A stretch of 64,000 bases of DNA from NCBI RefSeq assembly GCF_000564855.1, contig NZ_AYXG01000039.1:35370-99369 (forward strand), read 5' to 3'. Both the position numbers and the translations under genes were made by a program. The notes under the pieces are model-generated. The model was not told where the DNA came from, searched no databases, and saw nothing but the letters and a program-made list of their open reading frames with translations. Shown one piece after another: positions 1 through 64,000 of this stretch. The DNA is from Actinokineospora spheciospongiae. Its GTDB lineage: Bacteria; Actinomycetota; Actinomycetes; Mycobacteriales; Pseudonocardiaceae. Positions within the stretch are counted from its first letter, which is position 1, and each line of letters begins with the position of its first letter.

Positions 1-3000
1 GACCTGTCCGACGACCCGACCGCCGCCGGGCTGGTGGCGCGGGCCAGGGACGCGGTGCTGGGCGCGCACGAGCACCAGGACGTGCCGTTCGAGCACGTCG
101 TCCGGGAACTGGGCGCGGTCGCGGAACCGGACGTGCACCCGGTGTTCCAGACCATGCTCTCGGTGCGGCCGGAGCTGCCCGGGGTCGTCACCGCCGACGG
201 CGTGGAGTACCGGGCGAGCGCGGTCGACACCGGCACCGCGAAGTTCGACCTGTCGGTGGAGGTCGTCGGGATCGACGGCCCCGCGCCCGGCCTGCGCTGG
301 GAGTACCGCACCGAGCTGTTCACCCCCGCCACCGTGGCCGGGTTCGCCGGTCACCTGCGCACCCTGCTCGCCGCGATCGCCGATGCCCCGGCCACCCCGG
401 TGAGCGCGCTGCCGGTGCTGACCGGCGTGCAGCGGGCGGCGGCGGTGGGGCACCGCGCCCCGGCGGGCACGACCGGCGTCCTGACCCGCTGGCGCGCGGC
501 GCTGGCCCGCCACGGAGACCGGACCGCGCTCGTGCAGGGCGACCGGACGCTCACCTACACCGAACTGGCCGACCGCGCGCACGCCCTCGCCGCCCGGTTG
601 CGCGCCGAGGGCGCCGGGCCGGAGTCGTTGGTGGGCCTGCACAGCGTGCGCGGGGTGGACACCGTGGTCGGGCTGTGGGCGACCCTGCTCACCGGCGCCG
701 CCTACCTGCCGCTGGACCCCACGCACCCGCCCGCCCGGCTGCGCCGGATCACCGACGACGCGAACCCGGTCGCCGTCCTCACCGAACCGGCGGCAGGCCC
801 GGCGCCGACGACCGGCGTTCCGGTGCTGGACCTGAACTCCGACCACCTGGCCGATCAACCAGCCGCGACCGACCCGGGCGTGGACCCGCACCCGGAGTCG
901 CTGGCCTACGTCCTCTACACCTCCGGCTCGACCGGCGTGCCCAAGGGCGTGGCGGTCACGCACGCGAACCTGGCGAACCTGCTGCACGCCATGGACGACC
1001 TGCTGGGCACCCCGGAACCGCAGACCTGGCTCGCGCTGACCAGCCCGGCGTTCGACATCTCCGTGGTCGAACTCGTCTGGACGCTGACCACGGGCGCGAC
1101 CGTCGTCCTCCCCGACGCGGGCGACGAGTCGGCGGCCCTGCCCGGGGTCACGCACCTGCAAACCACCCCGTCCTACGCCACCAGGCTCCTCACCCGCGAC
1201 ACCGCCGCGCTGTCCGGCCTCACCACACTGATGCTCGGCGGTGAAGCCATCTCCCCCGCCCTGCGCGAACTCCTGCACCAACTCCCCCACACCAGGCACA
1301 TCAACGGCTACGGACCCACCGAAGCCACCGTCTACGCCACCACCGCACCCATCGACACCACCGCGACCACCACTCCCATCGGCACCGCTGTGCCCGGGAC
1401 CGGCGCGGTCGTGCTGGAGCCGTCGCTGCTGCCCGCACCCGACCACGTGATCGGCCGGTTGCACCTGTCCGGCGCCGGGGTCAGCCGCGGCTACCTGGGC
1501 AACCCCCGGCTCACCGCGCAGCGGTTCCGCCCCGACCCGTACGGCGAGCCGGGCGCGCGGGTGTACGACACCGGGGACCTGGCCCACCGCGACCCGGGCG
1601 GTGTGCTGCACTTCCACGGCCGCGCCGACCAGCAGACCAAGGTCAACGGCTACCGGGTGGAACTCGGCGAGGTGACCGCCGTCCTGGTGCGCCACCCCGC
1701 CGTCCGCTCGGCGCACACCACCCTCGGCCCGGACGGCGACATAGTGTCCTATGTGGTCTGGGCGGGTGAGCCCGCCGCCGACGCGCTGGCCGCCCACCTC
1801 GGCGAGCAGTTGCCCGCCTGGATGCGCCCGGCCCACCTGCTGCCGCTCGACGAACTCCCGCTGACCGTCAACGGCAAGCTCGACACCCGCCGCCTCCCGG
1901 CCCCGACCACCGCCCCCGCGCCGCCCACCCCGCCGCGGACCGCGGCCGAACACCTGGTCGCGGCGCTGTTCGCCGAGCTGCTGGGGGTCCCGGTCGACTC
2001 CACCGCCGACGACTTCTTCCGCCGCGGCGGGCACTCCCTGCTGGCCACCCGACTGGCCGCCCGCCTCGGGCTGCCGCTGCGCGCGGTCTTCGACCACCCC
2101 ACGGTCGGTGCCCTCGCCGCGCACCTCAACACCACCGGGACCGCCCCCACGCCCGCCCGGCGGCCCCGACCCGACCGGCTGCCGCTGTCCCCGGCGCAGC
2201 GCAGGCTGTGGTTCCTGGAACAGCTCGCGCCCGGCGCCTACGCGGTCCCCGTCTCGGTCCGCATCAGCCCCCGGATCGACCACGCCCGGCTCGCCGCCGC
2301 GCTGGACGGCCTGGTGGCGCGGCACGAGGCGCTGCGCACGACGTTCCCGCACGACGCCGACGGCCCGGTGCAGCACATCGCCGAACCCGCGCCGACCCCG
2401 CTGCCCGTGCTCGACGCGGAGCGGGTGGCGGCGTGGCGGGACGCGCCGTTCGACCTCGCCGAGGGGCCGCTGGTGCGGGCGGCGGTCGTCGAGCACGCCG
2501 ACTCGACCGAGCTGCTGCTCGTGCTGCACCACAGCACCTGCGACGGCTGGTCGCTGGACCTGCTGCTGGACGAGCTGGTCGCCACCCTGGACGGCACCCC
2601 GCCGACCGACGAGCCCGCGCAGTGCGCCGACCACACCCTGTGGCAGGCCGACCTCCTCGCGGGCGGCGAGCGCGACCGGCAACTGGGCTACTGGCGGACC
2701 CGGCTCGCCGACCCGCCCGCGGCGCTGCTGCTGCCCACCGACCGCCCGCGCCCCGACGGCCCCACCGTGCACGGCGCGCAGCACACCCACGCCCTGCCCA
2801 CCGAGGTCGCCACAGGTCTACGCGACCTCGCGGCGGCCCACGGCACCACCGTCTTCGCCGCCCTCTACGCCGCCTACACCGTCCTGCTCACCCGCCTCAG
2901 TGGACAGTCCGATGTGGTCGTGGGCACCCCGGTGGCCAACCGCACCGGGACCGAACTGGCCTCCGTCGTCGGCTTCCTGGCGAACACACTGGCCCTGCGC

Positions 3001-5295
3001 ACCCCGGTCGAGCCGTCGACCCCGTTCGCGGCGCTGCTCGACCGCTGCCACCGCACGCTGGTCGAGGCGCAGGAGCACCAGGACCTGCCGTTCGAGGAGA
3101 TCGTCGACGAGCTGCGGCTGCCGCGCGACCACACCCGCAACCCCCTGTTCCAGGCCATGCTCACCCTGCGGCACGAACGCGGCGGGCGCACCGCCGCCGG
3201 GCACGCGATCACCACGGTGGGCGAGGACACCGGCACCGCCAAGGCCGACCTGACCCTGGCCGTGCACCAAGACCCGGCGGGCGGGCTGGAACTGCGCTGG
3301 GAGTACCCGACGGAACTGTTCGACGCGGCCACCGCCGCCCGGTTCGCCGAGTGCTTCACCGTGCTCACCGCCGCCGCGGTCTCCGCACCGGAGACCGCCG
3401 TCGACGCGCTGCCCCTGCTGTCACCCGAGGCCCGCGACCGCGCGATCGCCTCGGGCACCACCGACGCCACGCCCGACGCGCACGTTCTCGTGCTCGACGG
3501 GTTCGCCGCGCGGGTCGCCGAAACCCCGGACGCGGTCGCGCTGCGCGACGACTCCGGCGCGCTGACCTACGGCGAGCTGGACCGCCGCTCCCGCGACCTG
3601 GCCGCGCACCTGCGCGGGCTCGGCGTCGGCCCGGACACCCTGGTCGGCCTGCACGCCCACCGCGGCACCGGCCTGGTGGTCGGGATCGTCGCCATCCTGC
3701 GCGCGGGCGGCGCCTACCTGCCGCTGGACCCGGCGTACCCGCCCGCCCGGGTGCGGGCGATCGTCTCCGACGCCCGCCCGCCGGTGGTGCTGTTCGACGC
3801 GCCACTGCCCGAACTGGCCGGGGTCACCGCGGTCCCGCTGGACCTCCCGCTGCCCACGGCCGACGACCCGGTCACCGTGCACCCGGGGAACCTGGCCTAC
3901 GTCATCTACACCTCCGGTTCCACCGGCACCCCCAAGGGTGTCGCCGTCACCCACGCGAACCTCGCCTCCTCCACGGCGGCTCGGTCGGGCGTCTACGACG
4001 GCCCGGTGCGCGGGTTCGTGCTGGTGTCCTCCCCCGCGTTCGACACCTCCGTGGCGTCGATCTTCTGGAGCCTCACCGCGGGCGCCGAACTGCACCTGCC
4101 CGCAGACGGGGCGCAGCTCGACCTGGATCACCTGGAGTCGTTGCTGCGCAAGCCCTCGGCCAGCCACCTGGTCTGCCTGCCCTCGCTCTGGCGGCTGCTG
4201 CTGGCGCGGTTCGAGGGCGATCCGGGCGCGCTCCGGGTGGTGGCCGTCGCGGGTGAGCCGGTCGACCCGGCGCTGGTGGACCTGCACCACCGGACCTGCC
4301 CGGACGTGGCGCTGTTCAACGAGTACGGGCCGACCGAGAACACCGTCTGGAGCACGGCGGCACGCCTGTCGCCCGGTACCGCCGTGTCGATCGGCGCGCC
4401 GATTCCCGGCTCCGGGGCGCACGTCCTCGACGCCCGGCTGGAGCCCTGCCCGGACGGCGTTGTCGGCGAGGTGTGGCTGACCGGGTCCGGTCTGGCCCGC
4501 GGCTACCTGCGAAATGCGCGGCTCACCGCGAACCGCTTCCGCCCCGACCCGCACGGTGCTCCCGGGACCCGCGCCTACCGGACCGGCGACCTGGCGCACC
4601 GCGCCGCCGACGGGCGGCTGTCCTTCCGCGGCCGGGTCGACGCCCAGGTCAAGATCCGCGGCTACCGGGTCGAACCGGACGAGGTGACCGCGACCCTGCT
4701 GCGCCACCCCGCCGTCTCCGCCGCGCACACGGTGGTGCGCCAAGGCCCGGGCGGTCCCGAACTGGTGGCCTACACCGTCGCCGACACCACCCCGGCCGAG
4801 TTGCGGGCGCACCTGGCCGGGCACCTGCCCGACTGGCTGCGCCCCGCGCACCTGGTCGCACTGCCCGCCCTTCCGTTGACCCCCAACGGCAAAGTCGACG
4901 CCCAAGCCCTGCCCGCGCCGACCCCGGAGTCCGTTGCCGGCGCCGCCCCCACCACCCCCGCCGAGGAGCGGGTGAGCGAGGTGCTGCGGCAGCTACTGGG
5001 CACCGGGGGCATCGGCGTCGACCACAGCTTCTTCGAGCTGGGCGCGCACTCGCTGCTGCTGGTGCAGGCGTGCGAACTGCTGCGGCCGATGCGCGCGGAC
5101 CTGCGGGTGGTCGACCTGTTCCGCTACCCGACCGTCCGCACGCTGGCCGCCTACCTCTCCGGCGGGCCACAGCGGACCGACTCCCCCGCGGTCGACCCCG
5201 GCTCCGGCCGGGCCCGGCTGACCCGCCGCCGCGCCCGCGCCGCGCGGGTGCCCGACCGCACCGAGCCGATGACCGAGCCGATGGAGGCACCGTGA
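1..5295 (+). CDS. Nonribosomal peptide synthetase, 3' part: (C)-A-T-C-A-T
   Basis: The frame is open from base 1, so the start lies outside the window. Counting the first codon as residue 1, I see the end of a condensation domain (to about 150), an adenylation domain (160-620; P-loop YTSGSTGVPKG near 303), a carrier domain with Ser679 in GGHSLL, a condensation domain (720-1140) with HHSTCDG at 843-849, a second adenylation domain (1165-1625; YTSGSTGTPKG near 1300), and a carrier domain with Ser1684 in GAHSLL. An Arg-rich tail ends the protein; there is no thioesterase or epimerase. It would activate and join two amino acids after an upstream unit. The stop overlaps the next start as GTGA. My alignment by eye of the specificity pockets (D-I-V-Q-M-G-G-V-Y and D-T-A-V-A-A-E-V-W) matched no code I could trust, so I name no substrates. 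Confidence 0.97.
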   Translation, partial: DLSDDPTAAGLVARARDAVLGAHEHQDVPFEHVVRELGAVAEPDVHPVFQTMLSVRPELPGVVTADGVEYRASAVDTGTAKFDLSVEVVGIDGPAPGLRWEYRTELFTPATVAGFAGHLRTLLAAIADAPATPVSALPVLTGVQRAAAVGHRAPAGTTGVLTRWRAALARHGDRTALVQGDRTLTYTELADRAHALAARLRAEGAGPESLVGLHSVRGVDTVVGLWATLLTGAAYLPLDPTHPPARLRRITDDANPVAVLTEPAAGPAPTTGVPVLDLNSDHLADQPAATDPGVDPHPESLAYVLYTSGSTGVPKGVAVTHANLANLLHAMDDLLGTPEPQTWLALTSPAFDISVVELVWTLTTGATVVLPDAGDESAALPGVTHLQTTPSYATRLLTRDTAALSGLTTLMLGGEAISPALRELLHQLPHTRHINGYGPTEATVYATTAPIDTTATTTPIGTAVPGTGAVVLEPSLLPAPDHVIGRLHLSGAGVSRGYLGNPRLTAQRFRPDPYGEPGARVYDTGDLAHRDPGGVLHFHGRADQQTKVNGYRVELGEVTAVLVRHPAVRSAHTTLGPDGDIVSYVVWAGEPAADALAAHLGEQLPAWMRPAHLLPLDELPLTVNGKLDTRRLPAPTTAPAPPTPPRTAAEHLVAALFAELLGVPVDSTADDFFRRGGHSLLATRLAARLGLPLRAVFDHPTVGALAAHLNTTGTAPTPARRPRPDRLPLSPAQRRLWFLEQLAPGAYAVPVSVRISPRIDHARLAAALDGLVARHEALRTTFPHDADGPVQHIAEPAPTPLPVLDAERVAAWRDAPFDLAEGPLVRAAVVEHADSTELLLVLHHSTCDGWSLDLLLDELVATLDGTPPTDEPAQCADHTLWQADLLAGGERDRQLGYWRTRLADPPAALLLPTDRPRPDGPTVHGAQHTHALPTEVATGLRDLAAAHGTTVFAALYAAYTVLLTRLSGQSDVVVGTPVANRTGTELASVVGFLANTLALRTPVEPSTPFAALLDRCHRTLVEAQEHQDLPFEEIVDELRLPRDHTRNPLFQAMLTLRHERGGRTAAGHAITTVGEDTGTAKADLTLAVHQDPAGGLELRWEYPTELFDAATAARFAECFTVLTAAAVSAPETAVDALPLLSPEARDRAIASGTTDATPDAHVLVLDGFAARVAETPDAVALRDDSGALTYGELDRRSRDLAAHLRGLGVGPDTLVGLHAHRGTGLVVGIVAILRAGGAYLPLDPAYPPARVRAIVSDARPPVVLFDAPLPELAGVTAVPLDLPLPTADDPVTVHPGNLAYVIYTSGSTGTPKGVAVTHANLASSTAARSGVYDGPVRGFVLVSSPAFDTSVASIFWSLTAGAELHLPADGAQLDLDHLESLLRKPSASHLVCLPSLWRLLLARFEGDPGALRVVAVAGEPVDPALVDLHHRTCPDVALFNEYGPTENTVWSTAARLSPGTAVSIGAPIPGSGAHVLDARLEPCPDGVVGEVWLTGSGLARGYLRNARLTANRFRPDPHGAPGTRAYRTGDLAHRAADGRLSFRGRVDAQVKIRGYRVEPDEVTATLLRHPAVSAAHTVVRQGPGGPELVAYTVADTTPAELRAHLAGHLPDWLRPAHLVALPALPLTPNGKVDAQALPAPTPESVAGAAPTTPAEERVSEVLRQLLGTGGIGVDHSFFELGAHSLLLVQACELLRPMRADLRVVDLFRYPTVRTLAAYLSGGPQRTDSPAVDPGSGRARLTRRRARAARVPDRTEPMTEPMEAP

Positions 5296-8200
5296 CCACG
5301 CACCTGCCCGGTGCCGACCCCACCGAGGCCGCGCCCGCGCCGGAGGCCCCGGTGGACGCCATCGCGGTGGTCGGCATGGCGGGCCGCTTCCCCGGGGCCG
5401 GGGACGTCGGGGCGTTCTGGGCGAACCTGCTCGCCGGGGTCGACTCGGTGACCGACACCCCGGGCGCCGGGCCGCGCGGGGTGCTGGCGGACGCGGAGCT
5501 GTTCGACGCCGGGTTCTTCGGTTTCAGCCCGCTGGAGGCCGAGCGCACCGACCCGCAGCACCGGGTGTTCCTGGAGTGCGTGCACGCGGCCCTCGACGAC
5601 GCCGGGCACGGCGACCCGGCCCGCAGGCCGGTGACCGGGCTGTACGCGGGTTCCGGGTTGAGCACCTACCTGCTCGACGTGCTGGCCAGCCCCCGGCACA
5701 CCGCCGACCTGGACGAGTCGCAGTTGGTCATCGGCTGCGACAAGGACTACCTGGCCACCCGGGTCGCGCACCGGCTCGACCTGCGCGGCCCCGCCGTCGT
5801 GGTGCAGTCGGCGTGCTCGACGTCGCTGGTGGCGGTGCACCTGGCGGTGCAGGCGCTGCTGGCCGGGGAGTGCGACCTGGCGGTGGCGGGCGGGGTGTCG
5901 GTGCGCGGCGGTTCCGCGTCCGCCCTGCCCAGCCGGGGAGATGGCATGGTGTCCCCGGACGGGCGCTGCCGGGCCTTCGACGCGGGCGCCACCGGCATGG
6001 TCTCCGGCGACGGGGTCGGCGCGGTGGTGCTGCGCAGGCTCGACGACGCGCTGGCCGACGGCGACCGGGTGCTGGCGCTGGTGCGCGGGTCGGCGGTCAA
6101 CAACGACGGCGCCGCCAAGGCCGGGTACACCGCGCCCTCGGTCGGCGGTCAGGTCGAGGTCATCCGCGCCGCGCACGCCGCCGCGGGCACCGACCCGGCG
6201 ACCGTCGGGTACGTCGAGGCGCACGGCACCGGCACCCGGCTGGGCGACCCGATCGAGGTGGCCGCGCTGGCCGAGGCGCTGGGGCCGGGCCGCGACTGCG
6301 TGCTGGGCTCGGTGAAGACCAACATCGGCCACCTCGACGCCGCCGCCGGGGTCGCCTCGCTGATCAAGGCCGTGCAGGCGGTGCGCACCCGGGTGGTGCC
6401 CGCGACCCTGCACTTCCGCACCGCCAACCCGGAACTGGGCCTGGCCGAGACTCGGTTCCGGGTCAGCGCCGAGCCGCGCCCGTGGTCCGGGCGGGCCGGG
6501 GTCAGCTCGTTCGGCATCGGCGGCACCAACGCGCACGTGGTGCTGGAGGAGGCGCCCGCGCGCCCCGCGCCCGACGCGCACCGCCCGTGGCAGCTAATCC
6601 CGCTCAGCGCGCGGACCCCGGAGGCGCTGACCGGCGCGGCGGCCCGGCTCGCCGACGCGCTCGCCCCCCTGACCGGCGCTGAGTTCGCCGACGCCGCGCA
6701 CACGCTGCAAACCGGCAGGCAGGCCTTCGGCCACCGGCTCGCCGTGGCCGCCCGCACCGGCGCCGAGGCCGCCGACCGGCTGCGCACCGCTGCGCACTCC
6801 ACTGTGGAGGGTGCGCCGCCGGTCGTCTTCCTGTTCTCGGGGCAGGGGTCGCAGTACCCGGGCATGGGTTCCGGGCTGCGCGAGACCGAACCGGTGTTCC
6901 GCGCCGAGTTCGACGCGTGCGTGGGCATCGCCGCCGACCTGGGCACCGACCTGAGCGCCGCGCTGGCCGACCCGGAGCTGTTGCGGCGCACCGAGTTCAC
7001 CCAGCCCGCGCTGTTCGCCGTGGAGTACGCGCTCGCCCGGCTGTGGGAGTCCTGGGGCGTGCGCCCGGCGGCCGTGGTCGGGCACAGCGTGGGCGAGCTG
7101 GTCGCCGCCTGCGTCGCCGGGGTGCTCACCCGGGAGGACGCGCTGGCCCTGGTCGTCGCCCGGGGCCGGGCCATCGCGGCCTGCCCGCCGGGGGCGATGC
7201 TCGCCGTGGGCGCGGACGACCTGGGGACCTTGCCGCCCGGGGTGGAGGTGGCCGCCGTCAACGCCACCGCGCAGACCACCGTGGCGGGTCCGGCCGACGC
7301 CGTCGCCGCGTTCGCCGAGGACTGCGCCGCCCGGGGCGTCCGCACCCGGCTGCTGCGCACCTCGCACGCCTTCCACACCTCCGCCATGGCCCCCGCCGCC
7401 GCCGAGGTGGCGGCGGTGGCGGCCACCCTGGCGCACGCCCCGGCGCGCATCCCGCTGCACTCCACGGTGACCGGCGAGCCGATGACCGAGGTCGACCCCG
7501 GCTACTGGGGGCGGCAACTGCGCGCCCCGGTCCGCTTCGCCGACGCGGTGGCCCCCGTGCGCGGCCTGCCGATGGTGGAGGTCGGCCCCGGCCGGTCGCT
7601 GTCCGAGCTGGCAGGCCCCGGCGCCCGACAGAGCTTGCCGACCGCGGGCGCCGACCGGCACGACGCGGCCACGCTCGTGGAAACCGCCGCCGCCCTGTGG
7701 TGCGCGGGGGTTCCGCTGGACTGGTCGGGGCTGCACCGAGGTCAGCGCCGCCGCCGCACCGGCCTGCCCGGCTACGCCTTCCAGCGCACCCGCCACACCG
7801 TCCGGGGCGACGCCGCCCCGACACAGGTCATCCGACGCGCGCCCCGGGAGACAGCGCCCCAGGAGGCGTCACCGGAGAGCGCGCCCCGGGAAACAGCGCA
7901 GCGGGAGCCGGGGACGGGCACCGAGCAGGTCGTCGCGGCGGTGTGGGAGCGGCTGCTGGGCGTCGAGGGCGTGACCCGGGACCAGTCGTTCTTCCAGCTC
8001 GGCGGGCACTCGCTGGTCGGGATGCGGGTGCTCGACGAGCTGGCCGCCAAGTTCGGCGTCCGGCTGCCGGTGGCCGCGCTCTACGACCACCCCACCCTGG
8101 GCGAGCTGGCGGGCGCGGTCGACCGCGCGGAGGCGACCGACCTGCCGCCGATCACCGCCGGACCGGTCGACGGCGCACCGCTGACCCCGACCCAGGAGCG

Positions 8201-11200
8201 CTTCTGGCTGCGCCAGCGGGCGGTGCCCGAGGACGTGGCGGGCACGGTGTTCGTCGCGGTCCGGCTGCGCGGCAGGCTCGACCGGGCCGCGCTGGAGCGC
8301 GCCTGCGCCGCCCTCCCGGCCCGGCACGCCGTGCTGCGCGCCCGGTTCGTCGACACCCCGGACGGCCTGCGCCAGGTGGTGCCCGCCGCCGCCGGGCTGC
8401 CGCTGCGCTCGCGCACCGCGAGCACCCCGGCCGAGCTGGAGGACCTGGCCCGCGCCGAGGCCGAGCGCCCGTTCGACCTGACCGCCGAGCCCCCGGTGCG
8501 CGCGCTGCTGGTGAGCCTGCCCGACGACGAGCACGCCCTGATGCTGTCGGTGCACCACATCGCCACCGACGCCGCCTCGAACGCGGTCCTCCTGCACGAC
8601 CTGGCCGCCTGCTACGCCGCCGAGGCGCGCGGCGAGCGCCCCGAGCTGCCCGAACCCGACCTCCAGTTCGCCGACTACGCCCGGTGGCTGCGCGCCCGGC
8701 TGGCCGACGGCGAGCAGGAGCGGGCGGAGGCGCACTGGCGGGCGAGCCTCGACGGCGTGTCCACCGCGGTGCAGCTCCCGGTCGACCGCCCGGCGGGCCG
8801 CACCATCCACTCCGGACGGCTGACCCACCGCACCGCCGACCTGGGCGCGCTCGACGCGTACCGCGCGCGGACCGGGGCGCCGCTGTTCGCCTGCCTGCTG
8901 GGCGCCTTCCAGGTGCTGCTGAGCCGCTACGGCGCCGGGGAGCGGTTCGTGGTGGGCGTGCCGGTGACCGGGCGACGGCTGCCGGAGCTGGAGTCGGTCG
9001 TCGGGCCGCTGTTCGCCACGGTGCCGCTGGTGGCCGACCTGTCCGGCGCACCGGGCTTCGCCGAGGTCGCCGAACGGGTGCGGCACACCGCGGCGGCGGC
9101 CTTCGAGCACGCCGCCGTGCCCGCCGAGCGGTTCCTGCCCGGCCCCTACGACGTGCTCTTCGCCCTCCAGGACACCCCCGCCCCGCCCCCGGACCTGCCC
9201 GGCCTGGGCGTCGAACCGCTGGAGCTGGGCCGTGGCACCGCCCAGTGCGCGCTGACGCTGTCCCTGGTGCGCGAGGGCGGTGGGCTGACCGTGCTGGTGG
9301 ACTACGACACCGCCCGCTTCGACCGCGCGACCGTGGAGGCGCTGCTGGCGCACTACGAGCGCCTGCTGCACACCCTGCCCGACAGCGCGGTCCCCGTGGA
9401 CCGGGTGCCGCTGCTGTCGGAGGACGAGCGCGCGGCGGTCCTGGAATCCCTCGCCGACCACGCCGAGCTGCCGTGGACCACGGAGGCGGTGCACGCGCTC
9501 GTCGCCGCCCAGGTCGAGCGCACCCCGGACGCCACCGCCGTGGTCTTCGGGGACGAGGAGCTGACCTACGCCGAGCTGTGGCGGCGGGTGCTGACCGAGG
9601 CGCGCGGGCTGGTCTCGGCCGGGGTGCGCCGCGGCGAAGTGGTGGCCGTGTGCCTGCCGCGCTCGGCCGAGCTGGTGGTGGCGCTGCTGGCGGTGCTGAC
9701 CGCCGGGGCGGCCTTCCTGCCGCTGGACCCGGCCCACCCGGCTGACCGGCGCCGCCGGATGCTGGCCGACTCCGGGGCCACCCGGCTGATCGGCTCCGAC
9801 CCCGACCTGACCGGGGTGGACCAGCACCGGCCGGGGGCGGGTGCGGACGGGGTGGCGCTGCCCGGGGTGGGCGCGGGCGACCTGGCGTACCTGATGTACA
9901 CCTCGGGGTCGACCGGGGCGCCCAAGGGCGTGGCGGTCGCGCACACCGGGGTGTCGGCGGACCTGGACTGGCGGCGGGCGGTGACCGGGCTCGGCCCGGG
10001 TGACCGGCTGCTGCACACGGTGTCGTTCGCCTTCGACCCGTCGGTGTGGCAGCTCTTCGGCCCGCTGGTGACCGGGGCCGCGGTCGTCGTGGCCGACCAG
10101 GAGACGACCGCCGACGCGACCGCCGTCGTGGAACTGGTCGCCGCGCGCGGGATCACCGTCGCCGACTTCGTCCCGGCCCAGCTCGGCCGGGCGCTGGAAG
10201 TCGCGGACGGGCGGCTGCGCACGCTGCGGCACGTGTTCTGCGGCGGCGAACGGCTCGGCGCGGACCTGGTGGCCCGCTTCCACGCGGCCACCACCGCCAC
10301 CCTGCACAACCAGTACGGCCCGACCGAGGCCACCATCGACACCACCTCGCACGCCCTGCCCCGCGACCGCGCCGAGACCGAGGTGCCGATCGGGCGGCCG
10401 GTGGCGGGCAAGCGGGTCCGCGTGCTCGACGCGCACGGCGAACCGGTGCCCGCGGGCGCGGTCGGCGAGCTGTGGATCGGCGGCACCGGCCTGGCCCTGG
10501 GCTACGCCGGGGCGAGCGGGCAGACCGCGGCCCGGTTCCGGCCGGACCCGTTCGGCGAGCCGGGGTCGCGGATGTACCGCAGCGGTGACCTGGCCCGGCA
10601 CCGGCCGGACGGCACGCTGGAGTTCGCGGGCCGGGTCGACGGGCAGATCAAGGTCAACGGTGTGCGGATCGAGCCCGCCGAGGTCGAGCGGGTGCTGCGG
10701 GCGCACCCGGCGGTGGCCGAGGCGGTCGCGGTGCTGCGCCCGGTGCGCGGCCTGCCCGCCCTCACCGCGTACGTGACCCCCTCGGGTGCCGAGCCGCTGG
10801 ACCCGGCGGCGCTGCGGCCGTTCGTGGCAGGCAGGCTGCCGTCGGCGTTCGTGCCCGCGCACGTGGTGGCCATTCCCGCGCTGCCGCTGAGCCCGACCGG
10901 CAAGGTCGACGTCCGGGCGCTGCCCGAGGTCGATCCCGGTACCGGTGCCCGGACGCCGAAGCCGGGCACGGAGGCGGCGCTGGCGGCGCTGTGGGCCGAG
11001 GCGCTGGGCCTGCCGGAGGTCGCCGCCGACGCGGACTTCTTCCAGCTCGGTGGGGATTCGCTGGTGGCGGTGCGGTTGATCCGCGCCGTGCGCGACCGCT
11101 TCGGCATCACGGTGGCGCTGGGCGACTTCTTCGCCGCCGCCACGGTGGAACGGCTCGCCGAGGCGGTCGAGGCGGGGGCAGACACCCCGCCGCTGCGGCG

Positions 11201-12344
11201 CCGGACGACCCCGGACGCCCCGCTGTCGTGGAGCCAGCGGCGGGTCGCCGCCGTGGCCGCCGCGGGCGGCACCGGGGCCGAGGTCGAACTGGTGGTCGCG
11301 GCCCGGATCTCCGGCGGGGTGGACGAGGACGCGCTCGCCGGGGCGCTGACCGCCCTGGTGGCCCGGCACGAGGCGCTGCGCGTGGTCGTCGACGGCGACC
11401 GGCAGCGCCCGGTGGACCCGTACGACGTGCTCGGCAACACCGAACCGCTGTCACTGGACACCGGCAGGCTGCTGGCCGCCGATTTGTCCACTGTGGAGGA
11501 GGGGCACCGGTTGGTGCTGCGGGCGCACCGGATCGCCGTGGACGGCGCCGCGGCGGGCGTGCTCGCCACCGACCTCGCCGCCCTCTACCGGGCCCGGCTG
11601 GCGGGCGCCCCGGACCCGCTGCCGCTGCGGCTGCACCACCCGGACTTCGCGGCCTGGGAACAGGACCGGCTCACCCCCGGGGTCGTCGACGCGGCGGTCC
11701 GCGACTGGCTCGCCGACACCGCCCCGACCCCCGTCCCCGGAGCGCTGCGCGTCCCCCCTGGTCCGGGCGGTCCCCGGCAGGTCCGCACCCACGTCCTCGA
11801 CGAGCGGCAGACGGCCCGGTTCGCCGAACTGGCCCGGGAGCACGGGGTGCCCGCGCGGTCGCTGCTGCTGGCGGTGCTGGCCGACTGCGCCGAGGCGGTC
11901 ACCGGGCCGCTGCCCATCGCGGTCCCCGTGAGCGGGCGCACCGACCCGGCGCTGGACGGGGTGGTGGGCCGGTTCGTCAACCTGGCCGTGGTGCGCCCGG
12001 TCGGGGCAGGCGACTTCGCCGACCGGGTCCGGCGCACCCACGCCGAGGCGCTTTCCGCCTACCACCGGCAGCAACTGCTCCCGCACACCGCGCTGGAGCG
12101 GGTCGTGGACCTGCCGCTGATGGCCGACCTCGCCGACCCGGCCCCCGCGCTGGGCACCGGCCTGGTCGCCGAGGCGCCACGGGAGCACTGGACGGACTTC
12201 GGGCTGGCACTTCAGGCCCACCACACCGAACACAGGTTGGAGCTGGTGATGCTGTACGACGCGCGGATCGACGGGGCGGCCGTGCCCCTGGCGGAGGCGG
12301 TCTTCGCCCGCCTGGCCGCCCTCACCACCCGGGACGAGCGGTGA
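5292..12344 (+). CDS. Hybrid PKS-NRPS: KS-AT-T-C-A-T-C(terminal, degraded)
   Basis: The GTG at 5292 overlaps the previous stop (GTGA); an upstream in-frame extension is only antisense-like noise. The protein has 2350 residues. Ketosynthase 20-440 carries the triad Cys175 (ACSTS), His311 (EAHGTGT) and His347 (NIGHLDAAAG). Acyltransferase about 505-800 carries Ser599 in GHSVG and HAFH at 692-695, which normally indicates malonyl-CoA. Then follow a carrier (Ser907), a condensation domain with HHIATDA at 1088-1094, an adenylation domain (1395-1880), a carrier (Ser1923) and a C-terminal condensation-like domain. No KR, DH or ER is present, so the ketide unit should stay a beta-keto group. The last domain reads HRIAVDG from 2079, with Arg where the catalytic second His belongs. 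There is no thioesterase, so release must use this odd domain or another protein. Confidence 0.97.
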   Translation: MTTHLPGADPTEAAPAPEAPVDAIAVVGMAGRFPGAGDVGAFWANLLAGVDSVTDTPGAGPRGVLADAELFDAGFFGFSPLEAERTDPQHRVFLECVHAALDDAGHGDPARRPVTGLYAGSGLSTYLLDVLASPRHTADLDESQLVIGCDKDYLATRVAHRLDLRGPAVVVQSACSTSLVAVHLAVQALLAGECDLAVAGGVSVRGGSASALPSRGDGMVSPDGRCRAFDAGATGMVSGDGVGAVVLRRLDDALADGDRVLALVRGSAVNNDGAAKAGYTAPSVGGQVEVIRAAHAAAGTDPATVGYVEAHGTGTRLGDPIEVAALAEALGPGRDCVLGSVKTNIGHLDAAAGVASLIKAVQAVRTRVVPATLHFRTANPELGLAETRFRVSAEPRPWSGRAGVSSFGIGGTNAHVVLEEAPARPAPDAHRPWQLIPLSARTPEALTGAAARLADALAPLTGAEFADAAHTLQTGRQAFGHRLAVAARTGAEAADRLRTAAHSTVEGAPPVVFLFSGQGSQYPGMGSGLRETEPVFRAEFDACVGIAADLGTDLSAALADPELLRRTEFTQPALFAVEYALARLWESWGVRPAAVVGHSVGELVAACVAGVLTREDALALVVARGRAIAACPPGAMLAVGADDLGTLPPGVEVAAVNATAQTTVAGPADAVAAFAEDCAARGVRTRLLRTSHAFHTSAMAPAAAEVAAVAATLAHAPARIPLHSTVTGEPMTEVDPGYWGRQLRAPVRFADAVAPVRGLPMVEVGPGRSLSELAGPGARQSLPTAGADRHDAATLVETAAALWCAGVPLDWSGLHRGQRRRRTGLPGYAFQRTRHTVRGDAAPTQVIRRAPRETAPQEASPESAPRETAQREPGTGTEQVVAAVWERLLGVEGVTRDQSFFQLGGHSLVGMRVLDELAAKFGVRLPVAALYDHPTLGELAGAVDRAEATDLPPITAGPVDGAPLTPTQERFWLRQRAVPEDVAGTVFVAVRLRGRLDRAALERACAALPARHAVLRARFVDTPDGLRQVVPAAAGLPLRSRTASTPAELEDLARAEAERPFDLTAEPPVRALLVSLPDDEHALMLSVHHIATDAASNAVLLHDLAACYAAEARGERPELPEPDLQFADYARWLRARLADGEQERAEAHWRASLDGVSTAVQLPVDRPAGRTIHSGRLTHRTADLGALDAYRARTGAPLFACLLGAFQVLLSRYGAGERFVVGVPVTGRRLPELESVVGPLFATVPLVADLSGAPGFAEVAERVRHTAAAAFEHAAVPAERFLPGPYDVLFALQDTPAPPPDLPGLGVEPLELGRGTAQCALTLSLVREGGGLTVLVDYDTARFDRATVEALLAHYERLLHTLPDSAVPVDRVPLLSEDERAAVLESLADHAELPWTTEAVHALVAAQVERTPDATAVVFGDEELTYAELWRRVLTEARGLVSAGVRRGEVVAVCLPRSAELVVALLAVLTAGAAFLPLDPAHPADRRRRMLADSGATRLIGSDPDLTGVDQHRPGAGADGVALPGVGAGDLAYLMYTSGSTGAPKGVAVAHTGVSADLDWRRAVTGLGPGDRLLHTVSFAFDPSVWQLFGPLVTGAAVVVADQETTADATAVVELVAARGITVADFVPAQLGRALEVADGRLRTLRHVFCGGERLGADLVARFHAATTATLHNQYGPTEATIDTTSHALPRDRAETEVPIGRPVAGKRVRVLDAHGEPVPAGAVGELWIGGTGLALGYAGASGQTAARFRPDPFGEPGSRMYRSGDLARHRPDGTLEFAGRVDGQIKVNGVRIEPAEVERVLRAHPAVAEAVAVLRPVRGLPALTAYVTPSGAEPLDPAALRPFVAGRLPSAFVPAHVVAIPALPLSPTGKVDVRALPEVDPGTGARTPKPGTEAALAALWAEALGLPEVAADADFFQLGGDSLVAVRLIRAVRDRFGITVALGDFFAAATVERLAEAVEAGADTPPLRRRTTPDAPLSWSQRRVAAVAAAGGTGAEVELVVAARISGGVDEDALAGALTALVARHEALRVVVDGDRQRPVDPYDVLGNTEPLSLDTGRLLAADLSTVEEGHRLVLRAHRIAVDGAAAGVLATDLAALYRARLAGAPDPLPLRLHHPDFAAWEQDRLTPGVVDAAVRDWLADTAPTPVPGALRVPPGPGGPRQVRTHVLDERQTARFAELAREHGVPARSLLLAVLADCAEAVTGPLPIAVPVSGRTDPALDGVVGRFVNLAVVRPVGAGDFADRVRRTHAEALSAYHRQQLLPHTALERVVDLPLMADLADPAPALGTGLVAEAPREHWTDFGLALQAHHTEHRLELVMLYDARIDGAAVPLAEAVFARLAALTTRDER

Positions 12345-13372
12345 CCGGGGCGCGGACCGGGGTCGACCCCCGGCAGCGGGTCTCCACCATGATCGAGGGC
12401 TACCGGCGCAGCGCCCTGGTGCACACCGCCGCCGAACTCGGCGTGGCCGCGCACCTGGCTGGCACCCGGCGCACCGCCGCCGACCTCGCCTCCCGCGTCG
12501 GCGCCCACGAGCGACCGCTCACCCAGGTGCTGCGCGCCCTCGTCGGCCTGGGCCTGCTCGACCAGGACGACGACGGCCGGTTCGGCCTGACCGAGGCGGG
12601 CGAATACCTGGACCCGGCGCACCCGGGGTCGCTGCACGGGCAGGCGGTCTACTTCGGCGGCGCCAGCTACCGGGCCTACTCGGGCCTGACCACCGCCCTG
12701 CGCGAGGGCGGGATCGCCTTCGACCACGTCTTCGGGATGCCCTACTACGACCACCTCGACCGCGACCCGGTGCTGGCCGAGCACTACCACCGGATGATCG
12801 CCCTGCCCGCCGGGTCGGCGGCGCTCATCGGCAGCCTGTTCGACTTCTCCACCGCCACCGAGGTGGTCGACGTCGGCGGCGGCAACGGTTCGCTGCTCGC
12901 GGAGATCCTCACCCTGGCCCCGGCCGCGACCGGGACCCTGTTCGAGCTGCCACTGACCGAGCCGTCGGCCACCCAGACCCTCGCGTCGGTGCCGGGCGGG
13001 GACCGGTGCCGGTTCGTCCCCGGCGACTTCCGCGAGCACGTGCCCCCCGGCGGCGACGTCTACGTGCTCTCGCGGGTGCTGGCCAACTGGCCGGACCCGG
13101 TGGCCGGGCGCATCCTGGCCAACTGCCGCGCCGCCCTCGGCGCCACCGGCAGGCTGCTGGTGTTCGAGATGATGGCGCCGGACCGGATCGAGGAGGGCAT
13201 GTCCGTCGTCGAGGGCGACCTGAACGCCCTGGCCCACCTCGGCGGCGCGGTCCGCACCCGCGCGCAGTTCACCGAGCTGCTGACCTGCGCGGGCCTGCGG
13301 CTGGACCGCGTGCAACAGGTCCCGGGCACCTTCTGGACCCTGTTGGAGTCCAGTGTGGATGGTCGGCCGTGA
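12341..13372 (+). CDS. SAM-dependent O-methyltransferase (acetylserotonin/HIOMT-like)
   Basis: The GTG at 12341 overlaps the PKS-NRPS stop by four bases, giving 343 residues. The N-terminal third is a winged-helix-like dimerisation domain (LVHTAAELGVAAHL, then TQVLRALVGLGLL). The catalytic part carries the SAM motif VVDVGGGNGSLL and later the LSRVLANWPD segment typical of this family. These enzymes methylate hydroxyls of small molecules. Its place between the megasynthase and a P450, with overlaps on both sides, makes it a tailoring enzyme of this cluster. The P450 could supply the hydroxyl it methylates, which is inference. Confidence 0.92.
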   Translation: MTGARTGVDPRQRVSTMIEGYRRSALVHTAAELGVAAHLAGTRRTAADLASRVGAHERPLTQVLRALVGLGLLDQDDDGRFGLTEAGEYLDPAHPGSLHGQAVYFGGASYRAYSGLTTALREGGIAFDHVFGMPYYDHLDRDPVLAEHYHRMIALPAGSAALIGSLFDFSTATEVVDVGGGNGSLLAEILTLAPAATGTLFELPLTEPSATQTLASVPGGDRCRFVPGDFREHVPPGGDVYVLSRVLANWPDPVAGRILANCRAALGATGRLLVFEMMAPDRIEEGMSVVEGDLNALAHLGGAVRTRAQFTELLTCAGLRLDRVQQVPGTFWTLLESSVDGRP

Positions 13373-14670
13373 GCGCGATCCCGGTCTTCGCCGGACCGCC
13401 GCTGCTGGGGCTGAACCTGCGCTTCCTGCGCGACCCCATCGGCATGTTCAGCCAGGCCCGCCGCGACCACGGCGACGTGGTGCAGCTCGACCTCGGCCTG
13501 GCCGGGCCGCTGCACGCGGTCTTCCACCCCGAGGGCGTCAAGCGGGTGCTGATGAACGGCCGCCGCACGCACCGGCAGCTCCTGCGCGAACTGCTCGGCA
13601 AGGGCCTGTTCACCAGCCCCAGCGGCGACGACTGGGGGCGCAGGCGCAGGCTGCTGACCCCGCTGTTCCGCGCCGAGCGACTGGCCGCGATGACCCCGCT
13701 GCTGCTCGGTCCGCTGGACGAGGCGCTGGACACCCGGTGGCGCACCGGCGAGCGGATCGACCTGGCCACCGAGATGAAGCGGATCACCGTGGCGATGATG
13801 GTCGAGGCCACCTTCGGCACCGGCGCCGACGTCGACCGCACCGCCGCCCGGGCCGCGCTGGACTTCCTGCTCGGCTACGTCGACCACCAGCTCTTCACCT
13901 TCGCCACCGCCCCCCGCTCCTGGCCGACACCCGCGAACCGGCGCTACCGCACCGACATCGCCGCGCTGCGCCGGATCATCGGCGACGCCCTGGTGGCCCG
14001 CACCCGGCGGCCGGGCACCGAGCCGACGTTCCTCGACGGGCTGCTGGAGCACCGGGCCGGGTTCTCCGACGAGGAACTGGTGGACGAGGTGCTGTCCATC
14101 TTCATCGCGGGCACCGAGACCACCGGCACCGCGCTGGTTTGGGCGCTGCACCTGCTCAGCCTCAACGGCGAGGTGGCCGAGCAACTGCGCGCCGAGGTGG
14201 ACGACGTGGTGGGGCAGCAGGACCCGACCGGGGACCTGCTGCGGAAGCTGCGGGTGCCGCGCGCCGCCGTCCGCGAGTCGCTGCGGCTCTACCCGCCCGC
14301 GTGGGCGCTGCGCCGGGTGCTCGACGAGCCGCTGGACGTCGGCGGGCACGTGCTGCCCGCCGGGGCGCGGACGATCGTGTCCTCGTACGTGACCCACCGC
14401 CACCCCGACGTGTGGTCGACCCCCGACGCGTTCCTCCCCGAGCGCTGGCTCTCCGGCGAGGAGCGGCACCGCTTCGCCTACTTCCCGTTCGGCGCGGGCG
14501 CGCACCAGTGCGTCGGCAACACCTTCGCCCAACTGGAGGGCGACCTGGTGCTGACCAGGGTCGCCCAGCGCTTCCGCCTCGACCCGCTGCCCAACCAGCC
14601 GACCGGGACCAAGCCCGCCATCGCGCTGACCCCCGTCCCAGCGCCGACCCCGCTGCTGATGCCCGTCTGA
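13369..14670 (+). CDS. Cytochrome P450
   Basis: 433 residues from a GTG that overlaps the methyltransferase stop (GTGA). The I-helix oxygen-binding motif AGTETT lies at 247-252, an ExxR motif (ESLRL) follows near 303-306, and the heme-binding loop FGAGAHQCVG places the thiolate ligand at Cys381. Length and motif spacing fit a complete soluble bacterial P450. It needs ferredoxin and ferredoxin reductase, and neither is encoded nearby. The likely role is hydroxylation or oxidative coupling of the NRPS/PKS product or of a carrier-bound intermediate. Confidence 0.96.
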   Translation: MSAIPVFAGPPLLGLNLRFLRDPIGMFSQARRDHGDVVQLDLGLAGPLHAVFHPEGVKRVLMNGRRTHRQLLRELLGKGLFTSPSGDDWGRRRRLLTPLFRAERLAAMTPLLLGPLDEALDTRWRTGERIDLATEMKRITVAMMVEATFGTGADVDRTAARAALDFLLGYVDHQLFTFATAPRSWPTPANRRYRTDIAALRRIIGDALVARTRRPGTEPTFLDGLLEHRAGFSDEELVDEVLSIFIAGTETTGTALVWALHLLSLNGEVAEQLRAEVDDVVGQQDPTGDLLRKLRVPRAAVRESLRLYPPAWALRRVLDEPLDVGGHVLPAGARTIVSSYVTHRHPDVWSTPDAFLPERWLSGEERHRFAYFPFGAGAHQCVGNTFAQLEGDLVLTRVAQRFRLDPLPNQPTGTKPAIALTPVPAPTPLLMPV

Positions 14671-14694
14671 CCCGACAAGGACCAGGTACCCACG

Positions 14695-15405
14695 ATGAGA
14701 GCCGACGCCCCCCGACCGGGAGCGCAACCCGCCCCCAAGAGCCCGGTGTCGCTGACCGACCTGCGGCACGCGAGCACGATCCTCGACTGGCTGCGCGACT
14801 ACATCTCCATGCCGCACCCCCGGCTGGGCCGCAGCGGACCGGTGTGCCCGTTCGTCCCGCAGTCGCTGCGCACCGACCAGGTGCGGATCGTGCTGCACGA
14901 CGAGATCGACGGCTCCGACACCGACGCGATCGCCGCGCTGCTGCGCGACTACCTGGCCGAGTTCATCGCCACCACGCCCGCCTCCGCGGCGGCGCGGCGG
15001 CAGCGCAGCCTGGTGATCGTGCTCCCCTCGATCGACGACGAGCACTACCCCCTGCTCGACCAGGTGCACCGCGACGTGAAGACCGACATGGTCCTGGGCG
15101 GGGCGATGCTCGGGCAGTTCTACGAGGGCTGCCCGGAGACCGCCGTGCGCAACCCCGGGTTCGAGGTGTCCACCGGGCCGGTGCCCTGCTTCGTCATCCG
15201 GCACATGGCCCCGCACGACGTGCTGTTCCTGCACGAGCGGGCCGACTGGTTCGCCGAGTACCACCGCCGCTTCGCCGCCGAGTACGCGGCGGGCAAGGTC
15301 AACGACCCCCTGATGGTCCGGCTGTTCGAAGAGGCCTCCGCTGACATCGACACCGCCGACCTCGCCGGGGAAGACAACACCGAAGAAGAACTGGAGAAGC
15401 GATGA
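14695..15405 (+). CDS. Uncharacterised cluster protein (DUF6875-like)
   Basis: 236 residues, 24 bases after the P450 and overlapping the next gene by four (ATGA). I recall this family only as an uncharacterised actinobacterial one, probably DUF6875; that name needs a profile search. Recognisable blocks are SGPVCPFVPQSL (about 44-55), a predicted alpha/beta core (SLVIVLPSIDDE), GCPETAVRNPGF and CFVIRHMAPHDVLFL. It has no signal peptide or membrane segment. The acidic tail ([11 protein letters not shown]) suggests a cytosolic protein. The two Cys-Pro blocks and the His-rich segment could form an active or metal site. Its location inside the operon suggests a biosynthetic role, which is inference. 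Confidence 0.8.
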   Translation: MRADAPRPGAQPAPKSPVSLTDLRHASTILDWLRDYISMPHPRLGRSGPVCPFVPQSLRTDQVRIVLHDEIDGSDTDAIAALLRDYLAEFIATTPASAAARRQRSLVIVLPSIDDEHYPLLDQVHRDVKTDMVLGGAMLGQFYEGCPETAVRNPGFEVSTGPVPCFVIRHMAPHDVLFLHERADWFAEYHRRFAAEYAAGKVNDPLMVRLFEEASADIDTADLAGEDNTEEELEKR

Positions 15406-16556
15406 ACACCACCGTGCGCCGCAAGCTGCGCTTGGCCGCCGTCGCGTGCGCCGCGGGCCTGACCGCCGTCGGCTGCGCCCTGCCCGAGGAGGTGGACTTC
15501 GCCGCGGCGTCCACCCTCGACATCGGCGGCGGCCCGGCCTCCACGGCCACCGCCGACATCAACGACGACGGGATCACCGACGTGATCACCGGCGACTTCC
15601 TCAGCACGACCGTGTCGGTGCTGCTGGGCGACGGCAAGGGCGGCTTCGCCGAGCCGATCAACTCCGAGGTGGGCATCAACCCGGCCGACGTGGGCGTGGG
15701 CGACTTCGACGGCGACGGCAACCTCGACGCCACGGTCCCCAACTACGGCAAGGGCATGGTCACCGTGGTCTTCGGCGACGGGTCGGGCAAGTTCGCCAAC
15801 CCGACGCAGTTCCCGACCGGTGAGGACCCCAACCGCATCCTGGCCGTCGACCTCGACGACGACGGGTCGCTGGACCTGGTCACCAGCAACTACAAGGGCG
15901 GTGACATCTCGGTGCTGATGGGCGACGGCAAGGGCGCCTTCGCCGAGCCGGTCAACACCCCCACCCCGGCGGCCCCGATCCGGCTGCTGGCCGCCGACCT
16001 CGACGAGGACGGCGTGCTGGACCTGATCATCGGGCACTTCGGTTCGCACGACGTGTCGATCCTCTACGGGACCGGCAAGGGCGCCTTCCGCGCCCCCGAG
16101 GTGATCACCACCGCCGACGACCCGGCGGGCCTGGCGGTGGCCGACCTCGACGACGACGGGCACGTGGACCTGGCGGTCGCCAACTACGGCTCCAACGACG
16201 TGTCGGTGTTCCTCGGCGAGGGCGAGGGCGAGTTCGCCGACCCCCGCCGCTACCCGGTCAACGGCGGCGCCCCGGCGGGCCTGCTGGCGGTGGACCTCAA
16301 CGGCGACGGGTACCTGGACCTGGCGACGAACAACTCCACCACCGACGACGTGAGCGTGCTGCGCGGCGACGGCGCGGGCCGGTTCAGCGAGGGCGCGCTC
16401 GCCGACGTGGGCGACGACCCGCGCGGGGGCATCGCCGCCCTGGACGTCGACGGCGACGGCGCCACCGACCTGGTCACGGTGAACCACAACTCCAGCGACA
16501 TGTCGGTGCTGCTCAACAACGGCGGCGGCGGCAAGACCAAGCGCGCGGGCAAGTGA
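15402..16556 (+). CDS. Seven-repeat FG-GAP/VCBS lipoprotein
   Basis: 384 residues. A basic N-terminus and hydrophobic stretch end in AVGC, which would lipidate Cys25 and anchor the protein outside the membrane. The rest is seven regular repeats, each with a calcium-type DxDxDGxxD loop ([63 protein letters not shown]) followed by VSVLxGDGxGxF. Seven repeats match an integrin-alpha-like seven-bladed propeller. It overlaps the preceding gene as ATGA and lies 25 bases before the mbtH-like gene, so it is transcribed with the NRPS genes. An extracellular propeller is unusual there; it could bind the product, the cell wall or a partner. Confidence 0.9.
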
Positions 16557-16581
16557 GCCGCGCACCGGGAGGGGAACGGCC

Positions 16582-16809
16582 GTGAGCACGCGAGAACACA
16601 CCGCCGGGCCGCGCGTGCAGGTGGTGGTCAACCACGAGGAGCAGTACTCGATCTGGCCCGCCGACCGGGAACCGCCCGCGGGCTGGACCCCGGTGGGCGT
16701 GGCCGGTCCCGAGGAGGAGTGCCTGGACTGGATCGAGGCGCACTGGACCGACCTGCGCCCGCTCAGCCTGCGACGGGCGATGGGGGCCGAACGGGTGGCA
16801 GCGCCGTGA
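16582..16809 (+). CDS. MbtH-like protein
   Basis: 75 residues from a GTG preceded by GGGAGGGG. It has the family signature: [30 protein letters not shown], then TDLRPLSLR. MbtH-like proteins bind adenylation domains and are needed for folding or activity of many of them, so this one probably serves the A domains encoded upstream. The length is typical and the core is intact. It is the second-last gene of the left-hand cluster. Confidence 0.97.
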
Positions 16810-16892
16810 TCGGACCCCAGGGGTGCACCCACCGGAACCGGGCCGGTACTTTCGGTGAGCCGGTCGAACCAGACGCGCGGGAGAACTAGGAC

Positions 16893-18221
16893 ATGCCAAC
16901 AGCCGACACCGAGGCGGGGACGCCGAGCGCCACCCGCCTGCTGCGGACCAACAGGCCGCTGCGCGCGTTGTTCACCGCGCGGGTGGTGTCCTACGGCGGT
17001 GACTCGCTCAGCCTCGTCGCCCTGATGCTGCACGTGGCCAACACGACCGGCCAGGGCCTGGCGGTGGCGCTGCTGCTGCTGGTGGGCGACTTCGTGCCGT
17101 CGCTGATCAGCCCGCTCACCGGGGCGATCAGCGACCGGTTCGACCTGCGCCGCGTGATGATCATGTGCGAGATCGCCCAGGGCGTGCTGGTGCTGATGAT
17201 CGCGTTGGCCCTGCCGCCGCTGCCGCTGCTGCTGACCCTGGTCGGCCTGCGGGCGATCGCCTCGCAGATCTTCCAGCCCGCCTCCCGCGCGGCCATCCCG
17301 TCCATGGTGGGCGAGCGCGACCTGGAGACGGCCAACTCGGCGGTGGGCTTCGGCTCGAACTGCGCCGAGGCGTTCGGACCGCTGCTGGCCGCGGCGATGC
17401 TGCCGTTCCTGGGCATCCGCGGCGTGCTGCTGGTCGACGCGGCGTCGTTCCTGCTCTCGGCGGTGGTGCTGCTGGCCACCAAGCCGATGCCGCCGGTGCC
17501 GGACCCCGACGCCGACCAGGGCACGCTGCTGACCCAGGCCAAGGTGGGGTTGGGCTACATCCTGCGGACCCCGGCGATCCGGATCATCTCGCTGGGCTTC
17601 TGCGCGGTGGTGGCGTTCAACGGCGTCGACGACGTGGCGCTGGTGCTGCTGGCCAAGGAGGACCTGATGTCCGGGGACTCCTCGGTGGGCCTGCTGCTGG
17701 GCGCGGTCGGCATCGGCCTGCTGGTCGGGTACGCGCTGCTGACCCGCTACAGCTCGTCCATGGCGATGCCGACCCTGCTGGTCGCCGGTTTCCTGGTGAG
17801 CAGCGCGGGCAACTTCCTGACCGGCCTGGCCTGGTCGGTGGCCGCGGCGTTCACCGTGCAGGCGGTGCGCGGCCTGGGCATCGCGGGCATGGACGTGGCG
17901 TCCTCGACGATGTTGCAGCGGATGGTGCCGCCGAACCTGCTCGGCCGGGTCTTCGGCAACCTCTACGGCGCCATCGGGGTGGCGGCGGCGATCTCCTACG
18001 TCGGCGGCGGTCTGCTGCTCGACGCCACGGACGCCCCGACCACGCTGATGATCGCGGGCGGCGGCGGCGTGGTGTTCACCCTGCTGGTGGCGGTCACGCT
18101 GCCCAGGGCGCTCAAGCGCCACACGGCCCCGGAGACGCCAGAGGACCCCGCGCCGGACGAGGTCGCGCACGACGCGATGTCCGCCGACGAGACCCTGGCG
18201 GACAAGCAGGCCAGGGGCTGA
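16893..18221 (+). CDS. MFS transporter, EntS/DHA3-like exporter
   Basis: 442 residues with about 12 hydrophobic segments. The loop after the second helix reads GAISDRFDLRRVM, the MFS motif A position. The order of segments resembles enterobactin-exporter-type (DHA3) permeases. A GGGAGAA stretch precedes the ATG. It sits 83 bases after the mbtH-like gene and ends seven bases before the convergent kinase gene, so it is probably the last gene of the biosynthetic operon and exports its product or gives self-resistance. The short gap before it could hold its own promoter. Confidence 0.92.
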   Translation: MPTADTEAGTPSATRLLRTNRPLRALFTARVVSYGGDSLSLVALMLHVANTTGQGLAVALLLLVGDFVPSLISPLTGAISDRFDLRRVMIMCEIAQGVLVLMIALALPPLPLLLTLVGLRAIASQIFQPASRAAIPSMVGERDLETANSAVGFGSNCAEAFGPLLAAAMLPFLGIRGVLLVDAASFLLSAVVLLATKPMPPVPDPDADQGTLLTQAKVGLGYILRTPAIRIISLGFCAVVAFNGVDDVALVLLAKEDLMSGDSSVGLLLGAVGIGLLVGYALLTRYSSSMAMPTLLVAGFLVSSAGNFLTGLAWSVAAAFTVQAVRGLGIAGMDVASSTMLQRMVPPNLLGRVFGNLYGAIGVAAAISYVGGGLLLDATDAPTTLMIAGGGGVVFTLLVAVTLPRALKRHTAPETPEDPAPDEVAHDAMSADETLADKQARG

Positions 18222-18228
18222 TCGTCGG

Positions 18229-19041
18229 CTACCGCGGTGCGTCGGCCCACCGGCGCACCGCGGTGGCCAGTTCGCCGCAGGTGGCGAAGCGGTCCTCCGG
18301 GCGCGGGGCCATGGCCCGCCGGATGACCGCCGACAGGGCCGCGCCGTCCCCGGGCAGCGCGGCGTGCACCCGTTCGCGCAACCCGGGCTCCTCCTCCAGC
18401 CGCCACGGCTCCACCCCGGTGGCGCAGGCCAGCACCAGCGCGCCGAGGGAGTACACGTCGGCGCGGTGGTCGGCGGGCAGCCCCGCGAGCTGCTCGGGGG
18501 CACCGTAGCCGGGTGACCCGGCGGAGCGCTCCGGGCGGGCCTGCGCGGCGGTGCCCGGGGTGCGCGCCGGGGTGGCGATGCCGAAGTCGCTCAGGAAGCA
18601 GTGCCCGCCCGCCCGGGTGGCCACCAGGACGTTGCGCGGCTTGACGTCGCGGTGCACCAGCCCCCAGGCGTGCACGTGGTCGAGGGCCGAGGCGACCTGG
18701 CCCACCACCTCCGCCGTCCGCGCCGGGGTGCACGGCCCCTCCTCGTCGAGCAGGCTCTGCAGGTCCGAGCCGTGCACGTAGGCCAGGACGACGTAGAGCG
18801 ACCCGCCCGCCTCCCCGGCCGAGAGCACCCGGGTGATGTGCGGGTGGTCCAGCCCGGCCGCCATCCGCGCCTCACCGAGGAAGCGGGCGCGCAGCCTGTC
18901 CTCGTGCGCGACGGCCGGGCGCAGCAGCTTGATCGCGACCCGGCGGGCGAGCAGCAGGTCCTCGGCCAGGTACACCACGCTGATGCCGGAGCCGCCGATC
19001 TCGCCGTGCACGCGGTACCCGGGAACGTGGGGCGTGTCCAC
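18229..19041 (-). CDS. Soluble Ser/Thr protein kinase (Hanks type)
   Basis: I place the start at the GTG at 19041 because GGGAGGGAGG lies just upstream of it; a GTG six codons earlier would have that site inside the gene. The 270 residues are almost only a kinase domain: Gly loop GEIGGSGISVVY, VAIKLL lysine, catalytic HRDVKPRN, DFG, then SPGYGAPEQL. There is no transmembrane or PASTA region, unlike PknB-type kinases, so it should act in the cytosol. It is divergent from the operon that encodes an FHA (phosphothreonine-binding) protein at 21225-23087 and may phosphorylate a partner of that system. The substrate is unknown. Confidence 0.93.
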   Translation of the reverse strand: MDTPHVPGYRVHGEIGGSGISVVYLAEDLLLARRVAIKLLRPAVAHEDRLRARFLGEARMAAGLDHPHITRVLSAGEAGGSLYVVLAYVHGSDLQSLLDEEGPCTPARTAEVVGQVASALDHVHAWGLVHRDVKPRNVLVATRAGGHCFLSDFGIATPARTPGTAAQARPERSAGSPGYGAPEQLAGLPADHRADVYSLGALVLACATGVEPWRLEEEPGLRERVHAALPGDGAALSAVIRRAMAPRPEDRFATCGELATAVRRWADAPR

Positions 19042-19219
19042 CGCGCCTCCCTCCCGCACGACTGACAGAACACCCTACCCTACATCGGAAACCCGGCCCC
19101 TGTACCGAATCCGGGGCCCGTGGTTAGCTCGATTCCGAGCGGGACAGTCACAACCACCCGGTCGACGCAGGACCCGAGAAGGGCGCGGCGGCCGACCACT
19201 TCGCCGAAGGTGTGAGACC
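19042..19219. promoter_or_regulatory. Divergent intergenic region, kinase / flavoprotein-FHA operon
   Basis: About 180 bases separate the kinase from the flavoprotein-like gene, enough for two promoters. On the minus strand a GATGTAGGGT stretch (around 19077-19090) could be the -10 region of the kinase. On the plus strand GGTTAGCTCG near 19123 could serve the operon. No clear operator palindrome was seen. Assignment by eye only. Confidence 0.35.
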
Positions 19220-20800
19220 GTGTCCACAACAGACGAAACCCGGGTGTCCGCGCCCCCGGCGCGACCGGTTTGGGACGACCGGACCCCCGACCTGCCAGAC
19301 CAGCTCCAGCGCACTCCGGTGTGGACCGACGAACTCGTCGCGGCCTCGGGCATCCCCGTGGTGGACGTGCCGTTCGTGACCGTCGGCGGCGGCATGGGCT
19401 CGTTCACCATGGTCGACGTGCTGCGCATCGCCGGGGTGCCGACCAACCAGGTGAAGGTGCTCACGAACCTGCGCCACCCCTGGGAGAACTACGCCTACCT
19501 CACCGGCGTCTCCCAGCTCCCGCCGCACTACCGCATCCGCTCGGACGCGTCCTCGATGCCGGACAACCTCTGGGGCTTCCCGAGCTACGCCGCGCGGCGG
19601 GCCTTCCACTCGCGCAGCGTCAGCGGCTTCATCGCTCCACTGTGGAACGTGCTGACCGAGAACGTGCTGACCGACTACTGGACGCCGCTGGCCGGTGAGG
19701 TCTTCGAGGGGATGCGCCGCGAGGCCGACCGGATCGGCTACTGGGACTGCGTGGCGCACGGGCAGGCCAGGATGGTCCGCAAGCGCGCGGCGGGCGGCTA
19801 CTTCACCGTGTTCACCACCCAGGGCGCGCGCAAGCAGCGGATCATCTACCGCAGCGCGTACGTGCACCTGGCGGTCGGCTGGCCGAGCATCCGGTTCCTG
19901 CCGGACATGCAGCAGTTCCGCTCCCAGCACGGCAACGGGTACCGCTTCGTCAACGCCTACGAGCCGCACGAGCAGGTCTACGACGACCTGGTGGCCCGCC
20001 CGGGCACGGTGGTGCTGCGCGGCGGCGGCATCGCGGCCTCGGCGATCATCCACCGGCTGCTCAACGACCGCGAGAAGCTGGGCGCGCAGACCAGGATCGT
20101 GCACGTGCTGCGCACCTACGTGGAGGGCCCGCACGGCCCGTCGCGGTTCATGCGCCGCCGCGGCAAGAACGGCTGGGCGCACCAGGGCTTCAACTGGCCG
20201 AAGGCCTCCTGGGGCGGTCAGCTCAAGATGCGCATGGAGCGGCTGGAGGGCGAGGAGCGCAAGCGGCTCTGGGAGACCCTGGAGGGCACCACCACCCCCT
20301 ACCGCAAGGGCTGGCAGAAGCAGCTCGCCGCCGCCCGCCGCGACGGCGTCTACACCACCGTCGCCGGGGTCATCGACCGGGTCGACCGGGTCGGGGACGG
20401 GCGGCTCGGCGTGGTCTACCGCGACACCAAGGGCGGCGGCCTGCGCTCGCTCGACGCCGACTTCCTGGTCGACGCGACCGGGCTGATCGGCGACCTGCGC
20501 TCGCACCGGCTGCTCAACGACCTGGTGGAGGTCACCGGGGTGGACCGCAACGTGCTGGGCAGGCTCGACGTGAGCCCGGGCTTCGAGGTGCGCTCGGCGC
20601 GCAGCGGCTCGGGCCGGATGTTCGCCGCGGGCGCGATCACCGAGGGCGCCTACTACGCCCCGGCCGACTCGCTGCTCGGCGTGCAGTACGCCTCGCTGCG
20701 CACCGCCGACCAGCTCGCGGAAATGGGCTTCGGCAAGCGCATCGGCTCCGGCCGCTCGATCGCGCAGTGGTGGCGCTTCATGCGGGGGGTGACCCCGTGA
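19220..20800 (+). CDS. FAD/NAD(P)-binding-like protein of unknown role
   Basis: 526 residues from the GTG at 19220; upstream in-frame codons read through the kinase promoter and are not credible. Several features recall flavin-dependent oxidoreductases: a Gly-rich GGGMGS at 56-61 after a hydrophobic strand, a second GGGIAAS at 268-274, DATG at 418-421 and FAAGAI near 468, near the usual end of an FAD-binding domain. Between them are long Trp- and Arg-rich stretches I do not recognise. It overlaps the next gene as GTGA and heads the FHA-protein operon. It may be an NAD(P)H/FAD monooxygenase or a redox sensor; the function is unknown. Confidence 0.75.
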   Translation: MSTTDETRVSAPPARPVWDDRTPDLPDQLQRTPVWTDELVAASGIPVVDVPFVTVGGGMGSFTMVDVLRIAGVPTNQVKVLTNLRHPWENYAYLTGVSQLPPHYRIRSDASSMPDNLWGFPSYAARRAFHSRSVSGFIAPLWNVLTENVLTDYWTPLAGEVFEGMRREADRIGYWDCVAHGQARMVRKRAAGGYFTVFTTQGARKQRIIYRSAYVHLAVGWPSIRFLPDMQQFRSQHGNGYRFVNAYEPHEQVYDDLVARPGTVVLRGGGIAASAIIHRLLNDREKLGAQTRIVHVLRTYVEGPHGPSRFMRRRGKNGWAHQGFNWPKASWGGQLKMRMERLEGEERKRLWETLEGTTTPYRKGWQKQLAAARRDGVYTTVAGVIDRVDRVGDGRLGVVYRDTKGGGLRSLDADFLVDATGLIGDLRSHRLLNDLVEVTGVDRNVLGRLDVSPGFEVRSARSGSGRMFAAGAITEGAYYAPADSLLGVQYASLRTADQLAEMGFGKRIGSGRSIAQWWRFMRGVTP

Positions 20801-21228
20801 CCCCGACGCTGCTGGGCCGCTGGCAGTCGCGGCTGTTCGTCCTGGCCACCGCCGGTCTGCTGTGGACACTGCTGCTCACCCCGCTGCTGCCGGTCGGGTT
20901 CGCGACCACGCGGGAGACCTACGCGGGCACCTTCGCCGCCATCGGGGTGACGGCGGCGGTGGGCCTGGTGCTGTGGGAACCGCTCTACCAGTTCCTGCAG
21001 CAGTTCCGCTGGGAGAAGGACTGGCCCGCGATGTTCACCCTGCTGGAGGGCATCCCGGAGGGTGTGGTCGTCTTCTTCCTGCTGCGCGACGTCCTCGGTT
21101 TCGACGTGCGCGCCACCCCGTTCCTCATCCACTTCGGCACGACCTGGCTCGTGGTGTTCCTCTGCCTGCACGGGCCGTTGCGCGTGGTGTCGGTCCGCTG
21201 GCGATTCCGTGCTGGGAGACTGCTGTGA
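20797..21228 (+). CDS. Small four-helix membrane protein, paralogue of the FHA protein's membrane module
   Basis: 143 residues from a GTG overlapping the previous stop by four bases, itself overlapping the next start (GTGA). It has about four hydrophobic helices. LPVGFA begins at residue 31 and KDWP at 74. The next protein contains LPVGFA at 317 and KDWP at 360, the same 43-residue spacing, with matching Tyr, Thr-Phe, Trp, Leu-Gln and Pro-Glu positions in and after the interval. The two proteins therefore share one ancestral membrane module and may pair in the membrane. I know of no named family for it. Confidence 0.85.
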   Translation: MTPTLLGRWQSRLFVLATAGLLWTLLLTPLLPVGFATTRETYAGTFAAIGVTAAVGLVLWEPLYQFLQQFRWEKDWPAMFTLLEGIPEGVVVFFLLRDVLGFDVRATPFLIHFGTTWLVVFLCLHGPLRVVSVRWRFRAGRLL

Positions 21229-23087
21229 AACTCGACGACTTCAAGGTGGCCGTGCGGCCGGGCCCGGGGCTGGTGGGCCGGTTCCCCACCTCGGTCCTGC
21301 TGCTGGCCGGGGACGACCGGCCCGACGCGGGCGCCAACGCCCACGACAAGCTGATCGGCCTGTTCAGCGACGGCGCCGAGCTGGGCCCCCGGCTGGAGGC
21401 GATGTTCGCCGCCCCGGGCCCGACCGAGTCCGCCTCGGTGTTCGCCGCCGTGGTGGAGACCGGGGAGCGGGTGCACGTCTACCTGCACGGCCCGCTGGAG
21501 GTCTCCGCCGACAGCCCGACCGCGGAGCTGCGGGTGTGGGGTCAGCCGGGCGGCGGCCTGCGCCGCTACGACGCCCCGGACGGCATCGGCTCGCTGTCGA
21601 TCCGCGGGGTGGGCGAGCAGATCAGCACCGACACGGCCTCGCTGTCGCTGCGCAACGGCCTGGTCTCCGGCGGCGGCCTGGTGCTGCACCGCGACGGCGC
21701 CGAGCCCCCCGCCCGGCCCACCGAGATGGCCCCGATGGCTGCCGAGCACGACGCCCAGGCGAGCGGCAACGGCGGCACCGGCACCATGACCGCCGCACCG
21801 CCCGCTCCCCCGGCGTCGCAACCCATGTCGCAACCGATGTCGCAGTCGGGGTCGCAGCCCGCTCCCCAGCCCGTGTCGCACCGGATGTCGCAGCCCATGA
21901 CCCGGCCGACGCCGGTGCAGTCCCCGCCCACCGGGCAGGTCCACACCGCCGCACCGTCGTTCACCGGCGGACCGCCGGTGTTCCCGACCTCCGGCGCCCG
22001 GCCGCAGCCCACGCGGTCCGGCGGCACCCCCGACTGGCTCGACCAGGGCAACCGGTCCGACACCGAGGCCGCCACCGGCGCACCCACCCCCTCCTACGGT
22101 TCGCGGATCGGCGCCCGGCTGATCAGCACCGCGATCGTCGGCGGCCTGGCCACCCTGCTGCTCGGGTTCGTGCTGCCGGTCGGCTTCGCCCCGCTGGAGG
22201 ACGTCTACCTGTCCACCTTCATCGGGTTGGGCCTGCTGTTCGTGCTCGGCGCGGTGGTGTGGGACTTCATCTTCGACACCCTCCAGCGCAGGCGCTCGGC
22301 CAAGGACTGGCCGGTGGCGTTCCTGCTGGCCCAGGCCGTGCCCGAGGCGGCGCTGGCCTACGGCGCGCAGACCCTGCTGCTGCCCGACGGGTACGTGGTC
22401 GACGAGGTCGCGCTGGCCATCGACCTGGGCGTGGTCGCCGTGCTGATCAGCCTGGGCACCCTCCTGCTGGGCAAGGTCCCGCCCACCCGCAAGCTGCTGT
22501 ACCGCCGCACGCCCGCCACCGCCGGGGGCAGCTCCACCGACGGCCCAGGCGGGTTCCACTCCCTGCCCGGTTCGCCCACCACCGCCCAGTCCGCCGGGGG
22601 TTCCGCCGCGAACACCCCGATGGTCTGGGGCATCAACTGCCAGCAGGGGCACTTCAACCGCCCCGACGCCCGCTACTGCGCGGCCTGCGGCACCGCGATG
22701 CACGGCCTGACCCACGAGCCCAGGCAGGGCCCGCGCCCGCCGCTGGGCTACCTGATCGGCGACGACGGCGCCTCGCACGTGCTCGACCGCGACGTGGTGC
22801 TGGGCACCGCGCCGCACCACGACGACAAGGTGCGCACCGGGCAGGCGGTCGCCCTGGCCGTCGCCGACGGCACCGGGCTGCTCGCCGACTCCCACGCCGA
22901 CATCGCCCTGAGCGAGTGGGACGTGACCGTCGTCGACCGCGGCCACCCGCAGGGCACGCACGTCCGCGAACCCGACAGCGCCACCTGGGTGCGCCTGGCC
23001 CCCGGGCAGCCGTTCACCGTCGCCTCCGGCAGCCGCATCCGCCTGGGCAGCCGCGACCTGGCCTACCACGCGGCCAACACCCGCTGA
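21225..23087 (+). CDS. FHA-domain membrane protein with zinc ribbon
   Basis: 620 residues, GTG start overlapping the small membrane protein. N-terminal soluble region 1-160; a Pro/Gln/Ser-rich linker with MSQPMSQP repeats (about 200-230); a four-helix membrane module (about 290-425; LPVGFA at 317, KDWP at 360); a Cys/His ribbon with Cys472, His476, Cys485 and Cys488; and a C-terminal FHA domain (about 500-620) ending GSRIRLGSRDLAYH. FHA domains bind phosphothreonine peptides, so this protein probably recruits a phosphorylated partner to the membrane. The divergent Ser/Thr kinase next door is the obvious candidate kinase. The arrangement of domains is unusual. Confidence 0.88.
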   Translation: MKLDDFKVAVRPGPGLVGRFPTSVLLLAGDDRPDAGANAHDKLIGLFSDGAELGPRLEAMFAAPGPTESASVFAAVVETGERVHVYLHGPLEVSADSPTAELRVWGQPGGGLRRYDAPDGIGSLSIRGVGEQISTDTASLSLRNGLVSGGGLVLHRDGAEPPARPTEMAPMAAEHDAQASGNGGTGTMTAAPPAPPASQPMSQPMSQSGSQPAPQPVSHRMSQPMTRPTPVQSPPTGQVHTAAPSFTGGPPVFPTSGARPQPTRSGGTPDWLDQGNRSDTEAATGAPTPSYGSRIGARLISTAIVGGLATLLLGFVLPVGFAPLEDVYLSTFIGLGLLFVLGAVVWDFIFDTLQRRRSAKDWPVAFLLAQAVPEAALAYGAQTLLLPDGYVVDEVALAIDLGVVAVLISLGTLLLGKVPPTRKLLYRRTPATAGGSSTDGPGGFHSLPGSPTTAQSAGGSAANTPMVWGINCQQGHFNRPDARYCAACGTAMHGLTHEPRQGPRPPLGYLIGDDGASHVLDRDVVLGTAPHHDDKVRTGQAVALAVADGTGLLADSHADIALSEWDVTVVDRGHPQGTHVREPDSATWVRLAPGQPFTVASGSRIRLGSRDLAYHAANTR

Positions 23088-23129
23088 CCACCCCGTTCGG
23101 ACAGTCCGTAAACCAGATCGAGGAGAGTC

Positions 23130-23978
23130 ATGACTTCGGCGATGTACCAGCCCGAGACCACCCGCTCCTTCTACAACAACTGGGGCGCCAACGAGTGGAA
23201 CCGGCTGGAGAGCTCGTTCGAGAACCGGATCAACTACCAGATCCACCGCACCATCCTGGGTGAGCTGGTCAAGCCGGGCGACCGGGTGCTGGAGGCGGGC
23301 GCCGGTCCGGGCCGGTTCACCCTGGAGCTGACCAAGGCGGGCGCCGAGGTCACCGTGTGCGACCTGTCCGACGTGCAGTTGGCCTTCAACAAGGAGAAGG
23401 TCACCGAGGCGGGCCTGGCGGGCAACGTCACCGGCTGGCACCAGGCCGACATCGTCGACCTGAGCCGCTTCCCGTCGGCGGGCTTCGACACCGTGGTGTG
23501 CGTGGGCAGCGTGCTGAGCTGCGTGCTCGACCGCATCCCGGAGGCGTTCGACGAGCTGATCCGGCTGGTGCGCCCCGGCGGCACCGTGATCGTCAGCGTC
23601 ACCTCCCGCTACGGCTACCTGCGGGCGGGCCTCAACGCCATCCTGCCGATGGTCGCCGCGGGCGGACAGCTCGGGGCGATCGACCAGGCGGTGGCCACCG
23701 GTGACATCGCGGGCGTCCAGGCCGACTTCGAGCTGCTGACCACGCACTTCTTCACCTGGGACGAGCTGCGCACGCACCTGACCTCGCGCGGCTGCGAGAT
23801 CGTCACCGCCTCGGCGTCGAACTTCCTGTCCGCCGACACCCCGCTGCTCGACGAGTCGCTGCTGGCCGACCCGGAGGTCATGGCCGCCTTCACCCGCTGG
23901 GAACTGCAGGCCTGCCGCGCCCCGGGCAACATTGACGGCGGCACGCACATCATCGCCGCCGCCCGCAAGGCGGAGTGA
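23130..23978 (+). CDS. Class I SAM-dependent methyltransferase
   Basis: 282 residues, ATG preceded by GAGGAG, 42 bases after the FHA gene. The SAM-binding motif EAGAGPGRFTLEL lies near 56-68, with the acidic strand end VTVCDLSD and a later RLVRPGGTVIVSV post-motif. The C-terminal third (helices with FFTWDEL, then SRGCEIV) is the substrate-binding cap. The next gene is a second methyltransferase overlapping by four bases, so the two are made together. The substrate is unknown; both could decorate the NRPS/PKS product or act in the FHA-linked pathway. Confidence 0.9.
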   Translation: MTSAMYQPETTRSFYNNWGANEWNRLESSFENRINYQIHRTILGELVKPGDRVLEAGAGPGRFTLELTKAGAEVTVCDLSDVQLAFNKEKVTEAGLAGNVTGWHQADIVDLSRFPSAGFDTVVCVGSVLSCVLDRIPEAFDELIRLVRPGGTVIVSVTSRYGYLRAGLNAILPMVAAGGQLGAIDQAVATGDIAGVQADFELLTTHFFTWDELRTHLTSRGCEIVTASASNFLSADTPLLDESLLADPEVMAAFTRWELQACRAPGNIDGGTHIIAAARKAE

Positions 23979-24709
23979 CGGTGCAGGGATACCAGCAGTC
24001 CACCTACGGCGACCGGATCGCCGACATCTACGACCGGGTGCACAGCAACTGGACGCCGGACGACACCGTGGACACGGTGGTCGAGCTGGCCGACGGCGGC
24101 CCGGTGCTGGAGCTGGGCGTGGGCACCGGGCGGGTGGCGCTGCCGCTGGCCGAGCGCGGGGTCAAGGTCACCGGCGTGGACATCTCCGAGCCGATGCTGG
24201 CCCAGCTCCGGGCCAAGGACCCCGACGGCAGGGTGGAGACGGTGCTCGGCGATTTCATCGACCTGCCGGTGACCGGCCGGTTCAAGGTCGTGCTGGTGGT
24301 CAACTCGCTGTTGCAGCTCGCCGGGGCCGACACCCAGCAGCAGTGCCTGCGCAACGTCGCCAAGCACCTGGCGCCCGACGGCGTGCTGGTGCTGGAGGAG
24401 GCCAACCCGGCGGTGTTCATCCGCCCCGGGCTGGAGATCCTGCGGATGACCTCCGACGAGCTGCACCTGCTCGCCGCCCAGTACGACCCGGTGCACCAGC
24501 ACTACTTCGCCCAGCACGTGATCGTGCGCGACGGCGAGACCCGGCTCAACCCGATGGCGCTGCGGCTCACCTCGACCTGCGAGCTGGACCTGATGTGCGA
24601 GCTGGCCGGGATGCGGCTGGCCGAGCGGTGGGGCGACTGGGCGCGCAGCAGGCCGTTCCTGGCCGAGAGCCGCTCGCACATCTCGCTCTACCGGCCGGTG
24701 GAGCGGTGA
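23975..24709 (+). CDS. Class I SAM-dependent methyltransferase
   Basis: 244 residues if the GTG overlapping the previous stop is used; a GTG two codons later is also possible. The SAM motif LELGVGTGRVALPLA, the VDISEPML acidic loop and HLAPDGVLVLEEAN mark a standard Rossmann methyltransferase. It shares its fold, but little obvious sequence, with the preceding enzyme, so this is not a recent duplication. It ends in TGATG, where the downstream oxidoreductase starts one base inside its stop codon. The tight packing argues for one pathway. Confidence 0.9.
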   Translation: MTVQGYQQSTYGDRIADIYDRVHSNWTPDDTVDTVVELADGGPVLELGVGTGRVALPLAERGVKVTGVDISEPMLAQLRAKDPDGRVETVLGDFIDLPVTGRFKVVLVVNSLLQLAGADTQQQCLRNVAKHLAPDGVLVLEEANPAVFIRPGLEILRMTSDELHLLAAQYDPVHQHYFAQHVIVRDGETRLNPMALRLTSTCELDLMCELAGMRLAERWGDWARSRPFLAESRSHISLYRPVER

Positions 24710-25548
24710 TGGAGTTCGGGTTCTGCTTCGGCACCATGCTGCGCGCCGACCCGGACGCGAGCAGGCTCTGGGAGCTGTTGGCCGAGGTCGAGCGGGTCGG
24801 GTACGACTCGGCCTGGCTCTACAACACCAACGGCGCCCTGCCGCCGGTGCTGGACCTGCTCACCGAGGCCGTGACCCGCACCGAGCGGCTGGTCGTGGGC
24901 CCGCACGTGCTGGTGGCGGCGGGGATGCCCCCGCTGCCGCTGGCCGAGCGGCTCAGCGGCCTGGCCGCGGCGTCCTCGGGCCGGTTCGTCGCCCAGCTCG
25001 GCCTCGGTGGGCCGCGCGAGGCGCTGATCCCGGACCCGAGGGAGGCGGCCAAGGCGATGGAGGGCCTGCTCACCGACATGGCGGCCCACTTCGACGCCGA
25101 CGACTCCCGACCCAGGCCCCCGGTCTGGCTCGGCGGCCACTCGCCCAGGGCGGCCCGCCGGGTCGCCGCCCTGGCCGACGGCTGGGTGCCGTCGTTCATC
25201 GCCCCCGCCGAGTTCGGCGCCCGGCGGGCGATGATCGACGGGCTGGTGGCCGAGCGCGGCGGGCGCAAGGAGGTCACGCACGCGGTCCAGGTCGTGTACG
25301 TGCCCCCCGAGCTGGACGGCCAAGACTGGCTCACCGAACAGCTCGACGACGAGGTCCGCAGGCACAAGCCGGGTTTCGCCACCGCCGACATCTACGCCTT
25401 CGGCGGCTACGGGGCGGTCGTCGACCGGGTGGCGGAGTTCCGCGACCAGGGCGCCGCGCACGTGATCCTGGTCCCGGCCCGCCCCCCGGCCGACCCCGCC
25501 GAGGAGATCACCCGGTTGTACGAGGAGGTGGTCCGGACCTTCCGGTGA
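24709..25548 (+). CDS. LLM-class (F420-dependent-type) oxidoreductase
   Basis: 279 residues, ATG at 24709 overlapping the methyltransferase stop (TGATG). It has the luciferase-like TIM-barrel pattern: FGFCFG at the start, VERVGYDSAWLYN, RLVVGPHVLVAAGMPP, LSGLAAASSGRFVAQLGLGG, and PVWLGGHSPRAARRVAALADGW. Such enzymes use reduced F420 or FMN to reduce or oxygenate small molecules. It is the last gene of the coupled set that starts at 19220; a promoter-like gap follows. Cofactor and substrate cannot be told from sequence alone. Confidence 0.9.
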   Translation: MEFGFCFGTMLRADPDASRLWELLAEVERVGYDSAWLYNTNGALPPVLDLLTEAVTRTERLVVGPHVLVAAGMPPLPLAERLSGLAAASSGRFVAQLGLGGPREALIPDPREAAKAMEGLLTDMAAHFDADDSRPRPPVWLGGHSPRAARRVAALADGWVPSFIAPAEFGARRAMIDGLVAERGGRKEVTHAVQVVYVPPELDGQDWLTEQLDDEVRRHKPGFATADIYAFGGYGAVVDRVAEFRDQGAAHVILVPARPPADPAEEITRLYEEVVRTFR

Positions 25549-25647
25549 CCGCGGGCGGGCGAACCCGGTATGGTTCGTCCGCCCCGCCGGGCACCCTGCG
25601 TGAGCGCCCCGGCACGGAAACCGACCCCCACCGCACCGGAGTGATCC
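25549..25647 (+). promoter_or_regulatory. Promoter region of the DHA2-type exporter
   Basis: The 99-base gap after the LLM gene contains TATGGT at 25569-25574, a good -10 hexamer by the pattern seen elsewhere in this window. It would start a leader of about 67 bases before the ATG at 25648, and ACCGGAGTG supplies a ribosome-binding site. No clear -35 or operator was seen. Confidence 0.45.
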
Positions 25648-27105
25648 ATGTCCGACGTCCCCGGAACGACCGAAACGACGGCCGAGACGACCGGCGAGAC
25701 GGCGCACCCCACCGACTTCGACTGGCCGTTCCTGCGGCTCGTGCTGGTCATGGTCCTGGGCGGGATGATGGCCTTCCTGGACGCGACCATCGTCAACGTC
25801 GGCGTGGACACCCTGCGCACCGAGTTCGGCACCGGGCTGGAGACCATCCAGTGGGTCGCCACCGGCTACCTCCTGGCGGTGGCGGTGGTGACCCCGCTGG
25901 CCGGGTGGCTGATCGACCGCTTCGGCGGCAAGCGGATGTGGCTCACCGGGCTGGTGGCGTTCCTCGTCGGGTCGGTGCTGTGCAGCCTGGCCTGGTCGGC
26001 GCCGAGCCTGATCGCCTTCCGGGTGGTGCAGGGCCTCGGCGGCGGGATGCTCGAACCGATCATGCTGGCGCTGCTGGTCCGCGCGGCGGGGCCCGCCCGC
26101 ATCGGCAGGCTGATGGGGCTGCTCGGCGCCGTCACCGTCGGTCCGGTGCTGGGCCCCCTGCTCGGCGGGACGATCCTGGCCAACCTCGACTGGCACTGGC
26201 TGTTCCTGATCAACGTGCCGCTCGGCCTGGCCGCGATCGCCTGCGCCGTGCGCTACCTGCCCGCCGACTCACCGGGGGCGGGCGGCGGAGGCGCGCCGCC
26301 CGCGAAGGTCGACGTGCTGGGCATCGCGCTGCTGTGCCCGGCCAGCGTCGGGCTGATGTTCGGCCTGTCCCGGGCCGGGGACGGCAGCGGCTTCGGCAGC
26401 GCCCCGGTGGTGCTGGGGCTGGTGGTCGGCGCGGTGTTCCTGATCGCCTACCTGGTGCACGCGCTGCGGATGAGCGGCACCCCGCTGATCGACCCGCGCC
26501 TGTTCGCCCGCTGGACCTACACCGCCAGCGCGATCGGCATGACGGTCCTCGGGGTCGTCCTGTTCTCCCTGCTGTTCCTCATCCCGCTGTACTACCAGGA
26601 GATCCGCTCCTACGGCCCGCTCGCCGTGGGGCTCCTGCTCGCCCCGCTGGGGCTGGGCGCGCTGGTGGGCAACCCGGTCGCGGGCAAGTACGTCGACCGC
26701 CTCGGCGCCCGGGTCCTGGCCCCGTTCGGCGGCCTGCTGATCGCCGCCACCGCCGTCGTGTTCATCACCGCGGGCCCCACCACGCCGGTCGGCTGGCTGA
26801 TCCCGTGGACCTTCCTGGCGGGCTTCGGCGTCGGCTGCGTCGGCGCCCCGACCATGGGTTCGCTCTACCGCACGGTCCCCGGTGACGCGGTCCCCCGCGC
26901 CACCAGCGCCGCCATGGTCCTGCACCAGCTCGGCGCGGCCTTCGGCATCGCCATCGTCGCCCTGGTCCTGCAACGCAACCTGGCCTCGGGGACCGCGGAG
27001 TCGGCCTACTCCGACACCTTCTGGTCCCTGCTCGTGGCCGCCGCGCTCATCTTCGTGGTCGGGTTCGCCCTGCCGCGCAGGCAGCGGCCCACCGAGACCG
27101 GCTGA
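25648..27105 (+). CDS. MFS transporter, DHA2 (EmrB/QacA) family
   Basis: 485 residues with about 14 hydrophobic helices. Typical family segments are FLDATIVNVGVDTLRTEF in the first helix, WVATGYLLAVAVVTPLAGWL, DRFGGKRMW (motif A) and LGPLLGGTI (motif C, antiporter). These are proton-coupled drug or metabolite exporters. The N-terminal 25 residues are Thr/Glu-rich and cytosolic. It has its own likely promoter and could export the cluster product; it may equally be an unrelated multidrug pump at the cluster edge. Confidence 0.95.
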   Translation: MSDVPGTTETTAETTGETAHPTDFDWPFLRLVLVMVLGGMMAFLDATIVNVGVDTLRTEFGTGLETIQWVATGYLLAVAVVTPLAGWLIDRFGGKRMWLTGLVAFLVGSVLCSLAWSAPSLIAFRVVQGLGGGMLEPIMLALLVRAAGPARIGRLMGLLGAVTVGPVLGPLLGGTILANLDWHWLFLINVPLGLAAIACAVRYLPADSPGAGGGGAPPAKVDVLGIALLCPASVGLMFGLSRAGDGSGFGSAPVVLGLVVGAVFLIAYLVHALRMSGTPLIDPRLFARWTYTASAIGMTVLGVVLFSLLFLIPLYYQEIRSYGPLAVGLLLAPLGLGALVGNPVAGKYVDRLGARVLAPFGGLLIAATAVVFITAGPTTPVGWLIPWTFLAGFGVGCVGAPTMGSLYRTVPGDAVPRATSAAMVLHQLGAAFGIAIVALVLQRNLASGTAESAYSDTFWSLLVAAALIFVVGFALPRRQRPTETG

Positions 27106-27121
27106 GCCGCTGCCCCCGGGG

Positions 27122-27436
27122 TCACGGGGTGTGCTCGTGCACGAGGGCGCAGCCGTCGAGCTTGGCCACCGGGGTGACCGCGGCGCGGACCCGGCGGGTG
27201 GCGGCGGTGGAGGCCAGCAGCGCGCCTGCGGCCACGGCGGCGCGCACCCGGGGGTTGGCGGTGCCGACCCAGGCCGCAGCGGTGGCGGCGACCAGCGCCA
27301 GCCGGGCCGCCTCGGCGACGCGGGCGGGTTCGGTGGCCAGCGTGCGCGCCAGAGTGCGGCGCAGGTCGGTGCGGCGCAGGTCGGTGCGGCTCGGTTCGGT
27401 GCGGCTCGGTTCGGTGCGGCTCGGTTCGGCGGCCAT
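27122..27436 (-). CDS. Small holin-like protein coupled to the amidase
   Basis: 104 residues; its ATG overlaps the amidase stop (ATGA), so it is translated with the endolysin-like gene. The N-terminus is a repeat (EPSRT three times, then DLRRT twice), followed by two Ala-rich hydrophobic stretches (about 43-60 and 66-80) separated by a short polar loop. This size, layout and partner suggest a holin or holin-like membrane protein, but there is no clear family motif. It could also be a small membrane protein without lytic function. Confidence 0.6.
   Translation of the reverse strand: MAAEPSRTEPSRTEPSRTDLRRTDLRRTLARTLATEPARVAEAARLALVAATAAAWVGTANPRVRAAVAAGALLASTAATRRVRAAVTPVAKLDGCALVHEHTP
27356..27430 (-). 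repeat. 15-bp in-frame tandem repeats (3 + 2 copies)
   Basis: Read on the minus strand, three copies of GAACCGAGCCGCACC are followed by two copies of the variant GACCTGCGCCGCACC. They encode EPSRT x3 and DLRRT x2 at the start of the holin-like protein. The 15-base period keeps the frame, so copy number can change without breaking the gene. Confidence 0.85.
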
Positions 27437-28335
27437 CAGCCCACCATCCGGCGGGCGGCGTCGTCGTTGACGGCCTTGGCCAGGGCGGCGTAGTCGATCT
27501 CCACCTTGAGGCCGCCGCGGGCGATCAGCTCGGCGGCGAGGCGGGCGTGGTCGATGGTGGCACCGGCCTCGGCGGCGGCCTCGGCGGCGGCGATGCGCTC
27601 GACGAGGTAGTTGCCGTCCAAGGTGTCCAGGGCGGTTGCCGGGGTCGCGCCCTTGGTGCCCTCGGCCACCTCGCGAGGACCGTTCGGACCCGTGACGAAC
27701 CAGCGCTGGCGGCAGAAGCCGAACACGCGGTTGAACAGGGCGCGCTGCTCGGAGCTGGAGAGTGCGGACAAGAAACCGTCCTCCTGGGGCGGGGGTGGGG
27801 TGGGAGGGGCGCCGACCTGGGCGCGGAACCGGGCCATGCCGCCCGGCCAGGTGTTGATGTCGATCTTGCGGCTGGTCCACTCGGAGTGGCCGATGACCCG
27901 GGCGGCGGGGAACCGGTAGTGCGCCGACAGCGCCGCGCACAGCCGGGGGTAGGCGGCCAGTTGCGCGGCGGGCCAGGTGCCGGAGCCCTCGCACTCGATG
28001 CCGACCAGGTTGGCGTTGCCGTTGGCCCCGACGCCCGCGAGGTAGCCCTCCCCGGCGTGGTAGGCCAGCCCGGCGGCGATGACGTAGACCGTGCCGTCGC
28101 GGCCGAGGCCGAGGTTGGCCAGCGGTCCGGGCAGACCGGCGCGACCGTCGCGCACGATACCCAGCGACGGGTAGTCCTCGCCGGGGCGCACGGCGGGACC
28201 GGTGGCGGTCCAGTGGCAGACGACGCCCTTCACCGAGGTCATCGGGCCGTGCCCGCGGCCGGTCCACGAGCCGCACTCCACGACGCGCAGCCCGGACTTC
28301 CGCACGGCCTGGGCGAGGTCGGTCAGGTACGGCAC
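27436..28335 (-). CDS. N-acetylmuramoyl-L-alanine amidase, phage endolysin-like
   Basis: 299 residues from the GTG at 28335, chosen because GAGGAG lies seven bases upstream. The amidase_2/PGRP fold is clear: VVCHWTATGP (zinc His), GTVYVIAAGLAYHAGEG, NLVGIECEG and the IGHSEWTSRKIDINTWPGG region with further zinc and catalytic residues. After it come a Pro linker and a C-terminal region (LFNRVFGFCRQRWFV, then an Ala-rich coiled-coil-like tail) of the kind seen in actinophage endolysins. No signal peptide is visible, so export would need a holin. With the coupled holin-like gene it forms a lysis pair without other phage genes nearby. Confidence 0.88.
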   Translation of the reverse strand: MPYLTDLAQAVRKSGLRVVECGSWTGRGHGPMTSVKGVVCHWTATGPAVRPGEDYPSLGIVRDGRAGLPGPLANLGLGRDGTVYVIAAGLAYHAGEGYLAGVGANGNANLVGIECEGSGTWPAAQLAAYPRLCAALSAHYRFPAARVIGHSEWTSRKIDINTWPGGMARFRAQVGAPPTPPPPQEDGFLSALSSSEQRALFNRVFGFCRQRWFVTGPNGPREVAEGTKGATPATALDTLDGNYLVERIAAAEAAAEAGATIDHARLAAELIARGGLKVEIDYAALAKAVNDDAARRMVG

Positions 28336-28594
28336 GGCACGGCTCCTCACGGTTCCCCGTCGACACGGTCCACCCGGAGTCCGGCCCCGGCGGTGGCGCC
28401 CGGGGTTCCCGATCCCCGGCGCGGCAAGGTGACCGACCGCGCACCGACCGGAGTGGACGGTGCGCGGTCGAGCGGTCCTCTTCGGAGGCAAGTGTCGTTC
28501 CGCCGCCGACCGGGGTTACGCCCGTTACCCCGTCGTGATGAAACTGCTCTCCGGGTTCCGCTGCCGGATCACCGGGCGCGACCGCGCCCCGGCC
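28336..28594. other. Intergenic, upstream of the amidase
   Basis: 259 bases between the amidase start and the end of the ADP-ribosylglycohydrolase gene. It should carry the amidase promoter on the minus strand and the 3' end of the other gene. I see no convincing coding frame, terminator hairpin or operator. Confidence 0.4.
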
Positions 28595-29458
28595 TCACGG
28601 TCCGACCGGTTCGCACCGGTCGAGCCAGTCGGCGGGAACGTCGTCGAGCCCGGTGCGGGCGGCGACGACACCGCCGACGACGGCGCAGGTCGTGTCGACG
28701 TCACCGCCCGCCGCGGCGGTGGCCCACAGCGCCTCGACGAGGTCGTCGAGGTGCCGGGCGGCGCACCACAGCGCGAACGGGACCGTGTCCGCGGCGGAGA
28801 TCCGGCGGCCGGTGCCCAGCGTCCCGCCCGCGTTGCGCGGGTCGGTGCCGAAGCCGACGCGGGCCGCCCGCAGCAGCCCGTCGCGCACCCGCCCGGCGGG
28901 CACCCGCTCCAGCACAGCCGGGATCAACCCCTCCCCGGGGGTGTCGCGACCGGCGGCGACGGCGGCGGCCAAGGCGACCGCGACCGCCCCGGCGGCCCCC
29001 TCCGGGTGGGCGTGGGTGACCTCGGCCGACCGCACCGCCGCCGCGGCCACGCGGTCGAGATCGTCGGCGAACCAGGCGCCCAGCGGGGCGACCCGCATGG
29101 CCGCGCCGTTGCCCCACGAGCCCGCGCCGCCGAACGCCGCCCCCGCGGCCGCGCGCCACGGCACCCCGGCGCCGAGGGCGGCGAGGACGTCGTGCATCGA
29201 TGCCCCGTAGTGGCGGTGGGGGTCGCGGGCGTAGGCGGCGGCGAACCCGGCCGCCAGCGCGTCCCGGTCGACCTCCCCGTGCTCGACGAGCACCCGGTGC
29301 AGCACCAGGGCCATCGCGGTGTCGTCGGTCCACGGCCAGGGGACCGGCGCGACCCGGCGGGACGGCAGGTCGCCCAGCGGCCGGAACCAGGTCTGCCCGA
29401 AGCGGTCGCCCAGCGCCAGGCCGCGCAGGGAGTCGAGGGCGGCGGGAGGTCCGGTCAC
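28595..29458 (-). CDS. ADP-ribosylglycohydrolase (DraG/ARH family)
   Basis: 287 residues from the GTG at 29458; a longer frame runs back through the promoter of the divergent gene. The all-helical ARH fold is supported by LRGLALGDRFGQ at the start, the metal-binding WTDDTAMAL, GSWGNGAAMRVAPLG and the late GGDVDTTCAVVGG. The paired TDD and DxD motifs hold two Mg ions, and family members remove ADP-ribose from proteins or small molecules. It is divergent from an SRPBCC gene with only 75 bases between them. The substrate is unknown. Confidence 0.93.
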   Translation of the reverse strand: MTGPPAALDSLRGLALGDRFGQTWFRPLGDLPSRRVAPVPWPWTDDTAMALVLHRVLVEHGEVDRDALAAGFAAAYARDPHRHYGASMHDVLAALGAGVPWRAAAGAAFGGAGSWGNGAAMRVAPLGAWFADDLDRVAAAAVRSAEVTHAHPEGAAGAVAVALAAAVAAGRDTPGEGLIPAVLERVPAGRVRDGLLRAARVGFGTDPRNAGGTLGTGRRISAADTVPFALWCAARHLDDLVEALWATAAAGGDVDTTCAVVGGVVAARTGLDDVPADWLDRCEPVGP

Positions 29459-29521
29459 GGGCAGAGGGTGCGCCGCGCCCCGCCCCGCGCGCACCCGCTT
29501 TTCCGGTCCGCCCGGGACCGG

Positions 29522-29527
29522 TACGGT
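29522..29527 (+). promoter_or_regulatory. -10 hexamer TACGGT of a leaderless gene
   Basis: TACGGT ends exactly seven bases before the GTG at 29534, so transcription would start at the first base of the start codon. The spacer CGGCGC is identical to the one at 57049-57054. Confidence 0.6.
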
Positions 29528-29533
29528 CGGCGC

Positions 29534-29995
29534 GTGCACTCGACTCGGGTTTCGCGGGTGGTCAACGCACCGCGCGCGGCGGTCTACCGGGCGCTGCTGG
29601 ACCCCGCCGCGGTCGCGCGGTGGCGCGTGCCGGACGGGATGACCGGGCACGTGCACGGGTTCGACGCCCGCGAGGGCGGCGCCTTCCGGGTGTCGCTGAC
29701 CTACGACGTGCCGGACGGGACGGGCAAGTCGTCGTCGGGCACCGACACCTACCGCGGGCACTTCGCCGAGCTGGTGCCCGGCGAGCGGGTGGTGGAGGTG
29801 CTGGAGTTCGAGACCGACGACCCGGACCTGGCCGGGGTGATGACGATGACGACCAGCCTGGCCGAGTCGGGCGGCGCCACCGTGGTCACGATCGTCCACG
29901 AAGGACTCCCCGACAGCGTCGCCCCCGCCGACAACGAGGCGGGGACCCGGATGGCCCTGGCCAACCTCGCCGCCCTGGTCGAACCCCGCGGCTGA
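29534..29995 (+). CDS. SRPBCC (AHSA1/START-like) domain protein
   Basis: 153 residues, GTG start with leaderless promoter geometry. The helix-grip fold is recognisable: RVVNAPRAAVYRALLDPAAVARW at the start, GFDAREGGAFRVSLTY, GHFAELVPGERVVEVLEFE and the late helix NEAGTRMALANLAALVE. These proteins bind hydrophobic ligands in a central pocket. No catalytic residue can be assigned. It is a single-gene unit with a 270-base gap after it. Confidence 0.9.
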   Translation: MHSTRVSRVVNAPRAAVYRALLDPAAVARWRVPDGMTGHVHGFDAREGGAFRVSLTYDVPDGTGKSSSGTDTYRGHFAELVPGERVVEVLEFETDDPDLAGVMTMTTSLAESGGATVVTIVHEGLPDSVAPADNEAGTRMALANLAALVEPRG

Positions 29996-30265
29996 CCGGG
30001 CGGCGACGCCGCGATTCCGCGGTGGTCAAGGATTCCCAAACAGCCCGGTAAATCCGGAAGAATCGAACCGGCCGGGTCGGCGAATTCGCTTTCCGAGATC
30101 ATTCCCGTCACCCACCGTGCAGCGGAAAACCCCTGCACCCGGCCCCGAATGCACGGATCGAGTGATATACCGGACCCCGCCTTCCGAAGTCCGGAATGCC
30201 TAGTATTCTTCGACCTCGCGCGGGCGGGTGGGCGAACACCCCGCGACAAAACCACGGGGGGCGTC
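29996..30265 (+). promoter_or_regulatory. AT-richer intergenic region before the PP2C phosphatase
   Basis: 270 bases with clearly lower G+C than the surroundings. It contains GTGATATACC near 30162 and TAGTAT at 30201-30206. The latter would start a leader of about 53 bases before the GTG at 30266. Near 30015 CCGCGATTCCGCGG can form a short hairpin that may end the SRPBCC transcript. No gene is apparent. Confidence 0.45.
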
Positions 30266-31012
30266 GTGCAGGTGAGCACGCTGAGCGGGGCGGCCGGGAG
30301 CAGGACCGGTCGCCGCCGCCGGGTCAACCACGACGTGGCGCACCTGGGGCTGGGCCCGCTGCTGGCGGTGGTCGCCGACGGCCTCGGCTCCAGCCCCGGC
30401 AGCGCCCACGCGAGCCGCACGGCGGTGGAGCTGCTGATCGGGCACGCGGGTGGCGGCGTGGACGGGCTGCGCGCCGCCGTGGTCGCCGCCCACGAGCGCG
30501 CCGCCACGCACGCCGCCGGGAACACCACCTTCGCGGGCTGCGCGCTGACCGCCCTGGCCGAGTGCGCGGACGGGTTCTGGGTGGTGCACCTCGGGGGTTC
30601 GCGGCTGTACCGGTTGCGCCGCGGCCTGCTGGAGCTGCTGACCACCGACCACACCATGGCCTGGCTGGACACCGTGCACAGCCCGCCCCCGTTCGGTCCT
30701 CCCGCGACCAACCCGACCCGCCGCCACCTGACCCGCTACGTCGGCCACTTCGACCGCCCGGCCCCGGACCTGCTCCGGCTGGACGTGGCGGGCGGCGACG
30801 TCCTGCTGCTGTGCTCCGACGGCGTCTCCGGGCAGGTCCCGCACACCCGCATCGCGGAGGTCCTGGGCTCCCCCGGCGCCCCGGAGGCGATGGTGGCGAC
30901 CCTGCTGGCGGACGCGGAAGCCGCGGGCGGCGAGGACAACGCCACCGCGGTCGTGGTCCGCGCGGACCGCCACGCCCCGGCGGGCACCCCACCGCAGCTC
31001 AGCAGGCGCTGA
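30266..31012 (+). CDS. PP2C-type protein phosphatase
   Basis: 248 residues from a GTG after CACGGGGGGC. PP2C motifs in order: RVNHD (the usual R-x-x-N-E/Q-D, here with His), VVADGLGS with the metal-binding DG, LLLCSDGVSG and GGEDNATAVVV. The missing Glu in the first motif may alter metal binding. There is no membrane segment, so it is a cytosolic Ser/Thr phosphatase that could oppose kinases such as the one at 18229-19041. It converges with and overlaps by 14 bases the 3' end of the next gene. Confidence 0.92.
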   Translation: MQVSTLSGAAGSRTGRRRRVNHDVAHLGLGPLLAVVADGLGSSPGSAHASRTAVELLIGHAGGGVDGLRAAVVAAHERAATHAAGNTTFAGCALTALAECADGFWVVHLGGSRLYRLRRGLLELLTTDHTMAWLDTVHSPPPFGPPATNPTRRHLTRYVGHFDRPAPDLLRLDVAGGDVLLLCSDGVSGQVPHTRIAEVLGSPGAPEAMVATLLADAEAAGGEDNATAVVVRADRHAPAGTPPQLSRR

Positions 31013-33023
31013 CCCCGTCGGCCCACGAAGGGCGGGGCGCGCGGCTCGCGGTGGTGGCGGCGAGGATGTCCGCCGCCCAGTCGATCGGCCGGGTGTGCCC
31101 GACGGCGGCGCCGAGGCGGCGCAGGCGGGCCCGCCGCTCCCGCACGGGCAGTGCGAGCGCGGTTTCCACTGTCGACACCAGGTCCTCCGGTGACGCCGGG
31201 TCGGTGAGCAGTGCGCCCGCGGCGAGGCGTTCGGCGGCCCCCGCGCACCGGGACAGCACGAGCACGCCGGTGCCGCCGGTGGCGACCTGGGCGGCGACGA
31301 ACTCCAGGGCGGTGAGGTTCATGCCGTCGCGCAGCGAGGTCACCCAGAACACGTCGGCGGCGGCGTACTGGCGGACGACCTCCGGGAACGGCAGGCCGGG
31401 CAGGTGCTCCACCGGCCGCCAGGTGCCGGTGGACCACCGCCGGTTCACCTCGGCGACCCGGCGCGCGAGGTCCCGCCCGGTCGTGTCGTAGGCGGTGACG
31501 CCCGGTTCCGGCGGCGGGCACACCAGCCGGAAGACCAGTTCGCCGCGCAGGTCCGGGCGGCGGCGCAGCAGCTCGTCGACCGCGTCGACCTTGGCCACCG
31601 GCGCCTTGGCGTAGTCGAGGCGCTCCACCGACAGCACCAGGCGCGGGGTCCGGTCCGGCGCGTGCGCGCGGGCCAGGTCCGCCACCAGCGGCCGGTCGAT
31701 CCCCAGCGGGTGCACCCCGACCGCGGGCCCGCCCGGGACCGCGCGGCGGAAGTTCTCGGCGAAACCGCGGGTGTGGAACCCCGCCCAGTCCAACCGGGTC
31801 AGCGACTCCCGGACCTCCTCGGCCACCGGGAGCCGGTCGAACACGGCCGGTTCCGGGAACGGGGTGTGGTGGAACAGCCCCACCACCAGGTCGGGTCGGG
31901 CGGCGCGCAGCAGGCCGGGGACGAGCCAGAGGTTGTAGTCGTGCAGCCACACCACCGCCCCGGGCCGGGCGAGCGCGCTGACGTGCTCGGCGAAGCGCTC
32001 GCTGACCCCGCGGTGCACCGACCACGCCCGCGCGTCGAACCGCAGCAGGTCCGGGCGCGACACCAGGACCGGCCACAGGGTTTCCTTGCAGGCGCGGTGC
32101 ACGGAGTCCGACCACTGGGCGCGGGTCAGCGGCAGGAACGCCAGCGGCAGGCCGGTGCCGTGGTCGTCGGTGCGGGTGTGGACGGCCGTGGTCGCCCACA
32201 CCGCGTCCAGGCCCTGGGCGAACAGGGAGGTCAGCGTGGGCAGGATGCCGTTGGGGCTGCCGGGTGGGCGCCACCCGCCCGGCGTGGGCACGACCGGGGG
32301 CCGGTGGTAGCCGACGACCAGCGGCCCGCGGTCGTCGACCCAGCCCAGGGCGCGCAGTTCGGCGAGGATCGCCGCCGCCCCGGCCTGCCCGGGGCGGTGC
32401 GTGGCGCCGGGGCCGACGGCGGCGGTCAGGCCCGGTTCGGCGCCGCCCACGACCACACCGCGCGCGCCGGTGGTGAACAGCGACAGGTCGTTGAGCGAGT
32501 CACCGGCCACCAGGACGTCGGTCATCGACCACCCCCGGTGGGCGGCCAGGGCGCGCAGCGCGGCGCCCTTGTCGACCCCGCGCGGGAGCACGTCGAGGAA
32601 GCGGCCACCGGAGTGCAGCAGGTCGCACCCGAGCGCGCGGACCGCCTCGACCAGCTCGGCGGTGACCTCCTCGGCAAGGTAGGAGCAGCGCCCCTCCTGC
32701 GGCACGCCTTCCTGGTACGCCAACGGAAAACCGCGCAGCGCGGCCCGCACGCGCGCCGCCCCCGGCCACCCCCGGCGCAGCGGGTCCTGCACCTCGGGGA
32801 CGGTCCGCAGGGACCCGTCGTACACCGTCGCGCCCACGTCGCCGATCACCCAGGCGGGCCGGGGCACGAGCGGGTCGCGCAGCACCTCGGCGACGGAGGC
32901 CCGCCCGCGCCCGGTGGCGAACACGACGGTGATGTCCGGGGTGAGCGCCGCCAGCAGCGCGGCGCGCTCGGCGGGTGTCCCGGCCAGCAGCGTCCCGTCC
33001 AGGTCCGTGACCAGCACCGGCAT
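30999..33023 (-). CDS. Bifunctional glucosylglycerol-phosphate phosphatase/synthase (HAD + GT20)
   Basis: 674 residues. The N-terminus is a HAD phosphatase of the Cof/SPP type (DLDGTLL at 7-13, later VLVAGDSLNDLSLF). From about 235 it is a GT20 glycosyltransferase: HDYNLWLVPG, WAGFHTRGFAENF, VHPLGIDRP, SVERLDYAKAP, and DGMNLTALEFVAAQ. This order, phosphatase first, is the GgpPS arrangement known from bacteria that make the compatible solute glucosylglycerol; OtsA/OtsB fusions normally have the synthase first. It would join ADP-glucose and glycerol-3-phosphate and then dephosphorylate. A trehalose-like product cannot be excluded. A decayed sugar-kinase gene lies upstream on the same strand. 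Confidence 0.82.
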   Translation of the reverse strand: MPVLVTDLDGTLLAGTPAERAALLAALTPDITVVFATGRGRASVAEVLRDPLVPRPAWVIGDVGATVYDGSLRTVPEVQDPLRRGWPGAARVRAALRGFPLAYQEGVPQEGRCSYLAEEVTAELVEAVRALGCDLLHSGGRFLDVLPRGVDKGAALRALAAHRGWSMTDVLVAGDSLNDLSLFTTGARGVVVGGAEPGLTAAVGPGATHRPGQAGAAAILAELRALGWVDDRGPLVVGYHRPPVVPTPGGWRPPGSPNGILPTLTSLFAQGLDAVWATTAVHTRTDDHGTGLPLAFLPLTRAQWSDSVHRACKETLWPVLVSRPDLLRFDARAWSVHRGVSERFAEHVSALARPGAVVWLHDYNLWLVPGLLRAARPDLVVGLFHHTPFPEPAVFDRLPVAEEVRESLTRLDWAGFHTRGFAENFRRAVPGGPAVGVHPLGIDRPLVADLARAHAPDRTPRLVLSVERLDYAKAPVAKVDAVDELLRRRPDLRGELVFRLVCPPPEPGVTAYDTTGRDLARRVAEVNRRWSTGTWRPVEHLPGLPFPEVVRQYAAADVFWVTSLRDGMNLTALEFVAAQVATGGTGVLVLSRCAGAAERLAAGALLTDPASPEDLVSTVETALALPVRERRARLRRLGAAVGHTRPIDWAADILAATTASRAPRPSWADGVSAC

Positions 33024-33130
33024 CGTCGCCCCCAGTCAAGCGAACGCCCGGTGACCAGGACAAGACCCCCGGGTGAAGCCGCTTCACGTTAGGACACCGC
33101 CGGGCCCGCCCACCCGTGGTGCGACGACGA

Positions 33131-33805
33131 TCACCCGCCGCTCACCCGTTCGGCGGCCTGCGCGCGGGTGGGCGCGGCGCTGGAGCCGACCCCGGTCACC
33201 GACGCCGACCCGCAGGCGACCGCCAGCGCGAGGCACGTGCGCAGGTCGGCCCCGCCCAGCAGCCCGTGCACGAACCCGGCGTCGAAGCAGTCCCCGGCGC
33301 CGGTGGTGTCCACGACGTCCACCGCGGGCGCGGGCAGCGCGCAGAACTCCTTGCCCCGCAACGCCAACGCGCCGTCCGCGCCCCGCTTGACCACCACCGT
33401 CCCCACCACCTCCGCCAGCACCCGCGCGGCGTCCTCGACGGTGGAGGCCCCGGTCAGCCGCAGCGCTTCCTCGGCGTTGGGCGCGAACACGTCCACCTGG
33501 GCGAGGACGTCCCGCACGGCCCCCAGCGCCACCGGCACGTCCTGGCAGTCCATGAACACCAGCGCCCCCGCCGCCCGCGCCCTCCCCAGTGCCCGCGCCA
33601 CCCCGGCGCCGTGGCGCAGGATGGGCAGCAGCAGCACGCGCGGGCGGTGGGCGGCCACCAGTTCCCCCAGGGGCGGTTCCACCGCCGGGTCCCGGTAGCT
33701 GACCATCGCCCGGTCCCCCGCACCCGACAGCACGGCGGTCACGTTGCGCTGCGGCCCGTCGACGGCGGTGAACCCGCTCCCGTCCAACCCTTCCCGCCGC
33801 GCGAC
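33131..33805 (-). pseudogene. N-terminally truncated PfkB-family sugar kinase
   Basis: The frame encodes the C-terminal two-thirds of a ribokinase/PfkB protein. EGLDGSGFTAVDGPQRNV is where family members are about 80-100 residues in; FAPNAEEALRLTG, VVKRGADGALAL and the catalytic DTTGAGDCFDAGFVHGLL follow. The N-terminal lid and sugar-binding GG..N region is absent, and no room is left for it: the opposite-strand metallo-hydrolase begins at 33923. A GTG at 33742 could still start a 203-residue product, but it would lack the substrate site. It lies 107 bases upstream of the glucosylglycerol gene. End coordinate approximate. Confidence 0.75.
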
Positions 33806-33910
33806 CGGACCCGGGCGGCGGGGCGCGGTCCCCGGTGGAGGACCGGAACCGGACGGGTGAACCGGGGTGCCCCTCGGCGGCGCGGGAGTGCCCCCGGCCG
33901 CTCCGGTGGG

Positions 33911-33916
33911 GATACT
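33911..33916 (+). promoter_or_regulatory. -10 hexamer GATACT of a leaderless gene
   Basis: GATACT ends seven bases before the GTG at 33923, placing the transcription start on the start codon. The first base departs from TAnnnT, so this is weaker than the other examples. Confidence 0.45.
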
Positions 33917-33922
33917 GGCCGG

Positions 33923-34720
33923 GTGGGTCCACTCGCCTTGCGGTTCGTCGGGCACTCCACCGTGCGGGTGGAGCTGGCCGGGCACGTCGTGCTGACCGAC
34001 CCGGTGCTCACCGACCGGGTGTCGGCGCTGGCGCGGGTGAGCGCGCCCAGCACCCCGGCCGACCGCGCCGACGTGGACCTGGTGCTGCTGTCGCACCTGC
34101 ACGGCGACCACGTGCACCTGCCGTCGCTGCGGCTGCTCAGCCCGCACGTGCGGGTGGTGGTGCCGCGCGGGGCGGGCGACTGGCTGCGGGCGAAGGGCGT
34201 GCGCAACGTCGACGAGCTGGCCCCGGGCGCGGAGCTGGAGCACGGCGACCTGCGGATCACCGGTGTCCCCGCCGAGCACTCTGGGCACCGGTGGGGGCCG
34301 CGGTCCACCCGGGGCCCGCAGGCCCGGGCCATGGGCCACCTGATCGACGGCGCCGGGCAGCGGGTCTACGCGGCGGGCGACACCGACCTGTTCCCGGGGA
34401 TGGCCGACCTGCGCGAGGTGGACGTGGCGCTGCTGCCGGTGTGGGGGTGGGGTCCGACGCTGGGGCCCGGGCACCTCGACCCGGTGCGCGCGGCCACCGC
34501 CGTCGAGCGCGTCCGGCCGGGGGTGGCGGTGCCGGTGCACTGGGGGACGCTGGCGCTCGCCGGGCTGCCCCGGCTGCCCGGCGGGCACGGCAGGCGGATG
34601 CGGCGGCTGCTGCACGACCCGCCGCACGAGTTCGCCGCCGCCGTCGCCGGGACCGGTGTGCCGACCCGGGTCCTGGTGACCCGACCGGGCGACGACGTGC
34701 CGCTGCCGGACCCGCGATGA
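33923..34720 (+). CDS. Metallo-beta-lactamase-fold hydrolase (UlaG-like)
   Basis: 265 residues from a GTG with leaderless promoter geometry. The zinc motif is intact (LLSHLHGDHVHLPSL), with a further His in PAEHSGHRWGP and an acidic site in AAGDTDLFPGM, then VPVHWGT. This looks like the UlaG/L-ascorbate-6-phosphate-lactonase-like branch rather than a beta-lactamase. There is no signal peptide. The last codons, PDPR and the stop TGA, form the left edge of a tandem repeat array and overlap its first ATG as ATGA. It appears to head an operon with dedA and the membrane phosphodiesterase. Confidence 0.9.
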   Translation: MGPLALRFVGHSTVRVELAGHVVLTDPVLTDRVSALARVSAPSTPADRADVDLVLLSHLHGDHVHLPSLRLLSPHVRVVVPRGAGDWLRAKGVRNVDELAPGAELEHGDLRITGVPAEHSGHRWGPRSTRGPQARAMGHLIDGAGQRVYAAGDTDLFPGMADLREVDVALLPVWGWGPTLGPGHLDPVRAATAVERVRPGVAVPVHWGTLALAGLPRLPGGHGRRMRRLLHDPPHEFAAAVAGTGVPTRVLVTRPGDDVPLPDPR

Positions 34721-34833
34721 GCGACTTCCCCGCCCTGGACCGGGCAAACCCGACCACCTCCGGAACCGGCACACCAATCCCGGTCCCGGTCACCCACTCC
34801 ACCGACCACATACCGCCGCCGGACCCGCGATGA
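34717..34833 (+). CDS. Micro-ORF 1 of a coupled relay (38 residues)
   Basis: ATG at 34717 overlaps the metallo-hydrolase stop as ATGA, and its own TGA overlaps the next ATG the same way. It starts MSDFPALDRANP, resembling the DedA start MSGFLGVDWANP, and ends HIPPPDPR. No Shine-Dalgarno sequence precedes it; only CCGGACCCGCG is there. Translation would depend on ribosomes arriving from the gene before. It could be a decayed duplicate of the DedA start with no role of its own. Confidence 0.55.
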   Translation: MSDFPALDRANPTTSGTGTPIPVPVTHSTDHIPPPDPR

Positions 34834-34946
34834 GCGGCATCCCCGCCCTGAACCGGGCAAAACCGACCACCCCCGGAACCGGCACACCAACCCCGGTCCC
34901 GGTCACCCACCCCACCAACCACATACCGCCACCGGACCCGCGATGA
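34830..34946 (+). CDS. Micro-ORF 2 of a coupled relay (38 residues)
   Basis: Same length as micro-ORF 1 and joined on both sides by ATGA. Begins MSGIPALNRAKP and ends HIPPPDPR. Eight of its nine base differences from copy 1 change the amino acid, yet length, start, stop and overlap are unchanged. That fits selection, if any, on the act of translation rather than on the peptide. Because the unit is 113 bases, each copy sits in a different frame and only the ATGA joints keep the relay open. Confidence 0.55.
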   Translation: MSGIPALNRAKPTTPGTGTPTPVPVTHPTNHIPPPDPR

Positions 34947-35119
34947 GCGGCTCCCTCGGCGTGGACCGGGCGAACCTGACCACCCCCGACCCCGCCACAC
35001 CAAACCGGGTCCCGGTCACCCACCCCACCACCCCCGACCCCACCACCGGAACCGGCACACCAACCCCGGCCCCGATCACCCACCCCACCGACCACATACC
35101 GCCACCGGACCCGCGATGA
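34943..35119 (+). CDS. Micro-ORF 3 of a coupled relay (58 residues)
   Basis: Begins MSGSLGVDRANL, the copy closest to the DedA N-terminus, and ends HIPPPDPR with a TGA overlapping the dedA ATG as ATGA. It is 60 bases (20 codons) longer than copies 1 and 2, owing to an internal duplication of the Pro/Thr part that keeps the frame. The Pro-Pro-Pro-Asp before the stop is a sequence type known to slow ribosomes in the absence of EF-P, which could matter for re-initiation at dedA. Confidence 0.55.
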   Translation: MSGSLGVDRANLTTPDPATPNRVPVTHPTTPDPTTGTGTPTPAPITHPTDHIPPPDPR

Positions 35120-35724
35120 GCGGGTTCCTCGGCGTGGACTGGGCGAACCCGTCCTCCCTCGGCTACCCGGTGATCTTCGGCGGGGTGCTGCTGGGGTCGG
35201 TGGTGCCGGTGGTGCCGACCGGGGCGGTGGTCGGCGCGGGCGCGGCGATCGCGGTCAGCGGCGGGCACCTCGACCTCGTGCTGGTGGTGCTGCTGTCGAC
35301 CCTGGGCGCGCTGGTGGGCGACCTGGTCACCTTCGGCGCGGGCCGCGGCGGGCGCGGCGCGCTGAGCCGGTGGTTCGAGCGGCGCCAGTCGCCGGAGAAG
35401 CTGGCGGGGGCGCGGGAGCGGTTCACCGCGCGCGGCTGGGTGCTGGTGGTGGTCGGGCGGCTGGTGCCCGCGGGCCGCATCCCGGTGCTGCTGGCCGCCG
35501 GTGCCCTGGACTACCCGTGGCGGCGGCTGGTGCCCGCCGCGGCCGCCGCGTGCCTGCTGTGGGCGGTGGCCTACGCCGCGCTGGGCGTGCTCAGCGGCGG
35601 GCTGTTCGACAACCCGCTGGTCGCGACCGTCGTCGCCACGTCCCTGATCCTGCTGCTCACCCTGGCCGTCGGCGGGGTCCAGCGGCTGCGGCGGCGCGGG
35701 GAGGAGCGGCGCGGTGCCGCGTGA
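35116..35724 (+). CDS. DedA-family membrane protein
   Basis: 202 residues, with about five hydrophobic segments. The family core is present: an N-terminal re-entrant part with GSVVPVVPTGAVVGAGAAIA, LGALVGDLVTFGAGRGG, and the conserved GRLVPAGRIPVLLAAGALDYPWRR. DedA/SNARE-associated proteins are lipid scramblases or flippases, several acting on undecaprenyl phosphate. No ribosome-binding site precedes the ATG, which overlaps the stop of micro-ORF 3, so expression probably depends on translation through the micro-ORF array. It overlaps the next gene by 11 bases. Confidence 0.9.
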   Translation: MSGFLGVDWANPSSLGYPVIFGGVLLGSVVPVVPTGAVVGAGAAIAVSGGHLDLVLVVLLSTLGALVGDLVTFGAGRGGRGALSRWFERRQSPEKLAGARERFTARGWVLVVVGRLVPAGRIPVLLAAGALDYPWRRLVPAAAAACLLWAVAYAALGVLSGGLFDNPLVATVVATSLILLLTLAVGGVQRLRRRGEERRGAA

Positions 35725-37810
35725 CACCACCGGCAGCCTCGTGCGGGGCGGGCGCGTCGTGGCCCGCCTGCTGCTGGTGTGGGTGCTGGTGGCGGTCAGC
35801 CTGCACCTGCTCGACCTGTGGCTGACCGACTTCGCCATGCCGCGGTGGTGGCAGCCGACGGTGTTCGCCGCCGCGGTCGGCCTGCTCAGCGCCGTGGTCT
35901 GGCCGCTGATCATGCGGTTCGTCCCGCCGGGCCTGGTGCTGCTGCTCGGCCTGGGCTCGTTCCTGCTGCTCGGCGCGGGCGTGCTGGCGATCTCGCTGGC
36001 GGTGCCGTACGTGGTGATCGGCAACCTGCACACGGCGGTGCTGGTGGCGGTCGTGGTTTCCGCCGTGGCCGGTCTGGCGTCGAGCGTCCTGGCGATCGAC
36101 GAGGACGAGGTCTTCTTCCGCCGCGCGGCCCGCCGGTTCCGCGACGGTGACCGCTCCCCCGCCGATGAGCCACCGGGGGTGCTGCTGCTCCAGATCGACG
36201 GGCTGGGACACGACACCGTGCGCCGGGCGGTCCGCGACGGCGACCTGCCCACCCTGGCGCGCTGGCTGTCCACCGGCAGCCACGTGCTCACCGACTGGCA
36301 CTGCGACTGGAGTTCGCAGACCGGGGCGAGCGTGTGCGGGCTGCTGCACGGCTCCAACGACGACATCCTCGGCTTCCGCTGGTACGAGAAGGACCGCGAC
36401 CACGTGATGGCGTGCGCGCACCCGGGCGACGCCGCCGAGATCGAGCGCAGGCACTCCGACGGCCGCGGTCTGCTCGCGGGCGGCGGCGCGGCCCGCGGCG
36501 GGCTGTTCACCGGTGACGCCGAGCAGACCAGCCTGACCATGAGCGCGGTCCCGTTCCTCACCCGGCGCCCGCGCGACACCATCGGCGCCGGGTACTACGC
36601 CTACTTCGCCAACCCGGTGAACCTGTTGCGCACCCTGGGTTCGGCGCTGGTCGACGTGCTGCGCGAGGTGTCCGCCTCCACCCGCCAGCGCCGCGCCGGG
36701 GTGCGACCGCGGGTCAGGCGCGGCGGCTTCTACCCGTTCGCCCGCGCGGGCACCACGGTCATCGTCCGCGACCTGGTCGTGTCCGCGCTGATCGGCGACA
36801 TGCTGGCGGGTCGCCCGGTGGTGTACGCGGACTTCCTGGGCTACGACGAGGTCGCCCACCACACCGGCATCGAGCGGTTCGACGCGCTGGCGGTGCTGCG
36901 CTCGATCGACCAGCAGATCGGCAGGCTGCACCGCGCGGCCCGGCTGGCCCCGCGCCGCTACCACCTGGTGGTGCTCTCCGACCACGGGGTGACCCAGGGC
37001 GAGGCGTTCACCAACCGCTTCGGCGAGTCGATCGAGCAACTGGTCGGCAGGCTGTGCGGGGAGCCGCGGTCCGGGCGCGGACCGCGCCGCTCACCGGCGG
37101 AGGGCTGGCAACTGGGGGCCGCGGTCGCCGAGGCGTCCACCGGCTCCGGTCCGATCGCGAGCGCGCTGCGGGCCCGGGCGGCCCGGGCGGCGGCCCCCGA
37201 CCGGCACCGCACCGAGCAGGGCAGGCCCGCGGCGGTGACCAGGGCGGCGCCCGGGGTGGTCGTGGTGGTGTCCGGGCACGTGGCGATGGTGTCGTTCACC
37301 GACGTCGAGGGCCGGGTGGACGTGGAGACCGTCGAGCGCCTGTTCCCCGACCTGCTGCCCACCCTGGTCGACCACCCCGGGGTGGGGTTCATGCTGGTGC
37401 GCAGCGCCGAATCCGGCCCCCTGGTCCTCGGCCGCGACGGCATCCGCCACCTGTCCGACGACACCGTGCGCGGCGCGGACCCGCTGGCGCACTACGGCCC
37501 GCACGCGGCGGACCTCATCCGCCGCACCGACGGCTTCGCCCACTGCCCCGACATCCTGATCAACAGCCGCTACAGCCCGGCCACCGACGAGGCCTCCCCG
37601 TTCGAGGTCCACGTCGGCTCGCACGGCGGCCTCGGCGGCGGCCAGTCCCGCGGCTTCCTGGTGCACCCGGCGGAGTTCCCACCGCCCGGCGAGATCATCG
37701 GCGCCGAGCACCTGCACCGGGTGGTCCGCGACTGGCTCACCGGCCTGGGCCACCCCGAACCGGGCCAAGCCGACACCGGAGCCCGGACCGCCCCTGTCCC
37801 GCCCGGGTGA
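35714..37810 (+). CDS. Membrane-anchored alkaline phosphatase-fold phosphodiesterase
   Basis: 698 residues from a GTG within the end of dedA. The first 140 residues hold four hydrophobic helices of the phage-holin-family type seen fused to this enzyme group in actinobacteria. From about 155 an alkaline phosphatase/nucleotide pyrophosphatase domain follows: LLLQIDGLGHDTV (metal Asp), DWSSQTGASVCGLLHG (Thr as likely nucleophile), YADFLGYDEVAHHTG (metal Asp/His), LVVLSDHGVTQGE (metal Asp-His), and a late HVGSHGGLGGGQ. It would hydrolyse a phosphoester at the membrane. With DedA it may act on a lipid-linked phosphate. Confidence 0.88.
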   Translation: MPRDTTGSLVRGGRVVARLLLVWVLVAVSLHLLDLWLTDFAMPRWWQPTVFAAAVGLLSAVVWPLIMRFVPPGLVLLLGLGSFLLLGAGVLAISLAVPYVVIGNLHTAVLVAVVVSAVAGLASSVLAIDEDEVFFRRAARRFRDGDRSPADEPPGVLLLQIDGLGHDTVRRAVRDGDLPTLARWLSTGSHVLTDWHCDWSSQTGASVCGLLHGSNDDILGFRWYEKDRDHVMACAHPGDAAEIERRHSDGRGLLAGGGAARGGLFTGDAEQTSLTMSAVPFLTRRPRDTIGAGYYAYFANPVNLLRTLGSALVDVLREVSASTRQRRAGVRPRVRRGGFYPFARAGTTVIVRDLVVSALIGDMLAGRPVVYADFLGYDEVAHHTGIERFDALAVLRSIDQQIGRLHRAARLAPRRYHLVVLSDHGVTQGEAFTNRFGESIEQLVGRLCGEPRSGRGPRRSPAEGWQLGAAVAEASTGSGPIASALRARAARAAAPDRHRTEQGRPAAVTRAAPGVVVVVSGHVAMVSFTDVEGRVDVETVERLFPDLLPTLVDHPGVGFMLVRSAESGPLVLGRDGIRHLSDDTVRGADPLAHYGPHAADLIRRTDGFAHCPDILINSRYSPATDEASPFEVHVGSHGGLGGGQSRGFLVHPAEFPPPGEIIGAEHLHRVVRDWLTGLGHPEPGQADTGARTAPVPPG

Positions 37811-38045
37811 AGTCGGCGGAGAACGAGACCGCTCACTCACGGTTCGCGCCCGGACGCCGCCGACTCCGGCCGGACAGGACAGCCCGACCCGCCGCCGAAC
37901 CGACCGACCGATGATCGGTCACACCGGCCGCATCGACGAAAAAGTGGGCGACAAACAGTACTGACCGCACAAGTTTCACCACATCGGGCGTACACGAGCA
38001 GGTGAATGCAGCTCAGTACCATCACCCTCCGAACTGGGGAGGTCG
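37811..38045. promoter_or_regulatory. Intergenic region before the multi-pass membrane protein
   Basis: 235 bases, AT-richer than its surroundings from about 37,935 on. AGTCGGCGG (37811-37819 area) can pair with CCGCCGACT about 48 bases later, a possible terminator for the phosphodiesterase. CAGTACCATC near 38015 contains TACCAT as a candidate -10, and GGGGAGG precedes the ATG at 38046. No gene seen. Confidence 0.35.
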
Positions 38046-39674
38046 ATGGTGGTGGCCGAGCGCGCCGCGGAACCGGTGGTGCGGGAGCGGGAACAGCAGC
38101 GGCGGTGGGTGGTGGCGCTCGGGCTCCTGGCAGCCGCGCCGGTGCTCCTGGCGGCCTGGGAGTCCGTGCGGACGACGCGGGTCAACGTGCTGCTGGACTA
38201 CTGGCACGTGCTGGCGAAGGTCACGTCGGACTCCGGTTCCCTGGAGTTCGGTCCACTGTGGAGCTACCACCTGGAGCAGCCGTTCGTCCTGCCGTCCCTG
38301 CTGTTCTACGGCGACGCCGCGTGGTTCGGCGGGGACAACCGGGTGCTGACCCTGCTGACCGTCGGGTTGCTCGTCGTCGCCCTGGTGGCGATGCGGTCGA
38401 TGCTGGCGGTCAGCGGGGTCGCGCGGGCGGCGGTCGTGGCGGTGTTCGCGTTCCTGGTCTGCACCCCGCACCTGGCGGAGCTGTGGGTGCAGGCCACGAA
38501 CGGCATGAGCTGGGTCCCCGCGGTGGTGCTGTCGGTGCTGGCGGTCGTGGCCGCGCACCACGGGCGGGTGGGGTTCGCCCTCGCCGCCGCCGCGGTGGGC
38601 GCGGTGTCGTTCGGGGCGGCGATGCCGGTGTGGTTCGCCGTGGCCCTGGTGCTGTGGTTGCGGCGGGAGCGGTGGTGGCGGGTCGTGGTGCCCGCGGCCG
38701 TGGGGGTCGTGGTGGTCGCGGGGTGGTTGGCGACCCGGCCGCCGGAAGCGCAGTCGATGGCCGGTTCGGGGTTCGCGCCGGTGGCGCGGGCGAAGGTCGT
38801 CACGGCGGTGCTCGGGAGCGTGTGGACCTCGGCCACCCCCGCGGTCGCGGTGGTGGTGGGCGCGGCCGTGGGGGCGGTGCTCGTCGGGCTGGGGGTCGCG
38901 GCGGCACGGCGGCGCGGCAGCGCGGAGACCGTCGCGGACGCCGGGTGGGTGGGGTTGGCGGCGTACGCGGTGGCGGTGGCCGTGCTCATCGGGCTGGGGC
39001 GGACCACCCCGGCCGCACCGGGTGGCAACGCGGGCCTGATCAGCCGCTACGCCCTGGCGGGTGTCCTGGCGACCTGCGCCCTCATCGCCCTGCTGGTCCG
39101 GCGGCGGCCGGTGCCGGGGCGGGTGGCGGTTCCGCTCGCCGCGGCCCTGGTCGCGATCACCTTCGTGACCGGAACCGCGAAGGCCGGGGCCGTGCGCAAC
39201 TCCCACGCGCCCCTCGGCGTGGTCCCGGTGGCCCTGCGCATGGAGAGCACCCGGGCACTGGCCGCCCTCCAGGTCCAACCCGCCGTGCTCCCCGCCGCCA
39301 AGGCCCTGGGCATGTACCCCTTCGACGGCACCCACACCCTGGGCTGCGCGAACCTGGAACTCGGCGACCGCGTCGACCCGGCCCGCACCCGCGACCTGCC
39401 CCGCGCCGACGGCGTGGTCGACGCCCCGGCCCTCACCGCGGACACCGTGGTCGCGGGCTGGGCCGACCTCGCCGGGCGGGCGGGCACCTGCGCCCTGGTG
39501 ACCACCCCGGACGGGCTCGTGGTCGGCGGTGGCATCACCGCCCTGCCCCGCCCCGACGTCCCCCGGACCGGCGGCCTGGCGGGCTTCCGCGTGGTCGTCG
39601 GCCCCGGGGCGGGCGACGTCCTGGTCCACCTCGACGGCACCTTCCACCGGGTGCTCGGCCGCCCGGACGCCTGA
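38046..39674 (+). CDS. Multi-pass membrane protein of unknown function
   Basis: 542 residues, preceded by GGGGAGG. About ten hydrophobic helices occupy residues 20-385, with a soluble domain of about 150 residues at the C-terminus, probably outside the cell. The pattern (first helix, then a long loop with LLDYWHVLAKVTSD, later helices with short Arg-rich loops) resembles actinobacterial membrane proteins related to GT39/GT87-type glycosyltransferases. I see no clear catalytic Asp-Glu motif, so I leave the function open. It converges on the PTP-like gene with six bases between them. Confidence 0.8.
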   Translation: MVVAERAAEPVVREREQQRRWVVALGLLAAAPVLLAAWESVRTTRVNVLLDYWHVLAKVTSDSGSLEFGPLWSYHLEQPFVLPSLLFYGDAAWFGGDNRVLTLLTVGLLVVALVAMRSMLAVSGVARAAVVAVFAFLVCTPHLAELWVQATNGMSWVPAVVLSVLAVVAAHHGRVGFALAAAAVGAVSFGAAMPVWFAVALVLWLRRERWWRVVVPAAVGVVVVAGWLATRPPEAQSMAGSGFAPVARAKVVTAVLGSVWTSATPAVAVVVGAAVGAVLVGLGVAAARRRGSAETVADAGWVGLAAYAVAVAVLIGLGRTTPAAPGGNAGLISRYALAGVLATCALIALLVRRRPVPGRVAVPLAAALVAITFVTGTAKAGAVRNSHAPLGVVPVALRMESTRALAALQVQPAVLPAAKALGMYPFDGTHTLGCANLELGDRVDPARTRDLPRADGVVDAPALTADTVVAGWADLAGRAGTCALVTTPDGLVVGGGITALPRPDVPRTGGLAGFRVVVGPGAGDVLVHLDGTFHRVLGRPDA

Positions 39675-39680
39675 GCCCGC

Positions 39681-40112
39681 TCAGCCCGCGCGGAAGCCCT
39701 CCACGAGGCGCCGCTGCCAGGGCGTCTCCACGGCGTGCTTTCGGTAGTGGGCGCGGACGTGGGCCACCGCGTCCCCGGGTGCGACCCCGTCCAGGACCGC
39801 CAGGCAGGCCAGGGCCGTGCCGGTGCGCCCGTTGCCGCCACCGCAGGCCACCTCGACGCGCTCGGTGTCGGCGCGGCGCAACAGCTCGCGCAGGTCGGCG
39901 ACGAAGCCCGGGCGGTCCAGGGGCAGCCAGAAGTCCGGCCACCGGACCCACCGGGTCTCCCACGCGAACTCCGGCGGCCTGCGCCCCCGCAGGTGCAGGG
40001 CGAAGTGGGGTTCGGGACCGGCGGGCAGCGGGTGGCGCAGGCCGCGCCCGCGCACGAGGCGGCCGGAGGGCAGCCGCAGCACTCCCTCGGCATCGGCATC
40101 CCAGGTCGACAT
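39681..40112 (-). CDS. Protein-tyrosine-phosphatase-like protein
   Basis: 143 residues from the ATG at 40112. A GTG one codon earlier is possible, but TAGCCT lies so that transcription would begin at the ATG. The P-loop reads VACGGGNGRTGTALACLAVL, the C-x5-R-T pattern of cysteine phosphatases, preceded by Ala instead of the usual His. An upstream Asp that could serve as general acid is in WPDFWLPLDRPGF. It may be a phosphatase of protein or small-molecule substrates; the replaced His makes activity uncertain. Confidence 0.8.
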   Translation of the reverse strand: MSTWDADAEGVLRLPSGRLVRGRGLRHPLPAGPEPHFALHLRGRRPPEFAWETRWVRWPDFWLPLDRPGFVADLRELLRRADTERVEVACGGGNGRTGTALACLAVLDGVAPGDAVAHVRAHYRKHAVETPWQRRLVEGFRAG

Positions 40113-40118
40113 CACGCC

Positions 40119-40124
40119 AGGCTA
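40119..40124 (-). promoter_or_regulatory. -10 hexamer TAGCCT of a leaderless gene
   Basis: On the minus strand TAGCCT ends seven bases before the ATG at 40112, the same geometry as the other leaderless genes here. This supports the ATG over the adjacent GTG. Confidence 0.5.
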
Positions 40125-40149
40125 GAGCCCACCACCGACACCCGGGCCA

Positions 40150-40743
40150 TCACCCCCGGGGCAGGCGCAGCCCGGCCAGGAGGACCCCGACCATGCGACG
40201 GGCGTCGTACCGGGGGTCCTTGCCCGCGCCGATGCAGAGGTTGCCGACGCCGAACATCAGCTCCAGGGCCTGGATGTCGGAGCGGATCTCGCCCGCCCCG
40301 ACCGCGGCGTCGAGCAGTCCGGCGCAGACGGGCACGAGGCGGTCGAGGAAGTGGGCGTGCAGGGTCGTGGAGGTGGGGTCGTCGGACCGCAGCGCTTCGG
40401 CGAGGCCGTGCTTGGTGACCAGGAAGTCGACGAAGAGATCGATCCACCCGGCCAGGGCGGTGTGCGGTGAGCCGCTGGTCGCGAGCAGGTCGGGTGCCGC
40501 CGCGGCGCACGCTTCGACCTGGTGGCGGTAGACGGCGACGACGAGGTCGGCCCGCGTCGGGAAGTGCCGGTAGATCGTGGCGATGCCGACGCCCGCCGCG
40601 GCGGCGATGTCGCGCACGGGCGCGTCGACGCCGGAGGCGACGAACGTCGCGGCGGCCGCTTCCAGCAGCGCCTGCTCGTTGCGCCGGGCATCGGCCCGCT
40701 TCCTGGGCGCGGACGAGCCCGGTCCGCTGTCGGTGTCGGCCAC
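40150..40743 (-). CDS. TetR-family transcriptional regulator
   Basis: 197 residues from the GTG at 40743; an earlier in-frame ATG would run through the operator region. The DNA-binding helix-turn-helix is clear (APVRDIAAAAGVGIATIYRHFPTRADLV), followed by the all-helical ligand domain. It is divergent from the alpha/beta hydrolase at 40882, and two inverted repeats lie between them. It most likely represses that gene and itself. Confidence 0.93.
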   Translation of the reverse strand: MADTDSGPGSSAPRKRADARRNEQALLEAAAATFVASGVDAPVRDIAAAAGVGIATIYRHFPTRADLVVAVYRHQVEACAAAAPDLLATSGSPHTALAGWIDLFVDFLVTKHGLAEALRSDDPTSTTLHAHFLDRLVPVCAGLLDAAVGAGEIRSDIQALELMFGVGNLCIGAGKDPRYDARRMVGVLLAGLRLPRG

Positions 40744-40778
40744 TGGCCTGTCGCCCCCATCACTCGGCTTGCCAAACG

Positions 40779-40820
40779 GAACATTGATCCGTATGTTCAG
40801 TAGCGGAACGGCGATCCGTT
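40779..40820. promoter_or_regulatory. Paired inverted repeats, probable TetR operators
   Basis: GAACAT-N8-ATGTTC spans 40779-40798 and AACGG-N4-CCGTT spans 40807-40820. They share a CGGAAC...GATCCGT core, with related half-sites about 27 bases apart. They lie between the divergent TetR and hydrolase starts, the usual place for an autoregulated operator. Confidence 0.6.
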
Positions 40821-40881
40821 TGACCATCATGTCAGACCGCCCGTCCCGTCACCACTCACCCCCACCCGTCAAGGAGATCCC

Positions 40882-41796
40882 GTGCAAGACCTCGTCAGCA
40901 CACCCGTCCTCTCGCTGCGCCCGGTGGCGCTGGCGGCCCCGGGCCGCGGCACCGACCTGCACGTGCGGGTGTCGGCCCCGGCGACCGGCGGCGAACTGCC
41001 CGTCATCGTCTTCTCGCACGGCTTCGGCGAGTCGTTGGACGGCTACGCCCCGCTGGTCGACTTCTGGGCCGCCCACGGTTTCGTGGTCGTCCAGCCCACC
41101 CACCTCGACTCGCGGACGCTGGACCTCGCACCCGACGACCCCCGCCACCCCGACATCTGGCGCACCCGGGTCGAGGACCTGACCCGGGTCGTCGACCAGT
41201 TGGACGTCGTCGAAGCCGCCGTCCCCGGCCTCGCCGGGCGCCTCGACCGGAGCCGCGTCGCCGCCGCCGGGCACTCCTGGGGCGCCCAGACGGCGAGCAC
41301 GCTGCTGGGCGCGCGGGTCCTCGACGCCGACGGCGTGCCGGGCGAGGACCTGTCCGACCCGCGGATCACGGCCGGTGTGCTGCTCGCCGCGCCGGGCACG
41401 GGGGGCGCCGACCTGGCACCGTTCGCCGCCGAGCAGTTCCCCTTCATGAACCCGGGCTTCGCGGGCATGACCACGCCCGCCCTGGTGGTCGCCGGGGACG
41501 CGGACCAGTCCGCCCTGACCACCCGGGGGCCGGAGTGGTTCACCGACCCGTACTCCCTGAGCCCGGGGCCCAAGAGCCTGCTCACCCTGTTCGGGGCGGA
41601 GCACTCCCTCGGTGGCATCACCGGCTACGCCGCCACGGAGACGACCGACGAGAGCCCCGAGCGGGTCGCGCTGGTCCAGCGGCTCACCTCGGCTTTCCTC
41701 CGCAGCGCGCTGTACCCCGGGGACACCGGCTTCGCCGCGGCCCGCGCCGAACTGGCGGAGAGCACGAATCCCTTGGGCCGGGTCGAATCCAAGTGA
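40882..41796 (+). CDS. Alpha/beta hydrolase (PAF-acetylhydrolase/chlorophyllase-like)
   Basis: 304 residues, GTG preceded by AAGGAGAT. The oxyanion segment VFSHGFGES, nucleophile elbow AAGHSWGAQT (Ser), acidic residue in VVAGDADQSAL and His in LFGAEHSLGG give a complete Ser-Asp-His triad. The shape matches the dienelactone hydrolase/PAF-acetylhydrolase-like group. There is no signal peptide. Control by the divergent TetR protein suggests induction by a small hydrophobic ligand or ester. Confidence 0.92.
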   Translation: MQDLVSTPVLSLRPVALAAPGRGTDLHVRVSAPATGGELPVIVFSHGFGESLDGYAPLVDFWAAHGFVVVQPTHLDSRTLDLAPDDPRHPDIWRTRVEDLTRVVDQLDVVEAAVPGLAGRLDRSRVAAAGHSWGAQTASTLLGARVLDADGVPGEDLSDPRITAGVLLAAPGTGGADLAPFAAEQFPFMNPGFAGMTTPALVVAGDADQSALTTRGPEWFTDPYSLSPGPKSLLTLFGAEHSLGGITGYAATETTDESPERVALVQRLTSAFLRSALYPGDTGFAAARAELAESTNPLGRVESK

Positions 41797-41846
41797 CGCC
41801 CCGGGAAGCCCGACATCCCAGAACACCGGAAAGGCCCTGCGGCACC

Positions 41847-41977
41847 ATGCCCAGCTTCGGCGTCATGACCGCCCCCATGCAGGTCGACCACCGGGACCAC
41901 TCGGTGGACGGCCTCGCCGTACCCCACCGGTGTGGCCCGCTGGGCCGCCGCCGAACTCGTCACCGCGTCGGCCTGAC
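41847..41977 (+). pseudogene. Decayed LLM-class oxidoreductase (both ends, middle deleted)
   Basis: A GGAAAGG site precedes ATG at 41847, and MPSFGVMTAPMQVD matches the usual start of an F420-dependent LLM oxidoreductase. From 41920 YPTGVAR, then WAAAELVTASA and a stop at 41975, look like the usual end of the same kind of protein. The pieces lie in three different frames, so the gene has lost its middle (roughly 250 codons by family length) and carries a further frameshift. The family match is from memory. Confidence 0.55.
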
Positions 41978-41994
41978 CGGTCGACGGCCCGCCC

Positions 41995-42411
41995 TCAGCG
42001 GTCGGGCTCGGGCCGGGGCCGCACCAGGAGCAGGGCACCGGCGACGACGAACGCGCTCAGGCTCACCACGTTCAACACCCGGTCCACACCGTCGTACATG
42101 TCCAGGTGCTGGAGGTGGTAGACCAGGTGCGGCACGCTGAACACCACCCACGCCAGCCCCGTCGCGGCGACCAGGGCGGTGGTGCGCGGTCGCCACGCGG
42201 CGGCGACGCTCAGGGCCGCGAACCCGAGGTAGAAGGAGCCGACGTCCTTGACCAGGTGCTGGTTGTAGGGGCCCAGCCGGGGCAGCCAGCTCATCCCCAA
42301 CCCGGGGAACGTCGCGTACCAGCCCTCCGCGGCGAAGTAGGCCCACCCGCCGATGAACGCCGCCACGACCGCGAGCACCAGCAGCAGGACGCGTTGGGCG
42401 GTGGCGGTCAC
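41995..42411 (-). CDS. Small four-helix membrane protein
   Basis: 138 residues from the GTG at 42411, overlapping the stop of the upstream NAD(P)-binding gene by four bases. Four hydrophobic helices are visible (about 8-28, 55-72, 80-98 and 113-130), with GWYATFPGLGMSWLP in the first loop and HLVYHLQHLDMYD before the last helix. I recognise no named family. Translational coupling suggests it works with the NAD(P)-binding protein. Confidence 0.8.
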   Translation of the reverse strand: MTATAQRVLLLVLAVVAAFIGGWAYFAAEGWYATFPGLGMSWLPRLGPYNQHLVKDVGSFYLGFAALSVAAAWRPRTTALVAATGLAWVVFSVPHLVYHLQHLDMYDGVDRVLNVVSLSAFVVAGALLLVRPRPEPDR

Positions 42412-43148
42412 GAGCGCGCCAGCCACTCGTCGAAGGTCTCCACCCCGAGCGGGCCGGGTCCGGTGGGCAGGAGGCCGCCGCCGGACAACTGGGCGCCGAG
42501 CTTGCCCGGGGGCCGGATGGACAGCACGAGCCGGTGCCCACCGCGAGCGCGTTGCACCTGCCGGATCATCGCGGGCACGTCCCGCTCCTGCGGTCCCGCC
42601 AGGTCCGGTGCCCGCCCCACCGGTTCGGCCTCGGCCGCCGCCACCAGCGCCGCCGCGACCTCCCTGGCGGCGATCGGCTTGCTGCGCATCCGCGGGGCCA
42701 GCACCACCGGCCCGAACGCGGTGCGGCGCAGCACCTGCTCGGCGAACTCGTGGAACTGGGTGGCGCGCAGGACGGTGGCGGGCACCGGCCCGGCCAGCAC
42801 CAGCTCCTCCTGCCGCCGCTTGCCCAGGTAGTAGCCCAGGTCCACCCGGTCGCAGCCGACGATGGAGAGCACCACGTGGTGGCGCACCCCGGCGTCGGCC
42901 CCGGCCCGCAGCAGCCGCGTGGTGGCCTGCTCGAAGAACGCCACCGACTCCGCGGCGCTGGTGGTGGTCACGCTGCTGACGTCGATCACCGCCTCGACCC
43001 CGTCCAGGGCCGCTGCCAGCCCTTCCCCGGTCACCAGGTCCACCCCGGCCGACCGGGCGATCACCACCGGCTCGTGCCCCGCCGCCCGCGCCGCCTCGAC
43101 CACCGGGGCCCCGACAGCCCCCGTCCCACCCGCCACCGCGATCCGCAT
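42408..43148 (-). CDS. NAD(P)-binding protein, NmrA-like atypical SDR
   Basis: 246 residues, ATG preceded by GGAAGG. The N-terminal Rossmann motif is VAGGTGAVGAPVVEAA, followed by ALDGVEAVIDVSSVTTT and VLRATQFHEFAEQ, the pattern of atypical SDR/NmrA-like proteins. The usual Tyr-x3-Lys is represented at best by YYLGK near 103-107. It may be a redox sensor or a reductase with unknown substrate. The membrane protein gene downstream overlaps it by four bases. Confidence 0.88.
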   Translation of the reverse strand: MRIAVAGGTGAVGAPVVEAARAAGHEPVVIARSAGVDLVTGEGLAAALDGVEAVIDVSSVTTTSAAESVAFFEQATTRLLRAGADAGVRHHVVLSIVGCDRVDLGYYLGKRRQEELVLAGPVPATVLRATQFHEFAEQVLRRTAFGPVVLAPRMRSKPIAAREVAAALVAAAEAEPVGRAPDLAGPQERDVPAMIRQVQRARGGHRLVLSIRPPGKLGAQLSGGGLLPTGPGPLGVETFDEWLARS

Positions 43149-43308
43149 GTCGCACCTTCCCGTCCGTCGAGTTCCACTCCCAGGACGAGGCAGGCGGCCG
43201 GGATGTGACACCGGGCGCTTCCGGCAGGTCAGCGGGGCGGTTGCGATGGCGGCGGCCCCGGCGGGGCGGGATGCTGGGCGCGCAGCGGTGTCGAGGGAGG
43301 GATCGGGC

Positions 43309-44529
43309 GTGGGTGAGCCGGACTGGGTGCGGCACGCGATCTGGTGGCACGGGTACCCGCTGGGGATGACCGGCGCGTACCCGGCCGACCCGGCGCCGGG
43401 ACCGCACGAGCACCGGCTGCTGCGGCTGCTGCCCTGGCTGGACCACGCGGTGCGGCTCGGCGCCTCCGGCATCGCCCTCGGCCCGGTGTTCGCCTCCACC
43501 AGCCACGGCTACGACACCACCGACCACTTCCGCGTCGACCCCCGCCTGGGCGACGACCAGGACTTCGACACCCTGGTCACCGAGGCCCGGCAGCGCGGTC
43601 TGCGGGTCCTGCTCGACGGGGTGTTCAACCACGTGGGCCCGGGGTTCGGTCACCCGGGGTGGCTGCGGCCCGGGCACACCTTCGAGGGGCACGAGGGCCT
43701 GCTGACCCTCGACCACGCCAACCCGGAGGTCCGCGACCACGTCACCGCCGTGCTGGCCCACTGGCTGGACCGGGGCGCCGACGCCTGGCGCCTCGACGCC
43801 GCCTACGCCACGCCCCCCGACTTCTGGGCCGACGTGCTGCCCCGGGTCCGCGCCCGCCACCCCGGCGCCTGGTTCGTCGCCGAGGTCATCCACGGCGACT
43901 ACGCCGACTTCACCACCAAGTCCACAGTGGACAGCGTCACCCAGTACGAGCTGTGGAAGGCGGTGTGGTCGAGCCTCAACGACGGCAACCCCCACGAACT
44001 GGCCTGGGCCCTGACCCGCCACGACGGCTTCCTCGACACCTTCGTCCCGGCGACGTTCGTGGGCAACCACGACGTCACCCGCATCGCCGCGAAGCTCACC
44101 GACCCACACCACCTCCCCCACGCCCTGGTCGTCCTGTTCACCACCGCGGGCACCCCCGCCGTCTACGCGGGCGACGAACTGGGCCTGCACGCGGTCAAAG
44201 AGGACCGCCACGGCGGCGACGACGCGATCCGCCCGGAGTTCCCCGCCACCCCCGAGGACCCGTTCCCCGGCAGCGACCCGGCCGTCCTGCGCCTGCACCA
44301 GGACCTCATCGGCCTGCGCAGGCGCCACCCCTGGCTCCACACCGCCCGCACCAGGATCACCGAAACCACCCACGAACACCTGACCTACGAATCCACCTCC
44401 GGCGACAACGCCCTGGTGGTCACCCTCAACTACGGCCCCGGCACCGTCAGGGCGGCGGGCACCGAGGCCGTGGCGGGCGAACCCGCCGACCACCTCGGCC
44501 CCTTCGGCTGGCGCATCGCCCGACGCTGA
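43309..44529 (+). CDS. GH13 alpha-amylase-family glycoside hydrolase
   Basis: 406 residues from the GTG at 43309, preceded by GAGGGAGG. All four GH13 regions are present: LLDGVFNHV, DAWRLDAAY (nucleophile Asp), WFVAEVIHGD (acid/base Glu) and FVGNHDVTR (transition-state Asp). A short domain B and small C-terminal beta domain complete the fold. There is no signal peptide, so it acts on intracellular alpha-glucans or glucosides such as glycogen breakdown products or glucosylglycerol. The exact specificity is not readable. Confidence 0.93.
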   Translation: MGEPDWVRHAIWWHGYPLGMTGAYPADPAPGPHEHRLLRLLPWLDHAVRLGASGIALGPVFASTSHGYDTTDHFRVDPRLGDDQDFDTLVTEARQRGLRVLLDGVFNHVGPGFGHPGWLRPGHTFEGHEGLLTLDHANPEVRDHVTAVLAHWLDRGADAWRLDAAYATPPDFWADVLPRVRARHPGAWFVAEVIHGDYADFTTKSTVDSVTQYELWKAVWSSLNDGNPHELAWALTRHDGFLDTFVPATFVGNHDVTRIAAKLTDPHHLPHALVVLFTTAGTPAVYAGDELGLHAVKEDRHGGDDAIRPEFPATPEDPFPGSDPAVLRLHQDLIGLRRRHPWLHTARTRITETTHEHLTYESTSGDNALVVTLNYGPGTVRAAGTEAVAGEPADHLGPFGWRIARR

Positions 44530-44574
44530 CCCACGCCCGGGTCCCGAACCCACCGGTCGCACGAGCAGGCGGGC

Positions 44575-45378
44575 TCACGACCGGTCGAACAGCCCGTTCA
44601 CCGCGTCGTAGTCCATCGCATCCGCCAACGCGCCGTAGGTCCCCTCGGCCAGCACCTCCCGCGTCGCCCGGTGGACCAACCCGAAAACGGCCTTGCTCAC
44701 AGCGGCGCCGAGGCTGACCCGGCGCACCCCCGCGGCGCCCAACTCGGCGATGCCGGGGGCCCCGGGTCCGGCGAGTGCGTTGACCGGCAGCGGAACCGCG
44801 GCGGTGAGCGCCGCCAGCACCTCCAGGTCCAGCAACCCCGGCACGAAGAACGAGTCGGCCCCCGCGTCGGCGTAGACCCGCCCCCGGCTGACCACCTCGT
44901 CGAACCGACCGCCGGGTTCGCCGATGCCGAGCAGGTACACGTCGGTGCGGGCGTTGATCCACAGGTCAGCCCCGCCCGCGGCGCGGGCGACGCGGATCAG
45001 ATCAGCCTGCGCGGCAGCGGCGCGCAGCTCGGTGCCGGAGAGGGGGTCCTCCAGGTTCACCCCCACGGCACCCGCGTCGACGACGCCCCGCACGGTGGCG
45101 GCCACGTCCTCGTAGCCGCCCTCGACGTCGGCGGTGACCGGGACCTGGACGGCCCCGGCGATGCGCCGCACGGCCTCGACCATGTCCGCCCCGCTCACCC
45201 CGTGCCCGTCCGGCCTGCCCAACGACCACGAGACCCCGGCACTGCTGGTCGCCACGGCCGCCGCCCCGGCCCGCACGACGGCGACGGCGCTGCCCGCGTC
45301 CCACGCGTTGGGGAGCACCAGCACACCGTCGTCGTGCAGCGCCCGGAACGCCGCCGCCTTGTTCTGCCACTCGCTCAT
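44575..45378 (-). CDS. Isocitrate lyase/PEP mutase-family enzyme
   Basis: 267 residues. The TIM-barrel family markers are visible: VLPNAWDAGSAVAV near the start, ATSSAGVSWSLGRPDG, VPVTADVEGGY (metal-binding Asp/Glu), VGVNLEDP and WINARTDVYL. This matches the 2-methylisocitrate lyase/PEP mutase superfamily branch common in actinobacteria and often left unnamed. It would cleave or form a C-C or P-C bond next to a carboxylate, Mg-dependent. A TAGGAT hexamer on the minus strand at 45478-45483 could be its promoter. Confidence 0.92.
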   Translation of the reverse strand: MSEWQNKAAAFRALHDDGVLVLPNAWDAGSAVAVVRAGAAAVATSSAGVSWSLGRPDGHGVSGADMVEAVRRIAGAVQVPVTADVEGGYEDVAATVRGVVDAGAVGVNLEDPLSGTELRAAAAQADLIRVARAAGGADLWINARTDVYLLGIGEPGGRFDEVVSRGRVYADAGADSFFVPGLLDLEVLAALTAAVPLPVNALAGPGAPGIAELGAAGVRRVSLGAAVSKAVFGLVHRATREVLAEGTYGALADAMDYDAVNGLFDRS

Positions 45379-45643
45379 GTCTGCTCCAGCACGGGGTAGG
45401 GGAGGTCATCGGGACCCGAGCCGACTCGGGCCGGGCGCGCGGGTGGGCCGAGCCACCGCCCCCCGCGTCGGCGCCCGATCCTAGCCGCAACCGGGTGCCG
45501 CCCAGCCCCGCCGCAGGCCGCGCGGTCGGCGCGGAGCCCACCCGCGCCCCCTCCACGGACGGGTCAACCCTGGCGCACCCTGGCGGCCCCTCCCCTCTCC
45601 AATCCTCTTGCGACACACCGAATCCGGCCCAGCACAACGGTTT
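45379..45643. other. Intergenic, mostly upstream of the ICL/PEPM gene
   Basis: 265 bases without a credible gene. It contains the candidate minus-strand -10 element ATCCTA (TAGGAT in reverse) at 45478-45483 and a G/C-rich stretch with imperfect hairpins (CCCGAGCCGACTCGGG near 45415-45430). Confidence 0.4.
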
Positions 45644-45662
45644 CTAGGTTAGCCTCACCTAA
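45644..45662 (+). promoter_or_regulatory. Iron box (IdeR/DtxR-type operator)
   Basis: CTAGGTTAGCCTCACCTAA matches the 19-bp consensus TTAGGTTAGGCTAACCTAA at 16 positions, including both outer half-sites. It lies 111 bases upstream of the DUF1540 gene. Binding of Fe-loaded IdeR here would repress that gene when iron is plentiful. Confidence 0.75.
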
Positions 45663-45773
45663 TCGCCCCCCTGTTGCGACCTCCCGGGACCGGTGGGACC
45701 GTCGAAGCACCGCCGGGCGAACCACCCGGTGGCCAGGCCGCGAGGACTGCCGACTCCCACCACAGGAGAAGCC

Positions 45774-46073
45774 ATGACCACCACCGAGATGCCCGCCGTC
45801 AACGAGTGCACCGTCACCGGCTGCTCGTACAACCACGACGGCTGCCACGCCTTCGCCATCACCGTCGGCGGCAACAACGGCGCCGCCGACTGCGGCACCT
45901 TCGTCCCGCTGGCCCGCAAGGGCGGCCTGGACAAGGTCGTCGCCCAGGTCGGGGCCTGTTCCCGCGTCGACTGCAAGTTCAACGCCAACCTGGAGTGCAC
46001 CGCCTCCGGTGTCCGCGTCGGCCCCGGCCAGGGCGCCCACGACGCCAACTGCCTCACCTACACCACCAACTGA
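45774..46073 (+). CDS. DUF1540-domain Cys-rich protein, probably iron-regulated
   Basis: 99 residues; ATG preceded by AGGAGAA. Two DUF1540 copies: the first runs ECTVTGCSYNHDGCHAFAI to DCGTFV, the second ACSRVDCKFNANLECTA to ANCLTYTTN. Each holds four spaced Cys residues suited to a metal. It has no signal peptide or membrane segment, so it is a small cytosolic protein, perhaps a metal-binding or storage factor. The iron box upstream implies production under iron starvation. A strong terminator follows, making it a single-gene unit. Confidence 0.88.
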   Translation: MTTTEMPAVNECTVTGCSYNHDGCHAFAITVGGNNGAADCGTFVPLARKGGLDKVVAQVGACSRVDCKFNANLECTASGVRVGPGQGAHDANCLTYTTN

Positions 46074-46127
46074 ACACCCGCCCGGAGCCGCGTCGGCGAG
46101 CGCAGACCGGGCGGCCAGCGCACCGAC

Positions 46128-46165
46128 GAGCGCCCGAGGACCCCGCGCGGGCTCCTCGGGCGCTC
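46128..46165 (+). terminator. Hairpin terminator after the DUF1540 gene
   Basis: A perfect 13-base stem (GAGCGCCCGAGGA with TCCTCGGGCGCTC) encloses a 12-base loop that can itself pair (CCC with GGG). There is no T-tract, as is usual in actinobacteria. Confidence 0.75.
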
Positions 46166-46369
46166 AAGCGCCCTCGGGGCCTCCCGCGAGCGAACCGGCG
46201 GCCACCCCCGCGAAAACACCGGCGACCGAAGCACACGTCCCAGTGGGTTCGAGCGATATTCGGTCGTGGTGTCGGCGCTGTGGCACTACGTTCGCCGCTG
46301 CACGTTCGCCGGTCCGGGCGTTCGATCGCTGTGCGGTCCGGGGTTCGGACCACACGGGGAAGGACTGCG
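46166..46369. other. Intergenic between DUF1540 and LLM genes
   Basis: 204 bases. GCGATATTCGG near 46253 and repeated GTTCGxxCG elements may belong to the promoter of the LLM gene. GGGGAAGGA before the GTG is its ribosome-binding site. No gene seen. Confidence 0.35.
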
Positions 46370-47179
46370 GTGGCAGAGGGCAGGTTGCGGTTCGGCATGG
46401 TGGCCAACCCCCGCGACGCACAGCAGTGGCGGACGGTGGTGCGCCGGGCGGAGGACCTCGGCTACGACACCCTGCTGACCGCGGACAACCTGCACATGCC
46501 TGCTCCCGCGGTGTCGCTGGGGATGGCCGCGGGTCTCACGCAGCGGTTGCGACTGGGCACCCTGGTGATGTCCGGCGCGCTTCGCGTGCCGCGCATGGCG
46601 GCACGGGAGGCCCACAGCCTGTCGGTGCTGACCGGGCGGCGGTTCGAGTTCGGCATCGGGATCGGCAACCCGGGGACGCGCGCGGCAGCGCGGGAGCTGG
46701 GGCTCGCGCACGAGGGCAGCGCGTTGGAGCGGGTGGCCGCCACCGTCGCCGCGCTGCGGGAGTCGGACGGCGAGGAACACACTCCGGTGATGATCCCCGC
46801 CGCGGGCCCCCGGGCTCGCGCGCTGGCAGCGGAGATCGCCGACATCGTCATGGTCGCCGCTCCAGCCCTGGCCACCCGCGACGAGGTGGCGGCGCTGGTG
46901 CGTGAGATCCGTGCCGCGGCGGGCACCCGCCCGGTCGAGTTCGCCATGACCGTGTTCGCGGTCGAGGACCGCCTGGAGCCGTGGGCCGAGAACCTGCTCG
47001 GCGCGTCGACAGCCGAATTGTCGGCCCGGGATTCGCTGTCCCTGCTACGGGGAGACCCTGTCGCCACGGCCGATGAACTGCTCCGTCGCCGTGACCGGCT
47101 CGGTGTCACCTACTTCGCCGTGCACGGCAGCAACACCGACGCGTTCGCCCCCGTGCTCGAGCGGCTGGCCTGCCGCTGA
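46370..47179 (+). CDS. LLM-class F420-dependent-type oxidoreductase
   Basis: 269 residues from the GTG at 46370 after GGGGAAGGA. Family features: LRFGMVANPRDA at the start, RRAEDLGYDTLLTADNLHMP, RLRLGTLVMSGALRVPRMAAREAH-type strand-helix pairs and GRRFEFGIGIGNPGTRA. It is shorter than average but complete at both ends. A TetR-LLM pair on the opposite strand converges on it. Substrate and cofactor (F420 or FMN) are unknown. Confidence 0.9.
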   Translation: MAEGRLRFGMVANPRDAQQWRTVVRRAEDLGYDTLLTADNLHMPAPAVSLGMAAGLTQRLRLGTLVMSGALRVPRMAAREAHSLSVLTGRRFEFGIGIGNPGTRAAARELGLAHEGSALERVAATVAALRESDGEEHTPVMIPAAGPRARALAAEIADIVMVAAPALATRDEVAALVREIRAAAGTRPVEFAMTVFAVEDRLEPWAENLLGASTAELSARDSLSLLRGDPVATADELLRRRDRLGVTYFAVHGSNTDAFAPVLERLACR

Positions 47180-47215
47180 ACCCGCGCGTGGAGCCTGGGG
47201 TGTCCACAGCTCCGA

Positions 47216-47782
47216 TCACCCCTCTGGCAGCAACCCCACGAGCCGCCGGGTGACGACGTCGAGCGGTTCCACGCTCCGCTTGCCGCGGCACAGCACCACC
47301 GCTCCCTCGATGGCCGCCAGCACCAGCGCCGCCAGCTCGTCGGCCTCCTCGGTCCGCACCCCGGCAGCCTCGATCGCCTCGCGCAGCAGCCCCTGCCACC
47401 GCTCGAACGCCTCCCGGACCACCGCCTCGGCCTCGGGCAGGTCCGCCCGGGCGTCCACGGCCAGGGCCACGATGGGGCACCCGGCCCGGAACCCGCCCGC
47501 GACGAGCACCTTCTTCCAGAACGCCGCGATGCGCTCGACCGCCGCCCGCGCGTCCCCGGCCTCGGCGGCCTGCGAGATCAGCCCGCTGATGACGTCGGCC
47601 GCCCGCCGCCCGGCGGCGAGGATCAGTTCGTCGCGCCCGCCGGGGAAGTGGTGGTACACCGACCCGCGCGGTGCCCCGGAGTGGGTCAGCACGGCGTCGA
47701 TGCTCACCGCGGCGGCGCCGCGTTCGCGCATGAGGACGATGGCGCTGTCGATCATCCGGTCGCGGGTGCCTCGGGGGGACAC
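47216..47782 (-). CDS. TetR-family regulator (LmrA/YxaF-like)
   Basis: 188 residues. The helix-turn-helix AVSIDAVLTHSGAPRGSVYHHFPGGRDEL, with GSVYHHFPGG, is typical of the LmrA/YxaF group. The C-terminal domain has FRAGCPIVALAVD, also characteristic of that group. It starts two bases after the LLM gene on the same strand ends, so the two form an operon. It probably regulates the promoter region at 48811-48865. Confidence 0.92.
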   Translation of the reverse strand: MSPRGTRDRMIDSAIVLMRERGAAAVSIDAVLTHSGAPRGSVYHHFPGGRDELILAAGRRAADVISGLISQAAEAGDARAAVERIAAFWKKVLVAGGFRAGCPIVALAVDARADLPEAEAVVREAFERWQGLLREAIEAAGVRTEEADELAALVLAAIEGAVVLCRGKRSVEPLDVVTRRLVGLLPEG

Positions 47783-47784
47783 GA

Positions 47785-48810
47785 TCAGCTCCGGCCGGTG
47801 ATGTCGAGGAGGGTGGCGAGGGTGCGGGCCTGTTCCTCGAAGGTTCCGTCCACCTTGGCCAGCAGGGTGGTGATCCCGGCGTCGCGGTAGCGGGTGACGC
47901 GGTCGGCGACGGTGTCGGGGAGGCCGACGAGGTTGGTCATGGTGCCCAGTTCCAGGGGGACGGCGGCGGCGGCTTCGGCGCGCCTGCCCCGCTGCCAGAG
48001 GGCGGCGACCTCGGCGACCTCGTCGGCGAAGCCCAGGCGGGCGAAGGCGCGGTTGTAATAGTTGTCCGGGCCCGAGCCCATGGCGCCGATGGTGAAGGCG
48101 TAGCCGTTGGCGTGCTTGCGGCCCAGTTGCGCGGCCTGCTCGGCGGTGTCGGCGAAGGAGACGGCGACCGGAGCGACCAGGTCGAGCGCGTCGAGGCAGC
48201 GGCTCGCGGCGCGGGCGCCCTCGGCCAGGGGGTCGAGGAAGACCTCGGCGGATTCGGGGATGAACGCGTTGCCGAGCCAGCCGTCGGCGGCCTCGCCGGT
48301 GAGGCGGAGGTTGGCCGGGCCCATGGCGGCGACGTAGACCGGCACGTGGGCGGGTTCGACCATGGGGGTGAGGGGTCTGCCCCGGCCGCCGGGCAGGGGC
48401 AGCGGGTAGACCTCACCGGCGTGTTCGAGGCGGTGGCCGCCGCTGACGGTGCGGATGATCTCGATGGTCTCGCGGGTGGTCTGCACGGGTTTGCGGAACG
48501 GCACCCCGTGCCAGCCCTCCATGACCCGCGGGCCGGACACGCCCACCCCGAGGGAGAAGCGGCCACCGGAGAGGGCTTGCAGGCTCAGCGCGGAGGTGGC
48601 GAGCAGGGCGGGGCTGCGCGAGCCCAACTGCACGACGAAGGTGCCCAGGCCGATCGTCTCCGTCTTGGCGGCGAGGTAGGCCAGACCGGTCAGGGCGTCG
48701 TAGCCCCACACCTCGGCCACCCAGAGGGAGTCCACCCCGAGGCGTTCGGCCTCCACCGCGAACTCCGCGGCCCCGGGGAGCCTCGGTTCGACCAGCACGC
48801 CGACCCTCAT
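47785..48810 (-). CDS. LLM-class F420-dependent-type oxidoreductase
   Basis: 341 residues from the ATG at 48810; a GTG two codons earlier sits almost on the GGAGG site and is less likely. Features: VEAERLGVDSLWVAEVWGYDA, RSPALLATSALSLQALSGG, FSLGVGVSGPRVMEGWHG, and PVYVAAMGPANLRLTGEAADGWL, a typical long LLM/MSMEG-type protein. It is cotranscribed with the downstream TetR gene and divergent from an SRPBCC gene. Confidence 0.92.
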   Translation of the reverse strand: MRVGVLVEPRLPGAAEFAVEAERLGVDSLWVAEVWGYDALTGLAYLAAKTETIGLGTFVVQLGSRSPALLATSALSLQALSGGRFSLGVGVSGPRVMEGWHGVPFRKPVQTTRETIEIIRTVSGGHRLEHAGEVYPLPLPGGRGRPLTPMVEPAHVPVYVAAMGPANLRLTGEAADGWLGNAFIPESAEVFLDPLAEGARAASRCLDALDLVAPVAVSFADTAEQAAQLGRKHANGYAFTIGAMGSGPDNYYNRAFARLGFADEVAEVAALWQRGRRAEAAAAVPLELGTMTNLVGLPDTVADRVTRYRDAGITTLLAKVDGTFEEQARTLATLLDITGRS

Positions 48811-48865
48811 CCGCACCCCTCCGCCGTACTATGCTCTATGACATATTAACGACTGGAGGTGTGGC
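48811..48865. promoter_or_regulatory. Divergent promoter/operator between LLM-TetR and SRPBCC genes
   Basis: This 55-base AT-rich gap contains TACTATGCTCTATGACATATTAAC, with the short palindrome TATGACATA and a TATTAA -10 candidate at 48844-48849 for the rightward gene. It is the likely binding region of the TetR protein encoded in the leftward operon. Confidence 0.5.
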
Positions 48866-49357
48866 GTGCGCTACCGGGACTGCCCGACCGTCGAGGTCAC
48901 CGAGCGGATCGAGACCACCCCGGAGGCCGCGTGGGCGCTGGTCACCGACATCGACCTGCCCGCCCGCCACTCCCCGGAACTCCAGTCGGTGGCCTGGGTG
49001 GGCGACGCGGACCGGGTGGCGGTGGGCAACCGGTTCGTCGGGCACAACCGGCACCCGCGGATGGGCGAGTGGTCCACGGAGTCGGTGGTCGTGGAGGTGG
49101 AGGACGGGCGGCGGTGGGTCTGGCGGGTGACCGCCGCCGGGTCGACGATCGCCACCTGGGGTTTCGAGGTGGACCCGGGGCGCGGGGCGGTCCTGGTGCG
49201 GCAGTGGGGGCGGATGGGGCCGGACCCGTCGGGGCTGACGGCGGTCATCGCCTCGATGCCGGACAAGGAGGGCAGGATCATCGCCCACCGGCTCGGGGAG
49301 TGGGAGGCGGGCATCCGCGCGAACCTGGCCGGGATTCGCGCCGAGCTGGGCGGCTGA
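48866..49357 (+). CDS. SRPBCC-family protein (polyketide cyclase/dehydrase-like)
   Basis: 163 residues; GTG preceded by GGAGGTG. The fold is indicated by EVTERIETTPEAAWALVTDIDLPARHSPEL, NRFVGHNRH, and the long final helix EWEAGIRANLAGIRAEL. Such proteins bind hydrophobic ligands and include polyketide cyclases. It is divergent from the LLM-TetR operon and may belong to one detoxification or catabolic unit with it. Confidence 0.88.
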   Translation: MRYRDCPTVEVTERIETTPEAAWALVTDIDLPARHSPELQSVAWVGDADRVAVGNRFVGHNRHPRMGEWSTESVVVEVEDGRRWVWRVTAAGSTIATWGFEVDPGRGAVLVRQWGRMGPDPSGLTAVIASMPDKEGRIIAHRLGEWEAGIRANLAGIRAELGG

Positions 49358-49487
49358 GGCACCGTCCACCCGGGAGTTGCGCCGGAATCGCCCGGTCACA
49401 GCGGGTGAGGCGTTACTGTGGCCGTCGATAGCGACATCGGGTCGACGTGGGGGTCGGCCGAGCGGGAGACTGGGGCGGCCGCGACTC

Positions 49488-50348
49488 ATGAATGACCTGT
49501 TCATCACGATCGCGCTGTGCGTCGTGGTCGCCGTCGTCTACGCCTCGGCCGCGCTGATCCAGGCCCGGGTTGCGCACCTGTCGGTGCGGGAGCTGCTGAA
49601 GGTGCCGGTGTGGTGGCTGGCGCAACTGCTCAACGTGGCGGGCGCCGGGCTGCACGTGCTGTCGCTGAACTTCGGGCCGCTGTCGCTGATCCAGCCGCTG
49701 GGCGTGCTCACCCTGGTCATCGCGGTGCCGCTGACGGCAGCGGCAGGCCACCGGCGGGTCACCCGGCTGGAGGCGGTCGGCATGGGCGCCACCGTGGTCG
49801 GCCTCGCCGGTCTCACCATGCTAATCACCACCGGGGGCCGCTCGGACACGCTGACCAACGCGGAGCTGTCCGGGCTGCTGCTGGCCACGATGGTGCTGGT
49901 CGCGCTGCTGGGCGTCAAGGGCAGCAGGCCGGGGGCCTCGCCGCTGTGGGAGGCGGTCGCGGGCGGCATCGCGTTCGCGGTGTGCTCGGCGCTGTGCCAG
50001 ACCGTGGTGCGCAACCTGGAGAGCGGGGGCCCGGGGGTCCTGCTGCGCCTGGGCACGCTGCTGACGGTCGTGGCCATCGTCGCGTTCGCCATCGCGGCCA
50101 CCGTGCTCACCCAGCAGTCCTACCGCGCCGGGCTGGGTGCCCCGCTGGCGGTGACGAACCTGGTCAACCCGGCGAGCGCCACCGCGATCGGCGTGGTGTT
50201 CCTGGGCGAGGAGCTGGCGACCAACGGGTTGCTGGTGGTGCTGGCGGTGGCCTGCGCGGCGCTCGCCGCCTTCGGGGTCACCCGCCTGGCCCGCGCCCGC
50301 GACGTGGCGCCCGCCGCCGTCGCGGAGACCTCCCCCGCCACCGGGTGA
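49488..50348 (+). CDS. DMT-superfamily (EamA-like) transporter
   Basis: 286 residues from the ATG at 49488. Nine or ten hydrophobic helices are visible, in two halves: LSLNFGPLSLIQPLGVLTLVIAVPL in the first and AVTNLVNPASATAIGVVFLGEELA in the second. This Pro-Leu and Glu-Glu pattern is characteristic of the DMT family. It carries small metabolites or drugs across the membrane. A TTACTGT element near 49411 is a promoter candidate. The start site has only weak ribosome-binding signals. Confidence 0.9.
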   Translation: MNDLFITIALCVVVAVVYASAALIQARVAHLSVRELLKVPVWWLAQLLNVAGAGLHVLSLNFGPLSLIQPLGVLTLVIAVPLTAAAGHRRVTRLEAVGMGATVVGLAGLTMLITTGGRSDTLTNAELSGLLLATMVLVALLGVKGSRPGASPLWEAVAGGIAFAVCSALCQTVVRNLESGGPGVLLRLGTLLTVVAIVAFAIAATVLTQQSYRAGLGAPLAVTNLVNPASATAIGVVFLGEELATNGLLVVLAVACAALAAFGVTRLARARDVAPAAVAETSPATG

Positions 50349-50390
50349 TCCGGTGCCGTGACAACCGGAGCACCCGCGCGCTACGATTGT

Positions 50391-50404
50391 GAACACCGGT
50401 GTTC
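50391..50404. promoter_or_regulatory. Perfect 14-bp palindromic operator GAACACCGGTGTTC
   Basis: The palindrome follows directly after TACGAT (50382-50387, a good -10) and covers the predicted start of transcription of the serine hydrolase gene. Flanking TGT and GCA extend it imperfectly. A repressor bound here would block transcription. Confidence 0.65.
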
Positions 50405-50426
50405 GCAAACCCTTCTTGGAGGCCCC

Positions 50427-51539
50427 GTGCGCTGCCTGCTCGTGACCACGGCGATCTGCGCCCTGCTCGGCGCCTCGGCCGCCCCCGCCCAGGCTGCGGA
50501 GCAGGACCGGCTCAACGCCTACCGGGTGGCGACCGGTTCGGTCGGGGCGATGGTCACCACCCGCGACGGCGACGCGGTGGCCGGGTGGGGCAGCGGTCGC
50601 ACCGCCGTGCTGACCGGGGTCGCCCCCGACGAGCACACCCGCTTCCGCGTCGGCAGCCAGACGAAGATGTTCGTCGCCACCGTTCTGTTGCAACTGGTCG
50701 ACGAGGGCAGGCTCGACCTGGACGCGCCGATCGAGCAGGTGCTGCCCGGCGTCGTGCGCGGTCCCGGCATCGACCCGAACGCGATCACCGTGCGGCACCT
50801 GCTCGAACACCGCTCCGGCATCCCCGACTACCTCGGCTTCGTCGGCGGCGACTACCTGCAGACCGCCGTGCTGCTGCTCAACCCCACCTGGCAGATCACC
50901 CCACCCACCCCGCAGCGGCTGGTGGACGAGGGCACCGGCAAGGGCGCGCAGTTCGCCCCCGGCCAGGGCGGCGCCTACTCCAACACCGGCTACACGGTGC
51001 TGGGCATGCTGGTGGAGAAGCTGACCGGCCAGGACCTGCGCACCGCCATCAAGGAACGGGTGCTGGACCGGGTCGGCATGCCCTCGACGTTCCTGCCCGC
51101 CCCGGGCCAGAAGGCACTGCCCGCCCCCGCCTCCCACGGCTACCTGTCGGTGGGCGGCATGGCCTTCGCCGACGTCACCGGCTACGAGCCCACCGTCTGG
51201 GGCGCCGCGGGCGGACTGGTCTCCACCGGGGAGGACCTGACCGCGTTCCTCAACGCCCTGTTCAGCGGGGAACTGGTGTCCCCCACCCTGCTGGCGCAGA
51301 TGCGCGACGTGGCACCCGGCCCCGGCCTCCCCAACTACGGCCTGGGCCTGCAGCGCTACAGCACCGACTGCGGCCAGGTCTGGGGCCACTCCGGACAGAT
51401 CGCCGGCTACACCACGCTGACCGTGGGCGACGGCGAGCGGGCGGTGTCGATCGCGATCAACAACACCCCGGTCGTGGCCGACAGCGCCGCCGCGTCACAG
51501 GCGCAGCGGGACCTGGTCAACCACGCCCTGTGCGGGTGA
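50427..51539 (+). CDS. Secreted serine beta-lactamase-like hydrolase (class C / DD-peptidase family)
   Basis: 370 residues from the GTG at 50427, preceded by TTGGAGG. A signal peptide (MRCLLVTTAICALLGASAAPAQA) leads to export. The SxxK nucleophile is in GSQTKMF, the YxN motif is in GGAYSNTGY, and HSG is in WGHSGQIAGY, so all three penicillin-recognising motifs are present. It is a D-alanyl-D-alanine carboxypeptidase/esterase-like enzyme acting outside the membrane on peptidoglycan, a beta-lactam or an ester. It seems tightly controlled by the palindrome upstream. A strong bidirectional terminator follows. Confidence 0.93.
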   Translation: MRCLLVTTAICALLGASAAPAQAAEQDRLNAYRVATGSVGAMVTTRDGDAVAGWGSGRTAVLTGVAPDEHTRFRVGSQTKMFVATVLLQLVDEGRLDLDAPIEQVLPGVVRGPGIDPNAITVRHLLEHRSGIPDYLGFVGGDYLQTAVLLLNPTWQITPPTPQRLVDEGTGKGAQFAPGQGGAYSNTGYTVLGMLVEKLTGQDLRTAIKERVLDRVGMPSTFLPAPGQKALPAPASHGYLSVGGMAFADVTGYEPTVWGAAGGLVSTGEDLTAFLNALFSGELVSPTLLAQMRDVAPGPGLPNYGLGLQRYSTDCGQVWGHSGQIAGYTTLTVGDGERAVSIAINNTPVVADSAAASQAQRDLVNHALCG

Positions 51540-51546
51540 GCGACGA

Positions 51547-51580
51547 CCGGCGCCGACCGCCCCCGGGCGGTCGGCGCCGG
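51547..51580. terminator. Strong bidirectional terminator hairpin
   Basis: A perfect 15-base stem, CCGGCGCCGACCGCC with its complement, closes on a four-base loop. It lies between the convergent serine hydrolase and excalibur genes. Confidence 0.85.
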
Positions 51581-51585
51581 GACCG

Positions 51586-52230
51586 TCATTCGCAGCCCAG
51601 GCCGTCGTTGTCGTTGTCGAGCCCGTAGATGTCGCTCCCGGTGACCCGCACCGGTCCCTGCACGTAGGCCGGACCGTTGCCGCTGCCACCCGCGCAGTCG
51701 ACGTCGGAGGCCACCGGCACGCAGCCGCTGTAGTTCGGGTCGCATTTCGACGCCGGAGCGGCCTTCTCGGCAGGCGGCGGCGCGGCCGCGGTGGTGCGCT
51801 TGGTCGTGGTGGCGGGCTTCTTGGTCGTGGTGGCGGGCTTGGCCACCGTCACGGGCGGCTGCACCGGGGGCACGGCGACCGGGGCGGCGACGGTCGTGGG
51901 GACCGGGGGCGGCGGGGCCACCGTGGTCGTGGTCGTGGTGGTGGTCGTCGTGGGCGCCGCGGTGGTGGAGGTCGGCATGGCGGAGGTCGACGCGGCCACG
52001 GAAATCCCGGCCGCACCGCCGCCACGCGCGTCGCCACCACCCGAACAGGCGGTGACGAGGGCGACCACGGCAACGAGCAGACCCGTGACGACAACCGGGC
52101 GGCGGAAACCGGAGAACGCGCGCCACCGGGCGGCCCGGCGGCGCGGGAGCACACCCCGGTACTGCTCCTCGGCGACCGACACGGCCACCTCGCCCGACAT
52201 CATGGCCTGCTCGGCCGATGGGTTCTGCAT
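51586..52230 (-). CDS. Excalibur-domain cell-envelope protein
   Basis: 214 residues. A cytosolic N-terminus (1-45) precedes one membrane helix (about 46-62), then a Thr/Pro/Lys-rich linker with a run of Thr, and a C-terminal excalibur domain (about 162-214). That domain has the Ca-binding loop LDNDNDGLGCE at the end and paired Cys residues (CDPNYSGCVP, DVDCAGG). The protein would hang outside the membrane with a cross-linkable linker. Excalibur domains are found on surface and nuclease-like proteins of Gram-positive bacteria; the role here is unknown. Confidence 0.88.
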   Translation of the reverse strand: MQNPSAEQAMMSGEVAVSVAEEQYRGVLPRRRAARWRAFSGFRRPVVVTGLLVAVVALVTACSGGGDARGGGAAGISVAASTSAMPTSTTAAPTTTTTTTTTTVAPPPPVPTTVAAPVAVPPVQPPVTVAKPATTTKKPATTTKRTTAAAPPPAEKAAPASKCDPNYSGCVPVASDVDCAGGSGNGPAYVQGPVRVTGSDIYGLDNDNDGLGCE

Positions 52231-52487
52231 GTGACCACTCCAGACGGACGTGCGGTGTATGCCCCCCTACATCGGCAGCCCCCGCCACGCGTTACCGACC
52301 CCGCCTCGATTTCGGGGAACCGGCCCGGTTGGTGATCTCCCGACCACCCACCCGCACCGCCATGCCCACACCCCGGCTCGATGATCCCAAAAGGACACAA
52401 CCGTCGAACTCGACACTCCACTGGAAACAGACGGGAAGTCGGACGTGTTCCCGCGCAACGGGTTCGGAGCGGGCAGACGGGGATGAC
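52231..52487. other. Intergenic, no gene seen
   Basis: 257 bases upstream of the excalibur gene and downstream of the MarR gene, both on the minus strand. It should hold the excalibur promoter. No credible reading frame, hairpin or operator was found. Confidence 0.4.
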
Positions 52488-52973
52488 CTAGCAGGAACCG
52501 CCCTCCAGCGCGGCCACGTCCGCCACGACCCGGCAGGCGTTCTCCCCGGGCGCCTCGGTGGCGAGCTTGCGCAGCAGGTCCCGCAACTGGTCGCGTTCGG
52601 CGGGGTTGAGCGGGGCCAGCACGTGGTCTTCCGCCCGGCGCAGCGCCTCGGTGGCCTCGGCGAGGCGGGCCCGGCCCGCCGCGGTGGCCGAGAGCAGGCG
52701 GGCCCGGCGGTCGGCCGGGTCGGGTCGCCGCTCGACGAGGCCGGAGCGCTCCAGGTCGTCGATCAGGTAGGTCATCACCGTGCGGTCCACGCCGAGCCGG
52801 TGGGCCAGGGCCAGTTGGCTGGAGGGTTCGCCCTGTTCGGCGGAGGTCAGCACCTGGTAGCCGCGGGGGCCGCCGGGCAGCCCGGCCAGCGCTTCGCCGG
52901 TGGCGCGCAGGTACCCGCGGAAGACCGAGCCCAGAGCCCAGCCGAGATCGGCTTCGACGGCGGGGGTGTGCAC
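52488..52973 (-). CDS. MarR-family transcriptional regulator
   Basis: 161 residues from the GTG at 52973, which has leaderless promoter geometry. The winged helix is clear: SQLALAHRLGVDRTVMTYLIDDLERSGLVERRPDPADRRARLLSAT. These regulators respond to phenolic or oxidant ligands. It is divergent from an FMN-reductase-like gene with an inverted repeat between, a common arrangement for quinone or azo-compound sensing. Confidence 0.93.
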   Translation of the reverse strand: MHTPAVEADLGWALGSVFRGYLRATGEALAGLPGGPRGYQVLTSAEQGEPSSQLALAHRLGVDRTVMTYLIDDLERSGLVERRPDPADRRARLLSATAAGRARLAEATEALRRAEDHVLAPLNPAERDQLRDLLRKLATEAPGENACRVVADVAALEGGSC

Positions 52974-52979
52974 GGTCCC

Positions 52980-52985
52980 ATCCTA
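52980..52985 (-). promoter_or_regulatory. -10 hexamer TAGGAT of a leaderless gene
   Basis: On the minus strand TAGGAT ends seven bases before the GTG at 52973, so the marR-like transcript would start at its start codon. Confidence 0.6.
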
Positions 52986-53028
52986 CGGGAGGGGACCCGC
53001 CGAAGGGTATGGTCTGTGGAGACGATAG

Positions 53029-53041
53029 TCTGTAAAACAGA
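53029..53041. promoter_or_regulatory. Inverted repeat TCTGT-AAA-ACAGA, probable MarR operator
   Basis: A perfect 5+3+5 inverted repeat in the AT-rich gap between the divergent MarR and FMN-reductase genes. It overlaps the region where the rightward promoter should be. MarR-type dimers commonly bind such short palindromes. Confidence 0.5.
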
Positions 53042-53074
53042 ACATCTAATCCGCATCGCAACCTTGGAGTGGAC

Positions 53075-53728
53075 ATGGGCCTGTTCCGGCTCGACAGCAG
53101 CATCCGCCAGGAGGGCTCGGTCAGCCGCGCCGTCGCCGACTCGCTGGAGGCGGGCTGGCGCGAGGTGCACCCCGGCGCCGAGGTCGTGCGGCGCGACCTG
53201 GGGGCCGACCCGCTCGGCGCGAGCACCTGGGCCACCGCCCTGGGTGCCGGGCAGACCCCGGAGGACCAGCGCACCGCCGAGCAGACCGCCGCGCTCGCCG
53301 AGGTGACCGCGAGCGCCGACCAGCTCGCCGCCGCCGACGCGGTGGTCATCGCCACCTCGCTGTACAACTTCGGGGTGTCGCAGCACCTCAAGGCGTGGAT
53401 CGACCTGCTGATCCTCGACCCGCGCTTCGGCCCGGGCACCCAGCCGCTGGCGGGCAGGTCCGTCGCCCTGGTCGTCGCCCGCGGCGGCGGCTACGGCGAG
53501 GGCACCCCGCGCGCGGGCTGGGACCACGCCACCCCTTACCTGGTGCGCATCCTGCGCGACGTCTGGGGCGCGGAGGTCACCGTGGTGGCCGCCGAGCTGA
53601 CCCTGGCCGAGGTCAACCCGGCCATGGCCGAGCTGATCCCGCTGGCCAAGGAGTCCGCGGCCGCCGCGCACGAGCTGGCCACCGCCACCGGCAGGTCCTT
53701 CGGCGAGCGCGCCGCCGCCTCCGTCTGA
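53075..53728 (+). CDS. FMN-dependent NADH:quinone oxidoreductase/azoreductase-like (AcpD family)
   Basis: 217 residues from the ATG at 53075 (GGAG five bases upstream; a GTG two codons earlier is possible). Flavodoxin-fold features: FRLDSSIRQEGSVSRAVADSL (phosphate loop), ADAVVIATSLYNFGVSQHLKAWID (FMN site) and VVARGGGYGEGTP. Such enzymes reduce quinones, azo or nitro compounds with two electrons. The divergent MarR gene probably controls it. A hairpin terminator follows. Confidence 0.93.
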   Translation: MGLFRLDSSIRQEGSVSRAVADSLEAGWREVHPGAEVVRRDLGADPLGASTWATALGAGQTPEDQRTAEQTAALAEVTASADQLAAADAVVIATSLYNFGVSQHLKAWIDLLILDPRFGPGTQPLAGRSVALVVARGGGYGEGTPRAGWDHATPYLVRILRDVWGAEVTVVAAELTLAEVNPAMAELIPLAKESAAAAHELATATGRSFGERAAASV

Positions 53729-53740
53729 CCGGCACCGCCC

Positions 53741-53772
53741 GACCGGCGCGCGGGGTGCCCCGCGCGCCGGTC
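53741..53772. terminator. Bidirectional terminator hairpin
   Basis: GACCGGCGCGCGGGG and its exact complement are separated by two bases (a 15-base stem on paper, in practice about 13 with a larger loop). It lies between the convergent FMN-reductase and CHAT genes and reaches the CHAT stop codon. Confidence 0.8.
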
Positions 53773-56700
53773 AGGGTCCACTGTGGACCAATGCCGCCCA
53801 CAGCTCGGGGCGGTTGGGGTACTTGCCCCGCAGGGTCCTGGTCACCGCGTGCAGCGCCTCGGCCGCGCCGTCGGCGGTCGGGCCGTCGGGCAGGTGGTGG
53901 TGGAAGGCCTGCGCGACGTAGGTGGCGACCTGGTCGTTGAGGTGCCACAGCCCGGCGACGACGTGCCGGAACCCGGCCAGCACCACCGCCGAGGCGAGGT
54001 GGACCGACTCGTCGGCCTGCCCGCCCGGGGCGGTGGAACACGCCGCCAGGTAGGCCAGTTCGGCGTCGGGGCGCAGCCCGGTGAGCCCCGCCACCGGCAG
54101 CGGGCCGTCGGCCAGGCGCAGGCCGCTGCGCGCCGGGACCTCCGGGTCGCAGACCGCGTGGCAGGCCAGGTGCGCCCACGTGGCACCGGACAACGCGGCC
54201 AGCACGCGCTCGGCGGTCGCGTCCCGGTCGAGCAGGTGCGGGGCGTCCGGGTGCGGGTCGGCGCCGGGCAGGTCCGGCAGACCGGGGGTGCGCGAGAGCG
54301 CCACCACCACCTGCTCGCGCACCGTCGCGGTGGGCCGGCTGCGCGCGTCGACGAGGGCGCGCAGCGTCGGCGTGTACGACGAGACCACGCGCTCCAACGC
54401 ACCCGGCTCCCCCGGCGGGCCCGCGGCGTGCAGCGGCAGCAGACCGAGCAGACCCGTCGGCGACCACCAGACCCGCGACACCCCCTCGGGCAGGGCACCC
54501 AGGACCGGGCCGACGACCGCGGTCCACAACCACGCCAGGTGCGCGCTGATCACCGCCTGCCTGCCCGGACCGTGCGCGTCGAGCAGTTCCGCCGCCCGCA
54601 CCGACACCTCAGCCCGGGTCAGGTCCGGCAGCCGCACCACCACCGGCTCCCCCGCCGCCCCGACCAGGACCGCGTCGCAGCGGCGGCTGCCCGCGTTGAC
54701 CAGCACGACCACCCCACCCGCCGGGCGCAGCTCGGCCAACCCCGGCGGCAGCAGGAACCGGGAAAAGCCCTCGTGCCGCCGGATCTCCGCCAACAGCGCC
54801 TCGTACCGCGCCCACAACCGCCCGCGGCCCTCCACCTGGTCCGCCGACTCCGCGAACCCCAGGTCGTCCCGGAGGCGGTGGAAGCGCTCGGCCACCTCCG
54901 GGTGCGCGCGCTCCAACTCCGCCAACTCCGACCGACCACCCAGCCGGGCGGCCAGCAGGACCCCACGCCCGTGCTCGGCCACCTCCACCGCACCGGCCGC
55001 GTCCCCCACCTCGCAGTGCGCCGCCACCGCCTCCGACACCACCCCGGCGCACTCACCCAGCAGGCGCTCCCGGTCCCGCGGCCCACCACCCCCCGGCGCC
55101 ACCGACGGCAACAGGGCCACCGCCGCCCCCAGCGACCGCACCGCGACCTCGTGATCACCCATGGCGTAGGCCAACTCCCCCACCGCCCGGTGCGCGCGAA
55201 CCCGATCGGCCGGGGTGCCGGCGGCAGCCGCACGCGCCCCCTCGGCCAAGTCCCGCAGCAACACCGGGGTCACGCTGTGGTCCCCCGCCTCGAACGCCCG
55301 CAGGTACGCCCGACCCAACCGGGCCAGCACCGGCGCCCGCCCACCGTGCCCGACCGGGATCACCGCGAGCACCTGCCGCAGCAGCGCGATCGCCCGATCC
55401 AGGTCCGCGGCGCTGCCCGACCGCGCGTACCGCGACTCGTACTGGGCGGCCAGGTCCCGCAGGAACACCGGCCGCGCCGGGTGCTCCTCGGCCGACGCCG
55501 CCAGGTGCAGCAACCGGATCGCCGCGGCGGCGTCGGACTCCTGCCCGCTGTGCCCGAACCGGCTCGCGTGCAGCGCCGCCAAGTCCGCCAGCAGCACCGG
55601 CTGCCCCCCACCCGAAGGCGGGGTCTCCGCCGACGCCGCCGCCAAGCACCGCACCCCCCGGTCCAGGTCGGCCACCGCACCGGCGCGGTCGAAGCGCGCC
55701 CGGTAGGCCGACCCCAGGGCCGACAGCAACCCCGGCCGCTCCCGCCGCCCGGGCGGCAACGCCGCCACCGCCCCCTCCAGCAGCTCCACCGCCCGATCCA
55801 GGTCCGCGGGCACCCCCGTCAACCGGTACCGCTTGCGGTGCGCGACCCCCAGCCCGGACAACCACCCCGGCCGGTCCGGGTGCCCGGCGGGCGCCGCGGC
55901 CACCGCCGCCCCCAGCACCTCGATCCCGCGGTCGAGGTCGGCCTCGACCCCGGTGTGCTCCCACCGCTCCAGGCGCACCACCCCCAACGCGGCCCACTGC
56001 TCCGCCACCCGCGGCGCACCGTCCGGTGTGGACGCCACCGCCCGCTCGTGGCTGTCCACCGCCCGGTCCAGGTCGGCCGGCTCCCGATCGCGCCAGTACA
56101 GGTTCCGGTGCGCCGCACCCAGCATCCCCAGCACACCCGGCTCGTCGAAGTGCCCCCCGGCGAGCGCCTGCCCGAGCACGTCGACCTGCCGGTGCAACTC
56201 GGCGACGTCCCCCGTCAGACCGTAACGCGCCTGGTGCACGCGGGCCAGGTTCGACAACCACCCCGGCCGGTCCGGGTGCTCCCCGTCGGCGGCCACGGCC
56301 GCCTCGATCGCCTCCGCCGCGAGGTCGAGGTCCCCGACGGACCCCTGGCTCTCGTACAGCCGCAACGACGCCAACCCGAAGTTCGCCGTGAACCGCGCCC
56401 ACTCCGGGTGCTCCGCGGGCAACCGCCCCAACGCCGAACCGAGCAGCACCACCGCCGCCTGGAGAACCCCCCGGTCATCGGTGTGCCCGGTGGCCAACAA
56501 CAACCTGGTCCCCGTGTCGGCCTGCACCTGCGCATCCGCCTCCGCACCGATCATCGACCGCAGCGCGGCGGGAACGGTCGCACCCGCGGACGCGATCGGC
56601 GACAACCGCAACACCGCCCTGGCCAACTCCACCACCGCAGGCAGCCCCGGCCCCAGAGCGGTGTGCCTGCAATAGGCCAACCACCCCAACACCAGGCTCG

Positions 56701-56881
56701 CCGCCGCCCGCCGCTCCTCCTCCACCCCGCTCACCCGACCCGGGTCCGCGGGCTGGGCCGCACCCCACAGCGCGTCCGCCTCGGCCTCCGCCGCCGCACC
56801 CAACACCACCGCGGCGTCGTCCGGGCCGTCGTAGCGCCGCACCCGGGCATCGACCCGGCGCAGCAACTCGTCGAAGTCCAC
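53771..56881 (-). CDS. TPR-CHAT domain protein (caspase-like protease)
   Basis: 1036 residues from the GTG at 56881, chosen because GAGGGA lies just upstream. Most of the protein (about 130-620) is helical repeats of TPR type, each with a GWLSNLxxVHQxRY-like or LxDLAALHxSRF-like half and a following DLDRAVxxLexAV half. The C-terminal third is a CHAT domain with the catalytic dyad in HLACHAVCD (His908) and AYLAACSTA (Cys948). CHAT proteases are bacterial relatives of caspases and separase; TPR-CHAT proteins act in CRISPR-linked and other defence systems. No partner gene or target is recognisable beside it. Confidence 0.93.
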   Translation of the reverse strand: MDFDELLRRVDARVRRYDGPDDAAVVLGAAAEAEADALWGAAQPADPGRVSGVEEERRAAASLVLGWLAYCRHTALGPGLPAVVELARAVLRLSPIASAGATVPAALRSMIGAEADAQVQADTGTRLLLATGHTDDRGVLQAAVVLLGSALGRLPAEHPEWARFTANFGLASLRLYESQGSVGDLDLAAEAIEAAVAADGEHPDRPGWLSNLARVHQARYGLTGDVAELHRQVDVLGQALAGGHFDEPGVLGMLGAAHRNLYWRDREPADLDRAVDSHERAVASTPDGAPRVAEQWAALGVVRLERWEHTGVEADLDRGIEVLGAAVAAAPAGHPDRPGWLSGLGVAHRKRYRLTGVPADLDRAVELLEGAVAALPPGRRERPGLLSALGSAYRARFDRAGAVADLDRGVRCLAAASAETPPSGGGQPVLLADLAALHASRFGHSGQESDAAAAIRLLHLAASAEEHPARPVFLRDLAAQYESRYARSGSAADLDRAIALLRQVLAVIPVGHGGRAPVLARLGRAYLRAFEAGDHSVTPVLLRDLAEGARAAAAGTPADRVRAHRAVGELAYAMGDHEVAVRSLGAAVALLPSVAPGGGGPRDRERLLGECAGVVSEAVAAHCEVGDAAGAVEVAEHGRGVLLAARLGGRSELAELERAHPEVAERFHRLRDDLGFAESADQVEGRGRLWARYEALLAEIRRHEGFSRFLLPPGLAELRPAGGVVVLVNAGSRRCDAVLVGAAGEPVVVRLPDLTRAEVSVRAAELLDAHGPGRQAVISAHLAWLWTAVVGPVLGALPEGVSRVWWSPTGLLGLLPLHAAGPPGEPGALERVVSSYTPTLRALVDARSRPTATVREQVVVALSRTPGLPDLPGADPHPDAPHLLDRDATAERVLAALSGATWAHLACHAVCDPEVPARSGLRLADGPLPVAGLTGLRPDAELAYLAACSTAPGGQADESVHLASAVVLAGFRHVVAGLWHLNDQVATYVAQAFHHHLPDGPTADGAAEALHAVTRTLRGKYPNRPELWAALVHSGP

Positions 56882-57042
56882 GATTCCCTCGCCCGTGCGA
56901 CCTAGGCCTTCCCCGGCCGCGCGGGCCGGGTACCGGTGGCGACCAGGTCGTAGTCGTACGCGCTCATCACTCGAGCCTGGCACACTTCCAGCCCACCGGT
57001 ACCCCCGCACAACACATCACCCCGGCCCGGTTCGACAACCGT

Positions 57043-57048
57043 TATGGT
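57043..57048 (+). promoter_or_regulatory. -10 hexamer TATGGT of a leaderless gene
   Basis: TATGGT ends seven bases before the GTG at 57055. The spacer CGGCGC is identical to that of the leaderless gene at 29534. Confidence 0.65.
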
Positions 57049-57054
57049 CGGCGC

Positions 57055-57906
57055 GTGACTGTGACAGCGCGGAGCGTGGTGGCGGGCGGACTGGAATTCG
57101 GGCTGCTCGAAGCCGGATCAGGACCACTGGCCCTGTGCCTGCACGGCTTCCCCGACACCGCCCACACCTGGCGCCACCTGCTGCCCGCCCTCGCCGAACA
57201 GGGCCACCACGCCGTCGCCCCGTTCCTGCGCGGCTACGCACCCACCGCCATCCCCACCGACGGCGCCTACCAGGTCGGCGCCCTCGCCGCCGACGCCAAC
57301 GCCCTGCACCACGCCTTCGACGGCACCGACGACGCGGTCCTCATCGGCCACGACTGGGGCGCCTTCGCCGCCTACGCCGCCGCGAGCACCGGCCGCTGGC
57401 GCAAACTGGTCACCCTCGCCGCACCCCCCGCCGGGGCCTGGAACCACAGCTACGAGCAGCACAAGCGCTTCTTCTACTCCTACCTCTTCCAACTCCCCGG
57501 CGCCGAACGCGCCGTCGCCGCCGACGACTTCGCCTTCCTCGACGGCCTCTGGGCCGACTGGTCCCCCGGTTACCCCGCCGCCGACGACCTCGCCGAGGTA
57601 AAAGCCGCCCTCGCCGACCCCCGCAACCTCACCGCCGCCCTCGGCTACTACCGGGCCCGGATGAACCCCGACCTGCACCAACCCCGCTACGCCACCGAAC
57701 AGGCCGCCACCGAACGCACCCCCGACCCCCCCACCCTCTACCTGCACGGCGCCGACGACGGCTGCATCCTCCCCCCGGACCCGACCACCACCCAGGCCCT
57801 GCTCTCCCCCGGCTCCAAGGCCGAGGTCATCCCCGGCGTCGGCCACTTCCTGCACCTGCAAGCCCCCACCGACATCAACCGGCGCATCCTCGACTGGCTG
57901 ACCTGA
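57055..57906 (+). CDS. Alpha/beta hydrolase, epoxide hydrolase/haloalkane dehalogenase-like
   Basis: 283 residues, leaderless GTG start. HGFPDTAHTW near the start, the nucleophile elbow GHDWGAFAAY with Asp, and GVGHFLHLQAP with the base His place it in the epoxide hydrolase/dehalogenase branch. The cap domain in the middle (FFYSYLFQLPGAERA region) is complete. Substrate unknown. Its 3' end overlaps the convergent LysR gene by 32 bases. Confidence 0.92.
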   Translation: MTVTARSVVAGGLEFGLLEAGSGPLALCLHGFPDTAHTWRHLLPALAEQGHHAVAPFLRGYAPTAIPTDGAYQVGALAADANALHHAFDGTDDAVLIGHDWGAFAAYAAASTGRWRKLVTLAAPPAGAWNHSYEQHKRFFYSYLFQLPGAERAVAADDFAFLDGLWADWSPGYPAADDLAEVKAALADPRNLTAALGYYRARMNPDLHQPRYATEQAATERTPDPPTLYLHGADDGCILPPDPTTTQALLSPGSKAEVIPGVGHFLHLQAPTDINRRILDWLT

Positions 57907-58774
57907 CCCCACCCCACACCCGCGCCGACCGGTCGGCGATGTCGACGAACGAACCGACCAGCGGACTCCGGTTCCCCACCGCCCAGGCCACCACCAGCGA
58001 ACTCGGCGGCATGTCGGCCAACGGCACGCAGACCAACCCGACAGGCAGGGCGTGGCCCAACGGCGCGACCCCGACCGAGCCGTTCCACAGCACGGCCTGC
58101 ACGCACTCGTTGACCGTCCGCACCACCGGACCCGCCAACCGCCCCCCAACCGGGGTCGCCCCGTTCCAGAAGGCACCCCACACCGGGTCCACACCCTCCG
58201 GCAACTGCGGCCACGGGCGGTCAGCGAGGTCGGCCAGGCACAGGGTGTCGCGGCGGGCGAGCGGGTCGTCCACGCGCAGCACCACCCCGGTCGGGTCCGA
58301 CCGCAACACGCGCGAACCGATGCCGGTGTCGTCGAAGGGGGTCCGGGTCAGCGCCACATCGGCCAGACCGGTGCGCAACCCAGCGGTCGGATCGGCGAAG
58401 TCCGCCTCCCGGAACCGGATCGACACCCCGGGGTGGCGCTCCCGGAACGCCTCCACCACCCGCGTACCCACCTCGGCCGCACTGTCCGCGAGCATGCCCA
58501 CGGTCAACGCCACCGCACCCGCCGCCGCCACCCGCCCACGAGCCCGCTCAGCCCGCTCCAACAACGTGCGCGCCTCCGCGTACAGGACGTCCCCGGCGGG
58601 CGTGGGCTCGACACCGACCGCCGAACGGAGCAGCAGCACGACCCCCAGGTCGGCCTCCAACTGCCGGATGGCCCGACTCAGCGGCGGCTGCGTCATGTGC
58701 AACCGGGCAGCCGCCCGACCGAAGTGCCGCTCCTCGACGAGGGCCACGAAGTAGCGCAGCAGGCGAAGCTCCAT
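57875..58774 (-). CDS. LysR-family transcriptional regulator
   Basis: 299 residues from the ATG at 58774; an upstream in-frame extension would cross the LysR box. It starts MELRLLRYFVALVEERHFGRAAARLHMTQ-like, with the classical winged helix-turn-helix (PPLSRAIRQLEADLGVVLLLR), then the two-lobed effector domain. It is divergent from the metallo-hydrolase at 58857 and a 15-bp inverted repeat lies between, so that gene is its likely target. It resembles LysR proteins of aromatic degradation, without a clear match. Confidence 0.93.
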   Translation of the reverse strand: MELRLLRYFVALVEERHFGRAAARLHMTQPPLSRAIRQLEADLGVVLLLRSAVGVEPTPAGDVLYAEARTLLERAERARGRVAAAGAVALTVGMLADSAAEVGTRVVEAFRERHPGVSIRFREADFADPTAGLRTGLADVALTRTPFDDTGIGSRVLRSDPTGVVLRVDDPLARRDTLCLADLADRPWPQLPEGVDPVWGAFWNGATPVGGRLAGPVVRTVNECVQAVLWNGSVGVAPLGHALPVGLVCVPLADMPPSSLVVAWAVGNRSPLVGSFVDIADRSARVWGGVRSASRGCAG

Positions 58775-58785
58775 CACCAGCGACA

Positions 58786-58800
58786 ATACCAACGCGGTAT
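58786..58800. promoter_or_regulatory. LysR box ATACC-N5-GGTAT
   Basis: A perfect inverted repeat with the T-N11-A arrangement typical of LysR-type binding sites. It lies 12 bases upstream of the lysR start and 57 upstream of the metallo-hydrolase start. On the minus strand it overlaps the likely -10 (TATTGT), which would give autorepression. Confidence 0.7.
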
Positions 58801-58856
58801 CGGCGGTGCGGGATCGGTGTTGGACGCCCGCCACCCCCGACCACCAAGGTCAGGAC

Positions 58857-59750
58857 ATGGCCTTCGAACCCCTCACCCACGACCCGGCCGTCACCACCAC
58901 CGACGCCCGGGAAATCGCCGACGACCTGGTGGTCATCCCCAACCGCGGGGTGGAACTGGTGCCCAACATCGGCATCATCGGCGGCAGCCACTCCATCCTG
59001 GTCGTCGACACCGGCCTGGGACCGCGCGCAGGCACCGACGTGCTCACCTTCGCCACCGAGTACGCCCGGGGCCGCAAGATCCACCTGACCACCACCCACT
59101 TCCACCCCGAACACGCCTTCGGCGCCCAGTCCTTCGCGGGCGAGGCGACCTACCTGCTCAACCGCGCCCAAGCGGCGGACCTGGCGGACAAGGGCCCGGC
59201 CTACCTGGACATGTTCCGAGGCCTCGGAACACCGGTCGCCCGCCGCCTCGAAGGCGTCGAACCGATCACCCCGGACACCGTCTACGACAGCGCACACGAC
59301 CTCGACCTGGGCGGCCGGACCGTGCACCTGCGGGCCACCGGCCGCGCCCACAGCAAGGGCGACCAGGTCATCTCCATCCCCGACGCGGGCGTGCTGTTCA
59401 CCGGCGACCTGGTCGAAGCCGGGCAGTTCGCGATCTTCCCCTGGTTCCCGCCGTACGACACCGACGTCTCCGGCACCCGCTGGATCGACGTCATGGGCAC
59501 CCTCATCACCACCACCCCGGACACCGTCGTCCCCGGCCACGGCGACATCTCCGGCCCCCGGGTGCTCGACGAGGTCCGCACCTACCTCGAATTCCTGCGC
59601 GACGAAACCTGGCTCCGACGCGACTCGGCCGTGAGCCGGGAGACGATCGTCGCGGAGGTCTCGGCCCTGGCGATCGAACGCCACCCGGAATGGGTCGGCC
59701 GCGACTGGATCGAGAAGGGCATCGGCTGCTTCTGCGCCGAACACCCGTGA
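58857..59750 (+). CDS. Metallo-beta-lactamase-fold hydrolase
   Basis: 297 residues, ATG preceded by AAGGTCAGG. The zinc motif reads TTHFHPEHAFG (HxHxEH, a variant of HxHxDH). LRATGRAHSKGD, LFTGDLVEAGQF and VVPGHGDISGP supply the remaining ligands, so the two-metal site is probably intact, with Glu in place of Asp. The class includes quorum-quenching lactonases, glyoxalase II-like and beta-lactamase-like enzymes. It is regulated in all likelihood by the divergent LysR protein. Confidence 0.92.
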   Translation: MAFEPLTHDPAVTTTDAREIADDLVVIPNRGVELVPNIGIIGGSHSILVVDTGLGPRAGTDVLTFATEYARGRKIHLTTTHFHPEHAFGAQSFAGEATYLLNRAQAADLADKGPAYLDMFRGLGTPVARRLEGVEPITPDTVYDSAHDLDLGGRTVHLRATGRAHSKGDQVISIPDAGVLFTGDLVEAGQFAIFPWFPPYDTDVSGTRWIDVMGTLITTTPDTVVPGHGDISGPRVLDEVRTYLEFLRDETWLRRDSAVSRETIVAEVSALAIERHPEWVGRDWIEKGIGCFCAEHP

Positions 59751-60008
59751 CCCCCGAGAACGCGGCACCTGCCTCAGCTCGCGTACAGCCAGGCGGGGTC
59801 CCATCTTCGCGTTCGTCCATCTCCTACCCGAATATCGTTCCCACCACGTTTCAGGCTCTGAAATATCTTGATAAGAGATAGCTTATATTTACCTCAGGGA
59901 ACCTGCGGCGGCCGAGGGTTGGGGCATCCGGGGTACGCCGGGGGAAACCTGGGTGAATGGCGGGTGCGCGCCTTGGTCCGGGCCGGACCCGTTGGCACCA
60001 TGCCGGGC
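59751..60008. other. Intergenic, AT-rich island with inverted repeat
   Basis: 258 bases. From about 59,818 to 59,898 the sequence is far more AT-rich than anything near it (GAATATCG, TGAAATATCTTGATAAGAGATAGCTTATATTTACC in pieces). It includes ATAAG-N6-CTTAT around 59872-59887. This may be a promoter/operator or a trace of inserted DNA. No gene is apparent. Confidence 0.5.
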
Positions 60009-62024
60009 ATGAGACGTACGGGCTGGGCTGTGGTGGTGGCGGCGCTGGCGGCGGGGCTCGTGGTGGCGCCCGCCGACGCGGCGCCCGGGGAGCGGCGTGG
60101 GTTCGACCTGCAGGCGCACCGGGGTGGGATCGGGCTGCGGTCGGAGAGCACGCTCAGCGCGTTCGGCAACGCCCTGCGGCTGGGGGTGAGCACGCTGGAG
60201 TTGGACGTGCAGATCACCGCCGACGGGCAGGCCGTGGTGACGCACGACCGCAAGGTGGACGGGAACAAGTGCGCCGACACCGAACCGGGGGCGCGGTACG
60301 TCGGCCGCTACGTCAAGGACCTGACCCTGGCGCAGGTGCGCACGCTCGACTGCGGGTCGAAGCGGCTGCCGAACTTCCCCGGCCAGGTCCTGTCGCCGGG
60401 TTCGCGGATGCCGTTGCTGGGCGAGGTGTTCGCGCTGGCCGCCCGCCACCGCGCCGACAACGTGCGGTTCAACGTGGAGACGAAGGTCGAGGCGGGCGCC
60501 CCGCAGGAGACCGCGCCGCGCGAGCAGTTCGTGCGGGTCACCGCGCGGGTGATCGCCGAGGCGGGCGTGGGTGACCGGGTGTCGGTGCAGAGCTTCGACT
60601 GGGGCGCGCTGATGCGGATGCGCCAGGTGTCGCCGAAGCTGCCCCTGGTCGCGCTGACCAACTTCGACTTCCTGCAGACCGGGCAGCCCGGCCGCTCGCC
60701 GTGGTTGGGCGGGCTGGACGTCGACGACTTCGGCGGCGACCCGATCGCGGCGGTGAAGTCCTTCGGTGCGAACGCCTTCTCCCCCGTGCACGGGTTCCCG
60801 CAGGCGGGCAAGGTGACCGACCCGGACTACCGGCCCTACGTCACCGCCGAACTGGTGCGGCATGCGCACGCCAACGGCATCGAGGTCATCCCCTGGACGG
60901 TCGACGACGCCCCCACCATGGCCAAGCTGGTCGACGACGGCGTGGACGGCCTGATCACCGACTACCCCGACCGGCTGCGCGAGGTCCTGCGCGAGCGCGG
61001 TGTCGCCCTGCCCCGCGGGTACGCCTCCCCCTTCGACGTCCAGGCCCACCGCGGCGGCCGGTCGGTGCGCCCGGAGAACACCCTGGCGGCCTTCGGGTAC
61101 TCGCTGGCCGAGCGCGACGTGTCCACACTGGAACTGGACACCGGCATCACCCGCGACAACCGCCTGGTGGTGCTGCACGACCGGACGGTCAACGGTTCGC
61201 ACTGCGTCGACACCGCCCCGGTCCGCGCGGGCGACCCGCTGTACCCGTACGTCGGCAAGCAGGTGCGGCAGCTCACCCTGGCGCAGCTCAAGACCATCGA
61301 CTGCGGCAGCAAGACCCTGCCGGAGTTCCCCAGGCAGCAGGCGGCCCCCGGCCAGCGCATCCCGACGCTGGACGAGGTCTTCGCACTGGTCAGGCGCAGC
61401 GGCCGGACCGACATCCGGCTCAACGTCGAGACCAAGCTCAGCCCCACCGCCGACGACACCGCCCCCCACCAGCAGTTCGCCGCGCAGTTGGTGGCCGCGA
61501 TCGAGCGGGCCGGGTTCGCCCGCCGCGCCACCATCCAGTCGTTCGACTGGCGGACGATCCGCCTGGCCCGGGCACTGGACCCGCGCATCGAAACCGTGGC
61601 CCTGGTCTGGCAGTACGGCCCGGAGGAGTGCAAGACCGCCGCCGACGAGTGCTCCTTGCAGGCGGTCTACGGCGACCCGTCGGTGCGCAGCCAGTGGACC
61701 GGCGGCCTGGACTGGTGGCGGTACCGCGACCTCGGCAAGCTGGTGAAGGCTTCCGGCGCGTCCACGGTGTCGGCCAACTGGCAGGTGCACGACCCGACCC
61801 AGACCAAGTCCCCGAACGACGACTGGTACCTGCGCACCGACCCGGCCTACCACTTCGGCCCGGACGTGCGGACCTTGCAGTCCCGGTACGGGCTCAAGGT
61901 CGTCCCGTACACCGTGAACGACGAGGCCACCATCCAGCGGGTGATCGACCTGGGGGTCACCGGCGCGATCAGCGACGACCCCGACCTGCTGATCGCGGTC
62001 GCCCGCCGCAACGGCCTGCGCTGA
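60009..62024 (+). CDS. Secreted glycerophosphodiester phosphodiesterase with two GDPD domains
   Basis: 671 residues from ATG 60009 (ATG 60000 also possible; neither has a strong ribosome-binding site). The signal peptide is MRRTGWAVVVAALAAGLVV and ends near APADA. Two full GDPD domains follow in tandem: the first opens FDLQAHRGGIGLRSESTLSAF and the second FDVQAHRGGRSVRPENTLAAF, each with its own HD motif (VTHDRKVDGNKC and VLHDRTVNGSHC) and Glu-Thr-Lys metal-site strand (FNVETKVEAG and LNVETKLSPT). Family members are usually single-domain. It would cleave glycerophosphodiesters outside the cell, freeing glycerol phosphate from lipid or teichoic material. Confidence 0.92.
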   Translation: MRRTGWAVVVAALAAGLVVAPADAAPGERRGFDLQAHRGGIGLRSESTLSAFGNALRLGVSTLELDVQITADGQAVVTHDRKVDGNKCADTEPGARYVGRYVKDLTLAQVRTLDCGSKRLPNFPGQVLSPGSRMPLLGEVFALAARHRADNVRFNVETKVEAGAPQETAPREQFVRVTARVIAEAGVGDRVSVQSFDWGALMRMRQVSPKLPLVALTNFDFLQTGQPGRSPWLGGLDVDDFGGDPIAAVKSFGANAFSPVHGFPQAGKVTDPDYRPYVTAELVRHAHANGIEVIPWTVDDAPTMAKLVDDGVDGLITDYPDRLREVLRERGVALPRGYASPFDVQAHRGGRSVRPENTLAAFGYSLAERDVSTLELDTGITRDNRLVVLHDRTVNGSHCVDTAPVRAGDPLYPYVGKQVRQLTLAQLKTIDCGSKTLPEFPRQQAAPGQRIPTLDEVFALVRRSGRTDIRLNVETKLSPTADDTAPHQQFAAQLVAAIERAGFARRATIQSFDWRTIRLARALDPRIETVALVWQYGPEECKTAADECSLQAVYGDPSVRSQWTGGLDWWRYRDLGKLVKASGASTVSANWQVHDPTQTKSPNDDWYLRTDPAYHFGPDVRTLQSRYGLKVVPYTVNDEATIQRVIDLGVTGAISDDPDLLIAVARRNGLR

Positions 62025-62028
62025 CCCC

Positions 62029-62064
62029 GGGCGGGGCGGCGCCGGGCATGGCGCCACCCCGCCC
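62029..62064 (+). terminator. Hairpin terminator after the GDPD gene
   Basis: GGGCGGGGCGGCGCC and GGCGCCACCCCGCCC form a 15-base stem with one mismatch around a six-base loop. It begins five bases after the stop codon. Confidence 0.75.
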
Positions 62065-62175
62065 CACCCGGCAGCCAGACCCCGGGTTCCGGCACCGGCA
62101 AAATCTGGTCATTCCGGTTTTCTGGAACAGTGGGTAGCGTCGTGGTCACACAGCGGTCACTCCTGAAGGAGCGGA
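62065..62175 (+). promoter_or_regulatory. Promoter region of the DUF4185-like gene
   Basis: GGGTAGCGTCG near 62132-62138 contains TAGCGT as a -10 candidate, with TTCCGGTTTTC upstream. GGTCAC is repeated 12 bases apart (62142-62159), a possible binding site. GAAGGAG precedes the ATG at 62176. Confidence 0.4.
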
Positions 62176-63651
62176 ATGCGACGCGACGACCACACCAGCG
62201 GCGATGGCACCGATCCGACAGCACGGACGGGCCTCGGCATCAGCCGTGCGACGTTCCTCAAGGGGGCCGCGGGCGCACTGCTCGGCGCAGGCACCGGGCT
62301 CGGCGGGCTCGGCGCCGCGACGGCCAGCGCAGCCAGCACACCGCGTGCGGGCTACCTCAAGGACCTCACGGGCAACGAGACGGCCCGGTTCGGCTTCCGA
62401 GGCACCGACCTCGGGTTCACCGCACGGACCAACCACGGCTACTGCATCTCGATCTTCGGCGACACCTTCGACCAGCCGGTGCCGGTCAACGTCACCGGGT
62501 GGCGTTCGCCCGTCGGGCTGCGCCAGTCGAACACCGACCTGCAGAACGGCATCCGCTGGGACAACGCCATCGGTGGCTCACGGGCCAAGGAGATGATCCT
62601 CTACCGGCACAACGATCCCGCCTACGCCAGGAACACGCCGGGGCAGGTCGTCACCGAGATCCCCAACGACCTGATCCACCTGCCCGACGGCCGCTACATC
62701 ATGAGCACGTTCGGTGTGCGGGACTGGGCGATCCCCGAGCAGGGCGGCATCCCGAGTGCCGGTGGCAGTTGGCGCACCTGGTACTCCCGGCTGTGGACGT
62801 CCACCGACACCAACGCGGAGAACTGGACCACCACGTGGAACCTGGAGACCAACCGGGAGAACATGGACTACTGGAACAGCGGCGACATGAGCCTGTTCCA
62901 GAACAACACCATGATCATGTGGCCGGGTGAGAACTTCGTCTACGTCTACGGGACCAACGAGGGCCGCTGGAACGGCGGTGGCATCCACCTCATGCGGGTG
63001 CCGTGGGACAAGATGTGGAACTACAGCCAGTACCGCTTCTGGGGCGTCGACGGCTCCGGTCGCTGGGACTGGCGCCAGTACGGGCCGATCACGCCGATCA
63101 TCAACGCACCGAGTCGCAACGAAGCCATCGGCGAGCTGTCGGCACAGGTCATCGAGGGTCGGGTCGTGTTGTCGTTCCTCAACGGCGGCCGCGGCGCGGT
63201 CACCCAGACGGCGACGTACCCGACGGGCCTGTGGACCGCCCCGAAGACCCACGTGACCTACGCGCAGGCCCAGAACATCTACGCGCCGATCGTGCATCCG
63301 TACTCGACATTGGCGAACTCCCACATCCTGTTGTCGCAATGGGTCGGATTGGAGTACTACGGCGTCCGCCAGTGGACCGGCAACATGTACGGCACCGTCG
63401 CGGCGCGTGGCTCGGTCGGTGCCACGCTGGAGGTGACGAAGGACGAGCCCGCCCTTCCCGGGCACGTCGGGCCGGTGTCGCCGCAGTGGCAGAAGCTGCC
63501 ACTGGCCGAGCAGATCGCGGTACTCGGTGACAACACCGACAACCGCGTGAGCAGAGCCGACATCGCGGCGGTGACCAGGACTGCGGCGGGCGCCAACACC
63601 GGGGTGTCGGCGGCACGCCACCGAGCGGGGGCGATGGCGTCGACCGGCTAG
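62176..63651 (+). CDS. Tat-exported DUF4185-like glycoside hydrolase
   Basis: 491 residues. The N-terminus carries SRATFLKGAAG, a twin-arginine-like signal with a Lys/Arg-poor variant (only one Arg visible), then a hydrophobic stretch ending in TASAAS, so export is likely. The mature part resembles DUF4185: CISIFGDTFDQP near the start, GWRSPVGLRQSNTDLQNGIRW, DLIHLPDGRYIMSTFG and WRTWYSRLWTSTD. DUF4185 proteins include endo-D-arabinanases (GH183) that cut mycobacterial-type arabinan. Hosts of this order have arabinogalactan in their wall, so the target could be own or foreign wall. Family name from memory. Confidence 0.7.
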   Translation: MRRDDHTSGDGTDPTARTGLGISRATFLKGAAGALLGAGTGLGGLGAATASAASTPRAGYLKDLTGNETARFGFRGTDLGFTARTNHGYCISIFGDTFDQPVPVNVTGWRSPVGLRQSNTDLQNGIRWDNAIGGSRAKEMILYRHNDPAYARNTPGQVVTEIPNDLIHLPDGRYIMSTFGVRDWAIPEQGGIPSAGGSWRTWYSRLWTSTDTNAENWTTTWNLETNRENMDYWNSGDMSLFQNNTMIMWPGENFVYVYGTNEGRWNGGGIHLMRVPWDKMWNYSQYRFWGVDGSGRWDWRQYGPITPIINAPSRNEAIGELSAQVIEGRVVLSFLNGGRGAVTQTATYPTGLWTAPKTHVTYAQAQNIYAPIVHPYSTLANSHILLSQWVGLEYYGVRQWTGNMYGTVAARGSVGATLEVTKDEPALPGHVGPVSPQWQKLPLAEQIAVLGDNTDNRVSRADIAAVTRTAAGANTGVSAARHRAGAMASTG

Positions 63652-64000
63652 CCTGCCACCCCGCAACCGCCAGCCCGGCGAGCGAATGCCCAGGTGGGTG
63701 GAGGTGCCCGCCCAGCCGACCACCCGAAACCCGCCAGCCCGGCCAAGCAAACGCCCGGGTGGGCGGGTGTGCTTGGCCAGCCGATCACCCCGAGAACCAG
63801 CGACCCGGCGAGCCAACTGCCCGGGTGGGTGGAGGTGCTTGGCCAGCCGACCACCCAACAAACCGCCAGCCCGGCTACGCCCCTGCCCGGGTGGGTGGAT
63901 GTGCTTGCCCAGCCAACCACCCCCGAAACCGGCGGCCCGGCAAGCCAACTGCCCGGGTGGGTGGATGTGCTCGGCCAGCCGACCACCCAACAAACCGCCG
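63652..64000. repeat. 65-66-bp tandem repeats reaching the right edge
   Basis: At least five copies; the GCCC(G/A)GGTGGG element starts its Cs at 63689, 63754, 63820, 63886 and 63952. Each unit runs CCCGGGTGGGTGGAxGTGCTxGCCCAGCCxACCACCC and then a less conserved part with GCCAGCCCGGC. Read on the minus strand one frame gives a 22-residue repeat (VVGWPSTSTHPGSWLAG...), but other frames are equally open, so coding is doubtful. It continues beyond the window. Confidence 0.9.

Follow-up and report, generated by a model that had tools for sequence, protein, structure and literature searches.

The window analysed here is a stretch of 64,000 nucleotides of Actinokineospora spheciospongiae (contig NZ_AYXG01000039.1, positions 35,370 to 99,369 of the forward strand). 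Within it, the region 34717–35119, lying between a gene for a metallo-hydrolase (gene A) and dedA, is filled by three open reading frames of 38, 38 and 58 aa (Table 1). The start of gene A was the choice of a simple gene finder, and its TGA stop sits within the ATGA at 34717–34720. ATGA also forms the remaining joints, so that the gene A/ORF 1, ORF 1/ORF 2, ORF 2/ORF 3 and ORF 3/dedA transitions are all -4 overlaps, one of the two overlap types (-4 or -1 nt) by which termination–reinitiation pairs are recognized. The chain of three micro-ORFs leading up to dedA, reported in a preliminary description of this DNA, was thus confirmed from the ORF calls.

Table 1. Positions of the genes, micro-ORFs and repeat features of the gene A–dedA region, numbered from the first nucleotide of the window.
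Feature	Position	Strand	Remarks
Gene A, beta-lactamase-superfamily metallo-hydrolase	33923..34720	+	PF12706, E 2.3e-32 (given from 33926)
Final 72 nt of gene A, from which the 3' part of the unit seems to derive	34649..34720	+	
Core of joint 1, 18 nt, the same in four joints	34706..34723	+	Repeats at 34819–34836, 34932–34949 and 35105–35122
Micro-ORF 1, 38 aa, ATGA joint at either end	34717..34833	+	
Whole relay array between gene A and dedA	34721..35115	+	A/C-rich
Micro-ORF 2, 38 aa, ATGA joint at either end	34830..34946	+	38-aa relative P0002
Micro-ORF 3, 58 aa, ATGA joint with dedA	34943..35119	+	58-aa relative P0001, 97% identical
Initial 41 nt of dedA, from which the 5' part of the unit seems to derive	35116..35156	+	
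dedA, VTT-domain membrane protein, 202 aa	35116..35724	+	PF09335 (VTT/DedA), E 3.4e-17
Phosphodiesterase-domain protein, encoded next in the cluster by a gene that overlaps dedA	35714..37810	+	

The distances between successive starts in the array were 113, 113 and 173 bp, each of them 2 mod 3, which is required of any ORF that runs from one ATGA to the next. The 60 extra bases of micro-ORF 3 are accordingly in frame, as had been claimed. Tandem Repeats Finder detected a period of 113 with 2.9 copies and an 89% match, in agreement with the 113-bp tandem repeat described before, and the score of 502 was the highest among arrays with a period of at least 25 in the 672,265 bases of the genome that were sampled. 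A different tandem array (132/66 bp), which begins 7 bp downstream of the stop codon of a gene on the + strand, occupied positions 63659–63999 up to the end of the window. Similar arrays of 60–66 bp were present at several contig ends of the same genome, which suggests that such arrays may break the assembly.

The four starts had been described as lacking a Shine-Dalgarno sequence. The signal was indeed weak at all of them, but a match does exist, the longest one ahead of each start being 3 nt (GGA). Such weak signals at the array joints are not rare, because 24 of the 62 -4 pairs in the genome sample likewise had a match of at most 3 nt. An internal dedA promoter and a ribosome-binding site belonging to dedA itself, both named in advance as findings that would speak against a relay, were also looked for. 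A scan of 33700–35300 with the sigma-70 consensus, the only promoter model used, gave no match, and dedA was preceded by GGA only. These data bear on the view that the array is a neutral tandem repeat, one of many, which came to lie in an ATGA overlap by chance. The relay would then be inconsequential because dedA is dispensable or independently started, and the scan and the bare GGA argue against an independent start.

The array was rich in A and C, with a GC skew of -0.43, the lowest value among 167 co-directional gaps of 60–800 bp, in which the highest was +0.42; other arrays in the genome sample were skewed too, in either direction relative to the adjacent gene. Its interior contained a single ATG/GTG/TTG triplet, the GTG at 34961, and two TGA triplets outside the joints, at 34849 and 34977. 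Since Rho prefers C-rich unstructured RNA, a role at the RNA level could be considered for this C-rich and G-poor stretch, e.g., as a site of Rho entry at which transcripts would end if ribosomes did not continue to arrive through the relay. In line with this, the skew was the most negative of the 167 gaps and the predicted fold of the array (MFE of -114 kcal/mol) was about half as stable as those of five partly overlapping flanking windows of equal length (-198 to -247). However, shuffled versions of the array averaged only -95 (sd 6, 40 shuffles), so that at -114 it is not structure-free for its composition, and Rfam gave nothing up to E 1 in 34500–35400. An RNA-level role is regarded as very improbable. 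The Rfam result and the two fold comparisons also bear on a leader-peptide attenuator, which would be recognized by alternative RNA structures or by membership of a regulatory RNA family.

The repeat unit starts with the initial bases of dedA and continues with the final bases of gene A. Over its final 72 nt, gene A was identical to the consensus of the copies at 52 of 72 positions, ungapped and in its own frame, while 5000 shuffles gave a mean identity of 0.32 and a maximum of 0.50. The identity of the dedA head (30 nt) to copy 1 was 0.73 and that of the gene A tail was 0.68. The correspondence of the repeat ends to the end of gene A and the start of dedA, pointed out in the preliminary description, therefore held. 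Because the unit resembles the tail of gene A together with the start of dedA, its most likely origin, judged from the letters, is that some 113 bp around the two genes' ATGA overlap were duplicated in tandem; such an event would also produce the observed order of the unit.

When the array was searched against its genome (7,526,218 bases), 40 of the 305 first-look candidates were scored; these comprised its own locus and three weak hits, with no second full-length match. The region 34600–35200 had no match in the plasmid collection. A close relative of the present dedA was identified in three of 16 Actinokineospora genomes, its own included. The two congeners, G002 and G007 (A. pegani, the G007 locus being identical to that of A. 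pegani over 3591 bp), had a plain GTGA overlap at the junction, which indicates that the array is likely derived. The restriction of the close dedA relative to just three of the 16 genomes is in accordance with a neutral repeat next to a dispensable gene, as is the richness of the sampled genome in intergenic tandem arrays, several of them lying less than 100 bp behind a stop according to the simple gene finder.

Conservation of the joint at the same junction in related genomes had been proposed as a check, and an NTGA chain was present in all 16 related loci, where the dedA start was taken as the one that fits. With the present array, the chain from gene A to dedA was unbroken in 17 of 17 examined loci, which argues against a relay without consequence. 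Among them were 11 plain overlaps, including the TTGA joint of L023 (TTG lay outside the start set of the script), four loci with a 4-aa ORF, one with ORFs of 12 and 87 aa and the present one with 38, 38 and 58 aa. The survey covered the gene pair loci other than the DedA loci L018, L019 and L025–L049, and L022, being the same as L008, was left out. All four 4-aa ORFs were found in Pseudonocardia, and no difference is visible between two of these loci (L015 and L017) over the stretch compared. The ORFs of 12 and 87 aa belong to Actinophytocola oryzae (L006, 3706–4004), where a 291-bp insert unlike the present one occupies the same gene junction; the last two joints of this insert have GGCATGAGCG in common.

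Copies 1 and 2 differed in nine codons, eight of them with a changed residue, which bears out the statement that the two differ mostly at amino-acid-changing sites. Neither ORF 1 nor ORF 3 had a Pfam match at E values up to 0.1. The idea that the micro-ORFs encode conserved peptides was dropped on these two grounds, and the peptides, compared as translated sequences, look unconstrained. Across the copies, 74 of 113 columns were invariant and the longest invariant run, 18 nt, lay around the joint (P of 0.0087 in column shuffling, a value that takes no account of recent copying among the copies). Conservation seems to concern the joint and an open path rather than the peptides. In the three copies, 58 of 64 letter differences from the gene A tail and 24 of 26 from the dedA head were replacements of G or T by A or C; these counts are not independent events, the copies being related. 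This drift to A and C leaves few stray starts and stops and a predicted fold less stable than that of the flanking genes, and may have arisen from either selection or mutation.

Relatives of two micro-ORF products were found in protein clusters: P0001 (58 aa, related to ORF 3) and P0002 (38 aa, related to ORF 2). They were assigned to a contig of 888,622 bp; as the contig that contains the window has 99,369 bp, they probably come from another strain or assembly. Compared as proteins alone, each differed from its counterpart in two residues, with equal lengths and ends. P0001 ended in HIPLPDPR, with Pro-Leu-Pro in place of Pro-Pro-Pro, whereas P0002 retained HIPPPDPR. The former ending weakens the suggestion that Pro-Pro-Pro runs in the micro-ORFs slow the ribosomes.

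Further relay repeats were detected in the family. Triple ATGAGCG joints occurred in 16 places at a spacing of 97–127 bp (15 of 297 Pseudonocardiaceae genomes) and in 34 places at 66–96 bp (25 of 297). Four of these 50 places had no locus and the other 46 were parsed. In 23 of the 46 loci, an open frame of at least 100 aa ended on the first joint, and all 23 were chained to another such frame; the present array is one of the 23, and some frames ran off the locus, their true starts being outside the view. Four loci with in-frame repeats in genes (L119, L120, L122 and L131) and two duplicates (L157 and L161) were removed by hand. L142 (0 mod 3) was retained among the remaining 17 because its unit resembles other elements to the eye. 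The spacing was 2 mod 3 in 14 of the 17 arrays, the present one included. L142 and L152 (both 0 mod 3) read through their units, while each unit of L144 (1 mod 3) is read as two ORFs. The read-through of L142 (genome G273) amounts to an N-terminal extension, and a unit of L144 (G103) holds an 18-aa and an 8-aa ORF. Among the relays met in this analysis that join two long frames, that of L134 (G070) was the longest, its chain of five 25-aa ORFs linking an open frame of 414 aa to one of 393 aa. A further 13 tandem arrays had a shorter upstream frame; eight of them reached a 100-aa frame (L118, L123, L132, L135, L136, L143, L146 and L158) and five did not (L121, L140, L149, L156 and L159).

The other ATGAGCG repeats share with the present array the short ORFs chained by ATGA between two genes, and differ from it in being dispersed, in mostly having a Shine-Dalgarno match of at least 4 nt and in lacking resemblance to the flanks at both ends. 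For the unit of L117, where 40 of 263 candidates were scored, G167 gave at least 47 matches; for that of L126, with 39 of 39 scored, G083 gave seven. Among 37 fetched element copies, several from the same array, 26 lay in a relay on either strand. A Shine-Dalgarno match of at least 4 nt preceded the joint in 15 of the 16 other arrays, with only AGAA in L154. Of the 17, the present array was the only one to resemble both neighbouring genes, with 0.68 at the tail and 0.73 at the head. In the other 16, the values were 0.27–0.47 for the tail and 0.20–0.53 for the head, with two exceptions: L139, whose tail value of 0.98 probably reflects an additional upstream copy, and L142, whose head is 1.0 by construction. 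Membership of the present array in the dispersed family was rejected, the one family motif tried giving no match in 672 kb of its genome; the same motif had no match in 400 kb of G002. Judged by ORF layout, no further home-made arrays were obtained from 30 parsed ATGACCG loci (other places on the list yielded no locus), which were mostly in-frame repeats inside one ORF and included no micro-ORF chain between two ORFs of at least 100 aa. In one locus, L201 (G104), 107-bp tandem ATGACCG units formed a chain of 9, 36, 36 and 36 aa with an upstream ORF of just 26 aa. A two-step relay (25 and 3 aa) was observed in L091 at joints around 6045–6130, the first two of which share GGAGTGAACCG.

When the interior of the present array was shuffled, an unbroken chain was obtained in only 0.47% of 20000 trials; this null is loose because shuffling destroys the repeat as well. 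The corresponding P was 0.074 for the A. oryzae chain and an uninformative 1.0 for the three 4-aa chains tested. Relays across a gap are not rare and also arise by chance: in the own genome, 11 of 236 gaps were crossed by them, compared with 6.8 after shuffling of the interiors and 2.1 and 4.3 after insertions of 1 or 2 nt, and relays were found in none of 145 gaps in the G002 sample. Among the 11 gap relays, the present array was alone in having joints that are alike at either end, at 0.71 and 0.77 compared with 0.22–0.47 and 0.27–0.43 in the remaining ten.

Insertion controls were also run on the 17 arrays. The first, which asked for any 100-aa ORF only, kept 15.9 and 15.4 of them; in the stricter one, 5.0 were still chained on average at 1 nt per unit and 11.8 at 2 nt per unit. 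The present array hardly broke, being chained in 100% and 99.5% of trials, with insertions placed in its first two units and the last, 173-nt unit left intact. Frame keeping was therefore rejected as strong evidence of selection, since this stop-poor array stays chained to dedA after 1- and 2-nt insertions. Of the statement that the ATGA joints keep translation passing although 113 is not a multiple of three, the chain itself is real and frame keeping is weaker evidence than it appeared. The openness of the alternative frames also agrees with a neutral repeat, whereas the rarity of the chain among shuffles speaks against it, and taken together with the evidence from the related loci this makes a neutral repeat without consequence rather unlikely.

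The explanation that we consider reasonably probable is that the array is a home-duplicated junction acting as a relay which keeps dedA translated by termination–reinitiation. A segment of about 113 bp across the gene A/dedA ATGA overlap would have been duplicated in tandem, leaving three short ORFs, and ribosomes could pass from gene A through the micro-ORFs to dedA by repeated termination and reinitiation. If dedA needs coupled translation, lineages with chain-breaking inserts would have been lost. In gene pairs of E. coli and Haloferax, a gap of about 20–38 nt is described as nearly abolishing coupling (available text of PMC10666635), from which one would expect coupling to be lost across 395 bp if no relay were present, and a dedA lacking its own start signal to be weakened or silenced; certain E. 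coli constructs are described as coupling across hundreds of nt (PMC12548453, in part). The anatomy of the locus, the 16 related loci together with the present array and the MIRU precedent are all consistent with a relay for coupled translation.

On the relay reading, the yield of DedA may change with copy number as a side effect. The preliminary description went further and proposed an attenuator or counter, in which every joint loses some ribosomes and the copy number is selected to set the DedA:hydrolase ratio. The presence of four joints rather than one, each with a 3-nt Shine-Dalgarno match only, would suit such a device, as would the relation in mycobacteria between intergenic repeat length and the fpg1 mRNA level, although there the longer repeat goes with more mRNA (as described in the available text of PMC2734929). 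However, two congeners have the gene pair without an array, P0001 has no Pro-Pro-Pro, and the identical layout is predicted by the bridging relay, which explains the same facts with less. Selection for a counter is considered unlikely.

If the relay explanation is right, an operon can absorb hundreds of bases at a coupled junction with its genes staying coupled, and a candidate origin for MIRU-type repeats is at hand. The relay repeats of Pseudonocardiaceae would in turn offer many natural junctions for measuring termination–reinitiation coupling.

MIRUs reportedly enter DTGA sites, a finding attributed to Supply et al. in 1997. In the available text of a review by Brown and Wade (PMC12548453), MIRUs are presented as likely natural ribosome-delivering inserts with -4 joints, whose small ORF is thought to allow insertion at a gene start with little effect. 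They are described as 40–100 bp long and scattered over 41 places in M. tuberculosis H37Rv; repeats of this type are a common tool for strain typing, and their function is described there as not well understood (PMC2734929, in part). Ordinary -4 coupled pairs have the ATGA joint and the supposed ribosome behaviour of the present array (PMC10666635 and PMC6728339, as far as their available text goes), but such pairs have one joint and no inserted ORFs, in contrast to the four joints found here. The rnc-fpg1 repeat of M. tuberculosis (ETR-F/VNTR3239) resembles the present case in that relatives have a short junction where it has an array (1–54 bp in other mycobacteria versus 279–358 bp; PMC2734929, in part), whereas its units are of 55/79 bp, compared with 113/173 bp here, and the effect reported for it is on the mRNA level.

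With MIRUs, the present array has in common short repeat units, which in MIRUs are in tandem at certain loci, and a small ORF with a -4 overlap to the flanking gene. Its units of 113, 113 and 173 bp fall outside the range of 40–100 bp. MIRUs are dispersed and apparently mobile, whereas the present unit had no other full match in the genome among the 40 of 305 candidates scored, and a MIRU is an inserted element, whereas the present unit resembles its own flanking genes. Being home-made, longer and not found dispersed, the array is MIRU-like in its working and is not classed as a MIRU, the comparison being with MIRUs as described. A relay built from its own flanking genes was not reported in the literature searched, i.e., open-licence papers mostly at title and abstract level. 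The relay layout is already known from MIRUs, and the home-made unit is what is new. It is conceivable, though rather unlikely, that the locus represents a MIRU-like relay near its birth, in which an ATGA junction copied itself in tandem and subsequently lost G and T along the path, leaving ribosomes hardly any stray starts or stops to encounter. In that case, array length may be a heritable and easily changed setting for the downstream gene, and dispersed relay repeats such as MIRUs would have begun as duplicated gene junctions.
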